From: Kitasatospora arboriphila
GTDB taxonomy: Bacteria > Actinomycetota > Actinomycetes > Mycobacteriales > Mycobacteriaceae
Reading direction: 5' to 3'
Length of the DNA: 64,000 nucleotides
NCBI RefSeq assembly: GCF_000717275.1
Contig: NZ_JNYV01000002.1
Span: forward strand, 1,116,001 to 1,180,000
Below, piece by piece: positions 1 to 64,000 of this stretch; the stretch's first letter is position 1, and every line of letters starts with the position of its first letter. The notes beneath the pieces are model-generated. The model worked only from the letters and a program-made list of their open reading frames with translations, had not been told where the DNA came from and searched no databases. The translations under genes and the position numbers were made by a program.

Positions 1-366
1 GGGAGGCAGAGCCAGCGTGGCCAGTGCACCTTCTGCCAATGCGGCCAACGGTTCGGTCACTGAGGCATCGGCTAGCAGAACCGGTACTGCAGCAACAGTT
101 TCGGCAACGGGCCCGGGCACTCCGTAACGGCCGAGTGTCTCGACCGCGACGACCATCTCGACGGCGCCGGCGCCCATGCCGCCGTTGTCGTCGGAGATCA
201 GCAGTGCGTTGACGCCGGTCTCGGCCAGCCTCGACCACACCTTGCGCCCTGGTTCGAGGTCCCCGGTGTTCCACGCGCGAATCACCGCGGGGAGATCACT
301 CTTGGCGAGCATGGCGTCGATCGACGACGCGAGATCGCGGTGCTCGTCTTCCAGCAGAAATCTCAT
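1..366 (-). CDS. Acyl-CoA dehydrogenase family protein, C-terminal part beyond window
   Basis: The reading frame is open from an ATG at 366 to the window edge, so only about 122 N-terminal residues are visible. The start reads MRFLLEDEHRDL, typical of the alpha-helical N-domain of the acyl-CoA dehydrogenase fold, and the later GVNALLISDDNGGMGAG resembles the region where FadE proteins carry a P-E-x-x-G-G-x-G motif. The ATG follows directly on the TAG stop of the upstream acyl-CoA dehydrogenase with no spacer, so the two are almost certainly cotranslated. Neighbouring FadE pairs in mycolic-acid bacteria often form alpha2beta2 heterotetramers in which one partner lacks the catalytic base. That is inference here because the catalytic domain of this partner lies outside the window. 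Confidence 0.8.
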   Translation of the reverse strand, partial: MRFLLEDEHRDLASSIDAMLAKSDLPAVIRAWNTGDLEPGRKVWSRLAETGVNALLISDDNGGMGAGAVEMVVAVETLGRYGVPGPVAETVAAVPVLLADASVTEPLAALAEGALATLALPP

Positions 367-1542
367 CTAGCGGTCCCCTCGCGGAAGTCCGAGCAGTCGT
401 TCGGCGATCACGTTTCGCTGGATCTCGTTGGTACCGGCATAAATCGGCCCCGACAGTGAGAACAGGTACCCATCGGTCCAGTCGCCGGACGGGTGCCGAA
501 GCGCAACTTCGGATTCCGGTCCCAACAGATCCAACGCTGTCTCGTGGGTTGCGATGTCCCACTGTGACCAGAACACCTTGTTGATCGACGATTCCATGCC
601 CAGCTGTCCGCCCTCTGCCAGTCTGCTCACGGTGGCAAACGTGGACAGCTCATACGCCCGGGCACCGATCCACGCATCGGCCACGCGGTCGCCGAGACCG
701 GCGCGCAGCCCGGGTGCGGTGTCGCCCCACAGGTTCAGCAGCCGGTCGGTGGTGGCAAGGAAACGGCCGGGGGAGCGGAGGGAGAGTCCACGTTCGTTGG
801 CCGCGGTGCTCATGGCCACCTTCCAGCCGTTGTTCACCTCGCCGATCACTCCGGACTCGCCGGGCTGATCTGGATCGTCGGGAACAAAGACGTTCTCCAG
901 GAACAGCTCTGCGAACCCTGGCTCGCCGTCGAGCTGATTGATGGGCCGCACGGTGACACCCTCTGCGCGCAGATCGAACATGAAGTAGGTGATCCCGCGG
1001 TGCCGAACCGAGTCGGGGTCGGAACGGAACAGGCCGAAACCCCAGTCCGCGAAGCTCGATCGTGAGCTCCAGGTCTTCTGACCGTTGAGCAGCCAGCCGC
1101 CTTCGGTACGAGTTGCGGTGGATCGCAGCGACGCGAGGTCGCTGCCGGCCTCGGGTTCGCTCCATGCCTGACCCCAGATGTCGTCGGCCCGTGCCATCCG
1201 CGGCATGATCCGTGTCAGCTGATCAGGGTGAGCATGTTCGAAAAGCGTTGGTGCCAACAGGAAGATGCCGTTCTGGCTGACTCGGCCCGGAGCCCCGCTG
1301 CGGTAATACTCTTCTTCGAAGATCAGCCAGTGCAGCAGCGGTGCGTCGCGACCACCGAACTCTTCGGGCCAGCTGACCACCGACATGCGGGCGTCGGCCA
1401 TGGTGGCCTCCCACTGTCGGTGCTGTTCGAAGCCTTCGGCGCTGTCCATGGACCGCAGCGGTTTTTGGGGAACGTTCTCGGACAGCCATCCCCGGACCTC
1501 GTCGCGAAAGGTGTTCGCCGCGTCGTCGAAGAGCAGATCCAT
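367..1542 (-). CDS. Acyl-CoA dehydrogenase (FadE family)
   Basis: This 391-residue flavoprotein has the usual family length. The N-terminal helical domain starts MDLLFDDAANTFRDEV. The middle beta domain carries GQAWSEPEAGSDLASL (flavin/substrate loop) and NGQKTWSSR, and the C-terminal helical domain ends with YAGTNEIQRNVIAERLLGLP, a typical FadE C-terminus. It should oxidise an acyl-CoA to the 2-enoyl-CoA in the cytoplasm. It lies between an enoyl-CoA hydratase (its ATG shares one base with that gene's TGA) and a second acyl-CoA dehydrogenase that abuts its stop codon. The three genes look like one operon for oxidation of an acyl or ring-derived CoA ester. The substrate cannot be read from the sequence. 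Confidence 0.9.
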   Translation of the reverse strand: MDLLFDDAANTFRDEVRGWLSENVPQKPLRSMDSAEGFEQHRQWEATMADARMSVVSWPEEFGGRDAPLLHWLIFEEEYYRSGAPGRVSQNGIFLLAPTLFEHAHPDQLTRIMPRMARADDIWGQAWSEPEAGSDLASLRSTATRTEGGWLLNGQKTWSSRSSFADWGFGLFRSDPDSVRHRGITYFMFDLRAEGVTVRPINQLDGEPGFAELFLENVFVPDDPDQPGESGVIGEVNNGWKVAMSTAANERGLSLRSPGRFLATTDRLLNLWGDTAPGLRAGLGDRVADAWIGARAYELSTFATVSRLAEGGQLGMESSINKVFWSQWDIATHETALDLLGPESEVALRHPSGDWTDGYLFSLSGPIYAGTNEIQRNVIAERLLGLPRGDR

Positions 1543-2435
1543 CAGGACTCCTGCCTGGTAGCGCTGGACTTCATCGACTTGGCGTCCATGCCGCCCAAGG
1601 GGTCACCCTCGGGTGCTTCGGCATTGGCGCTGTGTGCGAAGTGGTGCCAGCCGAAGACCGAGTCCATCGCGTTTCGCATGCCCATCTGGTCTTCACAGAT
1701 GTTGACGGCCTTCTTGCACAACGCGAGTCCCAGCTGGGGCATCTCGGCAATGTTCCCGGCGATCTCGTCGACCTTCGCGGCCAGTTCGTCGCGGGGGACA
1801 ACGTGGTTGACCATGCCCCAGTCGAGGGCTTCCTTGGCTCCGAACCGCTGGCCGGTGAAAAGGATCTCCTTGGCGCGGCGTGGGCCGAGCACAAATGCGT
1901 GGGCGAAGTACTCGACCCCGGGGATGCCCATCCGGGCGACCGGGTCGGAGAAGAACGCGTCGTCCGATGCGACGATGAAGTCGCAGATCCAGGCCAGCAT
2001 CATGCCGCCGGCGATGCAGGCACCGTGCACCTGTGCGATCACGGGTTTGGGGATCTCCCGCCAGCGGCGGCACATCCCCATGTACACCTCGACCTCGCGG
2101 GCGAGGCGCTGGTCACCGCCTGTGCGGTCGGTGTGGTCCCAATAGAGGGTGGCGGTGTTCGGGTACTCGACGTGGAAGTCGCGTTCAGGCGTGCCGATGT
2201 CGTGACCGGCGGAGAAGTGTTTGCCCGCCGCACGCAGGACGATGACCTTGACGTCGGCATCGTTGACGGCACGTACGAACGCCGCGTCGAGGGAGTACGT
2301 CATGACCGAGTTCTGCGCGTTGCGATAGTCGGGACGGTTCAACGTCACGTACGCGACAGCGCCCACGGTCTCGTACGCCACCGGGGAGGTGTCGACGCCA
2401 AGCTCGGAAGCGGTGAGAGGGCTCGGGATAGTCAC
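1542..2435 (-). CDS. Enoyl-CoA hydratase/isomerase family protein
   Basis: The crotonase fold is clear: AYVTLNRPDYRNAQNS at the start, the first oxyanion-hole segment at FSAGHDIG, the second at HGACIAGGMMLAW, and the C-terminal trimerisation helix region. The open frame runs upstream to 2621, but that extension is low-complexity and unlike the family. The GTG at 2435 (protein VTIPSPLTASELG) gives 297 residues and a family-like N-terminus. No strong Shine-Dalgarno sequence precedes it, so the start is only moderately sure. It is the first gene of a three-gene minus-strand operon with two acyl-CoA dehydrogenases. It would hydrate the enoyl-CoA they make or act on a related intermediate. Confidence 0.85.
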   Translation of the reverse strand: MTIPSPLTASELGVDTSPVAYETVGAVAYVTLNRPDYRNAQNSVMTYSLDAAFVRAVNDADVKVIVLRAAGKHFSAGHDIGTPERDFHVEYPNTATLYWDHTDRTGGDQRLAREVEVYMGMCRRWREIPKPVIAQVHGACIAGGMMLAWICDFIVASDDAFFSDPVARMGIPGVEYFAHAFVLGPRRAKEILFTGQRFGAKEALDWGMVNHVVPRDELAAKVDEIAGNIAEMPQLGLALCKKAVNICEDQMGMRNAMDSVFGWHHFAHSANAEAPEGDPLGGMDAKSMKSSATRQES

Positions 2436-2580
2436 CTCGACACCATACCTAGCAAGTGCTTGGTTGGTAAATGGCGCCGGCGAGTCGGTTGTGCGGTGGC
2501 CGGCGTGATCGCTCTGCGAGGGCGATTCGGTCAGGAACTTCCACCATGGCCGCCGGCTGGGCTGCTCACGGGATGGCGGG

Positions 2581-2844
2581 TCACTCGGACAGTCGCCCGG
2601 GAAACAGCCAGTGGGCCACATTGCGGCGCGTGGCCATCAGCGATCTCCACGGGCCGCCTGCGGCCGGGTTGCCGGGGCCGTACATCCTTGGCTCTCCGGT
2701 TTTCGACCGGGCTGGCGGTGGCGGCGGGGTGTTCACCGAGATGGGTTCAAAAGCGGAAGACAGTACGTGCCCTCGTGGTTCTGACTGCGGCGGTACCGCA
2801 GGCCGCTCTATATCTGTGGCGGCCTGCGATACGCGCGTGCTCAT
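2581..2844 (-). CDS. Possible small proline-rich protein, unknown
   Basis: The 87-residue frame begins at an ATG whose last two bases are the first two of the TGA that ends the 29-residue ORF upstream (ATGA overlap), a typical translational coupling arrangement. The first half is Ser/Pro-rich with a PPPPP run. The second half ends with basic and aromatic residues (ATRRNVAHWLFPGRLSE). There is no recognised domain, signal peptide or membrane segment. Codon third positions are only moderately GC-rich. The support is the overlap and the shared orientation with tatA, not homology, so it may be spurious. Confidence 0.3.
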   Translation of the reverse strand: MSTRVSQAATDIERPAVPPQSEPRGHVLSSAFEPISVNTPPPPPARSKTGEPRMYGPGNPAAGGPWRSLMATRRNVAHWLFPGRLSE

Positions 2845-2930
2845 CCGGCGCTTCCGGTTGCTACAGCCTGCGCGATAACGCCGAAAGTGTTTCCGATTAC
2901 TTCGATGAGGTAAAAGAATGTTGACAGCAC
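2841..2930 (-). CDS. Possible 29-residue hydrophobic microprotein downstream of tatA
   Basis: A strong Shine-Dalgarno sequence (AAAGGAGAA, within 2933-2941) lies 2 bases before a GTG at 2930 that opens a 29-codon frame. The peptide starts LSTFFYLIEVIGN after the initiator and continues TFGVIAQAVATGSAG. It is mostly hydrophobic and could form one membrane-associated helix. It begins 47 bases after the tatA stop on the same strand and its stop overlaps the next ORF by four bases. Codon use is less GC-rich at third positions than in neighbouring genes. No family is recognised. The strong ribosome site and chained overlap argue for translation; the tiny length argues for caution. Confidence 0.4.
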   Translation of the reverse strand: MLSTFFYLIEVIGNTFGVIAQAVATGSAG

Positions 2931-2977
2931 GTTTCTCCTTTCGTGGTTGATACGGTTCTGGGCCGGGAACTCGTGAT

Positions 2978-3244
2978 CTATGCGGGCCGTTGCATTCGGC
3001 TGGTGCGTTCCGGGTCGGTACCTGTCCTCAGGGCGTCACCGCTGTCCAGAGCGGGATGCGAATTGGGTTGTGTTGCAGAATCTCCGGCGGTTTTTTCGTC
3101 GTTGTTCATCTCGCTGATCTCGCTCTTGAAGATTCGCATCGAGCGACCGAGTCCGCGTGCGGCGTCGGGTAGTTTTCTCGATCCGAAAAGAATCAAGAAA
3201 ACAAGAACGACGAGTACGATATGCCACGGTTGAAGAGCGTTCAT
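2978..3244 (-). CDS. tatA: Twin-arginine translocase subunit TatA-like protein
   Basis: This is an 88-residue protein from the ATG at 3244, which is preceded by AGGGGGATCA. An N-terminal membrane helix (residues about 8-20, [14 protein letters not shown]) is followed by the hallmark hinge and amphipathic helix [20 protein letters not shown], then a short acidic and polar tail. TatA oligomerises to form the path for folded Tat substrates. In actinobacteria the housekeeping tatA usually sits beside tatC and the pafBC proteasome-accessory genes. Here no tatC or tatB is nearby, so this is probably an additional, stand-alone copy. A longer upstream frame (to 3307) exists but lacks a better start. 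Two small ORFs follow on the same strand. Confidence 0.85.
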
Positions 3245-3606
3245 TGATCCCCCTGTGTACTGATTAGTTTTCGCGCCAGTGCGGAATTCTGTCAGTTGTG
3301 CACACATTCACCCCGACTGGTTCAGTGATACGCAGACTGTTTCTATGTAACATGAGTAGCACGATGTGGCAGCAGTCACAAGATGTACTGAGAATCCTTT
3401 TCAGGGGGCTGCGACTAGTGCAGGTCTTTTCGGGCGCCGAGGTGGCCGGATTCGTTCCGTGTCGCAGCTTGCAAAGTCATCTGTTTACGGTCGATGAACG
3501 GGACTTCGGACCACCACGTCCGCCCGAACCCCGCCACGCCGACCCAACTGCTCGATGCCACCGATGAGGTGCCGGCCAAGAGCAGCTGGTGGACGAGGGT
3601 GACGGG
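3245..3606 (+). other. Intergenic region upstream of tatA, no firm gene
   Basis: About 360 bases between the tatA start and the decayed NTF2-like gene. The part nearest tatA is relatively AT-rich and presumably holds its promoter, but I could not place convincing -35 and -10 boxes. A 38-codon plus-strand frame (ATG 3494 to TAG 3610) has strongly GC-rich third positions but no ribosome site. It overlaps the end of the NTF2-like remnant on the other strand. This stretch may be the debris of a former gene. Confidence 0.5.
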
Positions 3607-3846
3607 CTAGCCTCTCGTCGCCGGCTCGATCGTCAAGGAACTGATCTGTTTCGCTTTGTCCACTGTGAACCGGTTCGCCAGGTCGATTCGGCCGCCTGGC
3701 AAGTTTCCTTCGATGCGGTTGACCACAACGATTGCGTCGGCATGCTCTTCGGTTCGCAACCGTGTTGTGGTGTACGTGAACAAATGCGCGACTTCTGCAC
3801 GCCAGGAGACGATTTCGCTGCGACCCCGGTAGGTCCCCCGGCGACG
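3607..3846 (-). pseudogene. C-terminal remnant of a nuclear transport factor 2 (SnoaL)-like protein
   Basis: The minus-strand frame from 3846 to a TAG at 3607 reads like the second half of an NTF2-like protein: YRGRSEIVSW, then LRTEEHADAIVVVNRIEGN, LPGGRIDLANRF, and the ending QISSLTIEPATRG. This is the usual beta-strand pattern of small SnoaL/NTF2 proteins, which are normally 110-140 residues. A TGA lies just upstream (3847-3849), and no start codon with a ribosome site gives the missing N-terminal helices. The first half is therefore lost or shifted out of frame. The MerR gene starts 46 bases further on, divergently. A rearrangement or sequencing error in this stretch would both fit. Confidence 0.55.
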
Positions 3847-3864
3847 TCACCGCGAAGGTTGAGG

Positions 3865-3879
3865 TTCCCCTCAGGGGAA
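3865..3879. promoter_or_regulatory. Palindromic operator candidate for the adjacent MerR regulator
   Basis: TTCCCCTCAGGGGAA is a perfect inverted repeat with 6-base arms and a 3-base centre, ending 13 bases before the MerR-family start codon. MerR/BmrR-type regulators bind similar CCC-rich dyads between promoter elements, and here autoregulation would be expected. The Shine-Dalgarno sequence GGGGGAG follows directly. Function is inferred from position and symmetry. Confidence 0.55.
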
Positions 3880-3892
3880 GGGGGAGACTGAG

Positions 3893-4714
3893 ATGGTGCC
3901 CAGTTTGATGACCATCGGTGACTTCAGCCGCGCGACACGTCTCAGTGCAAAAGCGCTCAGGTTCTACCACCGTGTGGGCCTGCTCGAACCCGCTGCCGTG
4001 GACCCGAACAATCAGTACCGCTACTACGGGCGCGGACAGATCGAGGATGCACGGGTCATTCACCACCTCCGCTCGCTCGACATGCCTGTCGAGGAAATCC
4101 ACCGAGCGCTGCAGGCATCCGGCGAAGAAGAAAAGAACGCCATCATCGCCGACCATCTGCGGCGCATGGAAGAACGGCTGGCGCACACTCGATCGGCGGT
4201 GGAGTCGCTACGGCGATTGTTGACGGACCACACACAGCCGGTTCGGATCGAACGACGTGACATCGCGAGCATGTGTGTGTTGGTCATTCGCGACAGCATC
4301 GATCTGGCTGATCTGGGTGCTTGGTTCACAAGTGCCAACGCGGGCCTCGATGACGTTGTCACGCGATCGAACATCCCCACCGATGGGCCGCGCGGTGGAC
4401 TGTGGTCGACCGAGTTGTTCCTGGACGAACACGGCGAATGTGCCCTCTTCCAGCCGGTTGCGCCCTTGAGTGCACCGCCCGAAGGCGGCCGGGTCGTACT
4501 GGAAACACTGCCCGCCGTGACGCTGGCGGTGGCGACGCACCGGGGCAACGATGCGACCATCGGCGAGGTGTATGCAGACCTCGGCGCTTACGTCAACGAA
4601 CACGGCATCGGCGCACCCGGTCCGGTGCGAGAAACCTACCTCGACGGCACTCCCGGTCGAGACGGCACAACCGAGATCGGCTGGCCTATCACTGCTTCGA
4701 GCACAAGCATTTGA
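3893..4714 (+). CDS. MerR-family transcriptional regulator with GyrI-like effector domain
   Basis: The 273-residue protein has an N-terminal winged HTH of the MerR type (MTIGDFSRATRLSAKALRFY, then GLLEPAAVDPNNQYRYY) and a long dimerisation helix around residues 75-115. A C-terminal GyrI/BmrR-like ligand-binding domain covers roughly residues 120-270. That architecture is typical of sensors for bulky, often cationic compounds. GGGGGAG sits 6 bases before the ATG at 3893; an internal ATG at 3908 would remove only five residues. A perfect dyad lies just upstream. No obvious target transporter is adjacent: the next gene is a convergent zinc-ribbon protein, and the alpha/beta hydrolase at 5084 is the nearest co-directional gene. 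Confidence 0.88.
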   Translation: MVPSLMTIGDFSRATRLSAKALRFYHRVGLLEPAAVDPNNQYRYYGRGQIEDARVIHHLRSLDMPVEEIHRALQASGEEEKNAIIADHLRRMEERLAHTRSAVESLRRLLTDHTQPVRIERRDIASMCVLVIRDSIDLADLGAWFTSANAGLDDVVTRSNIPTDGPRGGLWSTELFLDEHGECALFQPVAPLSAPPEGGRVVLETLPAVTLAVATHRGNDATIGEVYADLGAYVNEHGIGAPGPVRETYLDGTPGRDGTTEIGWPITASSTSI

Positions 4715-4717
4715 CCA

Positions 4718-4933
4718 CTACACCGCCGCGACGGTGCCGCAGATGCCACATTGCTCGAATTGGCGCCGCTTCCAGCGCGCGATCGGTATGAAGAACAACG
4801 TGAATTGTTGGTACTGCCTGATCCGTGCCCACTGTGTGGTGTTGTTGCAGTGAGGACATGTGCGGGTTTGCCCCGGGCCGAGGTGTTTCTGCTTGGTGCC
4901 GAAACCAAAGATGAAGAACACGAAGCCCAGCAT
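4718..4933 (-). CDS. Small zinc-ribbon protein
   Basis: This is a 71-residue protein from the ATG at 4933, preceded by AAGGAAG at a good distance. It starts with a short hydrophobic segment (MLGFVFFIFGFGTKQK), followed by a first Cys pair (TCPHCNNTT), an aromatic/basic spacer with LFFIPIARWKRR, and a second Cys pair (EQCGICGTV). The two CxxC pairs should bind one zinc ion. Proteins of this layout are common and uncharacterised in actinobacteria. The convergent MerR gene ends three bases away, and the alpha/beta hydrolase starts divergently 150 bases on the other side. Confidence 0.75.
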   Translation of the reverse strand: MLGFVFFIFGFGTKQKHLGPGQTRTCPHCNNTTQWARIRQYQQFTLFFIPIARWKRRQFEQCGICGTVAAV

Positions 4934-5083
4934 ATAGCTTCCTTCGAGGCCGGCCGGTTGTCTGCGGTGGTTGCACGTCGATCGGGCGCGGCTGACCCGA
5001 TGGCCGGCCGTCGCGCGGCCGATGACTTCTGTACTGTCCCGCGGTCTACCCCGCTGGGTACATCGACAGGCAGGAATGCAGAC

Positions 5084-5944
5084 ATGACAGGTGCAACGCG
5101 CGCGGGCATGACATCGGTGCAGGCCAACGGTGTGCAACTCGGCATCGAAAGATTCGGCCGTGAGGCAGACCCGCTGATCCTCCTGGCCGGCGGCACCACG
5201 ATGTTGTCGTGGCCGGACGCACTGTGTGAACGCCTCGCAACCGGTGGTCGGCACGTGGTGCGCTACGACCTGCGTGACTCAGGGACGTCGACCACCCTCA
5301 ACCCGGACAACGCTGCCTACAACCTCCGGGATCTGGCCGCAGACGCGGCCGCGTTGGCAGGGGCGCTCGGGAAACGCGCACATCTCGGCGGAATCGGTGT
5401 CGGTGGCATGGTTGCTCAAGTCGCCGCGCTCGACCATCCCGATGTGTTCTCAGCGTTGACCCTCGTCGGCACCCGACCGGTGGCGCCCGGTCCGGCAGAC
5501 GAGGATCTGCCCGAACACGACGCCGCGGTCATGGCCGAATTGTTCTCTCGCCCGATGCCGGATTGGAGCGACAGGGAGGCCGTCGGGACGTTCGCTGCCA
5601 AGGGTGCCGAGTCATTGCGCAACGACCCGGCCGAGGCGCGGTCCACGGCGATGCGGATCTGGGATCGGACGCCATCGACCGAACCGCCGGTGCATCAGGC
5701 GAACCAGCTCGCGATGGTGTTCTCCCGCATCGACTGTGCCCCACGATGGCGGGAGCGTCTCGGTGGACTCGACCTGCCCACCCTCGTGGTGCACGGTCGC
5801 GAGGACCCGTTCTTCCCCGTCGGTAACGGCGAGGTCCTCGCTGCCGAAATCCCTGGCGCCCGCCTGCTGGTGCTCGACGACATGGGTACCGCATTGCCAC
5901 ATGCGGCCACCGACCGAGTCGCTTCCGCCATGCTTGCGGTCTGA
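5084..5944 (+). CDS. Alpha/beta hydrolase
   Basis: This is a 286-residue alpha/beta hydrolase from the ATG at 5084 (AGGAA upstream); the open frame further upstream is non-coding. Motifs in order: LILLAGGTTMLSW at the oxyanion region, YDLRDSGTS typical of aclacinomycin methylesterase-like and lactonase-like hydrolases, and a changed nucleophile elbow, GIGVGGMVAQ. There the usual Ser of G-x-S-x-G is Val or Gly, so the catalytic serine appears absent. The acidic residue (GREDPFFP) and the His region (ALPHAA) are present. The missing serine suggests a non-hydrolytic role or an unusual nucleophile. It may be a target of the MerR regulator upstream, but spacing and the intervening minus-strand gene leave that open. 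Confidence 0.8.
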   Translation: MTGATRAGMTSVQANGVQLGIERFGREADPLILLAGGTTMLSWPDALCERLATGGRHVVRYDLRDSGTSTTLNPDNAAYNLRDLAADAAALAGALGKRAHLGGIGVGGMVAQVAALDHPDVFSALTLVGTRPVAPGPADEDLPEHDAAVMAELFSRPMPDWSDREAVGTFAAKGAESLRNDPAEARSTAMRIWDRTPSTEPPVHQANQLAMVFSRIDCAPRWRERLGGLDLPTLVVHGREDPFFPVGNGEVLAAEIPGARLLVLDDMGTALPHAATDRVASAMLAV

Positions 5945-5979
5945 TCGTCAGTTCGTCGTCAATCCGGCCAAGGCCTTCC

Positions 5980-7704
5980 TCAGAGATGTTGCGCACTGGC
6001 GGTTGCCGGTTCCGCTGCCCGGTACGCGAGCCATCCACCGAACCGGGTGATGTCCGTAGCGTCGGACAAAGCCGCACGCTCGCAACTGAATCCGATCATC
6101 GACCGTCCGCCGGTGAGCTGCACCGATCCCAGCATCATCGGCGCGGGCAATGTGGTGAGAAACGACGACAGTTCGGCCGGGGCCATCCGCCAGACGCCTC
6201 CGGTGATCGAACTGCCGCCGTCGATCGTGCGCACCAGTCCCGGTTTGGGTGGCGTGGTCGGCAGGGCATAGAGAGCATAGGCGGGGGCGGTGTGATCGGC
6301 GCCTACGAATCGCGCTCCCCGGCTTGTCATCTCGTGCTCGAGTGGCTGGCCTGGTAGGTGTGCGCCGACGACGAACACGTCCGACCACGATGCGCCGATG
6401 GATTCGATCCACGGCGCCCCTTGTGACAACGGCGGTGTTGCACCCGCAGCTGCAACCGGCTCTGGCGTCTCGACAACTCGGCGGGCCACGTCGAGGGCGA
6501 CCGCATCGTGGAAGGCGCCCGCCAGCACAGTGACCCCGAACTGGGCGGGCCCGGCGGTTCCCGCGGGGACGGCGACACCACACAGGTCGAACAGGTTCGC
6601 GAAGTTGGTGTAGGTGCCGAGCCACGAGTTCACGCCGATCGGGTCGTCGTCGACCGCTGCGATCGATGGATGTCCTGGAACGGTCGGAACCAGCAGTGCG
6701 TCGAAATCCGACAGCAACGCAACGCTTTCGACGCGCAGACGCTCGAGCCGCTCCAGGTCGCGCGCCATCTGAGACGCCGTCACTGTTCCCGCCGCCGAGA
6801 TCACGCGGCCGACGGTGGGGTCCACTGCATGGCGATGCGTGTCGACGAAGGCGCCGACAGCCGCGTGGCGTTCGGCGACAAGTCCACCCTCGTAGAGCAG
6901 GCGTGCTGCCTCGAGAAATGGTTCGAATGGAATTGCTTGTACAACAACACCGTCCGCGCGCAGTCGGTCCACGACTCGGTCAAAGGCCTCACTCCAGCCC
7001 GGGGACATCGCCGGTAACTCGCGCGGTATCGCAATGCGCGGGACGGGAGGTGCGGCCAGTGGTATGTCGTGTGGGAGAGCGCGTGTGCCCTCGCCTCCGG
7101 ACATGAACCCCATGGCGGCGTTGGCAGTCTCGAGGTCTCGGGCCATGATGGTCACCGCATCCCACGATCGGCATGCGGGCACCAGCCCTCGCGTGGAGAC
7201 CAGGCCCAGGGTGGGTTTGATCCCGACTATGCCTCCGAGCGCTGCCGGTACCCGGCCGGAACCGGCTGTGTCGGTACCGATCGCGATGTCTGCGAGTCCG
7301 AGCGCGACGGCCACCGCCGATCCTGAGCTCGAACCACCCGCGATGTGGTCTGGTCGTCGCGCGTCCCGGACACCTCCGTAGGGGCTTCTCTGCCCGACCA
7401 ATCCGGTGGCGAACTGGTCCATGTTCGTCGACCCCACGACGGTGGCCCCTGCGGCCCGTAGCCGTGCGACCGCGTCGGCGTCAACGCTCGCCGGCGCAGC
7501 GGCGTATGAGGGGCATCCGGCGGTGGTCGGCAGTCCCGCGACATCGACGTTGTTTTTGACTGCCAACAGCATTCCGGCGAGCGGGCCCGTCGCTGCCGCC
7601 GCGGCCTTGCGCAGGTCCTCTCGGGCGAGAAGGTCGATCCAGATCTCGGACCGATCGAGTGTGTCCACTGCCTCGAAGAACGCTTCCACTCGTTCGGTCA
7701 TCAT
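5980..7704 (-). CDS. atzF: Allophanate hydrolase (amidase domain plus C-terminal domain)
   Basis: This 574-residue protein would split allophanate into ammonia and CO2, the last step of biuret and cyanurate breakdown. The amidase-signature triad is visible: Lys50 in LLAVKNNVD, Ser125/126 in AGGSSSGSA, and Ser149 in GTDTAGSGRVPA. Residues from about 450 to the end (VFVVGAHLPGQPLEHE, then ARFVGADHTAPAYALY) match the separate C-terminal domain found in AtzF-type enzymes and in urea amidolyase. The C-terminal domain favours allophanate over generic amidases such as ureidomalonase. The ATG at 7704 overlaps the previous stop by four bases, making this the last gene of a coupled operon. The frame runs on upstream to 7995 but inside the preceding gene. 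Confidence 0.88.
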   Translation of the reverse strand: MMTERVEAFFEAVDTLDRSEIWIDLLAREDLRKAAAAATGPLAGMLLAVKNNVDVAGLPTTAGCPSYAAAPASVDADAVARLRAAGATVVGSTNMDQFATGLVGQRSPYGGVRDARRPDHIAGGSSSGSAVAVALGLADIAIGTDTAGSGRVPAALGGIVGIKPTLGLVSTRGLVPACRSWDAVTIMARDLETANAAMGFMSGGEGTRALPHDIPLAAPPVPRIAIPRELPAMSPGWSEAFDRVVDRLRADGVVVQAIPFEPFLEAARLLYEGGLVAERHAAVGAFVDTHRHAVDPTVGRVISAAGTVTASQMARDLERLERLRVESVALLSDFDALLVPTVPGHPSIAAVDDDPIGVNSWLGTYTNFANLFDLCGVAVPAGTAGPAQFGVTVLAGAFHDAVALDVARRVVETPEPVAAAGATPPLSQGAPWIESIGASWSDVFVVGAHLPGQPLEHEMTSRGARFVGADHTAPAYALYALPTTPPKPGLVRTIDGGSSITGGVWRMAPAELSSFLTTLPAPMMLGSVQLTGGRSMIGFSCERAALSDATDITRFGGWLAYRAAEPATASAQHL

Positions 7705-8360
7705 CGACTCCCAGCGGTGTGTACATGAACCATGGGCTCCAACTCCTCGATAAGGGGCGCAAAGGCGTTGTCCAGATGAGCGGCGTGAGAAGTGCCGGGC
7801 AGAACTCGCACTTTCAGGTCGAGGGCACCCGCCAGTGCGTTGACGGACTCGTGGCGCACACGCGGTGACATGGCTCCGACGGTGAGGGTGACCGAAGACG
7901 AATTGATCGTGAGGGGGCGCGGTTCGAATCGTCGGAACATGGCAAGTTCTCGGGCAACCGTTTCCGAGTTCGATGTGGTCATCGAAGGATCCCACCCGGG
8001 ACCGTAGAGCTCGTGGCCGAAACCCGGCACCCCGTGCTCGTCGAACGCGACGACGACGGGGTCCAGCAATCCTGGCATCAGTGACCCGGCCGCCGGTTCG
8101 TGCAGGACCGCCGCGGTCATCGTGACACCGCGGGTAGCCAACTCCAAGCCCAATGTCGCCCCGCCGCTGACGCCGAAGACCACCGCGCCGTCACACAACG
8201 GCGCCAGGAAATCGACCTCGGTCGCCAGGTCGCCGGAGCGGGGCCGCTGGGGGATTACGACGTGAAAGCCCCTCTCGGACAACACGGTAAATGTCTGCTC
8301 CCATACGGGCGGGTCTACGGCCACGCCACACAGCAAGACGGCTCGCGACCGCTTTGTCAT
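7701..8360 (-). CDS. Small alpha/beta hydrolase of the ring-nitrogen operon
   Basis: This 219-residue protein has a compact alpha/beta hydrolase pattern: [17 protein letters not shown] at the oxyanion strand, nucleophile elbow [10 protein letters not shown] with Ser, and a late His in [14 protein letters not shown]. The ATG at 8360 overlaps the stop of the BiuH-like gene by four bases, and its own stop overlaps the atzF start by four. It is therefore translated with the cyanurate/biuret enzymes. No such protein is part of the classic AtzD-BiuH-AtzF or AtzD-E-G-H-F sets I know. It could hydrolyse an intermediate (carboxybiuret, ureidomalonate) or an ester or amide precursor; this is a guess from context. 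Confidence 0.8.
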
Positions 8361-9064
8361 GAGGCGGCGAGCGATGCATTCGGGCCCAGCGCCGACAACA
8401 ACTGCTCCGAGGTGGCAGTCGCGCCGAACACCCCACCCTGCATCGCAATCATGCTCAGCGCCGCCACATGGTGGCCGTGGTCGGTGGCGCCGGTGCAATC
8501 CGACAGCACCAGGCACTCGAAGCCACGATCATTGGCCTCACGCATGGTGGTGTGGACACAGACATCAGTTGTGATCCCGGTGAGGATGAGGTTCCTGATA
8601 CCCGCACTGCGCAAGATCAGGTCCAGGTCGGTGGCGTAAAAGGCGCCCTTACCGGGTTTGTCGATGATCGGTTCTCCGGGTAGTGGTGCGACCTCCGGGA
8701 CGATCTCCCACCCGGGTTCGCCGCGCACGAGGATGCGTCCGCACGGTCCGACCGAACCGATCTCGGCGCCCGCGCGCTCCGAACGCCACCGCTTGTTCTG
8801 CGGGAGGTCGGTCAAGTCGGGGCGGTGCCCTTCGCGGGTGTGGATCACCAGCATTCCTGCGTCGCGACACGCGGCGAGTACGTGGGCGGTCGGCGCGAGG
8901 CCGGCACGGGTCAGCGAGAGGTCGTAGCCCATCGAGTCGACGTATCCGCCTGGCCCGCAGAAGTCGACCTGCCAGTCGATGAGTACCAGCGCGGTGCGCC
9001 CGACATCGAGAACACCGTCGTAAGGCCAGGCGTAGGGATGAGCATCAACGGGGTGCTTGGTCAT
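8357..9064 (-). CDS. biuH: Isochorismatase-family cysteine hydrolase, probable biuret amidohydrolase
   Basis: This 235-residue cysteine hydrolase carries the family triad: Asp in [11 protein letters not shown], Lys in [14 protein letters not shown], and Cys in [12 protein letters not shown]. Its N-terminal sequence ([15 protein letters not shown]) and overall length resemble BiuH and related ureidoacrylate (RutB-like) enzymes. Placed between an AtzD/barbiturase-family ring hydrolase and allophanate hydrolase, conversion of biuret to allophanate is the most economical role. Ureidoacrylate or another ureido-acid is possible if the upstream enzyme is a barbiturase. Start and stop overlap the neighbours by four bases on each side. 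Confidence 0.82.
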
Positions 9065-10143
9065 CGAGGTGTGCCTTCCGAAGTGTTGCTGTGCGGGGTG
9101 ATCTGGGGTGGATCGACTTCGTAGACGACGGTCACGCTTCCGCCCCCGGGTCGTCCCTGATGTTCGGCGCCGCCCGAGACGTACACCGAGCCGTCGCCTT
9201 TGATGGCCGCAACAAGCGCGCCGACGGCAGCTCGTGCGTGGCGCGTCGCGTTGATGTCAGAATCGGTGAGCATCGTGTGCCGCAGCTTGCGAATGGTTCC
9301 GGAGGGATCGGCTTCGGCCTTGACGAACAGCTGTCGAATACGGCCGCCACGCTCGGATACCAGAGCGGCAGCGGAGAGAAGCGAATCGAGGTCGTAGGCG
9401 TCCTTCATCTCGGTGTGCAAGGCCCGCAACGAGTTCGCGGCCTTGTCGCTCTCGCCGACCACCAGCACATGGCACGATTTCAGTTCGGCTCCGGCACTTG
9501 CTGACGCCCGATTCGACCAGGCGTGGCGCCGTCCCTCGAGCGCAGCCAGCGCGGTGTCGATGTCGATCTCGTCGAGCGCCAGGGCGATTCCCAGCGAACT
9601 CGCTGCGCGCGAACGCGCCATCGACTCATAGGTGTCGTCGCTGACCGGCTCGATGCCGACCGCACGCAGTCCCGCGATGTCGGTCGAGGTGAGCAGCGGA
9701 CACTTGACCAGGACAAGGTGCACATCGTCGCCTGCGATGCCTAGTTCGGCGACCAGCTTGGCCACTGTGTCGCGGACCGACTCCATGTGCGCGACGCGCC
9801 CCAGCTCTGCCGGGGGGATTGCGGGGGTGGTTCCTGCGGCGGCGACGAGACCGCGCTGATGACGGGGATCTACACGATCGTCGGCGACCAGCAAGTTCAC
9901 ATGCGGTGCGATGACGCCTTCGGTGCCTCCCGAGAACACGGTCACCGCAGCCTCTTTGAGGTGGGGTTCCCATACCGCAGAGGCAAGCGTGCGGCTGAAG
10001 TCGTTGACGCAACCGTTGCCTTCGGTCTTGCCGACCACGGCGAGCACATCATCGGTGCCGAATCCGTTGTCTGCCAACAGCTCGAGGGCGCTGATGTCGT
10101 CGGGCCCCGTGGTGGGCGCGGTGAGCAGGCGGACTCCGGTCAT
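9061..10143 (-). CDS. atzD: Cyanuric acid amidohydrolase / barbiturase family ring-opening enzyme
   Basis: This 360-residue protein has the threefold repeated architecture of the AtzD/TrzD/barbiturase family (reference enzymes about 360-370 residues). Visible signatures are [16 protein letters not shown], the Ser-Gly-Gly motif [21 protein letters not shown], and the final [16 protein letters not shown] loop. The family opens either cyanuric acid (to carboxybiuret, then biuret) or barbituric acid (to ureidomalonate), and I cannot separate the two activities by eye. The BiuH-like and allophanate hydrolase genes downstream favour cyanurate. The NCS2 permease upstream would fit either substrate. 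Overlaps of four bases with both neighbours show tight coupling. Confidence 0.85.
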
Positions 10144-11492
10144 GCCACGACCTCCTTGCTCGACGCCGGTTCAGCGGTTGGGGTGTCGTCGCCACGTCGT
10201 CGGGGCGGTAGGTGATGGAAGACGATATTGAGGACAAATGCGGTGATCACAGCACTGCTGATGGCGTTGCCGAAGATGATCTGCACCTCGGCGGGGAAGT
10301 CGGTGTAGATGTCCTTGGAGACCACCGGGATCATCCCTGCGCCCAACGCCAGCGAGACGATCATCAGGTTGTCGTTGTCGCGGTAGTCCACCTTCGACAG
10401 GGTGCTGATGCCGGTGCCCGCGACGAGTGCGAACATCACCAGACTGACCGATCCGATGACTGCCCCCGGCAGGCTCGCGATCGTCTCGCCGAGCTTGGGG
10501 ATCAACGCGAAGATGATCAGGAGCGCGCCTGCGAACACCACGACAGCACGGCTCGCGATCTTGGTGATCCGGACGAGGCTGACGTTCTGCGCAAAGATGG
10601 TGTCGGGGAACGAGGTCCATACTCCCGCGAGTACTGCGGACGCACCGTCGGCGGCCAGACCTCGGGCGATGCGCGGAGGATCCGCGTCGATGCCGGTGGT
10701 CTCGGAGATCGCCATCATGTAGGCGGTCGACTCGATGAAGATCACGATCATCACGATGCTCATGGAGATGATCCCGGCGATGGGGAATGTCGGTGCGCCA
10801 AAGAAGAAGGGCTGCGGGATCCCGAACCACGCTGCGTCACCCACACCGGAGAAGTCCGTCATCGACATCGCAGCAGCCGCGATGGTTCCGAGGACCAGAG
10901 CGGTGAGAACGGCTGCCTGCCTGATGAATCCACGGCCGTAGCGCATCAGGGCGACCACGACGATGATGATGCCCAAAGCCAACGACAGTCGTTCGCCATC
11001 GGCCGGGCCGTCGTCGAAGATCATCGACACTGCTTTACCGATGAGCGACAACCCGATCATCGTCACTGCTGCACCGCGCACGACCGGAGGAAAAAACCGC
11101 AGCAGCTTGGAGAACGGCACCGCGATGAGGAGAGCGAAGATCCCGGCACCGATCATCGACCCGTACACCGCATTCAGGCCGTATTCCTGCCCGATGAGGA
11201 TCATCGGGGTGACGGCTGTGAACGAGGCGCCTGCCACGACCGGCATCCGCGCACCCAGGATGTTGCCGATGCCGGCGGCTTGGATGATGGTGACGATGCC
11301 GGCGATCAGCAGGTCGGCGTTGACCAACAGCCCGATGGTGCGTTGGTCCAGTCCAAGTGCCGCACCGAAGACGAGGGGAACGGTGACGCAGCCCGTGTAC
11401 ATGACGATCACATGCTGAGCGCCGAAGGCTCCCGTGCGCCACAAGCCGGAGATGCTTGGCGTTCGCGACGGGGTAGGTAGGAAGTTTCGCAT
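10140..11492 (-). CDS. NCS2-family nucleobase (uracil/xanthine-type) permease
   Basis: This is a membrane protein of about 450 residues with 12-14 hydrophobic segments. Family signs include QHVIVMYTGCVTVPL in the first helix, VVAGASFTAVTP in helix 3, and the substrate-site stretch FIESTAYMMAISE followed by GLAADGASAVLAG. It should import the ring substrate (cyanurate, uracil or barbiturate-like). The frame starts at 11537, but the ATG at 11492 (MRNFLPTPS) is preferred because a regulator box (11499-11510) sits directly before it and no ribosome site precedes either codon. TATACG ends 7 bases before that ATG, so a leaderless transcript is possible. The stop overlaps the ring hydrolase start. 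Confidence 0.88.
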   Translation of the reverse strand: MRNFLPTPSRTPSISGLWRTGAFGAQHVIVMYTGCVTVPLVFGAALGLDQRTIGLLVNADLLIAGIVTIIQAAGIGNILGARMPVVAGASFTAVTPMILIGQEYGLNAVYGSMIGAGIFALLIAVPFSKLLRFFPPVVRGAAVTMIGLSLIGKAVSMIFDDGPADGERLSLALGIIIVVVALMRYGRGFIRQAAVLTALVLGTIAAAAMSMTDFSGVGDAAWFGIPQPFFFGAPTFPIAGIISMSIVMIVIFIESTAYMMAISETTGIDADPPRIARGLAADGASAVLAGVWTSFPDTIFAQNVSLVRITKIASRAVVVFAGALLIIFALIPKLGETIASLPGAVIGSVSLVMFALVAGTGISTLSKVDYRDNDNLMIVSLALGAGMIPVVSKDIYTDFPAEVQIIFGNAISSAVITAFVLNIVFHHLPPRRRGDDTPTAEPASSKEVVA

Positions 11493-11498
11493 GGACAA

Positions 11499-11510
11499 TT
11501 CGTATACGTT
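11499..11510. promoter_or_regulatory. GntR-type operator candidate, promoter-proximal box
   Basis: TTCGTATACGTT is a near-perfect copy (one mismatch in the dyad) of the box at 11562-11573. It lies 6 bases upstream of the preferred permease ATG and includes the TATACG that could serve as -10. A bound regulator here would block transcription of the operon. Confidence 0.65.
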
Positions 11511-11561
11511 CTTTGTGTCGAGACCGTTATCAACCATTACATTCGAGTTAACGACCGGAAG

Positions 11562-11573
11562 TTCGTATACGAA
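11562..11573. promoter_or_regulatory. GntR-type operator candidate, distal box
   Basis: TTCGTATACGAA is a perfect 12-base palindrome located two bases beyond the stop codon of the GntR gene. It is of the TNGTATACNA type that FCD-family GntR regulators favour. Its centre is 63 bases (about six helical turns) from the second box, which would allow two dimers to bind on the same face. No third copy was seen upstream of the GntR gene. Confidence 0.7.
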
Positions 11574-11575
11574 AG

Positions 11576-12241
11576 CTACTTGATGAGTCGCCGAACCAGA
11601 TCTTCGTCCTTCTTCACGTGCTCATCCATCAGATAGCCCGCCTGAAAGGGGGAGCCGTCGAGAACGGCACCGGCAATCGCCGTGTGGTCACGCCAGCATC
11701 CGTCGGCCCTGCTCTCCACGTCGCGGTCGAAGACCCACGCGATGCGCCGCAGCGTGTGTTCGAGGGTGCGGGCCAGTTCGTGGTTCCCGGAAGCCTCGGC
11801 CATCAGCGTGTGGAAGCGAAGCACCAGGGGAGGGACCTGATCATGATGCTTCAAACGCTCGGCCTGTGTTCCCGACTCGGTGACGAGACGCAGTTCGGCG
11901 GCGAACTCACCACCGCTGCGCTCGGCAGCCAGTCGGGCACCGAACACCTCCAGACCTCGACGGACCTGCATCAACTCGATCGCGTCGGCCCGTGACGCGC
12001 CTGACACGGTCGCGCCCTTGTAGCGCTCGAGGTTGACGAATCCCTCGCTCTGCAACTGCGACAGCGCCTCTCGGACCGGTACCCGCGACACCCCGAATCG
12101 TTCGGCGAGCATGGGTTCCGGGAGACGGTCGCCCGGTTGCAGCTGTCCATCGAGAACGTCGTCGCGGATCGCTGCAGCAATCGCTTCCCTGGTCGCCGGC
12201 TCTCTTGTCATCGCAGCGGCGACATCCGAGTCGGTGTGCAT
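11576..12241 (-). CDS. GntR-family regulator (FadR/FCD subfamily) of the ring-nitrogen operon
   Basis: The 221-residue protein has an N-terminal GntR winged helix (LQPGDRLPEPMLAERFGVSRVPVREAL, residues about 35-60) and a helical FCD ligand-binding domain. The FCD metal-site residues can be seen in MQVRRGLEVFGARLA, RFHTLMAEASGN, RDHTAIAGAV and MDEHVKKD. It precedes the permease on the same strand, and two TTCGTATACG boxes fill the space between them. The obvious model is a repressor released by a pathway intermediate. Confidence 0.88.
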   Translation of the reverse strand: MHTDSDVAAAMTREPATREAIAAAIRDDVLDGQLQPGDRLPEPMLAERFGVSRVPVREALSQLQSEGFVNLERYKGATVSGASRADAIELMQVRRGLEVFGARLAAERSGGEFAAELRLVTESGTQAERLKHHDQVPPLVLRFHTLMAEASGNHELARTLEHTLRRIAWVFDRDVESRADGCWRDHTAIAGAVLDGSPFQAGYLMDEHVKKDEDLVRRLIK

Positions 12242-12283
12242 CCGGTCAGGATAGTTGTAATCGCGACCTCGTGACCTGTGGAC

Positions 12284-12658
12284 CTATCTGGCAGGTCCCG
12301 CTGACTCTCGCGTCCCCGCGCTGGGTGGCTGGTGCAGTCCGAAACGTGTGCCTTGGTCGTCGATGCACTCCGCGAACCGGCCGAACCCGGGCTCCTCGGC
12401 ACTGGGTTGACCCGGTCGCCCGCCGAGTTCACCTGCGGTCGTCAGTGCGTGGTCGAGGTCGGGAACGCTGAAGTACACAACGACACCGGGATTCGGGTCG
12501 TTCTCGTGTAAGCCTCCGGGTACACCGCCGGTCTCTATCCAGCCTTCTCGTCCCTCACCCGTGGGATGGAAGGTCCATCCGAACAATTTGCTGTAGAAAA
12601 CTTTTGCGCGTTCGGCGTCGTCGACGCCGAGTTCGAAGTGAGTGGGTCCAGCAGGCAT
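12284..12658 (-). CDS. VOC (glyoxalase/bleomycin-resistance fold) protein
   Basis: This is 124 residues from the ATG at 12658 (TTGGAGC upstream). The VOC pattern is clear: HFELGVDDAERAKVFYSKLF, GWTFHPTGEG, VVVYFSVPDLDHAL and the ending FGLHQPP. Metal-ligand positions seem partly kept (His7 near the start and Glu in AECIDDQGTRF). Single-domain VOC proteins dimerise and act as lyases, dioxygenases or binding proteins. It follows an AraC regulator on the same strand by 121 bases. No substrate can be assigned. Confidence 0.8.
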   Translation of the reverse strand: MPAGPTHFELGVDDAERAKVFYSKLFGWTFHPTGEGREGWIETGGVPGGLHENDPNPGVVVYFSVPDLDHALTTAGELGGRPGQPSAEEPGFGRFAECIDDQGTRFGLHQPPSAGTRESAGPAR

Positions 12659-12779
12659 GTGAGCTCCAACGTCGCGGTGAAATGCGGTCGTCGACCACGT
12701 TATGCCGCAGCGAGATACGCGTCTTGTACAAATGTCGGCCGACGTGGTGGACACTGCCGCCATCCGAATCGATGTCGAC

Positions 12780-13625
12780 TCAGAACAAATCGGCCAGTTG
12801 AGTGCGTTGCCACTCCAGAGGAGTGCACGCCGCGAAGTTCTTGAAATCCCGGTTGAAATGGGCCTGGTCGAAATAGCCGCACGACAACGCCATCGACGAC
12901 AGCGAGGTAGTCGGCTGGGCCACGAGTTGTTGTGCGGCCCGATCCAGCCGCACCACAGAGGCAGCAGCCTTCGGTGTGAGACCGGTCTGTGCCCGGAATC
13001 GTGTGGCCAGGCGGGACCGACTCCATCCGGTGTCCGAGAGCAACTCGCCGATCTGCACGCTGCCCGAGGTGCTCTGCAGACGGTTCCAGACGTAGAGCAC
13101 CTCCGGATCGGGAGATGGGCCGGATGCCATCGCATCTCCCAACATCTGGTCCAAGACGCCGAACCGGGCCCCGGCATCCGGCTCTGCGACGAGCTGTTCG
13201 ACCAGACGGTCGGCCGAGATGTTCAGCGCGCTGTCGAGATCGACGATGCGGCCCCCGAAATCGCCCATCGTGCCGAACAGTTGATAGGCGCCTGGCAAAG
13301 AGAGGCGCACCTCGACACAGTGTTGGGCCCCTTGATGCCACGTCAGTGCCGGGCCGCGGCCAGGACAGCCGACGAAGGCTCTGACCCGGCGCAAGGACCC
13401 GGTCTCGGTAGCGCCTGCCGCGTGCACCGCGGACCCCATCTCGATGATCAGCACGGTGGCGGGCCCGGGAATCTCGCGGCGGCTCACCGGCGACACCGAG
13501 TACTCGAGGAACTCGACGTATCTGTCAACCACGCCTCGCAGATGATGCCCGGGCCGGCCTGTCACCATCTGCCATCGGGCTGTCGCGGACTCACCTCGTC
13601 GGACCGTGACGTCTGGACGTTGCAT
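12780..13625 (-). CDS. AraC-family transcriptional regulator
   Basis: This is a 281-residue protein with a C-terminal double-HTH AraC domain (SDTGWSRSRLATRFRAQTGL, then SSMALSCGYFDQAHFNRDFK followed by FAACTPLEWQ). The N-terminal ligand/dimerisation half includes YSVSPVSRREIPGPATVLII and VEVRLSLPGAYQLFGTMGDF. It resembles regulators in which the N-terminal domain senses a hydrophobic small molecule. The ATG at 13625 is followed downstream by the VOC gene, its most likely local target. The SRPBCC gene lies upstream on the same strand with an 86-base gap. Confidence 0.85.
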   Translation of the reverse strand: MQRPDVTVRRGESATARWQMVTGRPGHHLRGVVDRYVEFLEYSVSPVSRREIPGPATVLIIEMGSAVHAAGATETGSLRRVRAFVGCPGRGPALTWHQGAQHCVEVRLSLPGAYQLFGTMGDFGGRIVDLDSALNISADRLVEQLVAEPDAGARFGVLDQMLGDAMASGPSPDPEVLYVWNRLQSTSGSVQIGELLSDTGWSRSRLATRFRAQTGLTPKAAASVVRLDRAAQQLVAQPTTSLSSMALSCGYFDQAHFNRDFKNFAACTPLEWQRTQLADLF

Positions 13626-13711
13626 GAGAGAACCTGTCGTTGATCAAAGCTCGTCTCACCCGGCCGAACGCGCTGCGCCGGCCGGACTACCGCGTCGGCC
13701 GGCGACTCAGG

Positions 13712-14176
13712 TCAGGAAGCCGTCGCCGCGGCCAGTCGCGCAAGGGTGTCGGTCAACTGGTCCTCGGTGACGAGCGGGAACTTCACCTGCTCGAGGAGCT
13801 TCTTGTCGGTGACCTTGGACCAGTCGTACGTGTGCCGGACCAGCGTCTCGTTGGGGCCCTGAGACTCCAACTCCCACAACCACTCCCAGCCGGGAGGTTC
13901 CGTACCGGCGGGTGCGGTCTTCCATGCCAGCAACTTGTCTTTCGCGTAACCGGAGACGTGGTTGTCGGTCTTGTACTCGCCGCCCATGTGGTCGCCCTGC
14001 ATGTTCATGGTGAACACCTCGCCGACCTGCTGGATCCGATCGGCGTGGTCCACGCCGCGAATGAACCCCGAACCATCGAGCTCTTGGTGCCGCTCGGGGT
14101 TGGAGAGAACGTCGAAAACTGCGTCGACGGGCGCATCGATGGTGCGTTCGACTGTGACCTTCGTGTTTTCGCTCAT
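13712..14176 (-). CDS. SRPBCC/START-like domain protein (polyketide cyclase-like)
   Basis: This is 154 residues starting MSENTKVTVERTIDAPVDAV, the typical first strand and helix of SRPBCC ligand-binding proteins. FDVLSNPERHQELDGSG and the later KDKLLAWKT and ETLVRHTYDW agree with this fold. Such proteins bind hydrophobic ligands; AHSA1-like members are often near stress or regulatory genes. The frame runs upstream to 14437, but the ATG at 14176 gives the family-like start. The C-terminal helix carries VTEDQLTDTLARLA. Confidence 0.8.
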   Translation of the reverse strand: MSENTKVTVERTIDAPVDAVFDVLSNPERHQELDGSGFIRGVDHADRIQQVGEVFTMNMQGDHMGGEYKTDNHVSGYAKDKLLAWKTAPAGTEPPGWEWLWELESQGPNETLVRHTYDWSKVTDKKLLEQVKFPLVTEDQLTDTLARLAAATAS

Positions 14177-14288
14177 GCCCCAACACTGCCTAAGAATCGG
14201 TGACACGGCAAGGCGGCCCGCGTCGCCCCACCCTGCCTGCCCCCGCGAATCGGTATGCATTTCGAGTGGACACGTGCACACTGAACAT

Positions 14289-14642
14289 ATGACCCAACAT
14301 CGTGCGCTCTCCGTGGCGCACAACCCGTTGGCGCTGATCATGCTGGCTGAACTACCCGAAGAAGTGTCATCGGCCGCGTCCGGCGAGCAGACGGGCAGCG
14401 TGACGCCAGAGATGCTCACCGAGTACATGGCCCTCATCGACCGGCACTGTCCGGCCTCGGCGACGGTGAGTTCGGCGACGTTACATGCCGCAGTGAACGC
14501 ACAGCTGGCTGTGTACGCACCGACGATGCCCGAGCTCTGCGCCAGTTACCTCAACAGCCACGGCGGGTTCGGGGCCAACATCTGGGTCAAAGCGGCGGTC
14601 CTGCAGCTTCGTGATGCGCTGGTGGACGGGCCCCTGGGCTAG
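14289..14642 (+). CDS. Hypothetical protein
   Basis: This is a 117-residue frame from the ATG at 14289. It is strongly GC-biased at third positions, which supports coding. It starts MTQHRALSVAHNPLALIML and is mixed helical, with three Cys (HCPAS, ELCAS) and no signal peptide or clear membrane helix. No family is recognised. Its TAG stop and the stop of the convergent dioxygenase-like gene share the same CTAG. The start is divergent from the SRPBCC gene with a 112-base spacer. Confidence 0.6.
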   Translation: MTQHRALSVAHNPLALIMLAELPEEVSSAASGEQTGSVTPEMLTEYMALIDRHCPASATVSSATLHAAVNAQLAVYAPTMPELCASYLNSHGGFGANIWVKAAVLQLRDALVDGPLG

Positions 14643-15610
14643 CCCGTCGGGGCACCGTTCGGCATTCCGGCGGGTGGGGCACCGCCCCCGGGCATCTGGC
14701 CACCCGCGGGTTCGGTGGTGGCGTCGACCCCCACAGCCAGGGCAACCGTGTAACCGCCGGTGACGTCGCCGGTCACCGAGGCCAGCTGGGCGGCACCGGA
14801 GTCGTCACCGAAGACGTTGTCGCTGTCGAGGCCGACCCGGGCGAGGTTGGCCACGGAATCCTCGTACCCCGCGGTCGCGTAGACGGCGTCGCATACGTCC
14901 TGTGGAAGCGCGACCTGCGAGGTGGAAATGGCATTGGTGGAATCGGTGATGCTGTTCTGGTCGGGGTAGACCTCGAAATGGATGTGAGGCCACCGGCCGC
15001 TGTAACAAGCGGGAAAGATGCTGATGAACTCGACCTTTCCGGCGGCGTCGGCAATCTGGACGCCGCGCAGGAAGTTCTGGTCGGTGACCCCGTCCGAGTA
15101 CAGGGAGTATCCACCTTCGCGCGTGCAATGCCACACGTACACAGCGGCGCCCTCCAGTGGGACACCTCCGTTGGCCAGGTCGGAGACCGTCAGCTGCAAG
15201 GTGATCGGAACCCCGTCGGCGGTCCCGCTGAAGTCGCCGAAACTCGAGCGGATGTCGGTGCGGACGATGCCGCTCTGTTCGAGTACGTCGGGTCCGTTGG
15301 ACCCGTCCCCCGGATAGGGGCCTGCTGTCTCGTCAGGAATTTCGGTCAGTGCCGTCGATGACCCGGTGCTTGTTGTGGTCGATGCAGCCGTCGTCGCGGA
15401 GCTGGTGGCCGAGTTCGAGTTGCTCGACCCTCCGCACGCCGCCAATCCGACGGTGGCTGCACCCAATCCGAACACCGCCAGCATCCTGCGCCGACTGAAC
15501 AACGTATCCACGTCGAAAGCCAACCCCTGGTCGACCACCTCGTCGGCAGGCCGGGGCAGTCGGCGACCCTCGTAGGTCGGTGTCGAATCACGTTGCCTGC
15601 GCTGTGTCAT
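14639..15610 (-). CDS. Tat-exported intradiol dioxygenase-like lipoprotein
   Basis: This is 323 residues from the ATG at 15610, with an excellent GAGGAGGC ribosome site. Residues 39-59 hold a Tat-type signal and lipobox in one: SRRRML, a short hydrophobic core, then GLAACGG with lipidation expected at Cys59. A Ser/Thr-rich linker follows. The catalytic part resembles intradiol ring-cleavage dioxygenases: PGDGSNGPDV, AAVYVWHCTREGGYS, and the iron-ligand stretch CYSGRWPHIHFEVY (Tyr, His, His). Secreted intradiol-like lipoproteins are frequent in actinobacteria and their substrates are mostly unknown. The C-terminus is Gly/Pro/Met-rich. As a Tat substrate it links to the tatA-like gene only functionally, not by position. 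Confidence 0.85.
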   Translation of the reverse strand: MTQRRQRDSTPTYEGRRLPRPADEVVDQGLAFDVDTLFSRRRMLAVFGLGAATVGLAACGGSSNSNSATSSATTAASTTTSTGSSTALTEIPDETAGPYPGDGSNGPDVLEQSGIVRTDIRSSFGDFSGTADGVPITLQLTVSDLANGGVPLEGAAVYVWHCTREGGYSLYSDGVTDQNFLRGVQIADAAGKVEFISIFPACYSGRWPHIHFEVYPDQNSITDSTNAISTSQVALPQDVCDAVYATAGYEDSVANLARVGLDSDNVFGDDSGAAQLASVTGDVTGGYTVALAVGVDATTEPAGGQMPGGGAPPAGMPNGAPTG

Positions 15611-15801
15611 GTTGCCTCCTCGGTCGATCCGGTTCAATCGTCGAACCGGGTGACATCAGTCTTGATCGACAACCTGGCAACCAGCTGGACGGCCGCTGCG
15701 AAGATCCCACCCACGGTGAGCGGCAGCCGCTGCGGGATTGAGCGGGTACAAAGAACATTCGGCCGCAGAGGAACATGCGGCCGCAACGGTTTCGAGTGCG
15801 T

Positions 15802-16233
15802 TCAGCCGGCGGGCGGTGGCCCGAAGGTGCGCGGCGGTGTGCCGGGAACCAGTGAGAGATGAGTGTGGATCGCCTGCCACGGTTGGTCGACGTCTGATCG
15901 GGTCAGCAAGACCGTCGAGCGGCCCGGCCGTTCGAACGGCGTCCCGTTCTCGGCGTAACCGGTAGAGGTCCACAGGCACAGCCCCCAGCCGGTGAGCTTG
16001 TCATCAGACGTGCCGGTCACCATCGAATCCAGGTCGAAACGGAACTCGGCGATACGGCCCCATATGGAACGCCATTGCTCGCTCTCCAACTCGTCGATGC
16101 CTCGGACCAGTCGCATGTAGGTCCCGAAGCCGACGACGTCGGGGGCGAACATCGTGCGGGCCTTGTCGTAGTCGACGTCGACGATCAGCTGACGCCAGCT
16201 CTCGAACCAATCCCGGATCGTGATGTCCTGCAA
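15802..16233 (-). CDS. NTF2/SnoaL-like domain protein
   Basis: This is 143 residues if translation starts at the TTG at 16233, which has GAGGA 6 bases upstream; the family-like sequence begins right after it (LQDITIRDWFESWRQLIVDV). Later strands read KARTMFAPDVVGFGTYM, EFRFDLDSMV and WQAIHTHLSLVPG, matching DUF4440/SnoaL-type folds with a Ser/His-rich last strand. The larger frame upstream to 16629 is antisense to the ATP-grasp gene and is not coding. Function unknown; such domains act as small-molecule isomerases or cyclases or as binding modules. It is not closely similar by eye to the decayed copy at 3607-3846. Confidence 0.75.
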   Translation of the reverse strand: MQDITIRDWFESWRQLIVDVDYDKARTMFAPDVVGFGTYMRLVRGIDELESEQWRSIWGRIAEFRFDLDSMVTGTSDDKLTGWGLCLWTSTGYAENGTPFERPGRSTVLLTRSDVDQPWQAIHTHLSLVPGTPPRTFGPPPAG

Positions 16234-16266
16234 AGTAATCCTCTTCCGCCATAGGGGGCTAGTCTG

Positions 16267-17130
16267 ATGCCGATGTCTGACACCACCGTAGCGCGGGTCG
16301 CGCTCGCCGCGATCATGCGAATTCCACTGACACCGAGACGAATTCTGTTCTATGGTGCCCTTCACCGACGCCTGCCGCGTCTGCGGAATCCGCAACGTTT
16401 CACCGACAAGGTCAACTGGCGAGTGCGCCACGACCGCCGCGAGTTGCTGGCCCCCACGTGCGACAAGTTGGCCATGAAGAAACTGGCGACTGCCGCCGCC
16501 GGCGATTCTGTGAGGGTTCCGCGGACCCTTTGGGCGGGAACCGATCTGCGGGACCTGGGCTCGGTTGATCTGCCCGATCGGTGGATCCTCAAGCCGGCAC
16601 ACCGATTCGGCAAGATCATCGTGGGCCATGGACGTCCCGACCTCGACGACCTGCTCGCCCGGACCGACGGGTGGCTCGACAACGAGAACTGGCAGCTGAT
16701 GGGCGAGTGGGGTTACAGCCGGGCCACACCGCGAATCCTGGTCGAAGAGCGGATCGGTTCATCCGATGCCCTCCCCTCGGACTACAAGTTCTTCGTCTTC
16801 GCGGGCGTCGCCCGCTATGTGCTGGTGGTCTCCGATCGAGTTGCCGATCCGCGAGCTTCGTACTACGACACCTCGTGGAACCGGGTTGCGACACACCCCG
16901 GTGCAGAGGACCTCCCGCTGGTGCCTGCGCCGCCCCACCTCTCGGAGATGATCGCGATCGCCGAACGCATCGCGCACGGTTTCGATTTCCTCCGCGTCGA
17001 TCTGTATGACGTCGACGGACACGTGTGGTTCGGCGAAACCACCGCCTATCCGATGAGTGGGCTCGGCAGGTATTCGCCGGATTCTTTCGACGAAGAACTC
17101 GGCAGCTGGTGGACGTTGCCCGACCTCTGA
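16267..17130 (+). CDS. TupA-like ATP-grasp protein
   Basis: This is 287 residues. The pattern fits the TupA-like ATP-grasp family: RFTDKVNWRVRHDRRELLAP, CDKLAMKKLA, the ATP-binding strand RWILKPAHRFGK, the later ILVEERIG and YKFFVFAGVARYV, and the C-terminal DFLRVDLYDVDGHVWFGETT with the acidic metal-binding residues. Family members sit in cell-surface polysaccharide clusters (TupA in teichuronopeptide synthesis) and may ligate amino acids to glycans. Here there are no glycan genes nearby. The start is 16267 or the ATG at 16273. It is divergent from the NTF2-like gene. Confidence 0.8.
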   Translation: MPMSDTTVARVALAAIMRIPLTPRRILFYGALHRRLPRLRNPQRFTDKVNWRVRHDRRELLAPTCDKLAMKKLATAAAGDSVRVPRTLWAGTDLRDLGSVDLPDRWILKPAHRFGKIIVGHGRPDLDDLLARTDGWLDNENWQLMGEWGYSRATPRILVEERIGSSDALPSDYKFFVFAGVARYVLVVSDRVADPRASYYDTSWNRVATHPGAEDLPLVPAPPHLSEMIAIAERIAHGFDFLRVDLYDVDGHVWFGETTAYPMSGLGRYSPDSFDEELGSWWTLPDL

Positions 17131-17174
17131 TCCGGTGTTGCTCCGGATGGTCGGCACCGCAGCCGATCCCGACC

Positions 17175-18385
17175 TCAGAGCCGACCCTTGAGAATCAGGT
17201 TCCAGTACATCTGCGGCAGTGCATAGCGGTCGAAAGCCCATGCCGACCGTCGCGGCTTGAGCGGGTCGACGAACGACGGTATCGAAGACTCGACGGTGCC
17301 GGCGCGGTTGAACTCGCCGGCGATCAACCGGTGGCTGTCGATGGCGATGGGAGCGACGGTGTATCCGTCGTACTCCGTCGATGCATTACCCTCGCGAGCC
17401 GCGATGAGGTTGTCGACGAGAATTGCGACCTGCCGGCGAAGCGCACCACCAGACGGGTCGGTGGCCACCGCAGCCCCATCTCCGGCCGCCCAGATGTCGG
17501 GGTAAGTGTGATGACGGAACGTATGTGGGTTGATGTCGACGAGGCCGCGAGGATCGGCGCCGGTGAGTCCCAACAACTCGACCCACAACGGCCCACGGAA
17601 CGGCGGGACCAGGTGAAGCATGTCGTAGGGCAGTCGTTCGGCCGATCCGGCGGAACCCGTCACCACTACCTGCTGGCCGTCAGGGTCGAGTTCGGTGACC
17701 GCTGTATTGCGCAACACCCGAACGTCGAGGTCGGCGAGAAGGCTGTACAAGCGGCCGTCGAGGTCGGGCACTCCCAGCAACTCGGGGCGGTCGACCACCA
17801 GGGTGATGTCGACCCCGGGTAGCCGGCCGGTCTTCTGCCAGTGGGCCGCGGCCAGAAAGAGGGGTTTGAGCGTGGTGCCCGTACAGCTCACCGGTGCGCG
17901 AGGCACGGTGAACACGGCCCGTCCGCGAGCGGGCATCGTCTTGACCAACTCCCAGGTCTCCTCGGCCCGGTCGACGTAATTGCTGGCGACAGCAGAGGAT
18001 TCGAGAGCCGCCTCGATCCCGGGCAACGCGTCACCATCCGGGACGAGACCGGGCCCGAGAACCAGGTCGCGGTATCGGTGATACGGCCGGACGCGCACAG
18101 CACCGTCTGCGACGGCGCATCAACCGAGATGGCTGTGTCCTGCACCCATGTGCACTGCTCGGGGGTCACCGATCGCTGGGTTCGTTCGGCGTCGTTCAAC
18201 GTCGCCTGCCCGCCACCCACATACGACAGCAGTGGCCGATAGGTGTGGACCCTCTGCGGCTCGATGACGGCGACGTCGGTGATGCCCTTCTTGATCAGCC
18301 GGGCCGCGGCACTGATCCCGGCGTTACCGCCGCCGATGACCAGGACGTCGTAGTGCTGGTCCGCTGTGCTCGCTGCTGGGGTCAT
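17175..18385 (-). pseudogene. Frameshifted FAD-dependent oxidoreductase, sulfide:quinone oxidoreductase-like
   Basis: Two frames together make one flavoprotein. The first, from the ATG at 18385, holds the FAD-binding motif YDVLVIGGGNAGISAAARL and ends near TVLCASGRI. The second, from about 18085 to 17175, continues YRDLVLGPG, carries VSCTGTTLKPLFLAAAHWQK (the SQR redox-Cys region) and PDIWAAGDGA (second FAD motif), and ends with MYWNLILKGRL. One missing base between about 18065 and 18090 explains the break: 1211 bases plus one gives a 403-residue protein. The second SQR redox cysteine, expected in a GYTxCP motif, is absent here (GYTVAPI). The break could be a true mutation, programmed shifting or an assembly error. 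Confidence 0.75.
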
Positions 18386-18429
18386 ATCGGGCCTGTACCC
18401 AGAACCTTCGGTGACCACCCGTCGGCGAA

Positions 18430-18717
18430 TCACGCACCGGTGTCGACCACATCGCGTTGAACGAAGATGACCATCGGGTCGTCGGGCGCGATCATGATGC
18501 ACGCATCGTCGGTCAGCGTGAGCATGACGGCGCGGGTGGTGTCGATGGACGCGTCGAGTTGGTCGAAGATCTCTGTGGCCAACTGGCTAGGGATCTCGAA
18601 GCGGTGCTCGTCGAGGTGGACGGCGGTGACCGCCTCCGCGACTGCTTCGCCTGCGGACTCGGCGGCGTCCGACAGAGGGATGTCGGATGCAGTCGACTCC
18701 CTGCCCTTGTCGACCAT
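18430..18717 (-). CDS. Hypothetical acidic protein
   Basis: This is 95 residues from the ATG at 18717; GAGGAG lies 8 bases upstream, which decides against the ATG six bases earlier. It starts MVDKGRESTASDIPLSD. The rest is acidic with an amphipathic Ala/Glu helix (AAESAGEAVAEAV) and beta-like stretches (AVMLTLTDDACIMIAPDD, MVIFVQRDVV). There is no known domain. It is 44 bases upstream of the SQR-like gene on the same strand and may be cotranscribed with it. Confidence 0.6.
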   Translation of the reverse strand: MVDKGRESTASDIPLSDAAESAGEAVAEAVTAVHLDEHRFEIPSQLATEIFDQLDASIDTTRAVMLTLTDDACIMIAPDDPMVIFVQRDVVDTGA

Positions 18718-18971
18718 CGGCATTCTCCTCAACGTGTGGTGATGAGTCAGCCTAAGAGATATCGGGTGATCTGGCACCTGCGCCTGGGTGCTCGGTCGAT
18801 TTCGGCCGTGCGTCACCGTCTCCGGTCCAGGGGATGCTGCGGGGACGGAGTTCGAGGATGACATCGGACCACCTCGTCGTGGCCCATGCCATGCTGCGAG
18901 AGTCAGCGGCGCGATGGTCGGCGATCAGGCAACAGATTCCTCACCGAGGCGATCGCACGGCCGGCTGCTGG

Positions 18972-19208
18972 TCAACTCATCACCAGGGCCTCCTGCACCG
19001 CGGCGTAGAACGCCTTACCCGGGTCGCCGAACACTTCGGTCTCCGGGAAGTACATGGCGGCCATACCGCTGAGAAGCGACCCGCACGCGCCGGGACGGAC
19101 CGCAACGGCAAACCACATGCCGATGGAGACACCTTGGATGGTGCGGGTCCAGTCGGCGCGCTCCTCGATGGCATTGGCAACACTCAGCATCAGCTTCGGA
19201 TCCTTCAT
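18972..19208 (-). CDS. Hypothetical protein
   Basis: This is a 78-residue frame from the ATG at 19208, with good GC bias at third positions. It starts MKDPKLMLSVANAIEERADW, with a middle region GVSIGMWFAVAVRPGACGSL that could be a short membrane or buried helix, and ends KAFYAAVQEALVMS. The family is unknown. A competing plus-strand frame (18834-19331) covers the same bases but looks less protein-like beyond its first 30 residues. Confidence 0.5.
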   Translation of the reverse strand: MKDPKLMLSVANAIEERADWTRTIQGVSIGMWFAVAVRPGACGSLLSGMAAMYFPETEVFGDPGKAFYAAVQEALVMS

Positions 19209-19561
19209 GCCCCGAACCCCCGTGCTGCGAAACTGCTCTGCTTTTGGGTGGTGATCGGTGGGCAAGTCGACAAATGCATTTTGTTCTCCCTGGAGGGGTT
19301 GGACAGCTGGCCACTTGGCCAACTGCCCTGACCGTCGCACGAGAGACGCCTACTTGTCGCAGGTCAATGAGTAAATGCTGGTGAGTTAATAAAAGAACAT
19401 GCGAAATTAACGACCGAAGAGCAAAAAGTGCTCGTATCAATCGTCAGTAGGGTGGTTGCCGGGCCTGGCGGACAATGGTGCGATCGCCGCCCATCCCGCC
19501 GCGAGCGGTGGCGCCGCCCCGGGGCAATGGTGACTCAGGCCACCAAAGTCAGGGACGGAAA
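19209..19561 (-). other. Intergenic, AT-richer stretch downstream of glutamate decarboxylase
   Basis: About 350 bases without a convincing gene. Positions 19370-19440 are distinctly AT-rich for this genome and include GAGCAAAAAGTGCTC, a short inverted repeat. The stretch probably holds the promoter of the small gene ending at 18972. No transposon ends or RNA gene were recognised. Confidence 0.5.
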
Positions 19562-20920
19562 TCAGTGAGCAAAATGCTGGGTTCTCAAATGGCCGCCGGC
19601 CTGTATCTTGCGTAGTCCGTCCATCACCTCGACCAGGTGCTGATGCAGGACGCGGGCCATGTCACGCGAGAACCCCTCCCTCACCACGACCCTGAGAACG
19701 GCGACGTCCGTGGCGTTGTCGGGCATCGTGTAGGCCGGTACCTGCCAGCCGTACACCCGGAGCCCATGAGAGATGTCGAAGACCGTGAACGGGCAGGGAT
19801 CATTCAGCTTGAACGTCACGACGGGGATGGCCGAACCGTCGGTCAGGACGTTGATCTCTTCTTCTTCGGCGATCTGTCCGGCGAACCATTGGGCCGTACT
19901 GGACAACGCTTTCATGATGTCGGTGTAGCCGGCGCGCCCGAGCCGCAGGAAGTTGTAGTACTGGCCGATGACCTGGTTGCCGGGACGCGAGAAGTTGAGA
20001 GTGAAGGTGGGCATGTCGCCGCCGAGATAATTGACGCGGAACACCAGGTCTTCGGCGAGGTGCTCTTTGCCGCGCCAGACCACGAAACCGACTCCGGGAT
20101 AAGTGAGTCCGTACTTGTGCCCGCTGACGTTGATCGAGACCACGCGCGGCACCCGGAAGTCCCATTCCACATCGGGATGCAGGAACGGCAATACGAAACC
20201 ACCACTGGCCGCGTCGACGTGGATCGGGATGTCCGGGCCGCCATCGGCCGCGAGCTTGTCCAGGGCGGCGGCGACCTCTTTGACCGGCTCGAGTTCGCCT
20301 GTGTACGTGGTCCCGGCGATCACCACGACGCCGATCGTGTTCTCGTCCACCGCCTCGGTCACCTGCTCAGGAGTGATGACGTAACGACCCTCCTCCATCG
20401 GCAGATAGCGCGGTTCGACCTCGAAATAACGGCAGAACTTCTCCCAGACCACTTGAACGTTGCTGCCGAGGACGAGGTTCGGTGTCCCACCCGTCTTCTT
20501 CTCCCGCCAGCGCCATTTGAGGGCGAGCCCGCCGAGCATCACGGCCTCCGATGAGCCGATGGTTGAGGCGCCGGTGGCTGTCGACGCGTCCTCGGGGTCG
20601 AGTCCGGGAGCGTGGAACAGATCGGCGACCATGCTCACGCACCGAGACTCGATGGCTGCGGTCAGCGGATATTCGTCTTTGTCGATCATGTTCTTGTCGA
20701 ACGTCTCGGCCATCAATCGCTCGGCCTGCGGGTCCATCCAAGTGGTCACAAATGTAGCCAGATTGAGGCGCGAATTGCCGTCGAGCATCAATTCATCGTG
20801 AATGAAGCGGTACGCGATTTCCGGCTCCATCGAATCGTCCGGAATTCTCAGGGCCGGGACACCCTCGACAGCGAGTCGGCCCGTATATGCGGGAGCGATC
20901 AATCCACGTTCGTTCGACAT
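19562..20920 (-). CDS. gadB: Glutamate decarboxylase
   Basis: This is a 452-residue PLP enzyme from the ATG at 20920 (TGGAGTTCAA upstream), the usual GAD length. Family landmarks are MEPEIAYRFIHDELMLDG, NLATFVTTWM, the PLP-binding HVDAASGGFVLPF and the PLP lysine (about residue 269) in NVSGHKYGLTYPGVG, followed by LVFRVNYLGGD. It converts glutamate to GABA with uptake of a proton, giving acid resistance or feeding the GABA shunt. No GABA/glutamate antiporter is adjacent. The MmpS-like gene starts divergently 163 bases away. The frame continues upstream to 21115, but that extension has no family similarity. Confidence 0.92.
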   Translation of the reverse strand: MSNERGLIAPAYTGRLAVEGVPALRIPDDSMEPEIAYRFIHDELMLDGNSRLNLATFVTTWMDPQAERLMAETFDKNMIDKDEYPLTAAIESRCVSMVADLFHAPGLDPEDASTATGASTIGSSEAVMLGGLALKWRWREKKTGGTPNLVLGSNVQVVWEKFCRYFEVEPRYLPMEEGRYVITPEQVTEAVDENTIGVVVIAGTTYTGELEPVKEVAAALDKLAADGGPDIPIHVDAASGGFVLPFLHPDVEWDFRVPRVVSINVSGHKYGLTYPGVGFVVWRGKEHLAEDLVFRVNYLGGDMPTFTLNFSRPGNQVIGQYYNFLRLGRAGYTDIMKALSSTAQWFAGQIAEEEEINVLTDGSAIPVVTFKLNDPCPFTVFDISHGLRVYGWQVPAYTMPDNATDVAVLRVVVREGFSRDMARVLHQHLVEVMDGLRKIQAGGHLRTQHFAH

Positions 20921-21083
20921 TTGAACTCCATCGCGTTGGATGAGACGCGGTGCTATTCGACGCCCGCGAAGCGCTTTGATCGTACCGTTTGCCGTGCGCG
21001 TGTATGGGGAAACTGTTTCTAGGTCTGCGTACACCGCGCCGGTAGTGTTTGACTCCTGAAGGTCGACCTGAGGAGCAAAACGT

Positions 21084-21932
21084 ATGGGGCCCGGATATGG
21101 CAACGATCCCAACAAGCCGGATGAACCGTACTGGGGTGGCCAGGATCCTCGGCAGCCGCAACAGCCGTACTGGGGTCAACCCTCGGACCAGCCGGGCCAC
21201 GGCCCGAGCGGCACCAGCCAGATGCCCGCGTACGGGTCCGGCTCGACTCCCCAATACGGAGATCCCCAATACGGCGGTAACCAATACGGCGAACCGGCGT
21301 ATGGCCCGCCCGCCTATGGTCCCCAAGGTCAGCCTGCGTACGGGGAGCCGTACGACCCGAACAATCCCTACGGCAACAACCCTTACGGTGGCGGACCTCC
21401 ATACGGAGAGCCTCCGTACGGAGGCGGCTACGGCGGTCCCCCGAACGGGCCCGACGATGGGGGCAGCAAGAAAACCCTGCTGATCATCCTGGGCGTGGTG
21501 GTCGCACTGATCGTGGTCGCCGGCGGAGCGTTTGCGGCCCTTGCCCTGATGGGCGATTCCGACGACGACTCCCCATCGGCGACGTCCACGTCGGCAACGT
21601 CCACCACCGAGACGACAACCACCCGGGAAACCGACGACACCACCACCACCACCACCACGGAAACCACCACCACGGGTTCGACCGCGGGAACGGTCGAGTA
21701 CGAGGTGACCGGGTCGGCCATGCTGATCCTGTACAGCGATCGTGATGGCGAGAAGACCGAATCCGATCCCCGCACGCCGTGGACCAAAACCATCGACCGC
21801 GCTCCGGACACGTTGCAGCTCAGTGCTTTCTCCGTCGATGGCAATGACGTGACGTGCTCCATCAAGGTCGACGGGAAGGTCGTCGCCGACGAGAAGGGTG
21901 TGTTGGCGGTCTGCGTCCATCTCGGCTCATGA
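21084..21932 (+). CDS. MmpS-like membrane protein with Tyr/Pro/Gly-rich cytoplasmic region
   Basis: This is 282 residues with GAGGAG before the ATG. Residues 1-125 are a low-complexity repeat of PYG, QYG and PPYGE units. A single membrane helix follows at about 131-154 (KKTLLIILGVVVALIVV). Next comes a Thr-rich linker with a run of six ACC codons. A C-terminal extracytoplasmic domain (TVEYEVTGSAMLILYSD through DDVTCSIKVDGK-like strands to the final VCVHLGS) resembles the MmpS accessory domain of MmpL transporters. No MmpL gene is adjacent. The stop overlaps the next start by four bases, coupling it to a methyltransferase. Confidence 0.75.
   Translation: MGPGYGNDPNKPDEPYWGGQDPRQPQQPYWGQPSDQPGHGPSGTSQMPAYGSGSTPQYGDPQYGGNQYGEPAYGPPAYGPQGQPAYGEPYDPNNPYGNNPYGGGPPYGEPPYGGGYGGPPNGPDDGGSKKTLLIILGVVVALIVVAGGAFAALALMGDSDDDSPSATSTSATSTTETTTTRETDDTTTTTTTETTTTGSTAGTVEYEVTGSAMLILYSDRDGEKTESDPRTPWTKTIDRAPDTLQLSAFSVDGNDVTCSIKVDGKVVADEKGVLAVCVHLGS
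21639..21656 (+). repeat. Trinucleotide (ACC)6 run inside the MmpS-like gene
   Basis: Six perfect ACC codons encode part of the Thr-rich linker between membrane helix and outer domain, within a longer imperfect ACC/ACG tract from about 21600 to 21680. Changes by whole triplets would alter linker length without a frameshift. Confidence 0.8.
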
Positions 21933-22723
21933 GCACGCCATGGGCTCGGGGTCGGTATCGGACCGTGGCAGATCATCTCGTCCCGCTCGCCGAGGATCTG
22001 GTGGCCGTTGCCGGTCGTCGTATCCCGTTGGCAGGCGCGGTCGTCTACGACCTCGCCTGTGGAACCGGCAGCGTGGCGGTGCTCTGCGCCCGTGAGGGCG
22101 CGCAGGTCACCGGGGTCGACCTGACCAGCGAACTGCTCGAAGAAGCGGAGGTGGAGGCGGCACGTTCCGGCCTCGACATCCGCTGGGTGTGTGCGGACGC
22201 GAGCGCGACCGGTCTGCCGCCGGCCGACGTGGTGCTCTCCAGCGTGGGAATCATCTTCGTGCCGCCCGAACCCCAGATCGCCGAGGTCCGCAGGTTGCTA
22301 GAGCCCGGCGGAACATTCGCGTACACCGCGTGGGCGTCGTCGCCGGAGCAGCCGCTGTTCGCTCCGATCACCGACGTGCTCGGCCCGTCGCCAGCACCGC
22401 AAATCGGTGATGTGTCGCCCGAATCATGGGCCGACCCGGAGGTCATCGAGCAGAGACTGGCCGACGGCTTCATCGATGTTGTGGTGGACGAGCGTGACCA
22501 CTTGTGGCAATTCGGTTCCGTGGACGAGGCGATGCTTCTGGTGACCGGAGAATCCCCGGTGCACGTCAACTTGCTCTCCATGATCGACGAAGAACGAGGT
22601 CAGCAGGTGATCAACGGCTTTCGGGATGTGTTCGGCGAACTCGCACACGCCGACGGCTCGGTGACCTTCGCGGCCCCGTACGTGGTGGTGAGCGCAACCA
22701 GGGACAGGACGTCGTGGCAATGA
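21929..22723 (+). CDS. Class I SAM-dependent methyltransferase
   Basis: This is 264 residues from the ATG at 21929, overlapping the previous stop (ATGA). Motif I reads VVYDLACGTGSVAVL, motif II includes VTGVDLTSELLEEAE, then the acidic loop CADASATGLPPADVVLSS and VRRLLEPGGTFAYTAW (motif III). It is a small-molecule type methyltransferase of the UbiE/Methyltransf_25 kind. Its own stop overlaps the start of a second methyltransferase. The pairing with an MmpS-like protein suggests a role in envelope lipid or natural-product modification, which is inference. Confidence 0.85.
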   Translation: MSTPWARGRYRTVADHLVPLAEDLVAVAGRRIPLAGAVVYDLACGTGSVAVLCAREGAQVTGVDLTSELLEEAEVEAARSGLDIRWVCADASATGLPPADVVLSSVGIIFVPPEPQIAEVRRLLEPGGTFAYTAWASSPEQPLFAPITDVLGPSPAPQIGDVSPESWADPEVIEQRLADGFIDVVVDERDHLWQFGSVDEAMLLVTGESPVHVNLLSMIDEERGQQVINGFRDVFGELAHADGSVTFAAPYVVVSATRDRTSWQ

Positions 22724-23460
22724 CCGACCCTCACAGGCAAGCGCGGATGGCCACGTCGTTCGGTCGCGAAGCAGCGTCGTACAGCAAGGGCCGGCCGGAC
22801 TATCCGGATGCTGCAATCGCCCATCTCGTTCCGTCCGACGCCCGGGTGGTCGTCGACATCGGTGCCGGCACAGGCAAACTCACCGCGTCGCTCCTCTCGC
22901 CGGGACGGACGGTGATCGCGGTGGAGCCCGATCGGGTGATGCTCGACGCCTTGTCCTCGGCATTGCCGACGGTGCACTCGGTATCGGGCACTGCCGAGCA
23001 GACGACACTCGACGACTCGGTGGCCGATGTCCTGACCTACGGCCAGGCCTGGCACTGGGTGCAGCCCGAGCCGGCGACCGCCGAAGCCGCCCGGGTGCTG
23101 CAGCCCGGTGGACGGATCGGCCTGGTGTGGAACATCCGGGACGAGTCGGTTCCGTGGGTGGCCGCGCTCACCGACATCATGTCCGCCAGCGCTGCCGAAT
23201 TGTTCGTGGCCAGGGGAGGGCCCCGGTTACCAACGCACTTCGGTCCGTTGGAACACAACGCCTTCGACTGGGAGCGTCGGATGACATCGGAACAGCTTGT
23301 TGCGATGGCAGCGTCGCGCAGTCATGTCATCACCGCATCCGAGGCCGAACGAGCCCGGATCCTGGCGGGGGTGCAGGACCTGGCGGATGACGTGGCCGAC
23401 AGCGGCGGTGTCATCGTGTTGCCCTACCGGACGCACGTGTACCGCGCCCAACGACTCTGA
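22720..23460 (+). CDS. Class I SAM-dependent methyltransferase
   Basis: This is 246 residues from the ATG at 22720, coupled by a four-base overlap to the gene before it. It starts MATSFGREAASYSKGRPDYP after a short lead. It has VVVDIGAGTGKLTASL (SAM motif I), VIAVEPDRVMLDALSS, and LTYGQAWHWVQPEPATAEAARVL-like features of the UbiE/TAM family, ending in VVLPYRTHVYRAQRL-like strands. The opening R-P-x-Y-P motif is common in methyltransferases acting on small organic acids. The substrate is unknown. Confidence 0.85.
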   Translation: MTDPHRQARMATSFGREAASYSKGRPDYPDAAIAHLVPSDARVVVDIGAGTGKLTASLLSPGRTVIAVEPDRVMLDALSSALPTVHSVSGTAEQTTLDDSVADVLTYGQAWHWVQPEPATAEAARVLQPGGRIGLVWNIRDESVPWVAALTDIMSASAAELFVARGGPRLPTHFGPLEHNAFDWERRMTSEQLVAMAASRSHVITASEAERARILAGVQDLADDVADSGGVIVLPYRTHVYRAQRL

Positions 23461-23538
23461 GCGCTCGACACGTCGAGTTCGGCTCACCATGAACGAAATC
23501 GGCCGGCCATGCTGACGCCATCGCTGCGGTGGTGTTCT

Positions 23539-24540
23539 ATGGAACAGATGCGAACGCTCCCTCGCCGGCGTACCTGGATCAGGCTCACCCTGGTGCCGTT
23601 GATCGTCATGCTGCTGGCGACCGTCGTGGCAGGGTGCTTCGATCCCCTCAACCGTGCGGGATCGCGTGATCCCGATCCCCGTCACATCGTCGTCGGATCA
23701 GGGGGCGTGCTGGAAAGCCAGATCATCGGTCAGATCTACATCGACGTTCTCGAGGCCAATGGGTTCACGGCCGAGAACCAGCTCAATTCGGGTACCCGTG
23801 AGCGATACCTTCCCGCCCTGCGCGCCGGCGACATCGACATCGCCCCCGACTACATCGGCAACCTGCTCCAGTATCTGGCAGCGGCCGCTCCCGGTCTGTC
23901 CGAGGAAGAGGTGACGAAGTACTCGTCGCTGACGTCGTTGCCCGACATCGAGAATGCGTTGCCCGCAGTACTCGGTGACGATCTGCTGACCTACACGCCG
24001 GCTCCCGGATCCAACTCGGACTCGGTGACCGTCACCCGACAGAGCGCAGAGAAGTGGAACCTGGTGTCCATCGCAGACCTTGCGCGAGTGGCGCAGTCGG
24101 AGACCGTCAGCTTCATGGCCAACAGCGAGTTCGCCACCCGTGAGGTGGGGGTACCGGGTCTGCGCCGAAACTATGGGCTGGACGTGGACTTCAAACCCAA
24201 CAACGACAGCGGCGGCCAGGCCACCATCAACGAGCTGACCAGCGGACGGGTCACCGCCGCCGACATCTACACCACAACGCCCGCGATAACCACGGAAAAC
24301 CTTGTGGTGCTGCAAGACCCGAAACACAACTTCCCGGCCAACAACATCGTGCCGGTGCTGGCGAAGTCGAAGGACTCGCCGGAACTGCGCAAGGTGCTCG
24401 ACGCGGTGTCGGCACAGCTGACCGTCGAGGAACTCCGAAACCTGAACGAGATGGTCTCGGGCACACAGAAACTCGAAGTCGAGGACGCGGCAGAACGCTG
24501 GGTGAGAGACCACGGGCTCAACAAGCAGCTGGGGTCATGA
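23539..24540 (+). CDS. opuCC: Osmoprotectant ABC transporter substrate-binding lipoprotein
   Basis: This is 333 residues from the ATG at 23539. The lipoprotein signal (MEQMRTLPRRRTW, hydrophobic core, then VVAGC) puts the lipidated Cys at residue 33. The mature part shows the OpuAC/ProX fold: VVGSGGVLESQIIGQIY, LRAGDIDIAPDYIGNLL, the hinge region, and DPKHNFPANNIVPVLAKS. It binds quaternary amines such as glycine betaine, choline or carnitine and feeds them to the ABC importer encoded just downstream (ATPase one base after the stop). An upstream ATG at 23509 exists but gives a poor signal peptide. Confidence 0.9.
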   Translation: MEQMRTLPRRRTWIRLTLVPLIVMLLATVVAGCFDPLNRAGSRDPDPRHIVVGSGGVLESQIIGQIYIDVLEANGFTAENQLNSGTRERYLPALRAGDIDIAPDYIGNLLQYLAAAAPGLSEEEVTKYSSLTSLPDIENALPAVLGDDLLTYTPAPGSNSDSVTVTRQSAEKWNLVSIADLARVAQSETVSFMANSEFATREVGVPGLRRNYGLDVDFKPNNDSGGQATINELTSGRVTAADIYTTTPAITTENLVVLQDPKHNFPANNIVPVLAKSKDSPELRKVLDAVSAQLTVEELRNLNEMVSGTQKLEVEDAAERWVRDHGLNKQLGS

Positions 24541-24541
24541 G

Positions 24542-25663
24542 ATGACCGATGGAAGGAAGCCGATGATCACCTTCGATGCGGTGACCAAGACCTACCCCGA
24601 CGGCACCACCGCGGTCGACAACCTGACCCTGGAGATCGAAGAAGGCAGCTTCACGGCCTTTGTGGGTCCGTCGGGATGTGGCAAGACCACCTCGATGCGC
24701 ATGATCAACCGGATGATCGATCCGACGTCCGGCACCGTGAAGGTCGACGGACAAGACGTGAGCACCACCAACCCGGTGACGCTGCGACGCGGTATCGGTT
24801 ACGTGATCCAGAGCGCCGGTCTGATGCCCCACCAGCGAGTGGTCGACAACGTGGCCACCGTCCCGGTGCTGGAGGGCGAATCGCGCAAGGTGGCCAGGCG
24901 CGCGGCGCTCGAACTCCTCGAGCGGGTCGGTCTGGACTCGACCGTCGCCACCCGGTACCCGGGCCAGCTGTCGGGCGGACAGCAACAACGTGTCGGTGTG
25001 GCAAGGGCTTTGGCTGCAGATCCGGCCATCCTGCTGATGGACGAGCCGTTCAGTGCTGTCGATCCCGTCGTGCGCGAGGACCTGCAGAACGAGATGCTCC
25101 GACTGCAGGCCGAGCTGCGCAAGACCATCGTCTTCGTCACTCACGACATCGATGAGGCTGTCAAGCTCGCCGACCGGATCGCGATCTTCGGCAAAGGCGG
25201 TGTCCTGCGCCAATTCGACACCCCGGCGCGTCTGCTCGCCGCGCCCGCCGACGAGTTCGTGTCCTCGTTTGTCGGTCGCGACCGCGGTTATCGTCTGTTG
25301 CAGTTCAATTCGGGTCAGGACGTGAAGATCGAGCCGCTCGAACCGATCACCGAAGCGCAGATCGACGGGCTGGTTCTCGGCGCCGACGAGTGGCGGCTGG
25401 TGACGGTGGACGGAACCCCGTTCGGTTGGGTTGACGCCGGTGGGGTGCGGGCGCATTCCGGTGGGGCCTCGCTGTACGACAGCTGTTCGGCAGGCGGGTC
25501 GCTGTTCAGTGAGTCCGGGTCGCTGCGCCAGGCGCTCGACGCCGCACTGTCATCGCCCTCGGGAATCGGTGTGGTGGTGGATGGTCACGGGACCGTGAGC
25601 GGAGGGGTTCGCGCCGCCGACGTCCTCGCTGCTCTCGAACAGCAGCGCAAGTCGGCATCATGA
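24542..25663 (+). CDS. opuCA: Osmoprotectant ABC transporter ATP-binding protein
   Basis: This is 373 residues. Walker A reads VGPSGCGKTTS, the Q-loop is YVIQSAGLMPHQ, the signature motif LSGGQQQRVGVARAL, Walker B ILLMDEPFSAVDP, and the switch His VTHDIDEAVKLAD. The C-terminal 110 residues form a regulatory extension (replacing or diverging from the CBS domains of OpuA/OpuCA). It powers betaine-type uptake with the two permeases that follow; its stop overlaps the first permease by four bases. Confidence 0.92.
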   Translation: MTDGRKPMITFDAVTKTYPDGTTAVDNLTLEIEEGSFTAFVGPSGCGKTTSMRMINRMIDPTSGTVKVDGQDVSTTNPVTLRRGIGYVIQSAGLMPHQRVVDNVATVPVLEGESRKVARRAALELLERVGLDSTVATRYPGQLSGGQQQRVGVARALAADPAILLMDEPFSAVDPVVREDLQNEMLRLQAELRKTIVFVTHDIDEAVKLADRIAIFGKGGVLRQFDTPARLLAAPADEFVSSFVGRDRGYRLLQFNSGQDVKIEPLEPITEAQIDGLVLGADEWRLVTVDGTPFGWVDAGGVRAHSGGASLYDSCSAGGSLFSESGSLRQALDAALSSPSGIGVVVDGHGTVSGGVRAADVLAALEQQRKSAS

Positions 25664-26355
25664 ATTACCTCTTCGACCACTTCTCGAAGGTCTGGGAACT
25701 GACACTCGAGCACATCAAACTGTCGATGATCCCGCTGGCGGTGGCGCTGGTCATCGCGATTCCGCTGGGTCTCCTGGTGTACCGTTCCCGGCCGGCGCGG
25801 CGGGTGACCATCGTGATCGGCTCGATCATCTTCACCATCCCGTCCATCGCTCTGTTCATCGTGCTGCCCTCGCTGATCAACACGCGCATCCTCTCCGACG
25901 TCAACGTAATGGTGGCGCTGGCGTTGTATTCGACTGCGCTGCTTGTGCGTTCGGTGCCAGAGGCACTCGATGCCGTGCCTCCCGCTGCTGTCGACGCCGC
26001 CACGGCCATCGGATACAAGCCGTGGCAGCGGGTACTGAAAATCGAACTCCCGCTGTCGGTCCCGGTTCTCATCGCCACCATTCGTGTGGTGTCGGTGACC
26101 AACATCTCGATGGTGTCGGTAGGTGCGGTCATCGGGTTCGGTGGTCTGGGACGGCTGTTCACCGAGGGCTACAGCCGCAACTACACCGACGAGATCATGG
26201 CCGGGATCATCGCCGTGGTGGTTCTCGCACTGGTCATCGACCTGCTCCTCGTGGTCATCGGCCGGGTGCTGACCCCGTGGGCGCGGGTCGGAAGTGGGCC
26301 GGGCAGGTTGGCACGTAGCCGGGTGAACCTGGCCAAGGAGGCGGCACCGGCATGA
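25660..26355 (+). CDS. opuCB: Osmoprotectant ABC transporter permease
   Basis: This is 231 residues with about five membrane helices and the binding-protein-dependent transport EAA-like loop (DAATAIGYKPWQRVLKIELP). It starts with LTLEHIKLSMIPLAVALVIA, typical of OpuCB/OpuCD and YehW/YehY permeases, and includes VSVGAVIGFGGLGRLFTEG. It forms the membrane channel with the second permease. It overlaps both neighbours by four bases. Confidence 0.9.
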   Translation: MNYLFDHFSKVWELTLEHIKLSMIPLAVALVIAIPLGLLVYRSRPARRVTIVIGSIIFTIPSIALFIVLPSLINTRILSDVNVMVALALYSTALLVRSVPEALDAVPPAAVDAATAIGYKPWQRVLKIELPLSVPVLIATIRVVSVTNISMVSVGAVIGFGGLGRLFTEGYSRNYTDEIMAGIIAVVVLALVIDLLLVVIGRVLTPWARVGSGPGRLARSRVNLAKEAAPA

Positions 26356-27053
26356 GCAACATCTTCGGCGACACCGTCAGCTACCTGACCACCGGAACGA
26401 ACTGGACCGGTACCGAGGACTCCGAGGGATTGCTGGTCGAGATCGGCCAGCACATCGGCTACACCTTCTACGCGGTGGCGGTCGCGGCGTTGATCGCGAT
26501 TCCGATCGGCCTGCTCATCGGTCACACCGGCAAGGGTGAGGTGGCGGTGGTGGGACTGGTCAACGTCCTGCGGTCGTTGCCGACCCTGGGTCTGCTGCTG
26601 CTATTCATCTTGTGGATGGGTCTGGGACTCACCCCCACGATCATCGCGCTGATCCTCCTCGCGATCCCGCCGCTGCTGGCCGGCACCTATGCGGGGGTCG
26701 CGAATGTCGACAAGGCCGTGGTCGACGCATCCCGGGCCATGGGCTTGAGTCATCTGCAGGTGCTGCTCAGAGTGGAGCTACCAAACGCACTTCCACTCAT
26801 CCTGGGTGGCTTGCGTAACGCCACGCTGCAGGTGGTGGCAACCGCAGCCATCGCCGCCTACGCCGGCTTGGGTGGCCTCGGACGCCCGATCTTCGACGGA
26901 CTCGCCACGTATGACTACCCGCCGATGATCGCCGGGTCGTTGCTGGTCACGCTGTTGGCCCTGATTCTCGACGGCATCCTCGCAGGTGTCAGCTGGGCGT
27001 CGGTCCCGGGTACCGGACGGTTGCGACGCACACCGGACCTGTCCACCGCCTGA
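26352..27053 (+). CDS. opuCD: Osmoprotectant ABC transporter permease
   Basis: This is 233 residues with six hydrophobic segments and an EAA loop (VVDASRAMGLSHLQVLLRVELP). The core QHIGYTFYAVAVAALIAIP and the late AAIAAYAGLGGLGRPIFDG match the partner permease of OpuC-type importers. It is the last gene of a four-gene operon (binding protein, ATPase, two permeases) with 1-base or 4-base junctions. Uptake of compatible solutes under osmotic stress is the likely role. Confidence 0.9.
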   Translation: MSNIFGDTVSYLTTGTNWTGTEDSEGLLVEIGQHIGYTFYAVAVAALIAIPIGLLIGHTGKGEVAVVGLVNVLRSLPTLGLLLLFILWMGLGLTPTIIALILLAIPPLLAGTYAGVANVDKAVVDASRAMGLSHLQVLLRVELPNALPLILGGLRNATLQVVATAAIAAYAGLGGLGRPIFDGLATYDYPPMIAGSLLVTLLALILDGILAGVSWASVPGTGRLRRTPDLSTA

Positions 27054-27124
27054 TCAAAGGGGTGCTCCGGCCAATGTGTGCCATTGGTTCGGAAACATGG
27101 GGTCTGGTCGCCTACCTTGAAGGT

Positions 27125-27760
27125 GTGAATTCCCCAGACGTGTCCCAAGAGGCAACCGCGCTCCAGCCAGGGTCGGCCGGTGTCTCTGACAACAGCGACT
27201 TCAAGACAGTGATGACCTGGCGTGGGATAGGCGAGGACCGACTCGAGCAGGTGCGTGTCGCGGTCACCGGGAATCGGGTGAAGGCGTATGGGCGGATCGT
27301 AGCTGCGGCAACCGCCGATCGAGAGGCCTTCAGCGCCTCATACGACCTGGTCACCAACGACGCCGGGGTCACCAAGCGGTTGTCGCTACACCTCGTCCGC
27401 GCGGGTGGGGATGCTCAGATCTCGATCACCCGCGACGGTGAAGACACATGGTTGGTCCAGAGTGCCCGGGGCATGGAGCGCAACGATTTCGGCGGCGCGC
27501 ACGACGTCGACCTGGCGCTGAGTCCTTTCTTCAACGCGCTGCCGATCCGCAGGCTGGGCCTGGGCAAACCCGCGGCCGCGCCGGTCGCCGTCCCCGTTGC
27601 CTACCTCTATCTGCCCACGGGCGAAGTGAAGTCGGCGACGCTGCAGTACACACCCGGTGACGATGGCGTCGGAGTGGTCTCACCGGTGGCCGACACCACT
27701 CTCACCGTCGATGACAACGGTTTTGTCATCAACTACCCGGGGTTGGCCGAACGGGTCTGA
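27125..27760 (+). CDS. Putative glycolipid-binding family protein
   Basis: This is about 211 residues if it starts at the GTG at 27125. It matches the pattern of the putative glycolipid-binding (PF06475-type) proteins: a TWRGIGEDRLEQVRV start, a beta-rich middle with SASYDLVTNDAGVTKRLSLH, NDFGGAHDVDLALSPFFNALPIRRL, then VAVAYLYLPTGEV-like strands and a DNGFVINYPGLAERV ending. Family proteins are cytosolic beta-barrels of unknown physiological ligand. The start is uncertain: the frame is open from 27062, and the conserved part begins near 27212. The last 28 bases overlap the convergent tyrA gene. Confidence 0.75.
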   Translation: MNSPDVSQEATALQPGSAGVSDNSDFKTVMTWRGIGEDRLEQVRVAVTGNRVKAYGRIVAAATADREAFSASYDLVTNDAGVTKRLSLHLVRAGGDAQISITRDGEDTWLVQSARGMERNDFGGAHDVDLALSPFFNALPIRRLGLGKPAAAPVAVPVAYLYLPTGEVKSATLQYTPGDDGVGVVSPVADTTLTVDDNGFVINYPGLAERV

Positions 27761-28737
27761 CCCGTCCACACCCCGCCGCGGCGGGCGGCGTCACGCAGGG
27801 CCGCCTCCCAACCGTCGGAACCAATCACCACGTCGGTGACGGGCACGTCGGCGGAAGCTTTGATCTGCTCGTAGCGCTTGCGTGCGCGGTGACCGTCTTC
27901 GACGAGGATCTCCACCGAGCCCTCGTCGCGCAGTTGGTCCCGGGCACGGGTGAGGCGGTCGATGGTCTCGCTGAGGGCATTGAGCAAGGCGACGTCGTTC
28001 GCCTCGAGCATGGCCCGCTGCGCAGAGGGTTTGGTACCGGCGACGCGTGTCCCATCGCGGAACGAGCCCGCCGCGAGCCGCAAAGCGAGCTCACCTTCGC
28101 CGGCGCCCACCACAGCGGTCACGGCGGCCGTGAGGTGAGGTAGATGGGAAATGCTCGCGACAGCGCGATCGTGCTCATCGGACGCGGCGGGGATCACGCG
28201 GGACCCGACCTCGAGGGCGAGCTGCGCAACGGTCCGCCACACGTGGGGATCGGCGCCGTCGTCGGTGGCCACCACCCAGACCGCGCCGTCGAAAAGGGTG
28301 GGGTCAGTGGCTGCCCAGCCCGAGTCGGCCGAACCCGCCATCGGATGGCCGCCCACGAAGTTGCTGCTGAGCCCTTGCGTGCGAACAGCGTCGGCGACCG
28401 GTTGCTTCACGCTCACCACATCGGTCAGCGGACACCGGGGAGCGTGCTCGGCGACGGCCGCGACGATCGCGGCAACCGTGGGGGCCGGCGTCGCGATCAC
28501 GATCAACGCCGACTGCTCCGCGGCGCGGGCGAGGGTCGCGACGAGGTCGGTCGACACGTCGAACCCGCTCTCGGCGGCAGCGGCGACGGTGGCGTCGGAG
28601 CGGTTGTAACCGAACGCCGGGCGACCGGTGGCGGCGAGCGCCCGCAGCAACGATCCGCCGATCAAACCCAGGCCCAGAACACAGACAGAGGGCCGAGGCT
28701 GTGGCGAGGTCGCGGTCACCCGATCAGATTGGCACAT
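27733..28737 (-). CDS. tyrA: Prephenate dehydrogenase
   Basis: This is 334 residues, with the NAD(P)-binding motif VCVLGLGLIGGSLLRAL near the start and the substrate-site motif GGHPMAGSADSGW. The His-containing SISHLPHLTAAV and the downstream helical dimerisation domain also match TyrA. It converts prephenate to 4-hydroxyphenylpyruvate for tyrosine synthesis. The ATG at 28737 lacks a clear ribosome site; a GTG 18 bases further in is the alternative. In many actinobacteria tyrA lies next to tadA, as here (divergent, 73-base spacer). Confidence 0.9.
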   Translation of the reverse strand: MCQSDRVTATSPQPRPSVCVLGLGLIGGSLLRALAATGRPAFGYNRSDATVAAAAESGFDVSTDLVATLARAAEQSALIVIATPAPTVAAIVAAVAEHAPRCPLTDVVSVKQPVADAVRTQGLSSNFVGGHPMAGSADSGWAATDPTLFDGAVWVVATDDGADPHVWRTVAQLALEVGSRVIPAASDEHDRAVASISHLPHLTAAVTAVVGAGEGELALRLAAGSFRDGTRVAGTKPSAQRAMLEANDVALLNALSETIDRLTRARDQLRDEGSVEILVEDGHRARKRYEQIKASADVPVTDVVIGSDGWEAALRDAARRGGVWTGQTRSANPG

Positions 28738-28810
28738 GCGGGCGGTACGCAGGTCACGCGGCTGCTCGTAGAGAGTTGGGTTTACCCGCGCCGACCGCTA
28801 CCGTGACCGC

Positions 28811-29320
28811 ATGGCAGCTGCAGGTGCGGATGATGTAGATGGTTTCGCCATTGCGGTCGTCCGGGAGGACGGCAAGTGGACCCTCACCGCAATGGATCGC
28901 AGTGCACTGGCCGAACTCGGTGAAGCCGAGAATCGGCTGCGGGGCCTGCGCAGCGCCGGAGCGGTGTTCGGACTGCTCGACGTTGACGACGAATTCTTCA
29001 TCGTCGTGCGGCCGTCACCGTCGGGAACAAAACTCCTGATCTCGGACGCCACAGCGGCAATCGACTACGACATCGCCGCCGATGTACTCGACGTGCTCAA
29101 CGTCGAGATCCCCGACATCGACCCCGACGAAATCGATGATGTCGAACCGTGGGAAGAAGGCGATCTCGCCATTCTCGCCGACCTCGGTCTGCCCGACTCG
29201 GTGATGAGCATCATCGTCGGTGACACGGATCTGTATGCCGACGAACAGATCGGGATGATCGCCGCCCGACTCGGTTTCGCGGACGAGCTGTCGAAGACGC
29301 TCGAGAAGCTCGGTCACTGA
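28811..29320 (+). CDS. tRNA adenosine deaminase-associated protein
   Basis: This is a 169-residue very acidic protein (DIPDIDPDEIDDVEPWEEG-type stretches). It matches the small actinobacterial family found almost always directly upstream of tadA and named for that position. The opening DGFAIAVVREDGKWTL and LADLGLPDSVMSIIVGD are recognisable. Its biochemical role is not established; its constant linkage suggests it assists TadA or its substrate. It ends 23 bases before tadA. Confidence 0.85.
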   Translation: MAAAGADDVDGFAIAVVREDGKWTLTAMDRSALAELGEAENRLRGLRSAGAVFGLLDVDDEFFIVVRPSPSGTKLLISDATAAIDYDIAADVLDVLNVEIPDIDPDEIDDVEPWEEGDLAILADLGLPDSVMSIIVGDTDLYADEQIGMIAARLGFADELSKTLEKLGH

Positions 29321-29343
29321 GCACTTTTCGTGAGTCGGGTGGC

Positions 29344-29802
29344 ATGGGTACCGATGAGCAGATGATCGAGGCGGCACTGGCGGCCGCCGCCGGAGCCGAT
29401 CCCAGAGACGTGCCCGTGGGCGCGGTGGTCTTCGATTCCGGCGGCACCGCCATCGCGCAGGCCGCAAACGCACGCGAGGCGACCTCCGATCCCACCGCAC
29501 ACGCCGAGATCCTCGCCATCCGGAAAGCGGTCGAGGCGGTCGGCGACGGTTGGCGGCTCACGGGTTGCACCATCGCCGTGACCCTCGAGCCGTGCACCAT
29601 GTGCGCGGGCGCCATCACCCTGGCCAGACTCGATCGGCTGGTGTTCGGTGCGTGGGAGCCGAAGACAGGGGCCGTGGGCTCTTTGTGGGACGTGGTGCGC
29701 GACCGACGCAACGTCCACCGGCCCCAGGTGCGAGGCGGTGTACTCGCAGACGAGTGCGCCGCGGTCCTGCGCGAGTTCTTCGCTGCTCAACGACCCTCGT
29801 GA
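29344..29802 (+). CDS. tadA: tRNA-specific adenosine deaminase
   Basis: This 152-residue zinc deaminase carries the two metal motifs: DPTAHAEILAIRKA (His, catalytic Glu) and TLEPCTMCAGAI (two Cys). It makes inosine at position 34 of tRNA-Arg(ACG), allowing one tRNA to read CGU, CGC and CGA; the enzyme is essential in most bacteria. The length is normal. It follows its associated protein on the same strand. Confidence 0.93.
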   Translation: MGTDEQMIEAALAAAAGADPRDVPVGAVVFDSGGTAIAQAANAREATSDPTAHAEILAIRKAVEAVGDGWRLTGCTIAVTLEPCTMCAGAITLARLDRLVFGAWEPKTGAVGSLWDVVRDRRNVHRPQVRGGVLADECAAVLREFFAAQRPS

Positions 29803-29841
29803 GGTCATAGCCGACGCGGGTGATCGCCGACTCGTGAATCG

Positions 29842-29867
29842 GGTTGGAATCGAGTGGCAGTGGGTAC
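29842..29867 (+). promoter_or_regulatory. SigF/SigB-like stress promoter candidate for csbD
   Basis: GGTT, a 16-base spacer, then GGGTAC fits the GTTT-N15-17-GGGTA pattern of stress sigma factors (SigF in mycobacteria, SigB in Bacillus). It lies about 67 bases before the csbD start. CsbD itself was first known as a SigB-dependent stress protein, which agrees with the motif. The first element is only three of four matches. Confidence 0.5.
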
Positions 29868-29934
29868 CCCTGAACCACGCGACAGTCGCGTGTGATGCAC
29901 CTTTGGTCACAGATCGAGTCAATTAGGAGGATCC

Positions 29935-30144
29935 ATGGCTGTATCCGACGATGCCAAGAACAAGGCCGAAGATCTCAAGGGCCGCGGGAAAGAAGCCGCA
30001 GGGAGCCTGACCAACGACCACGACCTCAAGAACGAAGGCAAGGGCGATCAAGCCAGTGCCGGCGCGAAGCAGAAGGTCTCTGACGCTGCCGACGCCGTCA
30101 AGGGTGGCGTCGACAACCTCAAAGACAAGCTGACCGGCCACTAA
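29935..30144 (+). CDS. csbD: CsbD-family stress protein
   Basis: This is a 69-residue, Lys/Asp/Gly-rich helical protein with an ideal AGGAGGATCC before the ATG. It starts MAVSDDAKNKAEDLKGRGKE and repeats LKxxGKGDQASAGAKQKVSDAA-type segments, ending VDNLKDKLTGH. Proteins of this type accumulate in general stress and stationary phase; the molecular role is unknown. It stands alone between tadA and the tRNA gene with its own candidate stress promoter. Confidence 0.88.
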   Translation: MAVSDDAKNKAEDLKGRGKEAAGSLTNDHDLKNEGKGDQASAGAKQKVSDAADAVKGGVDNLKDKLTGH

Positions 30145-30233
30145 GAGCCGCTCATACCGCCGAAGGCTGTCTGTACAGCCGGACTGACCAGCGGATTGTT
30201 GGCTCAGCCCGGCCCTGCGGTACAGTTTTCGGC

Positions 30234-30321
30234 GGTGGCGTGTCCGAGCGGCCGAAGGTGCAGCACTCGAAATGCTGTGTACGGTAACCCCGTACCGAGG
30301 GTTCAAATCCCTCCGCCACCG
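30234..30321 (+). tRNA. tRNA-Ser (CGA anticodon)
   Basis: This is an 88-base cloverleaf. The acceptor arms GGTGGCG and CGCCACC pair with discriminator G. The anticodon stem CAGCA/TGCTG encloses CTCGAAA, giving anticodon CGA (reads UCG). There is a long variable arm (GTACGG/CCGTAC) typical of serine tRNAs, and a T-arm GAGGG-TTCAAAT-CCCTC. CCA is not encoded. A strong terminator follows nine bases later. Confidence 0.96.
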
Positions 30322-30330
30322 CCAGCGAAC

Positions 30331-30359
30331 AGCCCCTCACCTGATCCAGGTGAGGGGCT
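30331..30359 (+). terminator. Rho-independent terminator after tRNA-Ser
   Basis: AGCCCCTCACCTG pairs perfectly with CAGGTGAGGGGCT around a three-base ATC loop, followed by GTTTCTGTGTT. It ends the tRNA transcript. Confidence 0.88.
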
Positions 30360-30490
30360 GTTTCTGTGTTGTATCGAGTCCGATGGTTCCGCATGAGGTC
30401 GCACCCGGGCGGTGGGGTGTAATCGGTGACCGGGGTATCCGTCGCAGCGGTGGTGCGGCATGACAGCGATTTCTTGTGTTGGGGGTCTTC

Positions 30491-31516
30491 ATGGGTCACG
30501 GCTGGATTCTCATCGAGTGCATGGGCAATGGAGAGCCCACTCTCGTGTTCGACAGGGTGAGGCCACGGCGCTATTCGTCGATCCGCCGGCGCGACAATCT
30601 GCGGAGTCCCCAGGTGACCGCGGCACTGTTCACGATGGTCGGCGACGTGGCCGGCTCGCGGAGCAGTGTTCGCCGAGTGTTCTCCGCCGACAAGAACGAA
30701 TCGCTGATGATGGTCGCGCACCCCGTCGAAGGACCCGCGAGCAGTGTGTACGGCGTCCAGGTGTGGGTGGGCCTCGAGCACGAGCTGCCGCCACCCCGCC
30801 GGCTGGTCGGAGCGTTCCTCTGGGATCCGGCAACACAACTGACCCACCATGGGCCGACCATCGAGACCGAGATCCTCGGGATCACCGATCCGCAGACGAC
30901 GCGGGTGAGCCCCGAGGTGTTCAAGTATTTCGAGGCGTTCCCCCGTGAGGGCGAACTCGGCACGTATGTGGCCGACATCATGTCGGGGAGCATCACGGAC
31001 GGTGAAGCATTCGACAGCGACATCACCATCCGCCGGGACGATGGGGATCTGACCCAGGTGTACATGACCATGCGCGCCGTCAAGAACCGCGACGACACCT
31101 GGGGGTTGCGGGGAATCGTCCACGACATCACCGACGTGCGCGAACCCAGCTCGGCCGCAGCCTACAACCGCCGGACGGCCCGGGTGGTCGCGCGGCTTGT
31201 GGACGGGGAGTGGGGCATCGGGCATGTCGACTTCGCGACGGGCATCGTCACCGAATGGCTGACCGAGCCGCCTGCCCCGCTGGATCAATGGGCCACGCAG
31301 AACGCGGAGTTCCATCCCGACGACATGTCCACGGCCATGGACGCCCAGATCGCGGTGGCGACCGAGCGTGTACCCCGCGCCGAATACGTGGTCAGAGTGC
31401 GGTTCTCGGAGGGGCCATGGCACGGCGCACGCATCACCCTCACCGCCGCGACCGCAGGGTCGAACGGGCACGGGCTGATGCGGGTGGAGTCCGCGAGTCG
31501 AGAAGGCAAGGTGTGA
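30491..31516 (+). CDS. PAS-like sensor-type protein, unknown role
   Basis: This is about 341 residues from the ATG at 30491. The middle part (FKYFEAFPREGELGTYVADI, DSDITIRRDDGDLTQVYMTM, LRGIVHDITDVREP) reads like a PAS fold with its PAC strands, and the C-terminal third forms a second similar module (WGIGHVDFATGIVTEWLTEP, FHPDDMSTAMDAQIA). No kinase, HTH, GGDEF or other output domain is visible, so it may act through protein contacts. Related mycolic-acid bacteria encode such proteins of unknown function. It is convergent with nuoN, nine bases apart. Confidence 0.65.
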   Translation: MGHGWILIECMGNGEPTLVFDRVRPRRYSSIRRRDNLRSPQVTAALFTMVGDVAGSRSSVRRVFSADKNESLMMVAHPVEGPASSVYGVQVWVGLEHELPPPRRLVGAFLWDPATQLTHHGPTIETEILGITDPQTTRVSPEVFKYFEAFPREGELGTYVADIMSGSITDGEAFDSDITIRRDDGDLTQVYMTMRAVKNRDDTWGLRGIVHDITDVREPSSAAAYNRRTARVVARLVDGEWGIGHVDFATGIVTEWLTEPPAPLDQWATQNAEFHPDDMSTAMDAQIAVATERVPRAEYVVRVRFSEGPWHGARITLTAATAGSNGHGLMRVESASREGKV

Positions 31517-31525
31517 GGGCCGGGC

Positions 31526-33139
31526 TCAACTCAGAAAGACCGCTGCCTGATCCACGAGGTCGAGGAGCGGTTGAGGAACGATGCCGAGGACGATGGTCGC
31601 GACAGCGCCGAGGCCGATGACAAAGGTGGTCGCGGTGTTCGGCACGACAACGGTGGGGGCGTTGTCGACGGGTGGTTCGGAGAAGAACATCAGTACGATG
31701 ACCCGAACGTAGAACACCACAGCGATTGCGCTGCTCAGCACCCCGACGATCACCAGCGGTACGGCGCCGCCGGATGCAGCTGCCTGAAACACCGCGAACT
31801 TGCTGACGAAGCCACTCGTCAGAGGGATGCCGGCGAACGCGAGTAGGAACAGCGCGAAAGTCCCGGCCACCAACGGCGACTGCCGTCCCAGACCCGCCCA
31901 CCGCGACATCTCGCCTACCTCGCCTGCCCGGTCCCGCACCAGGGTCACCACGGCAAATGCGCCGACGGTACTGAAGCCGTAGGCGACGAGGTAGAACATC
32001 GTGGACGACAGGCCGGCGCGGTTGATGGCGACAACACCGGTCAGGATGAAACCGGCATGCGCCACAGAGGAATACGCGAGCATGCGCTTCATGTCGGTCT
32101 GGGTGATCGCAACGACGGAGGCAACGACCATCGTCAGGATCGCAACCGCCCACAACACCGGACGCCACTCGTCTTTCAAACCGGGCAGGGCCACGTAGAA
32201 CAATCTCAGCATCGCACCGAACGCGGCGACCTTGGTGGCTGCGGCCATGAAGGCGGTGATGGGCGTGGGCGCGCCCTGGTAGACGTCCGGGACCCAGTAA
32301 TGAAACGGCACCGCACCGATCTTGAACAGCAAGCCGATCGAGACCAGGCCGGCCCCGATCAACGCCAGCGTCCTGTCACCGGCCTCGGCGTCGATGGCTG
32401 CGGCGATCTCCGGGAAGTCGACCGACCCGGCGTAGCCGTAGAGGAACGCCGCCCCGAAGAGGAAAAATGCCGATGAAAAGGCGCCCAGCAGAAAGTACTT
32501 CAACGCTGCTTCCTGCGAGAGCAGCCGGCGACGACGCGCAAGACCGCACATCAGATACAACGGCAGCGATAGAACTTCGAGCGCCACGAACATTGTCAGC
32601 AGGTCTTCGGCCGCGGGGAACAACAGCATGCCGCCGACCGCGAACAGCATGAGGGGGAACACTTCGGTCTGCGCGAGTCCGGCAGTGGTCGCTCGTCGTT
32701 CCGGTTCACTGCCCGGCACGGTGGACGCAGCAGAGGTGAACGCGTCCAGCGACTTCACCCGGCCACCGGCTGCCGCGCCCACCCCGGCGCCGACGGTCAC
32801 GCCCGCCATGGTGCGCTGGGCGATGAGGGGGATGGACAACGCCGACACCACCAAGATCGTGCCCTGCATGAACAGTGCCGGGCCGTCGACCGCCACGGCG
32901 CCGACCGCCACCGATTCGCGTGTACCGGCCAGTGCCACAACAGCTGTGAATGCTGCGACCAAACCACCGACGCTCAGGAGAAGCTGCAACGCGTACCGGA
33001 ATCGATCGGGTGCAAACGCCTCGACCAGGACCGCGGCCACCGCCACCGCGAACACGATCAACATCGGTGAGAGTTGTGCGTATTGGATCGACGGCGCAGG
33101 CAGCACGTCCTGGGCCGTATCCAGCGCCCAACCGTTCAT
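31526..33139 (-). CDS. nuoN: NADH-quinone oxidoreductase subunit N
   Basis: This is 537 residues with about 14 membrane helices. Antiporter-like subunit features are VALEVLSLPLYLMCGL with the key Glu, VIAITQTDMKRMLAYSS-type helix with Lys, and the broken helix residues in ALIGAGLVSIGLLFKIGAVPFH. It is the last gene of the nuo operon and one of the three proton-pumping subunits (L, M, N). The start overlaps the nuoM stop (ATGA). The N-terminal part has a Gly/Ala-rich insertion around residues 120-150. Confidence 0.95.
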   Translation of the reverse strand: MNGWALDTAQDVLPAPSIQYAQLSPMLIVFAVAVAAVLVEAFAPDRFRYALQLLLSVGGLVAAFTAVVALAGTRESVAVGAVAVDGPALFMQGTILVVSALSIPLIAQRTMAGVTVGAGVGAAAGGRVKSLDAFTSAASTVPGSEPERRATTAGLAQTEVFPLMLFAVGGMLLFPAAEDLLTMFVALEVLSLPLYLMCGLARRRRLLSQEAALKYFLLGAFSSAFFLFGAAFLYGYAGSVDFPEIAAAIDAEAGDRTLALIGAGLVSIGLLFKIGAVPFHYWVPDVYQGAPTPITAFMAAATKVAAFGAMLRLFYVALPGLKDEWRPVLWAVAILTMVVASVVAITQTDMKRMLAYSSVAHAGFILTGVVAINRAGLSSTMFYLVAYGFSTVGAFAVVTLVRDRAGEVGEMSRWAGLGRQSPLVAGTFALFLLAFAGIPLTSGFVSKFAVFQAAASGGAVPLVIVGVLSSAIAVVFYVRVIVLMFFSEPPVDNAPTVVVPNTATTFVIGLGAVATIVLGIVPQPLLDLVDQAAVFLS

Positions 33140-34707
33140 CGGTCACCTCCATCGGGCTCGGCAACAGCCGGTGCGGGGTCACGCTCGTCGATGACGGTGA
33201 GAGTGTGGCCCACGGCTGGATCGATGACGTCGAGTACCGGTGCGGGATAGATGCCCAGCGCCAGCAGCAGCGCCAGAAGGGGTGCCACCACCAACATTTC
33301 CCGGCCGTGCAGATCGGTGAGGCGCTCGGTGCCCTTGTTCACGGGGCCGGTCATCACCCGCTGGTACATCCACAGCACGTATATCGCGGCGAGCACCAGG
33401 GCCACCGAGGCGCAGACAGCCGCCACCGGGTAGCGGGTGAAAGTGCCGATCAAGACCAGGAACTCGCTGACAAACGGACCCAGCCCGGGAAGCGACAGAG
33501 TAGCCAGTCCCGCCACCAGGAAAGTGCCGGCCAACAGTGGTGCGACTTTTTGAACCCCGCCGAAATCGGCGATGGCCCGTGATCCGCGCCGCGACACCAG
33601 GAACCCGGCAATCAACATCAGTGCCGCGGTGGCGATGCCGTGATTGACCATGTAGAGCGTGGAACCGGACTGTCCCTGACTGGTGAGTGCGAAGATGCCC
33701 AGGATGATGAAGCCGAAGTGGGAGATCGACGTGTAGGCGATCAGTCGCATCAGGTCGGTCTGGCCGATCGCGAGGATGGCGCCATAGATGATGCCGATGA
33801 CCGCCAGTGTGACGATCAACGGGGTGAAATATTTTGTCGCATCGGGGAACAACTGCACGCAGTACCGGAGCATCGCGAAGGTGCCGACCTTGTCCACCAC
33901 GGCCATCATCAGCACCGCGCCGGCAGGGGTGGCCTGTACTGCCGCATCCGGGAGCCATGTGTGCAGCGGCCACAGCGGTGCCTTCACCGCGAAGGCGAAC
34001 ATGAAGCCCAGGAACAGAGCTTTGCCGACAGTCGGGTCGATGTCCAGCGAACCGGAGGAGACGGCCGAGACGATCTCGCGGAAGTCGAACGTACCGCCGC
34101 CCTGGTCGGCGGTCACCACGTACAGGCCGATCACCGCGGCCAGCATGACAAGGCCGCCGGCGAGGTTGTACAGCAGGAACTTCACTGCCGCCCGCGACCG
34201 CTGGCCCGGGGCCTGTTCTGCCGCACCGAAACCCGCGATGAGGAAGTACATCGGGATCAGCATGGCTTCGAAGAAGATGTAGAAGAGGAAGATGTCGAGC
34301 GCGGTGAACGACACCATGACCATGGCCTCGACCAGCAACATCAGTGCCATGTAGCGATGGGTCGCACGCCGTCGGTCGGCGTCGGCGTCATTCCATCCGG
34401 CCAGGAGCAGAAGGGGGAGCAACACGGCGGTCAACACCACGAGCGCCAGCGCGATGCCGTCGATACCGAGCTCGTAGCGGGTCCCGAAAGCGGGTATCCA
34501 CGAGCGTGATTCCACGAACTGGTATTGATCCCCACCGGGATCGAAGCGGACCGCCAACACGATGGCGAGGGCGAGCACCCCTACAGACGTTGCCAGCGCT
34601 GCCCATTTGGCCACCACGCGTAGTCGAGGAGGCAACATCAAGATGACTACCGCACCGGTCGCCGGTACCACCCACAACAGTGTCAGCCAGGGGATTTCGC
34701 TCACCAC
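33136..34707 (-). CDS. nuoM: NADH-quinone oxidoreductase subunit M
   Basis: This is 523 residues, multi-pass, with the antiporter-like signature [15 protein letters not shown] (key Glu), [20 protein letters not shown] (Lys and broken-helix Pro) and [19 protein letters not shown]. It pumps protons within complex I. Tandem GTG codons at 34707 and 34704 can both initiate; the second overlaps the nuoL TGA by four bases. It is seventh in mass among operon products but second to last in order. Confidence 0.95.
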
Positions 34708-36596
34708 ACCCTCACCAACATCATCATCGCGACCAACAGGGCGCCTCCGGCGAACATCGACAACGCGTACGAGCGGACGTATCCGGTCTGCACTTTGCGG
34801 AACAGCGTGGATGTGGCGCCGACGGCGCCGGCGAGTCCGTTCACCAGTCCGTCAACGCCTTTCGAGTCCGCCGACCCCAGTGCTCCGGTCAGCTTCTGGC
34901 CAGGTCGCATGAACGCCGCCTCGTTGAATGCGTCGCCGTAGAGGTCGCGACGTGCTGCGACGGTGAGCGCGCGGCCCCTCGGTGCGACAACGGAGATGTC
35001 GCGTCGGGCGTACTGCCGCCAGGCCACGGCGACGCCGGCCAGCACCACCGCGAGTGTGCCGGCGGTGATCACCCAGATGGGAACGGGCAGCTCGTCGTGG
35101 TGCTCACCGACCACCGGTTCGAGCCAGTGCTGCAGTGAACCACCGAATGCCAAGAACCCACCGGCAAAAACGGATCCGAGGGCCAGCAGGATCATCGGTC
35201 CGGTCATCAAGGCAGGCGACTCGTGTGGGTGCGCGGTCACCCCGTGGGTGTCAGCCGGCCAGCGCTTCGTGCCGAAGAAGGTCATCAGCATCACGCGTGT
35301 CATGTAGAACGCGGTGATACCGGCACCGAGCACGGTGACGATGCCCAGGATCACGCCTTTCACACCACCTGCTGCCCAGGCTGTTTCGATGATCTTGTCC
35401 TTGGAGAAGAAGCCTGCGAACGGCGGGATCCCGATGATCGCCAGATAGCCGAACCCGAAGGTGACGAAGGTGATCGGCATCAGCGCACGCAAGCCGCCGA
35501 AACGGCGCATGTCGGTCTCGTCGTTCATCGCATGCATCACCGACCCGGCGCCGAGGAACAGACCGGCCTTGAAGAAGCCATGCGTGATGAGATGCATGAT
35601 GGCGAAGGCATATCCGGCCGGCCCCAGTCCGGCGGCGAGCACCATGTAACCGATCTGGCTCATGGTGGAGGCGGCGAGGGCCTTCTTGATGTCGTCCTTG
35701 GCGCAGCCGATGATCGCGCCGAACAAGAGCGTGACCGCGCCGACGACCACCACCGCGAGTTGGGCTCCGGGCGCCAGGTCGAAGATCGGGCCCGACCGGG
35801 TGATGAGGTAGACGCCGGCGGTCACCATGGTCGCGGCGTGAATGAGCGCAGACACCGGTGTGGGGCCCTCCATGGCATCCCCGAGCCAGGATTGCAGCGG
35901 CACCTGCGCCGATTTGCCACACGCGGCGAGCAGCAACATCAGGCCGAGGAAGGTCAGTACTGTCTCACCGGCCTCGTCGGCTCCGGCGAACACCTCGGCG
36001 AAGCCCACCGACCCGAATGTCGCGAACATGATCATCATCCCGATGGCAAGACCCATGTCGCCGACGCGGTTGACCACAAAGGCCTTCTTCGCGGCTGCGG
36101 CCGCCGACGGACGCTGATGCCAGAATCCGATCAACAGGTAGGAGGCAAGTCCGACGCCCTCCCAGCCGAGGTAGAGGCCGAGGTAGTTGTCGGCGAGAAC
36201 CAGCAGAAGCATGGCTGCAAGAAAGAGGTTGAGGTAGGCGAAGAATCGCCGACGATCGGGGTCTTCGGCCATGTAGCTGATCGAGTAGATGTGGATGAGC
36301 GAGCCCACGCCGGTGATCAGCAGGACAAAACACATCGACAGCTGGTCCAGTTGCAGACCGAAGTCCACACGCAGTTCACCGACGGGCACCCAGGTGAAAA
36401 GGTTCTCGTGTACGGCGCGTTCGTCGCCGGGGCGTCCGAGCATGTCGGCGAACAGCACCAACCCGTAGACGAACGAGGCGAGCGCCATGATGGAGCCGAG
36501 CAGATGACCCCACGTATCGGTGCGCCTGCCTGCGAGCAGCAACACGATCGACCCGACGAGCGGGAGCGCCGGCAGGATCCAGATGGTCGTGTTCAT
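34701..36596 (-). CDS. nuoL: NADH-quinone oxidoreductase subunit L
   Basis: This 631-residue distal antiporter-like subunit has about 16 helices and the long C-terminal lateral-helix region. Landmarks are [20 protein letters not shown] (key Glu), [40 protein letters not shown] and [20 protein letters not shown] (Lys). It pumps protons and links mechanically to the quinone site. It starts 7 bases after nuoK ends. Confidence 0.95.
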
Positions 36597-36603
36597 CCGT
36601 GTC

Positions 36604-36903
36604 TCATAGCTTCAACAGGTCGGCATCGTCGACCGAGGCCGAGTGGCGGGTCCGGAAAATGGTCATGATGATCGCCAGTCCGACAACAACTTCGGTGGCC
36701 GCGACGACCATCGTGAAGAAGGCGATGACCTGACCGTCCAGGTTGCCGTGCATCCGGGCGAAGGTGACGAAGGCCAGGTTGCAGGCGTTGAGCATCAGTT
36801 CCACGCACATGAACACGACCACGGCATTGCGGCGGATCAGTACGCCGGATGCCCCGATCGTGAACAGCAGAGCCGAGACGTACAGGTAGTTCTCGGGATT
36901 CAT
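36604..36903 (-). CDS. nuoK: NADH-quinone oxidoreductase subunit K
   Basis: This is 99 residues with three membrane helices. [19 protein letters not shown] contains the conserved membrane Glu, and a second Glu lies in [15 protein letters not shown]; both belong to the proton path. It overlaps nuoJ by four bases. Confidence 0.95.
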
Positions 36904-37715
36904 GACCGCCGCCCACCGGCGCGATCCGACTTGGTTGACCCTGGGTTGGGGCCCGCCGGATCCCGGGGCTCGAGGACATCACTCACCGACAAATCGGAGA
37001 ACGAGCCGTCGGGTAGCAGGGCCGGCATGTCGACGGCGTTGTGCCGGGCGTAGACACCGGGATTCGGCAGAGGGGTGCGGCGGCCGGCGTCGCGGAAGCG
37101 TCGGATGGACAGCTCACGCTGGCTGCCGCGGTCACCGAGGCGTTCGCGGTGGGCCAGTACCATCGCTCCGATGGTCGCGGTGATGAGCAACGCGCCGGTG
37201 AGCTCGAACGCCCACAGGTACCGGACGAAGATCAGCTCGGCGAGTCCTTCGACGTTGCCTCCGGTCGCGGTCCCCGGTGAACGGTCCGACACCACCGTCG
37301 TCGAGTCGTCGACTCCGGCAAAGGCTGTGACCGTGGCACTTCCGATCCCCGCGACCAGCAGGATCCCGAATCCGAGCCCGGCGCAGATGGCGCCGAGTCG
37401 TTGTCCACGTAGTGTCTCGACCAAGGAATCGGATGAGTCCACCCCGACCAACATGAGAACGAACAAGAACAGCATCATCACCGCGCCGGTGTAGACGACG
37501 ATCTGAGCAACACCCAAGAACAGCGCGCCCTGTGCGATGTAGAAGACCGCAACGATGATCATCGTCATGGCGAGGAAGACGGCCGAGTACACGGCTTTGG
37601 TCGCACACACCACCCCCAGCGCGCCCAGGACGGCGACAGTGCCCAACACCCAGAACTGGATTGCTTCACCCGTGGACGTACGGGTGATCGACTCAGCTGC
37701 CCATGCCGGGATCAT
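36900..37715 (-). CDS. nuoJ: NADH-quinone oxidoreductase subunit J
   Basis: This is 271 residues from the ATG at 37715, which overlaps the nuoI stop; the longer open frame upstream lies inside nuoI. Five membrane helices are seen, including [21 protein letters not shown] with the pi-bulge helix of complex I. The C-terminal 70 residues are a hydrophilic tail rich in Arg, Pro and Asp, longer than in Escherichia coli and usual for actinobacteria. Confidence 0.93.
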
Positions 37716-38236
37716 TGCGGCACTTCGTTTGTGGCGATCACCGAGCCGCGGTAGTAGTCCTCGTCGGTGCTGCCCGGTTGCATCGGGTGGGGCGGTGGCT
37801 CCATGCCTGGTTCGAGTGGGGCAAGCAGTCGGTCCTTGCCGTAGATGAGGTCGGCCCGGTTGTCGTCGGCCATCTCGTACTCGTTTGTCATCGTGAGGGC
37901 CCGGGTGGGGCAGGCTTCGATGCACAGCCCGCATCCGATGCAGCGCAGGTAGTTGATCTGGTAGACGCTCCCGTACCGCTCACCGGGTGAGAAGCGTTGC
38001 TCTTCGGTGTTGTCCGCACCCTCGACGTAGATCGCGTCAGCAGGGCACGCCCAGGCGCACAGCTCGCAGCCGATGCACTTCTCGAGCCCGTCGGGGTAGC
38101 GGTTGAGCTGGTGTCGCCCGTGATAGCGCGCCGCTGTCGGAGCCTTCTCCTCCGGATACAACTCGGTGTTGTTCTTCTTGAACATCGACGAGAACGTGAC
38201 CCCGAAACCGGCAAGTGGTTCAAGCGGATTACGCAT
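37712..38236 (-). CDS. nuoI: NADH-quinone oxidoreductase subunit I
   Basis: This is a 174-residue ferredoxin-like subunit with two complete 4Fe-4S motifs, [12 protein letters not shown] and [12 protein letters not shown], which hold clusters N6a and N6b. [13 protein letters not shown] and [15 protein letters not shown] are family landmarks. It passes electrons to the NuoB cluster. It overlaps nuoH by eight bases. Confidence 0.95.
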
Positions 38237-39572
38237 CGCTGCTCTCCTTCATCGGAACGGGTTGCGAGGCCGGTGTCGGCTCCGAACGTGTTGTGGCCGG
38301 TAGCGCCGATCCGGTTTGTCCCCGCGATGTCTGGCCGGGCCGGCTCTGCCCGGTCAGTGGCGGCACCGGGAATCCTCCGGCCATGGGGTCGAACGGCACT
38401 GACAGATCTGGAGCCGCGTTTGCCTCGTCGGCTCGACGTCGCTTGGAACGACTCATCGCCCAGAACACAGCCAGCAAGGCGATCGCGAAGACCACACCGG
38501 CGATGACGTCGACCACTGAACCGATGTCGTGGCCCTCCACCCGCAGAGCACGGATGGTTGCGACGACCATGACCCATCCCAGTGACACCGGGATGAGGAT
38601 CTTCCACCCCAGCGTCATGAACTGGTCGTAGCGCAGCCGCGGCAGCGTGGCCCGCAACCAGATGAAGAAGAAGAGGAAACCCCAGACCTTGGCGACGAAC
38701 CAGATCAGTGGGAACCAGCCCGAGTTTGCGCCGTCCCAGATCGAAAGGGGCCACGGCGCATGCCATCCGCCGAGGAACATCGTTGCGGCGAGGGCCGATA
38801 CCGTGGCCATGTTGATGTACTCCGCCAGCATGAACATCGCGAACCGCAGCGATGAGTACTCGGTGTGGAAGCCGCCGACCAGTTCGCCTTCTGCCTCGGG
38901 GAGGTCGAAGGGCGCCCGGTTGGTCTCGCCGACCATCGAGAACACGTAGACGACAAACGAGGGCAGGAGGAGAAAGACGTACCAGGTGTCGAGTTGACCG
39001 TCGACTATCCCCGACGTGGACATGGTGCCGGCATGGAGGAACACCGCCGCGAACGTCAAACCCATTGCGATCTCGTACGAGATGACCTGCGCAGTGGAGC
39101 GCAACCCACCGAGTAGTGGATACGTTGAGCCGGATGCCCATCCGGCGAGCACGATGCCGTACACGCCTACCGAGGTGACGGCGAGAATGTACAGCACGGC
39201 CACCGGAAGATCGGTCAATTGAAGTGGGGTTCGGTGACCGAACACCGAGACCACCGGTCCGAACGGGATCACGGCAAACGCCATGATGGCCGGGATGACG
39301 GCGATGATCGGCGCGAGCAGATAGATCGGCTTGTCGATCCCGCGGGGAATGATGCCCTCTTTGAGGGCGAGCTTCACACCGTCGGCCAGGCTCTGCAGCA
39401 ATCCCATGGGCCCAACCCGGTTGGGTCCGACGCGGGTTTGCATCCACGCCATCACCTTTCGTTCGGCGAGAATGGCGACCAGCGTGGTCAGCAGTAGGAA
39501 GACGAAGACGATCAACGCCTTGGCGAGGATGAGCCACCAGGGGTCGTGGCCGAACTCGGACAGGTCGTTCAT
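38229..39572 (-). CDS. nuoH: NADH-quinone oxidoreductase subunit H
   Basis: This is 447 residues with eight membrane helices. [58 protein letters not shown] (quinone-cavity acidic residues) and [19 protein letters not shown] are all present. The C-terminal 60-70 residues form a Ser/Pro-rich hydrophilic tail beyond the usual end. It forms the quinone chamber with NuoB and NuoD. Confidence 0.95.
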
Positions 39573-41980
39573 GGCCGCACCCCTGCATCCGCACGGTGGA
39601 CCTTCACGATGCTGCCGATCGCCGGACCGAGTTCGGCGTAGACCTGACTGCCCGGTGAATTCAGCGGCAGCCAGACCACCCGATCAGGCATGTCGACCAT
39701 GTCCACCGGGAGAGTGATGGCCCCCCGGTCCGTGCTGACCGTGACGAGATCGTCTGCGGCGAGGCCGTTTTCGACGGCGGTCGCCTCCGACATGCGTGCC
39801 ACCGGTCGCCGAGACGTACCCGCGAGATGGGGCTCACCGTCTTGCAGACGACCGGAGTCGAGCAACAAGCGCCAGCCGGTCAGGATGGCCTCGCCACGCC
39901 GAGCAGTGGGCAGTTCTGCCGCAGAGGCGTCGGGCAGTGGGGCGCCGGCACCCGACCAGGCTCCGAGACCGGCCAACTCAGCTCGGGCTCTGCCGGGGTC
40001 GGGGAGCCCGAGGTCCATACCCATCTGCCGCGCAATTGCATCGAGCACGCGGAGATCGGGCATCGAGTCGGTGGCGGGCAGTGCGGTTGCGAACGATCTG
40101 GGTCGTCCCTCCCAGTCCACGAAAGTGCCGCTCTTCTCGACCACCGGTGCCACCGGGAACACCACGTCGGCGCGATCGGTGACGTCGCTGGTCCGCACTT
40201 CCAGACTCACGACGAAAGGTGCGGTGTCCAGTGCGGAGCGTGCGGCGTCAGGGTCGGGAAGGTCGTCGAGTTCGACGCCGCCCACGAGCAGCGCCCCCAG
40301 TGACCCGGCACCCGCCGCCGCCAGGATCTGACCGGTGTCCAAGCCGGGTTCCTGCGGCAGATCGGGCCCCCACACGGTTGCGAGCTCTGCGCGTGCCTCG
40401 GGGTCGGCCACGGGCCGCCCACCCGGCAGTAGACCGGGCAGCGCACCGACTTCCAGTGCGCCACGGTCACCGGCTCTGCGGGGGATCCACGCGAGTCTGG
40501 CGCCGGTCGCACGGGATAGAGCGGCCGCCGCCGACAGTGCGCCGCGCACCGACGCGAGGCGTTCGCCGACCACGATGATGGAGCCGGGCCGGGCGAGGGG
40601 AGCCGAGTCGGTGAGCGCGGTGAGTGCGCCGGGTTCATCGCCCGGTACCACCGGGATCACCCGGGCCGACAACTTCTCCAGGCCACGGCTGCGGTAGGGC
40701 GCGATGGCCTGCACCACCATTCCCCTCGTACGCACCGCTTTGCGCAGTCGGAGGAACACAATCGGCGATTCCTCTTCGGGTTCGAAGCCGGCGAGTAGCA
40801 CTGTGGGCGCGTTTTCGAGGTCGGTGTAGGTGACGTCCAGGAGCCGTCCGGCCACGTGGGCCGCCAGGAACTGTGCTTCCTCGGCCGAGTGGTCGCGGCT
40901 ACGGAAGTCGATGTTGTTGGTGTGCAGCCCCGTTCGAGCGAACTTGGCGTAGGCATACGCGTCCTCGACCGTTGCACGTCCACCGACGAGAACCCCGGCC
41001 CGACCGCGGGCCGCGCGCAGTCCGCGTGCGGCGATGTCCAGCGCATGTGACCAGGAGGCCGGTACCAACTCACCGTCCGCGTCGCGGATGAGGGGTGTGG
41101 TGATGCGATCGCGAGCAGTGGCATAGGTGAATGCCCATCGGCCTTTGTCGCAGTTCCACTCTTCGTTCACCTCTGGGTCGTCCCCGGCCAGTCGGCGCAT
41201 CACTTTGCCCCGCCGATGATCGGTGCGCTGTGCGCAACCGCTTGCGCAGTGCTCACAGACGCTGGGGCTGGAAACGAGGTCGAATGGCCGGGCACGGAAG
41301 CGATACGCCGCTCCTGTCAACGCCCCCACCGGGCAGATCTGCACGGTGTTGCCCGAGAAGTAGGACTCGAAGGGTTCGTCCGCCGCGATCCCCACCTGCT
41401 GCTGGGCTCCTCGTTCGAGGAGATCGATGAACGGGTCGCCGGCGACTTGTTCGGAGAACCGGGTGCATCGTGCGCACAGTACGCACCGCTCGCGGTCGAG
41501 CAGCACCTCACTCGACAGTGGAATCGGTTTGGGGAAGGTACGTTTGACCCCTTCGAAGCGCGACTCTGCCCGCCCGGTGGACATCGCCTGGTTCTGTAGC
41601 GGGCACTCACCGCCCTTGTCGCACACCGGGCAGTCCAGCGGGTGGTTGATCAGGAGCAGTTCCATCACCCCACGCTGGGCCTTCTCCGCAATCGGCGAGG
41701 TGATCTGGGTGCGCACCACCATGCCCTCGGTTGCCGTGGTGGTGCAGGAGGCGAGGGGTTTGCGTTGGCCCTCCACCTCTACCAGGCATTGCCTGCATGC
41801 CCCGACCGGTTCGAGCAGGGGATGGTCGCAGAACCTCGGGATCTGTACACCGATCAGTTCAGCGGCGCGAATCACCAAGGTGCCCTTGGGCACACTGAGC
41901 TCGACGCCATCGATGGTGATCGTCACCAGGTCGAGGGCCGCCGAGCCCCCCGACGCCGGACTGTTGTCGACGGCCGTCAT
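39569..41980 (-). CDS. nuoG: NADH-quinone oxidoreductase subunit G
   Basis: This is 803 residues from the ATG at 41980, overlapping the nuoF stop. The N-terminal 2Fe-2S domain ([16 protein letters not shown]) is followed by the H-C-C-C motif ([17 protein letters not shown]) and the 4Fe-4S motif [15 protein letters not shown] further CxxCxxxC motif, CEHCASGC, has its fourth Cys 27 residues later (EEWNCDKG), the pattern of the off-path cluster N7 present in only some bacteria. The remainder is a molybdopterin-oxidoreductase-like domain without evident cofactor function. Confidence 0.95.
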
Positions 41981-43296
41981 CGCGCACCTGCGTTCATGGG
42001 AGCACCTGCTGACGCGAACAGTGTTGCTCGCGCCGGGTCGAACGGGCACCCGCCGTATTCGGCATGAGCCACGTACTCGTCACGGAAGTATTTGAGAGAC
42101 GACATGATCGGGCTGGCTGCACCGTCACCGAGAGCGCAGAACGACTTGCCGAGAATGCTGTCGGAGATGTCGAGGAGTTTGTCGAGGTCGGCTTCGGAAC
42201 CGCCGCCGTTCTCGAGATCTCGGAGGATCTGCACCAGCCAATAGGTGCCCTCGCGGCATGGAGTGCACTTTCCACACGACTCGTGGGCATAGAACTCGGT
42301 CCACCGTAGAACCGCGCGAACGATGCAGGTGGTCTCGTCGAAGATCTGTAAGGCCTTGGTGCCCAGCATCGATCCGGCTGCGCTGACGCCTTCGTAGTCC
42401 AGGGCGACGTCGAGGTGCTCATCGGTGAAGATCGGGGTGGACGAGCCACCGGGGGTCCAGAACTTGAGTTGGTGTCCGGCGCGAACACCGCCTGCGTAGT
42501 CGAGCAGCTCGCGCAACGTGATGCCCAACGGTGCCTCGTACTGTCCCGGTTGTGTCACATGGCCGGACAACGAGTACAGGGTGAACCCCGGCGACTTCTC
42601 ACTCCCCATCGATCGGAACCACTCGTTGCCGTACTGGATGATCGGCGGCACGCTCGCGATGGACTCGACATTGTTGACCACTGTGGGGCTGGCGTAGAGG
42701 CCCGCGACTGCGGGGAAGGGTGGACGCAGACGCGGTTGTCCGCGGCGCCCTTCCAGCGAATCGAGCAGCGCGGTCTCCTCACCGCAGATGTAGGCGCCGG
42801 CACCGGCGTGCACCACCACGTCGAGATGGAAACCACTGCCGAGGATGTTGTCGCCGAGGTACCCGGCGGCGTACGCCTCGGCGACGGCGTTGTGCAGTCG
42901 ACGAAGGACCGGGACCGCCTCGCCGCGCACGTAGATGAAAGCGTGTGCCGCGCGAATGGCGTACGCGGCGATGATGATCCCCTCGATCAGCACGTGTGGG
43001 GTGGCGAGGAGGAGCGGCATGTCCTTACAGGTGCCCGGTTCGGATTCGTCGGCGTTGACCACGAGGTAGTGGGGTTTGCCGTCGCCCTGGGGAATGAACG
43101 ACCACTTCATCCCGGTGGGGAATCCGGCCCCTCCTCGTCCTCGCAGGCCCGACTCTTTGATCGTGGCGATGACGGTGTCGGGTTCCATCGACAGTGCCTT
43201 CGAAAGTGCCTGGTAGCCCTCGTGTTCGCGGTAGGTGTCGAGCGTCCAGGATTCGGGCTCGTCCCAGTAACGGCTCAGGACCGGTGCCAGCGGCAT
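41977..43296 (-). CDS. nuoF: NADH-quinone oxidoreductase subunit F
   Basis: This is 439 residues from the ATG at 43296 (AAGGAGG upstream); the frame open to 43656 overlaps nuoE and is not coding. The NADH/FMN site [21 protein letters not shown] motif [19 protein letters not shown] and the 4Fe-4S motif [12 protein letters not shown] with the later Cys in [12 protein letters not shown] are present. It oxidises NADH and passes electrons through FMN and cluster N3. Confidence 0.95.
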
Positions 43297-43297
43297 C

Positions 43298-44167
43298 TCA
43301 CACCTCCTTGCTGTCCGTGGTCGCAGTGTGATCGTGCGGTTGCGCATCCGGCGCCGGCGCCGGCTTGTCTGCGGCCGTCCGGGATGCTTGGGCTTCATCT
43401 GCAGCACCGGTGCGGCCCGCGTCGGGGGAGGCATTGTTCGGAAGGTCTGGGCGATCGGTGGCGGGGGCCTGCATACCCCGGTCCCTGGCGATGAGTAGGC
43501 CGGCCAGGCTGGGATCACCGGCACTCCCGGCAGCGTCCGAGCTACCAGGCCGGGCATCTGGGAAACCTGCCAGGATGCGGGCTGTTTCGCGAAAGGTGCA
43601 CAGCGGCGCACCCCGTGTCGGGGTGACCTGTTCGCCTGAACGCAATGCGTCCACAAGCTCGCGGCCCGACTCCGGCGTTTGATTGTCGAAGAACTCCCAG
43701 TTCACCATCACCACGGGTGCGAAGTCGCACGCCGCATTGCATTCGAGGTGTTCGAGCGTGATCGAGCCGTCCGCGGTGGTGCCTCCCGGCGACACCCCGA
43801 GGTGGTCGATGAGGTCGGCAAGGATCGCATCACCGCCCATGACCGCGCACAAGGTGTTGGTGCAGACCCCGACCAGGAAGTCCCCGGTCGGCCGCCGGCG
43901 GTACATCGAGTAGAACGTGGACACCGCGGTCACCTCCGCCGGCGTCAGCTCGAGAAGCCCTCCGCAGAAGGCGATCCCGGCCGGCGTGATGTACCCGTCC
44001 TCGCTCTGGACCAGGTGCAGCAGCGGCAGCAGTGCGGACCGCGCATCGGGGTATCGGGCGATGATCTCGCGGGCGTCCGGCTCGAGCCGGGCCACCACAT
44101 CGGCGGGATAGCGCCGCTCCGGTGGCACCGGATCACCGAAGGTGAGGAAGACGGGCTCAGCAGTCAT
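43298..44167 (-). CDS. nuoE: NADH-quinone oxidoreductase subunit E
   Basis: This is 289 residues from the ATG at 44167, overlapping nuoD by four bases. The thioredoxin-like domain holds the 2Fe-2S ligands in [13 protein letters not shown] and [28 protein letters not shown] precedes them. The last 80-90 residues are a disordered Ala/Pro/Asp-rich extension ending in an [16 protein letters not shown] tail, unusual compared with the compact Escherichia coli protein. Confidence 0.93.
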
Positions 44168-45471
44168 CGGTCCACTCCGCCCATCACAGGGTCGATGCTC
44201 GCGACCGCAGCGATCACGTCCGAGATCATCCCGCCCTCGCACATGGCAGCCACCGCTTGCAGATTGGTGAAGGAGGGGTCGCGGAAGTGCACCCGGTACG
44301 GTCGGGTCCCGCCGTCACTGACCATGTGCACACCCAGCTCACCCCGCGGCGATTCGACCGACACGTACACCTGGCCCGGCGGCACCCTCATGCCCTCCGT
44401 GACCAGTTTGAAGTGGTGGATGAGCCCCTCCATCGACGAGCCCATGATCTCGGAGATGTGTTCGCGTGAATTGCCCAACCCGTCGCTGCCCACAACAAGA
44501 TCGGCAGGCCATGCGATCTTCTTGTCTTCCACCATGATCGGGCCGGGGCGCAATCGGTCGAGGCATTGCTCGACGATCTTCAGGGACTCCTTCATCTCCT
44601 TGACACGAATCAGGTAGCGACCGTAGGAATCGCACGCCACATCGGTGATCACGTCGAACTCATAGTTCTCGTAACCGCAGTACGGCGCAGACCGTCGGAG
44701 GTCGTGCGCCAGACCGGTCGCGCGGAGAATCGGGCCGGTGACCCCCAATGCCATACAGCCGGTGAGGTCCAGGTAGCCGATCCCCTGAGTGCGTGCCTTC
44801 CAGATGTAGTTCTCGCTCAACAGGTCTTCCATGTCCCGTAGTCGCCCAGGGAGCACCTCGAGAACCTCGCCGATCTTCTCCACCGCCCCGTCGGGCAGAT
44901 CTTGAGCCAGACCACCCGGCCGGATGAAGGCGTGGTTCATCCGCAATCCGGTGATCATCTCGAAGATGTCGAGGATCAGTTCGCGCTCGCGAAAGCCGAA
45001 CAGCATGGCGGTCACCGCGCCGAGTTCCATGCCGCCGGTCGCCAGCGCGACCAGATGCGAGGAGATGCGATTCAACTCCATCAGCAACACCCGGATCACG
45101 TTCACCCGTTCCGGTATCTGGTCGGTGATGTCGAGGAGCTTCTCCACGCCCAGGCAGTAGGCGGTTTCGTTGAAGAACGGCGACAGGTAGTCCATCCGGG
45201 TCACGAACGTGACACCTTGCGTCCAGTTGCGGAACTCGAGATTCTTCTCGATGCCGGTGTGGAGGTAGCCGATTCCGCAGCGGGCCTCGGTGACCGTTTC
45301 CCCTTCGAGTACCAGGATCAACCGCAGCACACCGTGAGTCGAGGGATGCTGCGGACCCATGTTCACCACGATGCGTTCCTCGCCGGACTCGGCGGCCGAA
45401 CTCACGATGTGGTCCCAGTCCTGGCCTGTGGCAGTGAACAGGTTGCTGCCCGTGTCGATGTTGTCGCTCAT
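44164..45471 (-). CDS. nuoD: NADH-quinone oxidoreductase subunit D
   Basis: This is 435 residues. The quinone-site loop [15 protein letters not shown] (His and the adjacent residues) and [31 protein letters not shown], and the C-terminal [19 protein letters not shown] and [17 protein letters not shown] are diagnostic. It is related to [NiFe]-hydrogenase large subunits but lacks the metal Cys. Its ATG shares one base with the nuoC stop. Confidence 0.96.
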
Positions 45472-46178
45472 CAGTTGTAGGACCTCCGCTGATCAGGCGG
45501 CGGTATACGCGCGCCCTTGAACTCCACAGGGATTCCACCGAGGGGGTAGTCCTTGCGCTGTGGATGTCCCGCCCAGTCGTCCGGCATCTCGATCCGCGTC
45601 AGCGACGGGTGGCCGTCGAAGACGATGCCGAAGAAGTCGTAGGTCTCGCGCTCATGCCAGTCGGTGGTGGGGTAGATCGCGTGGAGCGAAGGGATGTGCG
45701 GATCGGCGTCGGGAACGGCGACCTCGAGCCGGACTCGCCGGTTATGGGTGATCGACATGAGCGGATAGACCGCGTGCAGTTCGCGGCCGGTCTCGTCGGG
45801 GTAGTGCACTCCGCTGACACCCAGGCACAGCTCGAAACGCAACTTCGGGTCGTCGCGCAGTGTCTGTGCGACCACCGGCAGATGCGCGGGCAAGACATGC
45901 AGGGTGAGTTCCTCGCGGTACACCACGATCTTCTCGAGGGCGTCGAAGATCTCGACAGGTGCGTCGGCCTTCTCCAGCGCCTGCCCGAGGGTGTCCACCA
46001 CCTCGTCGAAGTAGCCACCGTACGGACGAGGAGTGCTGCCCGGCAGGGTGATCGGGCGGATGAGCCGACCGTAACCAGACGTGTCGCCGCTGCCTCGTAC
46101 GCCGAACAGCCCCCGACGGACACCGATGACCTCGCCTGGAGCGTCGTCGCGGGTGGGCCCGTCATCGGGCGGCGTCAT
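45471..46178 (-). CDS. nuoC: NADH-quinone oxidoreductase subunit C
   Basis: This is 235 residues with the signature [17 protein letters not shown] and [20 protein letters not shown] at the end. The N-terminus carries an extra 40-60 residues ([20 protein letters not shown]) typical of actinobacterial NuoC. It joins NuoD and NuoB in the peripheral arm. It overlaps nuoB by four bases. Confidence 0.95.
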
Positions 46179-46729
46179 CGCAGCAACCCCTTCATCTCGA
46201 TGGTGGGGGTGGCGGTGAGTGCTGCGGCCTCAGCGGCTTTGACGGCCTCCACCCGGTCGACCCCGAGTGGCATGTCCTGAATCTTCTCGTGCAGCTTGAG
46301 AATGGCGTGCAACAGCATCTCGGGCCGCGGCGGACAGCCGGGGAGGTAGATGTCGACCGGCACGACGTGGTCGACGCCCTGAACGATCGCGTAATTGTTG
46401 AACATGCCGCCCGATGATGCACAGACACCCATGGCAAGAACCCATTTGGGTTCAGCCATCTGGTCGTAGATCTGCCGGAGCACCGGTGCCATCTTCTGGC
46501 TGACCCGGCCGGCGACGATCATCAAGTCAGCCTGCCTCGGCGACGCCCGGAACGCTTCCATGCCGAACCTGGCGATGTCGAAGCGCCCACCGCTGGTGGC
46601 CATCATCTCGATTGCGCAGCAGGCCAATCCGAAGGTGGCGGGCCACAGAGAACCCTTGCGCATGTATCCGGCGAGACCTTCGACGGTGCTCAGCAGGAAC
46701 CCGCTCGGCAGCTTCTCTTCGAGTCCCAT
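46175..46729 (-). CDS. nuoB: NADH-quinone oxidoreductase subunit B
   Basis: This is 184 residues carrying the N2 cluster ligands: tandem Cys in [12 protein letters not shown], Cys in [16 protein letters not shown] and Cys in [13 protein letters not shown]2 is the last iron-sulfur cluster before quinone. It starts 37 bases after nuoA ends. Confidence 0.96.
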
Positions 46730-46766
46730 GGTGGTTGCTCTCTTTTCGAATGTGTCCAGCAGACAA

Positions 46767-47159
46767 TCAATCCCAGCTCAGGCCGCCCCGCCTCCATTCG
46801 TACGCGTAGGCAACCGATACGTTGAAGATGAACAGCGCCATGGCAATCAAGCCGAACAAGCCGAGCGAGTCGAAGTAGATCGCCCACGGGTACAGAAAGA
46901 CGATCTCGATGTCGAAGATGATGAAGAGCATGGCTGTGAGGTAGTACTTGACGGGTATCCGCTGGCCGGCAGACAAGCCGGCGCTCCCAGAGTCTTTGCC
47001 TCGCAGGGGGTTCGGAATGGGTTCTATCCCGCATTCATACGCTTCGAGTTTGGCGCGGTTGTAGCGGCGGGGCCCCACCGCCGAGGCGAGCATTGCCGAG
47101 AAGACCGCGAAGGCGGCGGCGATGGCACCGAGAACGAGGATCGGCACGTAGAGATTCAT
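46767..47159 (-). CDS. nuoA: NADH-quinone oxidoreductase subunit A
   Basis: This is 130 residues with three membrane helices and the conserved loop [16 protein letters not shown] plus [20 protein letters not shown] with acidic residues. The ATG at 47159 is preceded by AAAGGAGGAA at a rather long distance. It is the first gene of the 14-gene operon nuoABCDEFGHIJKLMN, all on the minus strand and mostly joined by 1- to 8-base overlaps. A CRP-like site lies about 100 bases upstream. Confidence 0.95.
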
Positions 47160-47259
47160 GGCACCGATTCCTCCTTTCCCGCGAGTGGCGGTGGAGCGGC
47201 GGTCATCGACCGGGCGGACGGGCACGCTGTCCGAGGGTGCGACCGCACATGGGCTGATG

Positions 47260-47275
47260 TGTGATCTGAGACACA
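47260..47275. promoter_or_regulatory. CRP/GlxR-like binding site upstream of nuoA
   Basis: TGTGATCTGAGACACA matches the actinobacterial CRP/GlxR consensus TGTGA-N6-TCACA at nine of ten fixed positions and lies in a wider inverted repeat GTGTG-N8-CACAC. It is 100 bases before the nuoA ATG in the 226-base space between the receiver-domain gene and nuoA. A role in cAMP-dependent control of complex I is inference. Confidence 0.55.
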
Positions 47276-47385
47276 CGCTACTCGTGAGACCTCGGTGCTC
47301 GGCAGGGTTCTCGCGGTGACACGGGTTGCCGATTTGTCATCGCAGTTATCTCGATTGCGCATAAATGTACGCGGGAGAGAGGGGG

Positions 47386-47802
47386 TCAGCGCGAGGGACG
47401 CAGGACTTCCACGACGGCCTGGGTGAGGGTGAACGGATCAAGAGGCCGGGGGACAACCGCCTCGGCCTGCGACCAGTTGGCAAGCCAACTGTCCTCGGCA
47501 CGGCCGGTGAGAACGACCACGGGAGGGCAGCGGTCCACCTCGTCTTTGAGTTGTTTGGCGATACCCATGCCGCCCGCGGGAGACGCCTCACCATCGAGGA
47601 TGACCAGATCGATGCCGCCCTCGTCCATCCTGGCTTGCACGGCGGGCTGAGTTGCCACCTCGACGTAGGTGAACGGGGCGAGTCCGGAAGGGGGGTGGTC
47701 GCCCAGTGCCTCGATGACCTGCCGGCGGGTGGCAGCGTCGCTGCTGTAGACCAGAACCCGCAGCACATCAAGGCGATTGGAACGCGACGGTGCCTCTGTC
47801 AC
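47386..47802 (-). CDS. Stand-alone response-regulator receiver-like protein upstream of nuo
   Basis: This is a 138-residue CheY-like fold without output domain. VLRVLVYSSDAATRRQVIEAL begins it, IDLVILDGEASPAGGMGIAK has the phospho-acceptor Asp, and PPVVVLTGRAED has the conserved Thr. The usual Lys of the last strand is replaced (AVVPRPLDPFTLTQ). Mycobacterium tuberculosis has a similar protein (Rv3143) in the same place before nuoA, so the linkage is conserved. It may tune complex I expression or assembly; no partner kinase is seen here. Confidence 0.82.
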   Translation of the reverse strand: MTEAPSRSNRLDVLRVLVYSSDAATRRQVIEALGDHPPSGLAPFTYVEVATQPAVQARMDEGGIDLVILDGEASPAGGMGIAKQLKDEVDRCPPVVVLTGRAEDSWLANWSQAEAVVPRPLDPFTLTQAVVEVLRPSR

Positions 47803-47829
47803 CAGGCCGATGCTACGCGCCGGGCACCG

Positions 47830-49998
47830 TCAGGAGCGGGCAGTTGATGATTCTGCGGGCCCGCTGGCAGTCGCGTCGCCATCGGACGCCGAGGGTGGTG
47901 ACTGCTTCGGCCCGCCGGGCACGTCGTTTGCCGGCCACCAGAACGCCTTGCGCTGCAACACCGAGAGAGCAGGCACCAGCGTGGGTGCCATCACAAGCGA
48001 TGCAAGCAGGACACCGATCGCGACTCCCGCGCCGAGCTCCTTCAGATTGTCGAGTCCGGTGAGTGTGAGCGAGGCGAAGGTCAGCGCCAAGATCGTGCCC
48101 GCCGCGGCGACCGTCGGACCGTCGTTGGCGATCGCTATCCGCGCCGCGTCCGGAGGTGAATGGCCGTCGCGGAACTCCTCTCGCAAACGCTCGGCGAGCA
48201 GGATGTTGTAGTCGGTGCCGATTGCGACCACAAACAGATAGAGGACGATCGGCGTCGAGAAGTCGATACCTGCGAGGCCGGCGGCGTGCAGGAAGACGAT
48301 GACAAGAGCGCCGAGTGTGGCGGCGAAAGTGAGCCCGACGCAGATGAGCAGGTTGATCGGTGCGAGAACCGACATCAGGAGCAGTCCGAGGATCACACCG
48401 ACGATCACCACGGCCACCGGGAACACCAGACCGGTGTCTGAACCGAGCTGTTTGCGCACGTCGACCAAGGTCGACGTCTGTCCGCCGACGTAGACCTCGG
48501 CCCCGGGGATCGAATCGTGGGCTGTTTGCCGCACCGGGCCTTCCACCGTGTCGAGAGCGTCGGTTGTGTACGGACTCTGGGTCAGGATGACGTTGATCAG
48601 GGCGGCAGTGCCGTCCTGGCTGATCCTGGGCGGCTGCACCGCCGCCACGCCGGGGACCTTCGCGAGGTTTGCCTCGAGCGTGGCCAACTGGTCCTGTGGG
48701 ACCGGGCCGGGTGTCTTGACGTACACCTGGGTGGGGCTCAGCGCCCCTGGGGGCAGTGAGTCGGCCAGTGTGTCGAACGCTTGCTGAGACGGTGTGTCCG
48801 AGGGCATCTCGGCCAGGGTGTCGTAGGTGGCCTTGTACCCGGTGCTGAAGATCGCCAGCACGATCAGGCCTGCCACCACGGTTCCGACCACGATGATCGG
48901 TCGGCCGCCGACGAATCGGCCGATCCCGGCGAATGGCGAGCGTCTGGGGTCGTGGCCGGGCCCGAGGGGCCAGAAGAGGTGGCGATGCAGGATGGTGAAG
49001 ATGGCAGGGATGAGCGTCAGGGCGGTCATCAACATGACTGCCACGGCGATGATCAGACCCGGTGCCAGCGAACTGAGCGAGCCCAGCTTGGCGAGGAACA
49101 GCGCGGAGAAGGCCCCGATGACCGTCAGCGCCGAGGACGCGACCACCCGACCGACCACTCGCGTCGACAGAATGATCGCCGGATTGTGAGAGTCGCCTCG
49201 CCGCAACTCCTCCCGGTAGCGGAAGAGCAGGAAAACGATGTAGTCGGTGCCGACGCCGAAGAGCACGACCACCAGGATCGCGTCGAGGGTAGTGCTCACC
49301 TCGAAGTCGAAAAGGCTTGCCGCCATGGCTGTCACACCGCGAACAGCGACGAAGACCACACCGATCACGACGATGGGCAGGATCGCGATGATGGGACTGC
49401 GGAACACCAGCCCGAGCGTGAGCAGGATGATGACCACTGTCGCAATGGTGATGACCTGCTCGGCATCAGCGTAGGCGGTGTTGCTGTCGACAGATATCGC
49501 GGCGTTGCCGGTGAGACCCGCTGTGAGCCCGGTGCCTTCGAGATCCTTGGTGGCATCGTCGCGTATATCGGCCACCGCATCGTTGACCGTCTCGTCACCG
49601 GGTTGCCCGGCAAAGGTCACCTGGAGCGCGGCCACCTTGCCGTCCGGCGCGAACGATTGAGGACTGCCGACGACACTCGTGACGCCGGGAATCTTCGTGT
49701 CTTGCAACGTTGTTGCCAAACCCAGGGCGGTCTGTTGATCATCCGGCGTAAGCGGCGCACCGTCCGGACGAGATACCACCAGGCTGCCGGTGGCCCCGGC
49801 CGTGGCGGGAAAGTACTCGTTTCCCAACTCTTGAGCGTGGACCGATTCGAACGACGATGGCAGGAAATCTTGCTGGTTGTTGCTCGTGCGGTCCTCGAGG
49901 TTGGGCGAGAAGAGGATGATCAACACTGCGATGACCACCCAACCGGCGATGAACCGCCACGGATGAGCGACAACTGCGCGGGCGATGACAGCGAACAT
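47830..49998 (-). CDS. MMPL/RND-family transporter
   Basis: This is 722 residues from the ATG at 49998 (GGAAG upstream). Two halves each have a large extracytoplasmic loop and a bundle of membrane helices; the proton-relay motifs GVGTDYIVFLLFRYREEL and VVAIGTDYNILLAERLREE contain the Asp-Tyr pairs typical of MmpL proteins. It lacks an MmpS partner nearby. MMPL proteins export envelope lipids or drugs. The stop lies 27 bases before the receiver-domain gene, so readthrough towards nuo is possible. It is divergent from the enoyl-CoA hydratase gene. Confidence 0.88.
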   Translation of the reverse strand: MFAVIARAVVAHPWRFIAGWVVIAVLIILFSPNLEDRTSNNQQDFLPSSFESVHAQELGNEYFPATAGATGSLVVSRPDGAPLTPDDQQTALGLATTLQDTKIPGVTSVVGSPQSFAPDGKVAALQVTFAGQPGDETVNDAVADIRDDATKDLEGTGLTAGLTGNAAISVDSNTAYADAEQVITIATVVIILLTLGLVFRSPIIAILPIVVIGVVFVAVRGVTAMAASLFDFEVSTTLDAILVVVLFGVGTDYIVFLLFRYREELRRGDSHNPAIILSTRVVGRVVASSALTVIGAFSALFLAKLGSLSSLAPGLIIAVAVMLMTALTLIPAIFTILHRHLFWPLGPGHDPRRSPFAGIGRFVGGRPIIVVGTVVAGLIVLAIFSTGYKATYDTLAEMPSDTPSQQAFDTLADSLPPGALSPTQVYVKTPGPVPQDQLATLEANLAKVPGVAAVQPPRISQDGTAALINVILTQSPYTTDALDTVEGPVRQTAHDSIPGAEVYVGGQTSTLVDVRKQLGSDTGLVFPVAVVIVGVILGLLLMSVLAPINLLICVGLTFAATLGALVIVFLHAAGLAGIDFSTPIVLYLFVVAIGTDYNILLAERLREEFRDGHSPPDAARIAIANDGPTVAAAGTILALTFASLTLTGLDNLKELGAGVAIGVLLASLVMAPTLVPALSVLQRKAFWWPANDVPGGPKQSPPSASDGDATASGPAESSTARS

Positions 49999-50140
49999 GG
50001 GAACTTCCGTCCGAGGGTCGGGCACGTACATGCTCGCTCCGCGTCTCGCGATCTTGCGCGGGTGCCGTCGCAAGATGTTGCCCGGGTCGAAGCGGGAAAA
50101 GCATATCGTCTGGCGCGGGCGGAGGGGGAGAATCCATTGC

Positions 50141-50968
50141 ATGACCAACCCCAACGATGTGACCGGGTCACATGAAGTCGTCATCGCTCATACCGAGGAC
50201 AGCATCACCACCTGGACGCTCAACATGCCCGAAACGCGCAACCCCATCTCAGGCGACGAGGTCGTGTCCCGGATGGTGGACCTGGCCGCGGCCGCCAACG
50301 CAGACCGGAACGTACGAGTGGTGATCCTCACCGGAGCGGGGTCGGCGTTCTCGGCCGGCGGCAATGTGAAGGACATGGTGGACCGGGTCGGCATGTTCGG
50401 CGGCAATCAGGCCGACATCCAGCACGGGTACACCAGCGGGATACAGCGACTGACGCGCGCGATCTACGGTTGCGAGGTCCCGATCATCGCGGCGGTGAAC
50501 GGACCTGCAGTGGGCGCCGGATGTGATCTGGCGTTGATGGCAGACATGCGAATCGCCTCGGAGAACGCCTTTTTCGCAGAGAGCTTTGTGAAGCTGGGCC
50601 TGATTCCAGGCGATGGTGGAGCATGGCTGCTGCCGCGTGTGGTGGGTGCGGCACGCGCCGCGGAGATGGCCTTCACCGGAGACCGCGTGGATGCGGCGAC
50701 CGCGCTGGAGTGGGGACTCGTGTCGCGGGTGGTGGCCGCCGACGCCCTCATGGACACCGCCAAACAGCTGGCCGCCCGCGTCGCCTCGAATCCACCGAAT
50801 GCGCTGCGTCTGACGAAGAAGCTGTTACGCGAAGCGGATACGCAACACCTCGGCGGAATCCTGGAGTTGTCCGCCGCTATGCAGGCGATCTCGCACGGCA
50901 CGGCTGATCATCGCGAAGCGCTGTCCGCCTTCGTCGAACGTAGGCCCGGGCAGTTCACGGGAGACTGA
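50141..50968 (+). CDS. Enoyl-CoA hydratase/isomerase family protein
   Basis: This is 275 residues from the ATG at 50141 (GGAGGGGGAG upstream). Crotonase features are TWTLNMPETRNPISGDEV, oxyanion-hole segment AFSAGGNVKDM, NGPAVGAGCDLALMADMRIA, and LGLIPGDGGAWLLPRVVG, where the catalytic Glu position carries Gly-Asp. It is monocistronic, ending before a strong hairpin shared with the convergent thiolase gene. The substrate is unknown. Confidence 0.88.
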   Translation: MTNPNDVTGSHEVVIAHTEDSITTWTLNMPETRNPISGDEVVSRMVDLAAAANADRNVRVVILTGAGSAFSAGGNVKDMVDRVGMFGGNQADIQHGYTSGIQRLTRAIYGCEVPIIAAVNGPAVGAGCDLALMADMRIASENAFFAESFVKLGLIPGDGGAWLLPRVVGAARAAEMAFTGDRVDAATALEWGLVSRVVAADALMDTAKQLAARVASNPPNALRLTKKLLREADTQHLGGILELSAAMQAISHGTADHREALSAFVERRPGQFTGD

Positions 50969-50998
50969 CGGACCAACTCAAACCCGTTGACGCACAGA

Positions 50999-51027
50999 GC
51001 GGCTGCCACCAGTTCGGTGGCAGCCGC
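50999..51027. terminator. Bidirectional hairpin terminator
   Basis: GCGGCTGCCACC pairs perfectly with GGTGGCAGCCGC around AGTTC. It stands between the convergent enoyl-CoA hydratase and thiolase genes and should serve both. No U-run follows, as is usual in high-GC actinobacteria. Confidence 0.8.
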
Positions 51028-51044
51028 CTGAACGGCTCGATCGG

Positions 51045-52211
51045 TCAGAGCAATTCGAGGATGGTCGCGTTGGCCATGCCGCCGCCCTCGCACATCGACT
51101 GCAGTCCGTACTGGATGCCCTGCGCCCGCATCCGGTGGATCATCGTGGTCATCAGTCGCGCACCGGACCCGCCCAGCGGGTGGCCGAGTGCCATGGCGCC
51201 GCCGTCGGGATTGAGGAGCTTGTAGTCGGCGCCCGTCCTCTTCTGCCAGCCGAGGGACACCGACGCGAACGCCTCGTTGATCTCGAAGGTGCCGATCTGG
51301 TCGATGGACAATCCGGCGCGCTGCAACACCTTCGCGGTGGCCGGGATCGGGCCTTTCAGCATCGTGATCGGGTCGGCGCCCACAACCGACACCGAATGCA
51401 CGCGGGCGATGGGGGTCCATCCGTACACCGATGCAAGTTCGCTGGTGGTGACCAGCAGCGCGGCGGCGCCGTCGGAGATCTGAGAGGCATTGCCCGCGGA
51501 GATCACCCCGTCTTCCTTGAATGGTGTCTTGAGTCCCGCCAGCTTCTCGAGTGTGCCGCCTCGGCGAACCCCCTCGTCGGTGGTGACCACGGTTGTTGTG
51601 CCGTCTTCGGCCGTGACGGTGATGGGTGCGATCTGGTCGACGAAACGTCCTTCGTCGATGGCATTGCCCGCCTTCTCGTGCGAGTCGAGGGCGTGCTGGT
51701 CCAGATCTGTTCTGCTCAAGCCGAATTCCTCGGCGATCATCTCTGCGCCGATACCCTGGTTGAAGACGAAGTTGTCGTAACGCTTGCGCACCATCGGCCC
51801 AAAGGGTTCGCCGTGTTCGCCACTGGCACGGGCCGCACCCATCACCACACGCGACATCGACTCCACACCGCCGGCAACGGCCACGTCGTAGTGGCCCGCG
51901 ACAACTCCGGCCGCAGCCAGATGTACTGCCTGCTGCGAAGATCCGCACTGGCGGTCCACGGTGAGCCCGGGCACCGACTCGGGCCAGCCGGCAGCCAGTA
52001 CCGAATACCGGCCGATGCAGCCGGCCTGTTCACCGACCTGGGAAACGCATCCCCAGATCACGTCGTCCACCCGTTCGGGATCGAGGCCGTTGCGGGCGGC
52101 GAGCGCCTGCAACACCTGGGCGGACAGGTCGACCGGATGGATGCCGGACAGGCCGCCACCACGTTTGCCGACGGGGCTTCGAACGGCATCGACGATCACT
52201 GCATCACGCAT
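51045..52211 (-). CDS. Acetyl-CoA acetyltransferase (thiolase)
   Basis: This is 388 residues with the nucleophile Cys in TVDRQCGSSQQAVH, the catalytic His in ALGHPLGGSGARL and the second Cys in SMCEGGGMANATI. VDAVRSPVGKRGGGLSG at the start is typical of FadA-type thiolases. It performs the last thiolytic step of beta-oxidation or the reverse condensation. It lies 43 bases after an acyl-CoA dehydrogenase on the same strand, making a two-gene beta-oxidation unit. Confidence 0.92.
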   Translation of the reverse strand: MRDAVIVDAVRSPVGKRGGGLSGIHPVDLSAQVLQALAARNGLDPERVDDVIWGCVSQVGEQAGCIGRYSVLAAGWPESVPGLTVDRQCGSSQQAVHLAAAGVVAGHYDVAVAGGVESMSRVVMGAARASGEHGEPFGPMVRKRYDNFVFNQGIGAEMIAEEFGLSRTDLDQHALDSHEKAGNAIDEGRFVDQIAPITVTAEDGTTTVVTTDEGVRRGGTLEKLAGLKTPFKEDGVISAGNASQISDGAAALLVTTSELASVYGWTPIARVHSVSVVGADPITMLKGPIPATAKVLQRAGLSIDQIGTFEINEAFASVSLGWQKRTGADYKLLNPDGGAMALGHPLGGSGARLMTTMIHRMRAQGIQYGLQSMCEGGGMANATILELL

Positions 52212-52254
52212 TGTTTGTTCTCCTGCTGTTTCGGATCACTCGGATCGGGCGGGC

Positions 52255-53412
52255 TCAGATGCCCAGGGATTTGGCGATGATGGTCTTCATGACTTCGCTT
52301 GTGCCGCCGTAGATTCGGGAAACACGAGTGTCTGCGTAAAGACGGGCGATGGGGTATTCGGTGACGTACCCGTATCCGCCGTGTAGTTGCAGGCATTTGT
52401 CGATCACCCGTCCCGCGCCTTCGGTGCAGAACAGTTTGACCTTGGCCGCATCGGCCACGGTGAGGTCGCCCGAATCGTGGAGTTCGAGCGCACGGTCGGC
52501 CATCAGCACGATGGCTTCGACGTCGGTGGCGCACTCGGCGAGTACGAACTTGGTGTTTTGGAACGCCGCGAGCGGCTTACCAAAGATGTTGCGGTCCTTG
52601 ACGTAGTCGAGCGCGTGGCGCAACGCGGCCTGGGCGGCGGCCGACGACTGCAATGCGATCGTCAGGCGTTCCTGCGCGAGGTTGTGGGTGAGGTAGTTGA
52701 AGCCCTCGCCCTCCTCGCCGAGTCGGTCTTCTACCGGGACGCGAACATTGTCGAACGAGAGCTCAGCAGTGTCGGAGGCTTTGAGCCCGATCTTCTGCAG
52801 CTTGCGCCCCACCGAGTATCCCGGCGATGTGGTGTCGACGCACAAGATGCTCAGACCGCCGCGCCGGTTCTCGGGGGTGCTCGCCGCGGTTCGGCAGACC
52901 ACCAGGACAAGGTCGGCAAGGGCGCCGCCGGTGATGAAGGTCTTGGCCCCGTTGAGGAGATAGTGGCTGCCGTCATCGGACAGCTTTGCGGTGGTTGCGA
53001 TATTGGCCAGGTCCGAGCCGGTGCCGGGTTCGGTCATCGCGATCGACGTCATGATGTCGCCGGAGATGAATCCGGGAAGCCAGCGCTTCTTCTGTTCGTC
53101 CGTTGCGTACTTCACCAGGTACGGCAGGATGAGGTTCGAGTGAACCGAGTAGGTGCCGAACGTGACACCTGCGCGTGCCGCCTCTTCGGTGACCACGGCA
53201 CTGAACTTGAAGGTGTCCGCTCCACCTCCGCCGAACTCTTCGGGTGCCTCGATTCCGAGGATGCCCATCTCGCCGAGACGGCGATAGAAGTCGCGGGGCG
53301 GATGGCCCTGCTCCTCCCATTCGTGGTGCACCGGTGCGACTTCGCGTGCGATGAAGTCGCGCACCACCTTTCGGAAAGCTTCATGTTCTTCGTCGAACAC
53401 CGTGCGGAGCAT
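52255..53412 (-). CDS. Acyl-CoA dehydrogenase
   Basis: This is 385 residues from the ATG at 53412 (GGAGGAGCA upstream). The flavin motif MTEPGTGSDLANIATTA, NGAKTFITGGALADLVLVV, the FAD dimer-interface QNTKFVLAECATDVEA and the C-terminal LHGGYGYVTEYPIARLYAD with YGGTSEVMKTIIAKSLG are complete. The catalytic Glu is expected in the YGGTSEVMK region, as in short/medium-chain enzymes. It is followed by the thiolase gene. Confidence 0.93.
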   Translation of the reverse strand: MLRTVFDEEHEAFRKVVRDFIAREVAPVHHEWEEQGHPPRDFYRRLGEMGILGIEAPEEFGGGGADTFKFSAVVTEEAARAGVTFGTYSVHSNLILPYLVKYATDEQKKRWLPGFISGDIMTSIAMTEPGTGSDLANIATTAKLSDDGSHYLLNGAKTFITGGALADLVLVVCRTAASTPENRRGGLSILCVDTTSPGYSVGRKLQKIGLKASDTAELSFDNVRVPVEDRLGEEGEGFNYLTHNLAQERLTIALQSSAAAQAALRHALDYVKDRNIFGKPLAAFQNTKFVLAECATDVEAIVLMADRALELHDSGDLTVADAAKVKLFCTEGAGRVIDKCLQLHGGYGYVTEYPIARLYADTRVSRIYGGTSEVMKTIIAKSLGI

Positions 53413-53517
53413 TGCTCCTCCATCTTCAAGTGCACCGATCGCGGTCGGTCCGCGACGCAAGGTTCACTTAGCAAACTAGAACACCAGGTGATGGAGGGTG
53501 AGCGCTATCGCCGGAAC

Positions 53518-53554
53518 CGGGGCCCGAAACTCACATGGATGAGTCCCGGACCCC
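53518..53554 (-). terminator. Imperfect hairpin after the secreted-protein gene
   Basis: The minus strand can fold GGGTCCGGGACTCA against TGAGTTTCGGGCCCC around a six-base loop, with a few mismatches. It lies just after the stop of the secreted-protein gene at 53561 and may end its transcript. Confidence 0.45.
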
Positions 53555-53560
53555 AACCGA

Positions 53561-54007
53561 TCAGCCGAGTGGGATCTGGGTGGTGCCGTTGTTGAAGCAG
53601 CCGCTCCAGGTCTGGAAGTCCCCGGCGAAGCTGATTCCGTCAGTGCACTGCACCCGGTTCTGCCCGTCGACCACCACAGTCGCTCCCGGCCCCGCGATAC
53701 CGATGGCCAACCCTGGGTTCACGCCCTGCATCTCCACGACCGCCCCCGGTCCGAGCGCGATGGCAGCCGGGCCCGAGAAGTTGTTGCCGGTGGACACGGC
53801 GACGCCACCATCCGCGGTGATGGCGAGTGTGAGGCCGGTCGGACCCGAGGACGAGTAGCAGTTCGCACCTGCACTGGTCTGGCCGGGCAGGCTCGGGCAG
53901 ATCTCAGGAGCGGCGGTAGCGGTAGGTGCGGCGGCGAAGGTGAGGGCGGCGGCACCCGCGCCTGCTGCTGCTGCGGCGACGACGGACTTGCGAGTGAAAC
54001 GAATCAT
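53561..54007 (-). CDS. Small secreted protein, unknown
   Basis: This is 148 residues from the ATG at 54007 (AAAGGAGCTC upstream). A clear Sec signal, MIRFTRKSVVAAAAAGAGAA followed by FAAAPTATAAPE, predicts cleavage after the AxA at about residue 33. The mature part is Gly/Ala/Thr-rich and beta-like (GLTLAITADGGVAVSTGN, AVVEMQGVNPGLAIGIAG) with four Cys that could form two disulfides. No enzyme motif is seen. Similar small secreted proteins occur in mycolic-acid bacteria. Its upstream region is a 72-bp tandem repeat. Confidence 0.75.
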   Translation of the reverse strand: MIRFTRKSVVAAAAAGAGAAALTFAAAPTATAAPEICPSLPGQTSAGANCYSSSGPTGLTLAITADGGVAVSTGNNFSGPAAIALGPGAVVEMQGVNPGLAIGIAGPGATVVVDGQNRVQCTDGISFAGDFQTWSGCFNNGTTQIPLG

Positions 54008-54126
54008 TCTCGAGCTCCTTTTTCGATGCGGCATTTTGTGACGACTACCACACGTGTTCGGAGCCGAAACAATGGTGGATTGCCGGGGTATGAATAAAGT
54101 CGAAAAAGGGTGGTTTGGGAGGGTTT

Positions 54127-54370
54127 GGGATTCTCGTCGTTGCTCGGTCTGTAGGGCGAGCGTGTGCGGGTTTGGTGGGCGCCGCTGACGGCGAGCTCGG
54201 GATTCTCGTCGATGCTCGGTCTGTAGAGCGAGCGTGCGCCGGTTGGGTGAGCGGCATTTTCCGCGGCTCGCCAATCTCGCGGATGCGCGGTCTGTAGAGC
54301 GAGCGTGTGCGGGTTGGGTGAGCGGCGCTGACGGCGAGCTCGGGATTCTCGCGGATGCTCGGTCTGCAGA
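54127..54370 (+). repeat. 72-bp tandem repeat array, about 3.4 units
   Basis: The landmark CTGTAG recurs at 54149, 54221 and 54292, with a variant CTGCAG at 54364: spacing 72, 71 and 72. Each unit holds GGGATTCTCG, GCTCGGTCTGTAG, GCGAGCGTG and a GCTGACGGCGAGCTC segment; the third unit is the most diverged (CCAATCTCGCGGATGCGCGG). The array ends in the perfect palindrome GGTCTGCAGACC (54361-54372). Because 72 is a multiple of three, open frames cross it and encode 24-residue pseudo-repeats, but no ribosome site or homology supports a protein. It fills the space between the secreted-protein and lipoprotein genes. Confidence 0.85.
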
Positions 54371-54413
54371 CCGCGCATCTACCGGTCAGCCGCGCGATAA
54401 CGGGCCAGCCAGA

Positions 54414-54929
54414 TCACTCGATGGCAAAACCGAACGCGTCCGATCCTCGGGTGCATCGCGAGAGCACCCCGCGGGTTTGTGACGGGCCGCAATCCCAGCC
54501 GCTGACCTGCTGGGGAGTGCCTGTCGCAATCTTCGGGCCGTACTCTCTGGCAACCGGCATCACTGCGGCACAGTCGACGCCGCTGCCGGCGAAGATGACC
54601 ACCTGCAGCGCGCCGTCGGGACCGTTGACCGTCTCGCACCGGACGCCCTCGATGGCGGGCAGTCGCTTCGAGTCGGGAATCGAGGTGGCCGGTGGCAGTG
54701 ACGGGCCCGGGACGGCTGGTGCATTCGAATTCTCGGTCGACGGCGTGCGCGATGAGGTGGTCCCGGGCTCAGCCGGGGAACTCGAACCGATAGCGGCGCT
54801 GCCCGAACTCTGCGCGGCCGACGAACTGCCAGACGAGGTGGAGTCGTCTCCGCCGCAGGCGGTAAGCGTGACGACGGCGCCCGTGGCGATCACCAATGGT
54901 CCGGCAAGTCGGAGAAGAGCGGTACGCAT
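54414..54929 (-). CDS. Putative lipoprotein
   Basis: This is 171 residues from the ATG at 54929. The signal MRTALLRLAGPLVIATGAVV ends in the lipobox TLTAC (Cys25), followed by a Ser/Thr/Pro-rich linker of about 60 residues. A small C-terminal domain with four Cys (GVRCETVNG, GVDCAAVMP, GWDCGPSQ, LSRCTRGSD) suggests two disulfides outside the cell. Lipoproteins with this layout are frequent and uncharacterised in mycolic-acid bacteria. It is divergent from the TetR gene. Confidence 0.78.
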   Translation of the reverse strand: MRTALLRLAGPLVIATGAVVTLTACGGDDSTSSGSSSAAQSSGSAAIGSSSPAEPGTTSSRTPSTENSNAPAVPGPSLPPATSIPDSKRLPAIEGVRCETVNGPDGALQVVIFAGSGVDCAAVMPVAREYGPKIATGTPQQVSGWDCGPSQTRGVLSRCTRGSDAFGFAIE

Positions 54930-55050
54930 GGGGCAACCGTAGCGAACCGCATCCGGGCCCACATGACGGCGACGCCTGCACCCCGCGAGGTGATGCCCGC
55001 CACTCCAGTGGCCCTGTGTGACGTGTTTCGTATTTTTGCACCCGACAGAA

Positions 55051-55072
55051 AAGTTGCAGAACTCTGCAACTT
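55051..55072. promoter_or_regulatory. 22-bp palindromic operator of the TetR regulator
   Basis: AAGTTGCAGA-AC-TCTGCAACTT is a perfect inverted repeat with 10-base arms, ending 16 bases before the TetR ATG at 55089. TetR-family dimers bind such sites; autoregulation, and control of the MMPL gene downstream, is the likely function. It may also affect the divergent lipoprotein gene. Confidence 0.8.
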
Positions 55073-55088
55073 CCGTACGGTGGAAGTC

Positions 55089-55709
55089 ATGCAAGAAATG
55101 GGCTTACGCGAATCCAAGAAGGCAGCCACGCGGCTGGCTCTGGCGACTGCGGTGCTCCGTCATGCATCGGACGGCGGCCTCGAGTCGGTGTCCGTGGAGA
55201 CCGTTGCCGCCGAGGTCGGAGTATCCGCAAGGACTTTCCACAACTATTTCCCGAGCAAAGAGGATGCGCTGATCTACTTCGTCGGCGTCATGCTCGACCG
55301 CCTGGCCGATCTGATCGAGTCGCGACCCGGGGGAGAGGTGCTGTGGGACTCGGTCGAGTACGCCTTGACCGAGATCGCCTGCGACACCGAAGCCGATCCG
55401 GGGCAGTTCCTGACCCTGATCCGTCTGCTCGAAACCGAGCCGACACTGGCCGACCACAAACACAGTGATGGGTTGGCCGCCGAACAGAAGGCCCGGTTCG
55501 AGTCGGTGGTCGGTTGCCGCGGTGAATCCACCGACTTGGGCCTGTACGAACGCCTGGTCTTCGGCAACGCGCTGGTGACCCTGCGCGTGGGGTTGGAGAT
55601 GTGGAGCGAGGGGCTCGCCCCGCACACCGACCTCCGTGAATTCCTCGGCGAAGCATTCCGTCTCACCAAGTGCGGCTTGTCCCGCCCGATGTCGACACCA
55701 AATCCCTGA
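55089..55709 (+). CDS. TetR-family transcriptional regulator
   Basis: This is 206 residues from the ATG at 55089 (GTGGAAG upstream; a second ATG three codons in is possible). HTH helices lie at KKAATRLALATAVLRHASDG, SVETVAAEVGVSARTFHNYF and PSKEDALIYF. The C-terminal ligand-binding helices are less conserved. A 22-bp palindrome sits in its promoter, and an MMPL transporter gene starts 56 bases downstream on the same strand. A repressor of that transporter is the natural reading. Confidence 0.88.
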   Translation: MQEMGLRESKKAATRLALATAVLRHASDGGLESVSVETVAAEVGVSARTFHNYFPSKEDALIYFVGVMLDRLADLIESRPGGEVLWDSVEYALTEIACDTEADPGQFLTLIRLLETEPTLADHKHSDGLAAEQKARFESVVGCRGESTDLGLYERLVFGNALVTLRVGLEMWSEGLAPHTDLREFLGEAFRLTKCGLSRPMSTPNP

Positions 55710-55765
55710 CCTGACGCCTACCGGCGCATCCAAACCTCCCGAAGACCCACTGGAAGGACCAGCAC

Positions 55766-58111
55766 ATGGCCACTTATCTCTATCGAATAGGCAAATGGGC
55801 CTATTTGAACAAGTTCAAGATGATCGCGATCTGGCTACTCGTGCTGGTCGCGATGGGTGTGGCGGCCGCGACGCTGTCGAAGCCCAACTCCGAGAGTTTT
55901 TCGATTCCGGGCATTCCGTCGGAAAAAGCTCAGAATCAGATGGTCGAGGCCTTCCCGGAAAAGCCGAAGTTCTCCGAGGACACATCGGTCAAGTACGTGG
56001 TGAAGGCCCCGGAGGGTTCGAACCTGAACACTCCGCAGAATCAGGCCACCATCAACGCCATGGTCGAGCAGATGAAGCAGTTCGACAAGGTCAAGCAGCC
56101 TGATTCGATCGCCAATCCATTCGAGACCTACGGAACACCGGACAGTCCCGGGCCCGGCTGGAACGCGGTCACCGAATTCCAGACCCAGCAGTTCGGAAAG
56201 TCGCCAGACGAAGCGGCAGCCGACGCACAGGCCGGTTCACCGATCAACAAGGACCAGACCATGGTTCAGCTCGGCGCGTCCTTTGATGTCGAGGCCAGCG
56301 CGGACGTGAGCGCAAAGGCTCACGAGCAGATGGAAGACGTCGCCGATCAAGCGCGCAAGGGAGGCCTCACGGTCGAGATGTCGGGTACGGCCCTGCCGCA
56401 ACCCGCGATCGGTCTCACCTCGGAGCTCATCGGTATGGGCGTCGGTGCGATCGTCATGATCCTCACCTTCGCGTCCCTGGTCGCCTGGGGCATGCCGCTC
56501 ATCACCGCGATCGTCGGTGTGGTGATCGGCATGATGGGAGTCACGGCAGCCACGTTCTTCTTCGATCTCAGCTCTGAGACCCCGATCCTCGCGACGATGA
56601 TCGGTCTCGCGGTCGGCATCGACTACGCGCTGTTCATCCTCTCCCGCTACCGGCATGAGGTCCACACCTCCAAGTCTCGTGCCGAAGCAGCCGGAAAGGC
56701 CGTCGGCACAGCAGGTTCGGCCGTTGTCTTTGCCGGTGCGACCGTGTTCATCGCGCTCGCAGCCCTTTTCATCGTCAACATCCCGTTCCTCACGGCGATG
56801 GGCCTGGCCGCGGCCGGCACGGTGCTGGTAGCCGTCCTCGTCGCGCTCACGTTGCTGCCCGCGATCCTCGGTCTCTTCGGCGGCAAGGTGTTCGCCGGCC
56901 GGATCAAGGCCCTCAACGCACCTGACGTGACGCCCGCCGATCCGGCGCGCCGCCACAACGGTCAGCGTTGGATCAACCAGGTGGTCAAGCGGCCCGCGCT
57001 CTTCGCGATCGCACCGATCATCCTGCTCGCTCTGATCGCGGTACCGATGGCCGGTCTGAAGTTGGCTCTGCCCAACGACGGCAGCGGCGACCCCAGCACC
57101 ACGCAGCGCAAGGCGTACGAGCTGGTGGCCGAGGGCCATGGTCCGGGCCAGAACAACCCGTTTGTGGTTGTTGTCGACGGCAGCGCCATCGCAGACGAGA
57201 CGCAGCGGATCGACGCGTTCAACGGTCTGGTCAACCAGATCAAGGGCGTCGACGATGTCGCCACGGCGCTGATCAGCCCCGGCGACGTGAACGCGTCCGG
57301 CGACACCGCGATCATCTCGGTGCTTCCCGCGAGTTCGTCGGGAGAAGAGGCCACGCAGCAGCTCGTGAAGGATCTGCGAGGCCTGGAATCGAGTGTCACC
57401 GAGTCGACCGGACTCACCTACGGTGTCACCGGCCAGACAGCGATCGAGATCGATGTGTCCGATCAGCTCTCCTCGGCACTGATCCCGTATCTGATCGTGG
57501 TGGTCGGACTGGCGTTCATCCTGCTGATGATCGTGTTCCGTTCGATCCTGGTTCCGCTGACCGCCGCACTGGGCTTCCTGCTCAGCGTGGGCGCCACCTT
57601 CGGTGCCACGGTGGCGATCTTCACCAACGGTGACCTCGGGCTGATCGGTAATCCGCAACCACTGGTCAGCTTCCTGCCGATCATGCTCATCGGCGTGGTG
57701 TTCGGACTCGCGATGGATTATCAGGTGTTCCTGGTGACCCGGATGCGCGAGGCGTACGTCCACGGCTCGTCGGCCAAGGATGCGATCGTGTCGGGCTTCA
57801 GTCACAGTGCCCGCGTGGTGGCAGCAGCGGCCGCCATCATGATCTCGGTGTTCGCCGCCTTCATGCTGCAGGAGATGGTGTTCATCAAGGCGATGGGATT
57901 TGCGCTGGCGATCGCGGTGTTCTTCGACGCCTTCATCGTCCGTATGACGCTGATCCCGGCCGTGCTCGCCCTCTTGGGCGACAAGGCGTGGTCGCTGCCC
58001 AAGTGGCTGGACAAGATCCTGCCCAACGTCGACATCGAGGGCGAGAAGCTCAACAAGACGTTGGCCGCCGAGCAAGCCGAAATCGACAGGCGCGAACAAG
58101 TGTCCGTCTGA
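55766..58111 (+). CDS. MMPL/RND-family transporter controlled by TetR
   Basis: This is 781 residues with GGAAGGA before the ATG. The first helix is KMIAIWLLVLVAMGVAAATL. A large loop follows, then the helix bundle with GLAVGIDYALFILSRYRHE, a second loop, and the second bundle with GVVFGLAMDYQVFLVTRMRE. The two Asp-Tyr pairs are the proton-relay residues of MMPL transporters. The C-terminus is charged and cytoplasmic. With a TetR gene directly upstream it resembles drug- or lipid-exporting MMPL systems. A strong terminator follows. Confidence 0.9.
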   Translation: MATYLYRIGKWAYLNKFKMIAIWLLVLVAMGVAAATLSKPNSESFSIPGIPSEKAQNQMVEAFPEKPKFSEDTSVKYVVKAPEGSNLNTPQNQATINAMVEQMKQFDKVKQPDSIANPFETYGTPDSPGPGWNAVTEFQTQQFGKSPDEAAADAQAGSPINKDQTMVQLGASFDVEASADVSAKAHEQMEDVADQARKGGLTVEMSGTALPQPAIGLTSELIGMGVGAIVMILTFASLVAWGMPLITAIVGVVIGMMGVTAATFFFDLSSETPILATMIGLAVGIDYALFILSRYRHEVHTSKSRAEAAGKAVGTAGSAVVFAGATVFIALAALFIVNIPFLTAMGLAAAGTVLVAVLVALTLLPAILGLFGGKVFAGRIKALNAPDVTPADPARRHNGQRWINQVVKRPALFAIAPIILLALIAVPMAGLKLALPNDGSGDPSTTQRKAYELVAEGHGPGQNNPFVVVVDGSAIADETQRIDAFNGLVNQIKGVDDVATALISPGDVNASGDTAIISVLPASSSGEEATQQLVKDLRGLESSVTESTGLTYGVTGQTAIEIDVSDQLSSALIPYLIVVVGLAFILLMIVFRSILVPLTAALGFLLSVGATFGATVAIFTNGDLGLIGNPQPLVSFLPIMLIGVVFGLAMDYQVFLVTRMREAYVHGSSAKDAIVSGFSHSARVVAAAAAIMISVFAAFMLQEMVFIKAMGFALAIAVFFDAFIVRMTLIPAVLALLGDKAWSLPKWLDKILPNVDIEGEKLNKTLAAEQAEIDRREQVSV

Positions 58112-58129
58112 TCGTCGTCGCGCACAACA

Positions 58130-58164
58130 CTCACCCCACCGGCTCGCTGAGCCGGTGGGGTGAG
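58130..58164 (+). terminator. Rho-independent type terminator after the MMPL gene
   Basis: CTCACCCCACCGGCTC pairs perfectly with GAGCCGGTGGGGTGAG around GCT (16 base pairs), followed by TTCGTTTGGG. It separates the MMPL gene from the convergent aldo/keto reductase gene and could serve both. Confidence 0.88.
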
Positions 58165-58189
58165 TTCGTTTGGGGAGAGAATCTCTCGG

Positions 58190-59065
58190 CTAAGGCCCGG
58201 CTATGGTGCCCAGCTCGGCGTAGTCCGCGTCGGACAGCTGCACGCCGGCGCCGACCGCGTTGTCGCGCAGGTGGGTGACCGATGAGGTGCCAGGGATCAG
58301 CAGGATGTTCGGTGAACGCCGCAGGAGCCACGCCAGAGCAACCGACATCGGTGTCGCGTCGAGCCGAGTCGCCACCGAGCTCAGCACCGCTGACTGCAAC
58401 GGGCTGAAACCGCCGAGGGGAAAGAACGGTACGTAGGCGATGCCGTCGGTGTTCAACGAGTCGATCAGCTCGTCGTCGTGTCGATTGGCCACGTTGTAGA
58501 AGTTCTGGACGCAGACGATCGGCGCGAGCGCGCGTGCCTCGGCGACCTGGTCAGGTGTCACGTTGCTGAGCCCGAGGTGCCGGATCACCCCGTCCTGCTG
58601 CAGCTCCGCCAGGGTCGTGAAGGCTTCTTCGATGGATCCCGACTCCGGGCCCGTGGGACTGCCCACCCGCAGATTGACCACATCGAGCGCATCGAGTCCG
58701 AGATTCTCTAGATTGGAATGGACGCTGTCGCGCAGTTGCTGAGGCGATCGAGCCGGCGGCCAGCCACCCTGGCCGTCACGATGCGCGCCGACCTTCGTGA
58801 TGATGCGGAGCGAGTCTGGGTACGGGTGAAGTGCCTGTCTGATGAGCTGATTGGTGACGTAGGGCCCGTACGCGTCGCTGGTGTCGATGTGGGTGATGCC
58901 CAGCTCCACCACCTCGCGCAGGACACTGACCGCAGCGCTGCGGTCGGCCGGAGGTCCCATCACACCGGGGCCTGCCAGTTGCATTGCGCCGTAGCCGAAC
59001 CGGGTGAGCTCGAGCTGATCGGTGAGCGGAAAGACCCCGCCGGGTAGTTGTGTTGCGTTTGTCAT
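58190..59065 (-). CDS. Aldo/keto reductase
   Basis: This is 291 residues from the ATG at 59065 (GGTGGGGAC upstream). The TIM-barrel tetrad can be traced: Asp and Tyr in ITHIDTSDAYGPYVTN, Lys in LRIITKVGA. The usual His strand reads LDVVNLRVGS, so the catalytic His seems replaced by Arg. The NADPH site is visible at LLIPGTSSVTHLRDN. It resembles oxidoreductases of the YajO/pyridoxal reductase kind. The start is divergent from an XRE-type regulator, a pairing often seen for quinone- or aldehyde-responsive reductases. Confidence 0.87.
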   Translation of the reverse strand: MTNATQLPGGVFPLTDQLELTRFGYGAMQLAGPGVMGPPADRSAAVSVLREVVELGITHIDTSDAYGPYVTNQLIRQALHPYPDSLRIITKVGAHRDGQGGWPPARSPQQLRDSVHSNLENLGLDALDVVNLRVGSPTGPESGSIEEAFTTLAELQQDGVIRHLGLSNVTPDQVAEARALAPIVCVQNFYNVANRHDDELIDSLNTDGIAYVPFFPLGGFSPLQSAVLSSVATRLDATPMSVALAWLLRRSPNILLIPGTSSVTHLRDNAVGAGVQLSDADYAELGTIAGP

Positions 59066-59167
59066 GTCCCCACCGTGCGAGACGCGACGTGACCGTGCCA
59101 GTGCCCTGGTCTTCCTGGGAGTGACAGGGACAGCCACGCCGAGCGCAAGTCTGAGTACGGTCGTCGT

Positions 59168-60031
59168 ATGAGCGGCAATGGACAACTCGGCGACTACCTT
59201 CGTGCCCGACGGGAGCTCGTTCGGCCGGCGGACGTCGGGCTGCCGGTGGTGGGGCAGCGCCGCGTGTCGGGGTTACGCCGCGAGGAGGTGGCGATGCTCG
59301 CGGGCATCAGCTCCGACTACTACCTCCGGCTGGAGCAAGGGCGCGACCACAATCCGTCGGTGCAGGTACTCGAGTCACTCGGCCGCGTATTGCAACTCGA
59401 CGAGACGGCCACGTCCTATCTCATCGGACTCGCTGCGCCCCAGGCACGCAAACGCAAACGACGTCACCGCCGCGAGACGGTGCCCGAGGGCATCCGCCAA
59501 CTACTTGCCACCATCGGAATGCCAGCCTTTGTCGAGAGCCGACACTTCGACGTGCTCGCCGCCAACGACCTCGCCCGCGCCGTGTCACCTAATCTGCGTG
59601 TCGGTCAGAACCGCTTGAAAGCGTTGTTCCTCGACCCCGGCGAACAAGCACTCTGCCCGAATCATGAACTGGCGATGAGCCACCTCGTCGCGGGCTTCCG
59701 ACAGTCGGTCGGCACCGACGTCGATGATCCGCGTGTTGTGCAGATAGTGGGGGAGCTCTCCCTGGCGAGCGAGCAGTTCCGTCGACTGTGGGCTCGGCAC
59801 GACGTGCAGGTCCGGGTGGGCACTCAGACCCCGATGTACCACCCGCAGGTCGGCGAGCTGATGCTCTACAAAGACCGGCTTGCCGTCGATGCATCCGAAG
59901 GTTTTGTCTTGGTGATCTATCACGCGGCGCCCGGAACAGACAGCGCAGAGAAGCTCGCTCTGCTCGCATCGTTGGCGGCGCCGTCGTCGCCGGAGTTGTC
60001 GGCGCGTGCAGTGGACGTGACGGACGGCTGA
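59168..60031 (+). CDS. XRE-family regulator with MmyB-like ligand domain
   Basis: This is 287 residues. The N-terminal HTH (LGDYLRARRELVRPADVG, LRREEVAMLAGISSDYYLRL, then EQGRDHNPSVQVL) is followed by the MmyB-like PAS-type domain with ESRHFDVLAANDLARAVSP and a C-terminal GELMLYKDRLAVDASEG. This architecture is common for actinobacterial repressors of a divergent reductase or oxidoreductase gene, here the aldo/keto reductase 103 bases away. The ligand is probably a fatty acid-like or quinone-like molecule by family analogy. Confidence 0.88.
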   Translation: MSGNGQLGDYLRARRELVRPADVGLPVVGQRRVSGLRREEVAMLAGISSDYYLRLEQGRDHNPSVQVLESLGRVLQLDETATSYLIGLAAPQARKRKRRHRRETVPEGIRQLLATIGMPAFVESRHFDVLAANDLARAVSPNLRVGQNRLKALFLDPGEQALCPNHELAMSHLVAGFRQSVGTDVDDPRVVQIVGELSLASEQFRRLWARHDVQVRVGTQTPMYHPQVGELMLYKDRLAVDASEGFVLVIYHAAPGTDSAEKLALLASLAAPSSPELSARAVDVTDG

Positions 60032-60114
60032 TCGCCGGGGCCTCTGGTCGAAGAAGTCTCGCCGCCACATCCCGCGTTTTGCCCGGTGGTGCGGCGCACT
60101 GGGAAGATGCATCG

Positions 60115-61377
60115 GTGAACGATCCCCAACAAGGTCCCGACCGCAGCTTCACCCTCGGGACCAGCCTGGCCGGTACGCTCGGACGAACCGGGACGATCAA
60201 TACTCCGCACGGGCAGATCAAGACGCCGGCATTCGTGCCGGTCGGGACCAAGGCCACGGTGAAGACCGTGGTTCCCGAGGCGGTGCGCGACCTCGGCGCC
60301 CAGGCGGTGCTGGCCAACGCCTATCACCTGTATCTGCAGCCCGGTCCGCACATCATCGACGAGGCGGGTGGTCTCGGGAAGTTCATGAATTGGCCCGGCC
60401 CCACCTACACCGACAGTGGTGGCTTCCAGGTGATGTCACTCGGGGCCGGCTTCAAGAAGGTCATCGCGATGGACGTGACCGGCATGCAGAACGACGAGGT
60501 GATCGCCGAGGGCAAGGAACGATTGGCCCGCGTCGACGACGACGGGGTGACATTCAAATCGCATCTCGATGGGTCGCCGCATCGGTTCACCCCTGAGGTG
60601 TCGATGCAGATTCAACACCAGTTGGGCGCCGACATCATCTTTGCGTTCGATGAACTCACCACGTTGATGAACACCCGTGAGTACCAGGAGACGTCGCTCG
60701 AGCGGACGCGGCTCTGGGCGATCAGGTGCCTGGCCGAACACAACCGGCTGACCGCCGAACGCGCCCATCGACCGACCCAGTCGCTCTGGGGAGTGCTGCA
60801 GGGCGCGCAGTACGAAGACCTACGGCGAAAGGCGGCGCGTGATCTGGTTGCGATGAGCCAACGCGACGTCGACAACGGCGGCCGCGGTTTCGGTGGCTAC
60901 GGAATCGGGGGCGCACTGGAGAAACAGAACCTGGGCACCATCGTCCGGTGGGTGAACGAGGAACTGCCACAGGACAAAGCGCGACATCTGCTGGGGATCA
61001 GCGAACCGGACGACATCTTCACCGCGATCGAGAACGGGGTCGACACGTTCGACTGCGTGTCGCCGTCGCGGGTGGCGCGCAACGGGGCCATCTATTCACT
61101 CGATGGCCGCTACAACGTGACGAACAGCCGGTTCCGCAACGACTTCGGACCACTGGATCCCGAGATCGAGAACTACACAACGCAATACACCCGGGCGTAC
61201 ATCCACCACTTGTTCAAAGCCAAAGAAGGCCTGGCGGCCACACTCTGCACCATCCACAATGAACACTTCATCGTGACGTTGGTGGAGCGGGCGCGCCAGG
61301 CCATCGAAGACGGGACCTACTTCGAGTTCCGGGACGAGTTCCTCGGCCGGTACTACGCGCAGGCGAAAACCTCGTGA
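60115..61377 (+). CDS. tgt: tRNA-guanine transglycosylase homologue lacking zinc-binding cysteines
   Basis: This is 420 residues from the GTG at 60115 (GGGAAG upstream). The TGT barrel is unmistakable: TVKTVVPEAVRDLGAQAVLA, TDSGGFQVMSLG with the first catalytic Asp (about 100), WGVLQGAQYEDLRRKAA, GGYGIGGALEKQNLG, and DTFDCVSPSRVARNG with the nucleophile Asp (about 313). But the zinc site, normally CxCxxC with a later His, reads PLDPEIENYTTQYTRAYIHH: all three Cys are gone while the following TIHN His remains. TGT swaps guanine 34 for queuine or preQ1 in GUN tRNAs. This one may be structurally stable without zinc, may use another base, or may be an actinobacterial variant. No queC, queD, queE or queF lies here, but gluQ is 1 kb away. 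Confidence 0.88.
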   Translation: MNDPQQGPDRSFTLGTSLAGTLGRTGTINTPHGQIKTPAFVPVGTKATVKTVVPEAVRDLGAQAVLANAYHLYLQPGPHIIDEAGGLGKFMNWPGPTYTDSGGFQVMSLGAGFKKVIAMDVTGMQNDEVIAEGKERLARVDDDGVTFKSHLDGSPHRFTPEVSMQIQHQLGADIIFAFDELTTLMNTREYQETSLERTRLWAIRCLAEHNRLTAERAHRPTQSLWGVLQGAQYEDLRRKAARDLVAMSQRDVDNGGRGFGGYGIGGALEKQNLGTIVRWVNEELPQDKARHLLGISEPDDIFTAIENGVDTFDCVSPSRVARNGAIYSLDGRYNVTNSRFRNDFGPLDPEIENYTTQYTRAYIHHLFKAKEGLAATLCTIHNEHFIVTLVERARQAIEDGTYFEFRDEFLGRYYAQAKTS

Positions 61378-61378
61378 A

Positions 61379-62095
61379 TTAGCCGGTTTTGACGACCTTG
61401 GTGCCACCGGCGAACTTGTCGTGGATGCCCTGGTTGTTCGGGTCACTGTTGATGGTGACGCCAATGGCGATCAGGATTCCGAGCGAGGCGAGGCTCAACA
61501 GGAACGGCAAGATCGGCACGAACGAGAGCAGCGACGACAGGAAGCCGATCAGCATCCAGGAGTTCCGCTTGAGTGACTCTTCCTGGGTGGGCAGTCCGCC
61601 CGACACGCCCTGAACCTTCAGCTTCAGGAGCTGCTTGCCCAACGTTGCGCCCGTACGGGTTTCGAAGAACACGAAGTAGGCCAAGCCGGCGAGGCTCAGG
61701 ATCAGGGAGACGATCAGCGACACGATGAAGATGTCGACGACCAGCACGACGATCGTCGAAACGATGGCCAAGACCACGCCGACGATGATGGCGTCGATGA
61801 TCCTGGCGCCCAGACGAATTCCGGCGCCTGCGGTCTGCCCGAATCCGGCGCCCGCCTGCGGCTGTCCGTAGCTGGACTGGTCGCCGAACTGGGGCGGCGG
61901 GGGGTAGCTGCCCTGCGAGGGCGGAGGATAGTTGCCCTGCGGCGGCGGGTAAGAACCTGCCGGCGGCGGGGTACCTGGCTGCTGGTAGGAACCGGGAGGC
62001 GGACCTGCCGGGCCGCCTTTACCCAGGTCCGGGTTCGGCGCGGGATTGTTGCCCGGGTAGTTGGGGTCGGGGCCTGGATACTGCGGTCCGCTCAT
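61379..62095 (-). CDS. RDD-family membrane protein with Pro/Tyr/Gly-rich N-terminus
   Basis: This is 238 residues from the ATG at 62095. The first 90 residues are low-complexity (PGPDPNYPGNN, repeated YPPP and GSYPPP units). The RDD domain has three membrane helices: GIRLGARIIDAIIVGVVLAI with the Arg-Asp pair, VFFETRTGATLGKQLLKLKV, and RNSWMLIGFLSSLLSFVPIL. The function of RDD proteins is mostly unknown; some transport ions or compatible solutes. It is convergent with tgt, one base apart. Confidence 0.82.
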   Translation of the reverse strand: MSGPQYPGPDPNYPGNNPAPNPDLGKGGPAGPPPGSYQQPGTPPPAGSYPPPQGNYPPPSQGSYPPPPQFGDQSSYGQPQAGAGFGQTAGAGIRLGARIIDAIIVGVVLAIVSTIVVLVVDIFIVSLIVSLILSLAGLAYFVFFETRTGATLGKQLLKLKVQGVSGGLPTQEESLKRNSWMLIGFLSSLLSFVPILPFLLSLASLGILIAIGVTINSDPNNQGIHDKFAGGTKVVKTG

Positions 62096-62418
62096 GACGT
62101 TCGATTCCTCTCGCGGCGAAGGCACGCTTCGCACCTACCTGATGGTCGTGACGAGTCTAAACCGGACAAAGGTGGGTTGCCGGTTGTTTGGACCCCTGAG
62201 GGGTGTCTAGCCAGCGTTGATTCGAGTGAGCGATCATCGACCGCCGCTTGGCGTTTGAGCAGGTCAGTGGATTTTCGGCGTCGATCGGTTGCCTGCATCT
62301 GCGGCGATCACCGGTTACCGGCACCGTGAATACAAGGCCGGATCGCTATTCCGTTCGAATGATCGCTCGGCGTGCCGTCTGCCCGTGGAGTTCGCATGGC
62401 GCGGCGTTCTGGTGCCGA
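62096..62418 (-). other. Intergenic region between gluQ end and RDD gene
   Basis: About 320 bases upstream of the RDD gene and downstream of gluQ. It should hold the RDD promoter. Several short frames cross it, but none has a ribosome site or recognisable protein. No hairpin terminator or repeat was seen. Confidence 0.5.
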
Positions 62419-63363
62419 TCAGCACCTCAGCATTGCACTCGGTTCGAAGACCCAGGGATCGCGGGGCAGATCGTCGGGATCGAATCGGGCGAGCAGCCGA
62501 TCGATGGTCACCGGCTCGTTCGGGGCTGCCATTTTCAACGACGCGGCGATGAGTGACAGAACACGCTGTGTGTCAATGCCGCCCAGGGCCAGGTCCGACA
62601 GCGTGACAGCACCGTCGCGCTTGGCGAGCCTTGCGCCAGCCGTGTTCAGGACGAGTGGCACGTGGGCATAGACAGGTGGCGAAATGTGAAGCAGCGTGGC
62701 CAGATAACTCTGTCGAGGAGCTGAGCTGAGGAGGTCGTCGGCACGAACCACCTGATCCACTCCTTGAGCGTCGTCGTCGATGACCACGGCAAGGTTGTAT
62801 GCCGGTATGCCATCGCCGCGGCGGAGGACGAAGTCGTCAACCACCCCGGTATGACGGCCGAGAAGTGCGTCGACGACGGTGAACTCGGCAACCTCCGCGC
62901 GAAGCCGAATGGCAGGTGGGCGACCGGTGTCGCGTTTGGCTTGTCGTTGCGCTTCGGTGAGGTCGCGGCAGGTCCCCGGGTAGGCGCCCGCCGGCGCATG
63001 CGGTGCGGATGGGGCCTCGAGGATTTCGCGCCGCGTGCAGAAGCACTCGTACGTCAGTCCCCGTCGCTCCAGGTCGCTGATCGCGACGTCGTAGGAGAGT
63101 CGACGTTGCGACTGCCACATCACCGGAGGGTCCCAGGTGATCCCCAACGCCGACAGATCGGCGAGCTGCCGGTCTGCTGCCCCCGGTGCCACCCGATCGA
63201 GATCTTCCATTCGCACCACGAAGCGACGGCCGGTCGAACGGGCAAACAACCAGGCGAGCAACGCGGTACGGAGATTGCCGATGTGCAGATCACCCGACGG
63301 CGACGGCGCGTACCGTCCCGCACCGCTCGGGCGGCCCGGTTCGTCTCGGCGGCAATCGTTCAC
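62419..63363 (-). CDS. gluQ: Glutamyl-Q tRNA(Asp) synthetase
   Basis: This is about 314 residues with the class I synthetase signatures RYAPSPSGDLHIGNLRTALL (HIGN, the HIGH motif) and LAKRDGAVTLSDL (KMSKS-like). It has the zinc site of GluQRS (ECFCTRRE and YPGTCRDL: two Cys, Tyr, Cys) and lacks the anticodon-binding domain of GltX. It activates Glu and attaches it to the queuosine base at position 34 of tRNA-Asp. The start is uncertain: the GTG at 63363 avoids overlap with the divergent ligase gene, whereas ATG 63399 or 63396 has GGAAGG upstream but would overlap it. Confidence 0.88.
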   Translation of the reverse strand: MNDCRRDEPGRPSGAGRYAPSPSGDLHIGNLRTALLAWLFARSTGRRFVVRMEDLDRVAPGAADRQLADLSALGITWDPPVMWQSQRRLSYDVAISDLERRGLTYECFCTRREILEAPSAPHAPAGAYPGTCRDLTEAQRQAKRDTGRPPAIRLRAEVAEFTVVDALLGRHTGVVDDFVLRRGDGIPAYNLAVVIDDDAQGVDQVVRADDLLSSAPRQSYLATLLHISPPVYAHVPLVLNTAGARLAKRDGAVTLSDLALGGIDTQRVLSLIAASLKMAAPNEPVTIDRLLARFDPDDLPRDPWVFEPSAMLRC

Positions 63364-63397
63364 CCGAACGAGGGTACAAGTGCAAGGATGGGACATC

Positions 63398-64000
63398 ATG
63401 GACCTTCCTGTGATGCCGCCGGTGGTACCGATGCTGGCCAAATCCGCTGCCAAGATCCCCGATGAGGCCGGCGCCGCGGTGTGGTCGCATGAGCCCAAAT
63501 GGGACGGGTTTCGGGCCATCATCTTTCGCGATGGCGATGAGGTGGTCATCGGGTCGCGCGGTGGCAAGGACCTCGGACGGTACTTCCCCGAACTGATCGA
63601 GGCGGCCCGAGAGGAATTGCCGGACAGGGTGGTTGTCGACGGTGAGATCGGCGTACAGGCCGATCTCGGTGGGGTTCGCCGGCTCAGCTGGGACGCCCTG
63701 TCCATCCGGATCCATCCCGCGAAATCCCGGGTCACGATGCTCGCCGAGCAGACCCCGGCGATGTTCATCGGGTTCGACGCACTGGCCACCGGCGACAGGG
63801 ATCTCACCCGGGAGCCGTTCTCCACCCGCCGCGAGGTCCTGCTGGAATCGATCCCGGGGGCCGGACGTTGCCGGGTGAGTCGGGTGACCACCGATGCCGA
63901 CCTTGCGCAGAACTGGTTCTCCGAGTTCGAAGGCGCAGGTCTCGACGGCGTCGTCAGCAAGCGGCTCGACGGGATCTACCTGCCGGGCAAGCGGGAGATG
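63398..64000 (+). CDS. ligC: ATP-dependent DNA ligase (LigC-type), cut by window end
   Basis: The frame from the ATG at 63398 stays open to the window edge (201 codons). The adenylation motif I with the lysine nucleophile is HEPKWDGFRAII, motif III-like GSRGGKDLGRYFPEL and VVVDGEIG, motif IIIa MFIGFDALA, and motifs IV-V GLDGVVSKRLDGIYLPGKRE. This matches the nucleotidyltransferase domain of actinobacterial LigC/LigD-like ligases, which act in repair and end joining. The OB domain lies beyond the window. It is divergent from gluQ. Confidence 0.9.
   Translation, partial: MDLPVMPPVVPMLAKSAAKIPDEAGAAVWSHEPKWDGFRAIIFRDGDEVVIGSRGGKDLGRYFPELIEAAREELPDRVVVDGEIGVQADLGGVRRLSWDALSIRIHPAKSRVTMLAEQTPAMFIGFDALATGDRDLTREPFSTRREVLLESIPGAGRCRVSRVTTDADLAQNWFSEFEGAGLDGVVSKRLDGIYLPGKREM

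Follow-up and report, generated by a model that had tools for sequence, protein, structure and literature searches.

Among the described systems closest to the locus studied here, the biuret route of Rhizobium 3841 and Herbaspirillum comprises AtzD, TrtB, BiuH, and AtzF, with TrtA for triuret, and PMC7948467 includes in this route a carboxybiuret decarboxylase step, assigned to TrtB. The same source describes the BiuH of Rhodococcus sp. Mel as colocated with AtzD. In the AtzDGEHF operon of Pseudomonas sp. ADP, AtzD and AtzF are joined by AtzH, a small additional protein that handles an unstable N-carboxy intermediate; according to PMC6219798, AtzH adopts an NTF2 superfamily fold and is proposed to decarboxylate an N-carboxy-urea, 1,3-dicarboxyurea. 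We saw no annotated alpha/beta hydrolase in five proteobacterial clusters that encode two isochorismatases; a BMP-type ABC transporter occurs there together with formamidase, AtzH-like, or cupin genes. In the loci that we have seen, the best candidate for TrtB, reportedly defined by Aukema in 2020, would be the AtzH-like gene and not an alpha/beta hydrolase, with the formamidase as an alternative. Unaided, carboxybiuret has a half-life of about 20 min.

A six-gene cyanurate locus

The stretch of DNA that was analyzed (64,000 nucleotides, hereafter the window) comes from a soil actinobacterium and contains the following set of six genes.

11576..12241, minus strand: GntR/FCD-family regulator, 221 aa (PF00392, 66.9 bits; PF07729, 62.2 bits)
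10140..11537, minus strand: NCS2 nucleobase-type permease, 465 aa (pbuX-type TIGR03173, 415.1 bits; PF00860, 290 bits)
9061..10143, minus strand: AtzD-type cyanuric acid hydrolase, 360 aa (PF09663, 370 bits; TIGR02714, 277.8 bits)
8357..9064, minus strand: BiuH biuret hydrolase, 235 aa (NF050097, 420 bits; cut-off, 370)
7701..8360, minus strand: alpha/beta hydrolase (ABH), 219 aa (PF12697, 29.3 bits; cut-off, 26.3)
5980..7704, minus strand: AtzF-type allophanate hydrolase, 574 aa, with amidase and C-terminal domains

The coordinates and the junction letters agree with the gene order and the four ATGA overlaps under a GntR gene proposed in the initial annotation, with ATGA on the coding strand at the permease/AtzD, AtzD/BiuH, BiuH/ABH, and ABH/AtzF junctions. 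The order GntR-permease-AtzD-BiuH-ABH was also found in Williamsia, Gordonia, and Microbacterium, where AtzF is next after ABH at every locus except L040, and the Nocardia and Prauserella loci follow the order of the window; a CodB-type permease is inserted between AtzD and BiuH at three loci of the latter group (L041, L044, and L167), not at L168. Of nine genomes from the genus of the host, three have AtzD, BiuH over its cut-off, and ABH, and the other six lack all three.

Compared with the Rhizobium 3841/Herbaspirillum route, the window shares homologues of AtzD, BiuH, and AtzF, the active-site residues of the first two being intact, and has a slot for the carboxybiuret step. It differs from the AtzDGEHF operon in that AtzE and AtzG are missing among its six genes and its BiuH is a cysteine hydrolase, and from the five proteobacterial clusters in its NCS2 permease and ABH.

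The 9061-10143 product belongs to the AtzD family (cut-offs of 25 for PF09663 and 153.1 for TIGR02714), and its alignment yields the signature of a cyanuric acid hydrolase, with three Ser-Lys dyads (K39/S71, K147/S216, and K275/S323) and three substrate arginines (Arg51, Arg179, and Arg304) intact. BiuH carries Asp30, Lys136, Lys139, Cys169, and Gln209, comprising the Asp/Lys/Cys triad and the equivalents of Lys145 and Gln215, and its closest PDB entry is the biuret hydrolase 6xjm of Rhodococcus sp. Mel (428 bits). AtzF scores 606 bits against TIGR02713 (cut-off, 511) and 251 bits against PF01425, and it includes the C-terminal AH_C domain (PF21986, 148 bits). The permease, at 415.1 bits against a TIGR03173 cut-off of 414.15, probably takes up the ring.

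Since AtzD keeps the dyads and arginines of a cyanuric acid hydrolase, the operon is read here as a cyanurate-biuret-allophanate route and not as one of pyrimidine breakdown. Barbiturate or pyrimidine degradation, with a barbiturase in place of AtzD and a ureidoacrylate or ureidomalonate hydrolase in place of BiuH, might be suggested by the nucleobase-type permease and by the score of AtzD against NF052395, the NCBIfam equivalog for cyanuric acid hydrolase, which at 358.6 bits is 1.4 bits short of the cut-off of 360. However, barbiturases form a subgroup in which Gln replaces Arg188, according to PMC4051656, whereas Arg179 of AtzD, which aligns with position 188 of 4nq3, is an arginine. AtzD also scores higher against cyanuric acid hydrolases in the PDB (209 to 243 bits) than against barbiturase (171 bits), BiuH exceeds its equivalog cut-off with 420 bits and reaches only 108.5 bits with the RutB model, and AtzF is complete with its C-terminal domain. 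The active-site residues and profile scores led us to reject this reading, which has a very small probability, and with it the coupling of s-triazine and pyrimidine-ring breakdown in the initial annotation; what is retained from that annotation is a nitrogen operon for cyanurate whose extra hydrolase recurs with the pathway.

The alpha/beta hydrolase and its distribution

PF12697 is the only Pfam family matched by ABH at an E value of ≤0.001, no match to PF11533 (AtzH-like) being found, and neither an NCBIfam family nor a PDB sequence match at an E value of ≤1 was obtained. Its predicted model (pLDDT, 94.5) has the features of the alpha/beta hydrolase superfamily, namely the fold, a GxSxG elbow, a His after the last strand, and an acid, which together provide a putative Ser65-Glu88-His192 triad. 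These three residues, Arg39, and Arg169 are invariant in all of the 79 to 81 rows having a residue at the position (81 sequences). Among the proteins matched by fold are RutD, E-2-(acetamidomethylene)succinate hydrolase, and N-formylmaleamate deformylase, all enzymes of N-heterocycle breakdown, at tied Z scores, and the match is generic; esterases and lactonases are also among the neighbors, and the family comparison covered the families on the VIA-align list. ABH is 17 to 18% identical to these N-heterocycle hydrolases (3v48, 3kxp, and 4l0c) and differs from RutD-type enzymes in its operon partners and in the location of its putative acid, Glu88, after strand 6, with the invariant Ser165 in the place after strand 7. 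Database searches returned 538 relatives at an E value of ≤1e-5, and no match at that threshold was found among 72,556 plasmid records. Recurrence and conservation rule out that ABH is a chance neighbor or a frame artefact.

The order-wide sample consisted of 397 genomes; the three scans scored up to 4, 7, and 7 initial candidates from each, and absences are therefore provisional. ABH occurs in six of these genomes, spanning only four genera, and all six are among the 32 with BiuH over its cut-off, an overlap with a chance of 1.7e-7 were the genomes independent, which they are not. No AtzH-like gene is present at the locus in these six, which have either AtzD (four) or a degenerate BiuH paralogue (two). 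All 21 linked TrtA-BiuH pairs among the 32 BiuH genomes, instead, have an AtzH-like match (84 to 145 bits, 51 to 1,855 bp from TrtA, seven of them over the cut-off of the HpxZ model) and no ABH; two AtzH-like proteins that were scanned match PF11533 with 145 and 171 bits. Three of these 21 genomes (G034, G053, and G255) encode an additional, unlinked AtzD-family protein that falls in the other class by score. A gene of 1.7 kb separates TrtA from the AtzH-like gene; it was considered as a candidate AtzE and set aside, as its open reading frame in two loci resembles a membrane permease by eye; the one scanned had no Pfam match.

Neither ABH nor an AtzH-like gene was detected in the five BiuH genomes lacking a linked producer, four of which have a CodB-type gene beside BiuH, and a requirement for ABH by BiuH alone is thus disfavored. 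In two genomes (G042 and G191), BiuH is accompanied by an unlinked TrtA but by neither ABH nor a strong AtzH-like gene, and carboxybiuret decarboxylation may proceed unaided there. A TrtA-class match without BiuH over its cut-off was found in 17 genomes of the order, none of which has ABH, and no AtzH-like match above 63 bits was found in the 16 of them examined (G020 being left out); six of the nine genus members likewise have a TrtA-class match and lack both BiuH over its cut-off and ABH. On this distribution, the carboxybiuret step appears in genomes that combine a source of this intermediate with BiuH.

Selection by ABH alone gave at least 80 actinobacterial loci, and the 80 listed were analyzed. 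For 77 of them, BiuH lies at the locus or elsewhere in the genome, and the partner classes among these are AtzD (30), TrtA (19, most assignments being by score class alone), and the degenerate BiuH paralogue (28). The 49 loci with AtzD or TrtA fit a carboxybiuret source and BiuH beside ABH, the paralogue is the only candidate source in the 28, and the remaining three loci (two MAGs and one draft) have no BiuH over its cut-off in the genome. On one quick ABH tree, parsimony required six partner changes, compared with a mean of 35.3 after shuffling. Within the order sample, ABH is paired with AtzD or the paralogue, and TrtA with the AtzH-like gene, so that the identity of the upstream enzyme could account for the pattern there; TrtA and ABH were seen together only outside this sample. 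Among 42 ABH genomes, one (G422) contains an AtzH-like match above the cut-off, on another contig, and 16 others have unlinked matches of 50 to 80 bits, all within frames of 540 to 920 aa. Strict exclusion of ABH and AtzH-like genes would therefore be too strong a claim, and their distribution is near-complementary.

A proposed role for ABH in the carboxybiuret step

We propose, with a probability of roughly 55%, that ABH converts carboxybiuret to biuret and CO2, thereby filling the TrtB/AtzH-like role with a different fold. In the proposed sequence of reactions, cyanuric acid would be imported and opened by AtzD to 1-carboxybiuret, ABH would bridge AtzD and BiuH by accelerating the loss of the N-carboxylate to give biuret and CO2 or bicarbonate, BiuH would deaminate biuret to allophanate, and AtzF would split the latter, leaving ammonia and CO2. 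Catalysis would likely involve Ser65, Glu88, and His192, and Arg39 and Arg169 could serve to anchor the carboxylate and the carbonyl groups. ABH would then be functionally equivalent, in actinobacteria, to TrtB and the AtzH-like proteins but built on an unrelated fold, resembling TrtB in the proposed reaction and in its AtzD/TrtA neighborhood. The statement in the initial annotation that the hydrolase has no place in known routes was too strong, given the TrtB step of the biuret route (PMC7948467), the step that ABH fits best; its suggestion of an unstable intermediate is supported as a probable role. We know of no close precedent for an alpha/beta hydrolase decarboxylating a carbamate, and no paper joining such a protein to biuret or cyanurate breakdown was found among open-licence PMC papers.

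ABH could instead widen the substrate range, as the initial annotation also suggested, if it were a serine esterase or amidase acting on N-substituted or esterified precursors, such as alkyl allophanates, to release biuret, allophanate, or the ring. Its generic fold with intact nucleophile elbow and His, the esterases and lactonases among its neighbors, and a permease that could carry varied rings are consistent with this reading, which we consider unlikely since it leaves unexplained both the near-complementary distribution of ABH and AtzH-like genes and the lack of ABH in TrtA-only genomes and in BiuH genomes that have no linked producer. The constancy of ABH while AtzD, TrtA, and the paralogue replace one another argues for a step common to all. 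Action at a later point, on 1,3-dicarboxyurea, allophanate, or the AtzF product dicarboxyammonia, is suggested by the placement of ABH after BiuH and before AtzF in the window and by the substrate proposed for AtzH, the PF11533 prototype, in PMC6219798. We regard it as improbable, because 1,3-dicarboxyurea arises with AtzEG, absent among the six genes, and an enzyme acting after AtzF should accompany BiuH and AtzF throughout, yet linked TrtA-BiuH loci lack ABH although four of six examined have AtzF-like matches. That ABH is a sensor or noncatalytic partner, comparable to RsbQ and D14/KAI2, alpha/beta hydrolases that function in signaling, seems very improbable.

The decarboxylase reading could be extended, more tentatively, to ABH founding a carboxybiuret-decarboxylating family that replaces AtzH-like/TrtB proteins non-orthologously across Actinobacteria and that, in about one-third of loci, stands beside a catalytically dead BiuH paralogue. 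Both active-site lysines are missing from the paralogue, and an invariant Ser occupies the position of Gln215, a residue contributed by one subunit to the active site of its neighbor. Its own catalysis is doubtful, and with these substitutions the paralogue may convert BiuH into a hetero-oligomer that accepts triuret and yields carboxybiuret. The proposal offers a function that can be tested for a family that has no specific Pfam or NCBIfam name. If the proposal is true, it closes the sole step without an assigned enzyme in the actinobacterial cyanurate route, two unrelated folds have been recruited for one unstable intermediate with a partner pattern that gives a clean prediction, and an extra enzyme becomes available for cyanuric acid or biuret removal.

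The GntR regulator and its predicted operators

At the locus L035 to L040 group of Williamsia and Gordonia, a match 83 to 99% identical to the GntR regulator lies in the same place. Two candidate operators were identified in the window.

11562..11573, no strand: predicted GntR operator 1, TTCGTATACGAA, a palindrome in the intergenic gap that follows the GntR stop codon, with GTATAC at 11565
11499..11510, no strand: predicted GntR operator 2, TTCGTATACGTT, with GTATAC at 11502, 63 bp from operator 1

Predicted operator 2 falls inside the first annotated permease codons, and the permease may therefore start at the ATG at 11492. GTATAC occurs three times in the whole 64 kb. Across the TrtA and paralogue classes, it lies within 320 bp upstream of ABH at 26 of 45 loci, compared with a chance expectation of 0.0051 per locus (about 0.2 over the 45) and with 11 loci for the best other palindrome of four A/T letters in the same comparison. 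GntR would control the operon through the paired GTATAC palindromes. Paired sites are found at the equivalent place in related loci, with the 63-bp spacing of the window in Williamsia and Gordonia and with 74 to 84 bp among the listed Nocardia, Prauserella, Pseudonocardia, and Microbacterium loci.

Predicted cyanurate route of the window operon

The minus strand carries the six genes of the operon in head-to-tail order, from 12241 to 5980, with an ATGA overlap at each of the four junctions from the permease through AtzF.

Genes of the operon and their family assignments
12241-11576 (-), GntR/FCD regulator
11537-10140 (-), NCS2 permease; TIGR03173, 415.1 bits against a cut-off of 414.15
10143-9061 (-), AtzD family; PF09663, 370 bits
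9064-8357 (-), BiuH; NF050097, 420 bits against a cut-off of 370
8360-7701 (-), alpha/beta hydrolase of 219 amino acids (ABH); only the broad PF12697, 29.3 bits
7704-5980 (-), AtzF; TIGR02713, 606 bits against a cut-off of 511, plus a C-terminal domain

When the residues of the window AtzD were mapped through 4nq3, the Azorhizobium cyanuric acid hydrolase, 14 of the 15 positions inspected were identical, among them the three Ser-Lys dyads and the three substrate arginines, and an Arg was found where barbiturases are described as carrying Gln (PMC4051656). This comparison with characterized enzymes, proposed in the initial annotation, which had left the 9061-10143 product between the two families, thus comes out on the side of the cyanuric acid hydrolases. 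These scored 209 to 243 bits in a PDB search with the window AtzD and barbiturase 171; the protein lies 1.4 bits below the NCBIfam cyanuric acid hydrolase equivalog cut-off. BiuH retains Asp30, Lys136, Lys139, Cys169, and Gln209, which correspond to residues described in Rhizobium BiuH (PMC5806882). Therefore, the route predicted from both enzymes runs from cyanurate through carboxybiuret, biuret, and allophanate to ammonia, and the operon is very probably a genuine cyanurate operon, of a type already known.

AtzD, BiuH, and ABH occur together in three of the nine genomes of the window's genus, in which no TrtA-class (triuret enzyme) match was found at E<=1e-40, while in the other six (G001, G002, and G004 to G007) a TrtA-class match was found and AtzD, ABH, and BiuH over cut-off were not. 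Across these nine genomes, one nitrogen source seems to exclude the other.

Another AtzD-family class is frequent in other families of the order; at two of the three substrate-arginine positions it carries Asn (L178 has Ser instead) and Lys in all 11 loci sampled (L005, L007, L008, L016, L020, L024, L034, L174, L175, L177, and L178), and it may open a different ring. BiuH and ABH are absent from its ~4-kb loci L005 to L034; in L034, a nucleotidyltransferase-like frame, by eye perhaps of the Mo-cofactor kind, lies near the AtzD-family copy. In loci L180, L181, L183, and L184, a permease-like gene and an AtzF-like amidase accompany TrtA, and neither BiuH nor an AtzH-like (HpxZ-type) gene lies near it.

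ABH, BiuH, and the exchange of upstream partners

A protein labelled Williamsia sp. D3 shares 95% identity with the window ABH, which places the genome near Williamsia. By scanning one genome per species with two conserved ABH peptides, we collected at least 80 loci, picked without regard to BiuH. Among the matches listed, BiuH was present in the locus or genome for 77 of 80: the 30 loci that hold AtzD contain it, whole-genome searches found it in 41 of 44 ABH genomes (20/20 in one set and 21/24 in another), the three in which it was not found being two MAGs and a draft Cellulomonas, and tblastn added six further loci. The partners in the 77 listed loci are AtzD in 30, TrtA in 19, and a degenerate BiuH paralogue in 28 (23 confirmed by alignment and 5 by an adjoining weak BiuH-family match). 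The TrtA class consists of L082, L093, L094, L108, and 15 Frankiaceae whose TrtA-class match (275 to 284 bits) lies elsewhere in the genome; L082 and two of the Frankiaceae were compared with TrtA references for identity, and the other 13 Frankiaceae are classed by score. In a single quick tree of ABH (78 rows, three partial rows excluded), the partner class changes six times by parsimony (shuffled mean, 35.3); well-supported branches alone force fewer changes (AtzD 2, paralogue 3, and TrtA 2). Thus, exchanges of the upstream gene leave the association of ABH with BiuH in place.

Carboxybiuret is reported to decarboxylate spontaneously with a half-life of ~20 min, and TrtB is a carboxybiuret decarboxylase described from other bacteria (PMC7948467). 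We consider ABH a recurrent alpha/beta hydrolase whose distribution points, at slightly better than even odds (about 0.55), to the carboxybiuret-to-biuret step.

The degenerate paralogue adjoins BiuH at L068:2561-3148 (-) and at 22 further loci (L050, L063, L064, L066, L067, L072, L073, L076, L079, L081, L083, L087, L088, L089, L092, L099, L101, L104, L111, L113, L114, and L187). In the alignment of all 23, Lys142 and Lys145 are lost and Gln215 is replaced by Ser throughout, while Asp36 is retained in 2 and Cys175 in 10. A BMP-type ABC transporter accompanies the paralogue and BiuH in those loci that were annotated. The paralogue is probably a pseudoenzyme subunit altering BiuH specificity.

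Complementary occurrence of ABH and AtzH-like genes

Among 397 genomes of the window's order, an AtzD-family protein was found in at least 104, BiuH over cut-off in at least 32, and ABH in at least 6, all within the 32; these counts are lower bounds, since no more than 4, 7, and 7 first-look candidates were scored in each genome for AtzD, BiuH, and ABH, respectively. A TrtA-class gene adjoins BiuH in 21 of the 32, and each of these has an AtzH-like match 51 to 1855 bp from it (84 to 145 bits to the HpxZ model, 7/21 over the cut-off of 135), with no ABH among the candidates scored; three (G034, G053, and G255) also hold an unlinked AtzD-family protein. The six ABH genomes have AtzD of the window's class (four) or the degenerate paralogue (two), and in all six the locus lacks an AtzH-like gene; outside the locus, G029 gave an AtzH-like match of 22 bits and G129, on another contig, fragments of 52 and 46 bits. 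Neither gene was found in the five BiuH genomes without a linked producer; TrtA is present but unlinked in two of them, G042 and G191, the latter also giving a 22-bit HpxZ match. In 11 BiuH loci that lack ABH, tblastn across 16 to 19 kb likewise found none. A further 17 genomes, from which G373 with its split TrtA match was kept out, have a TrtA-class match (262 to 283 bits) with no BiuH over cut-off and no ABH among the candidates scored, and none of the 16 examined has an AtzH-like match above 63 bits.

In five proteobacterial plasmid clusters, each with a pair of isochorismatases (BiuH and a TrtA-like enzyme), the accompanying genes include formamidase, cupin, or AtzH-like genes, the last annotated as HpxZ; none of the five has an alpha/beta hydrolase annotated within the cluster, and one has such a gene ~30 kb away. 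At a sixth plasmid locus, BiuH occurs with a cytosine permease and an amidase. Both HpxZ-type proteins scanned are PF11533 "AtzH-like," and AtzH is a proposed decarboxylase of 1,3-dicarboxyurea (PMC6219798). We infer that the AtzH-like gene is TrtB; in a nitrifier study, trtB is placed next to trtA, biuH, and atzF along with an ABC transporter of the BMP type, as in the plasmid clusters with two isochorismatases (PMC12625717).

Against strict exclusion, 1 of 42 ABH genomes, G422, gave an AtzH-like match over cut-off, on a contig other than that of BiuH; unlinked matches of 50 to 80 bits, embedded in long frames, occur in 16, and weaker ones still in another 4. Moreover, since AtzH-like genes pair with TrtA in the order sample and ABH with AtzD or the paralogue, the bridging gene is confounded there with the upstream enzyme; the 19 genomes with TrtA and ABH come from the ABH survey. 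The order-sample genomes are not independent, the ABH side comprises only four genera, and the two surveys overlap in part (e.g., G080/L063 and G129/L081).

Predicted operators and the permease start

Palindromes at 11562-11573 and 11499-11510 flank the annotated permease start. Because the second, operator-like, lies inside the ORF and an ATG at 11492 follows it, the start at 11537 is probably too early. The pair is spaced 63 bp apart in Williamsia and Gordonia and 74 to 84 bp apart in the inspected loci of Nocardia, Prauserella, Pseudonocardia, and Microbacterium. GTATAC occurs three times in the 64-kb window. In the TrtA and paralogue classes, it lies within 320 bp upstream of ABH in 26 of 45 loci, against 10 occurrences in 628,629 other bases of the same loci. 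Coding DNA is part of this background, so the raw ratio overstates the enrichment relative to intergenic DNA alone; nor are related loci independent of one another. Twenty-three other palindromes of equal A/T content were found in 0 to 11 of the 45. In L082, where a regulator and ABH stand together, two GTATAC-type sites are present.

A second alpha/beta-hydrolase-like ORF, seen by eye, lies just downstream of the operon and outside it, on the opposite strand (4751-5944, +).
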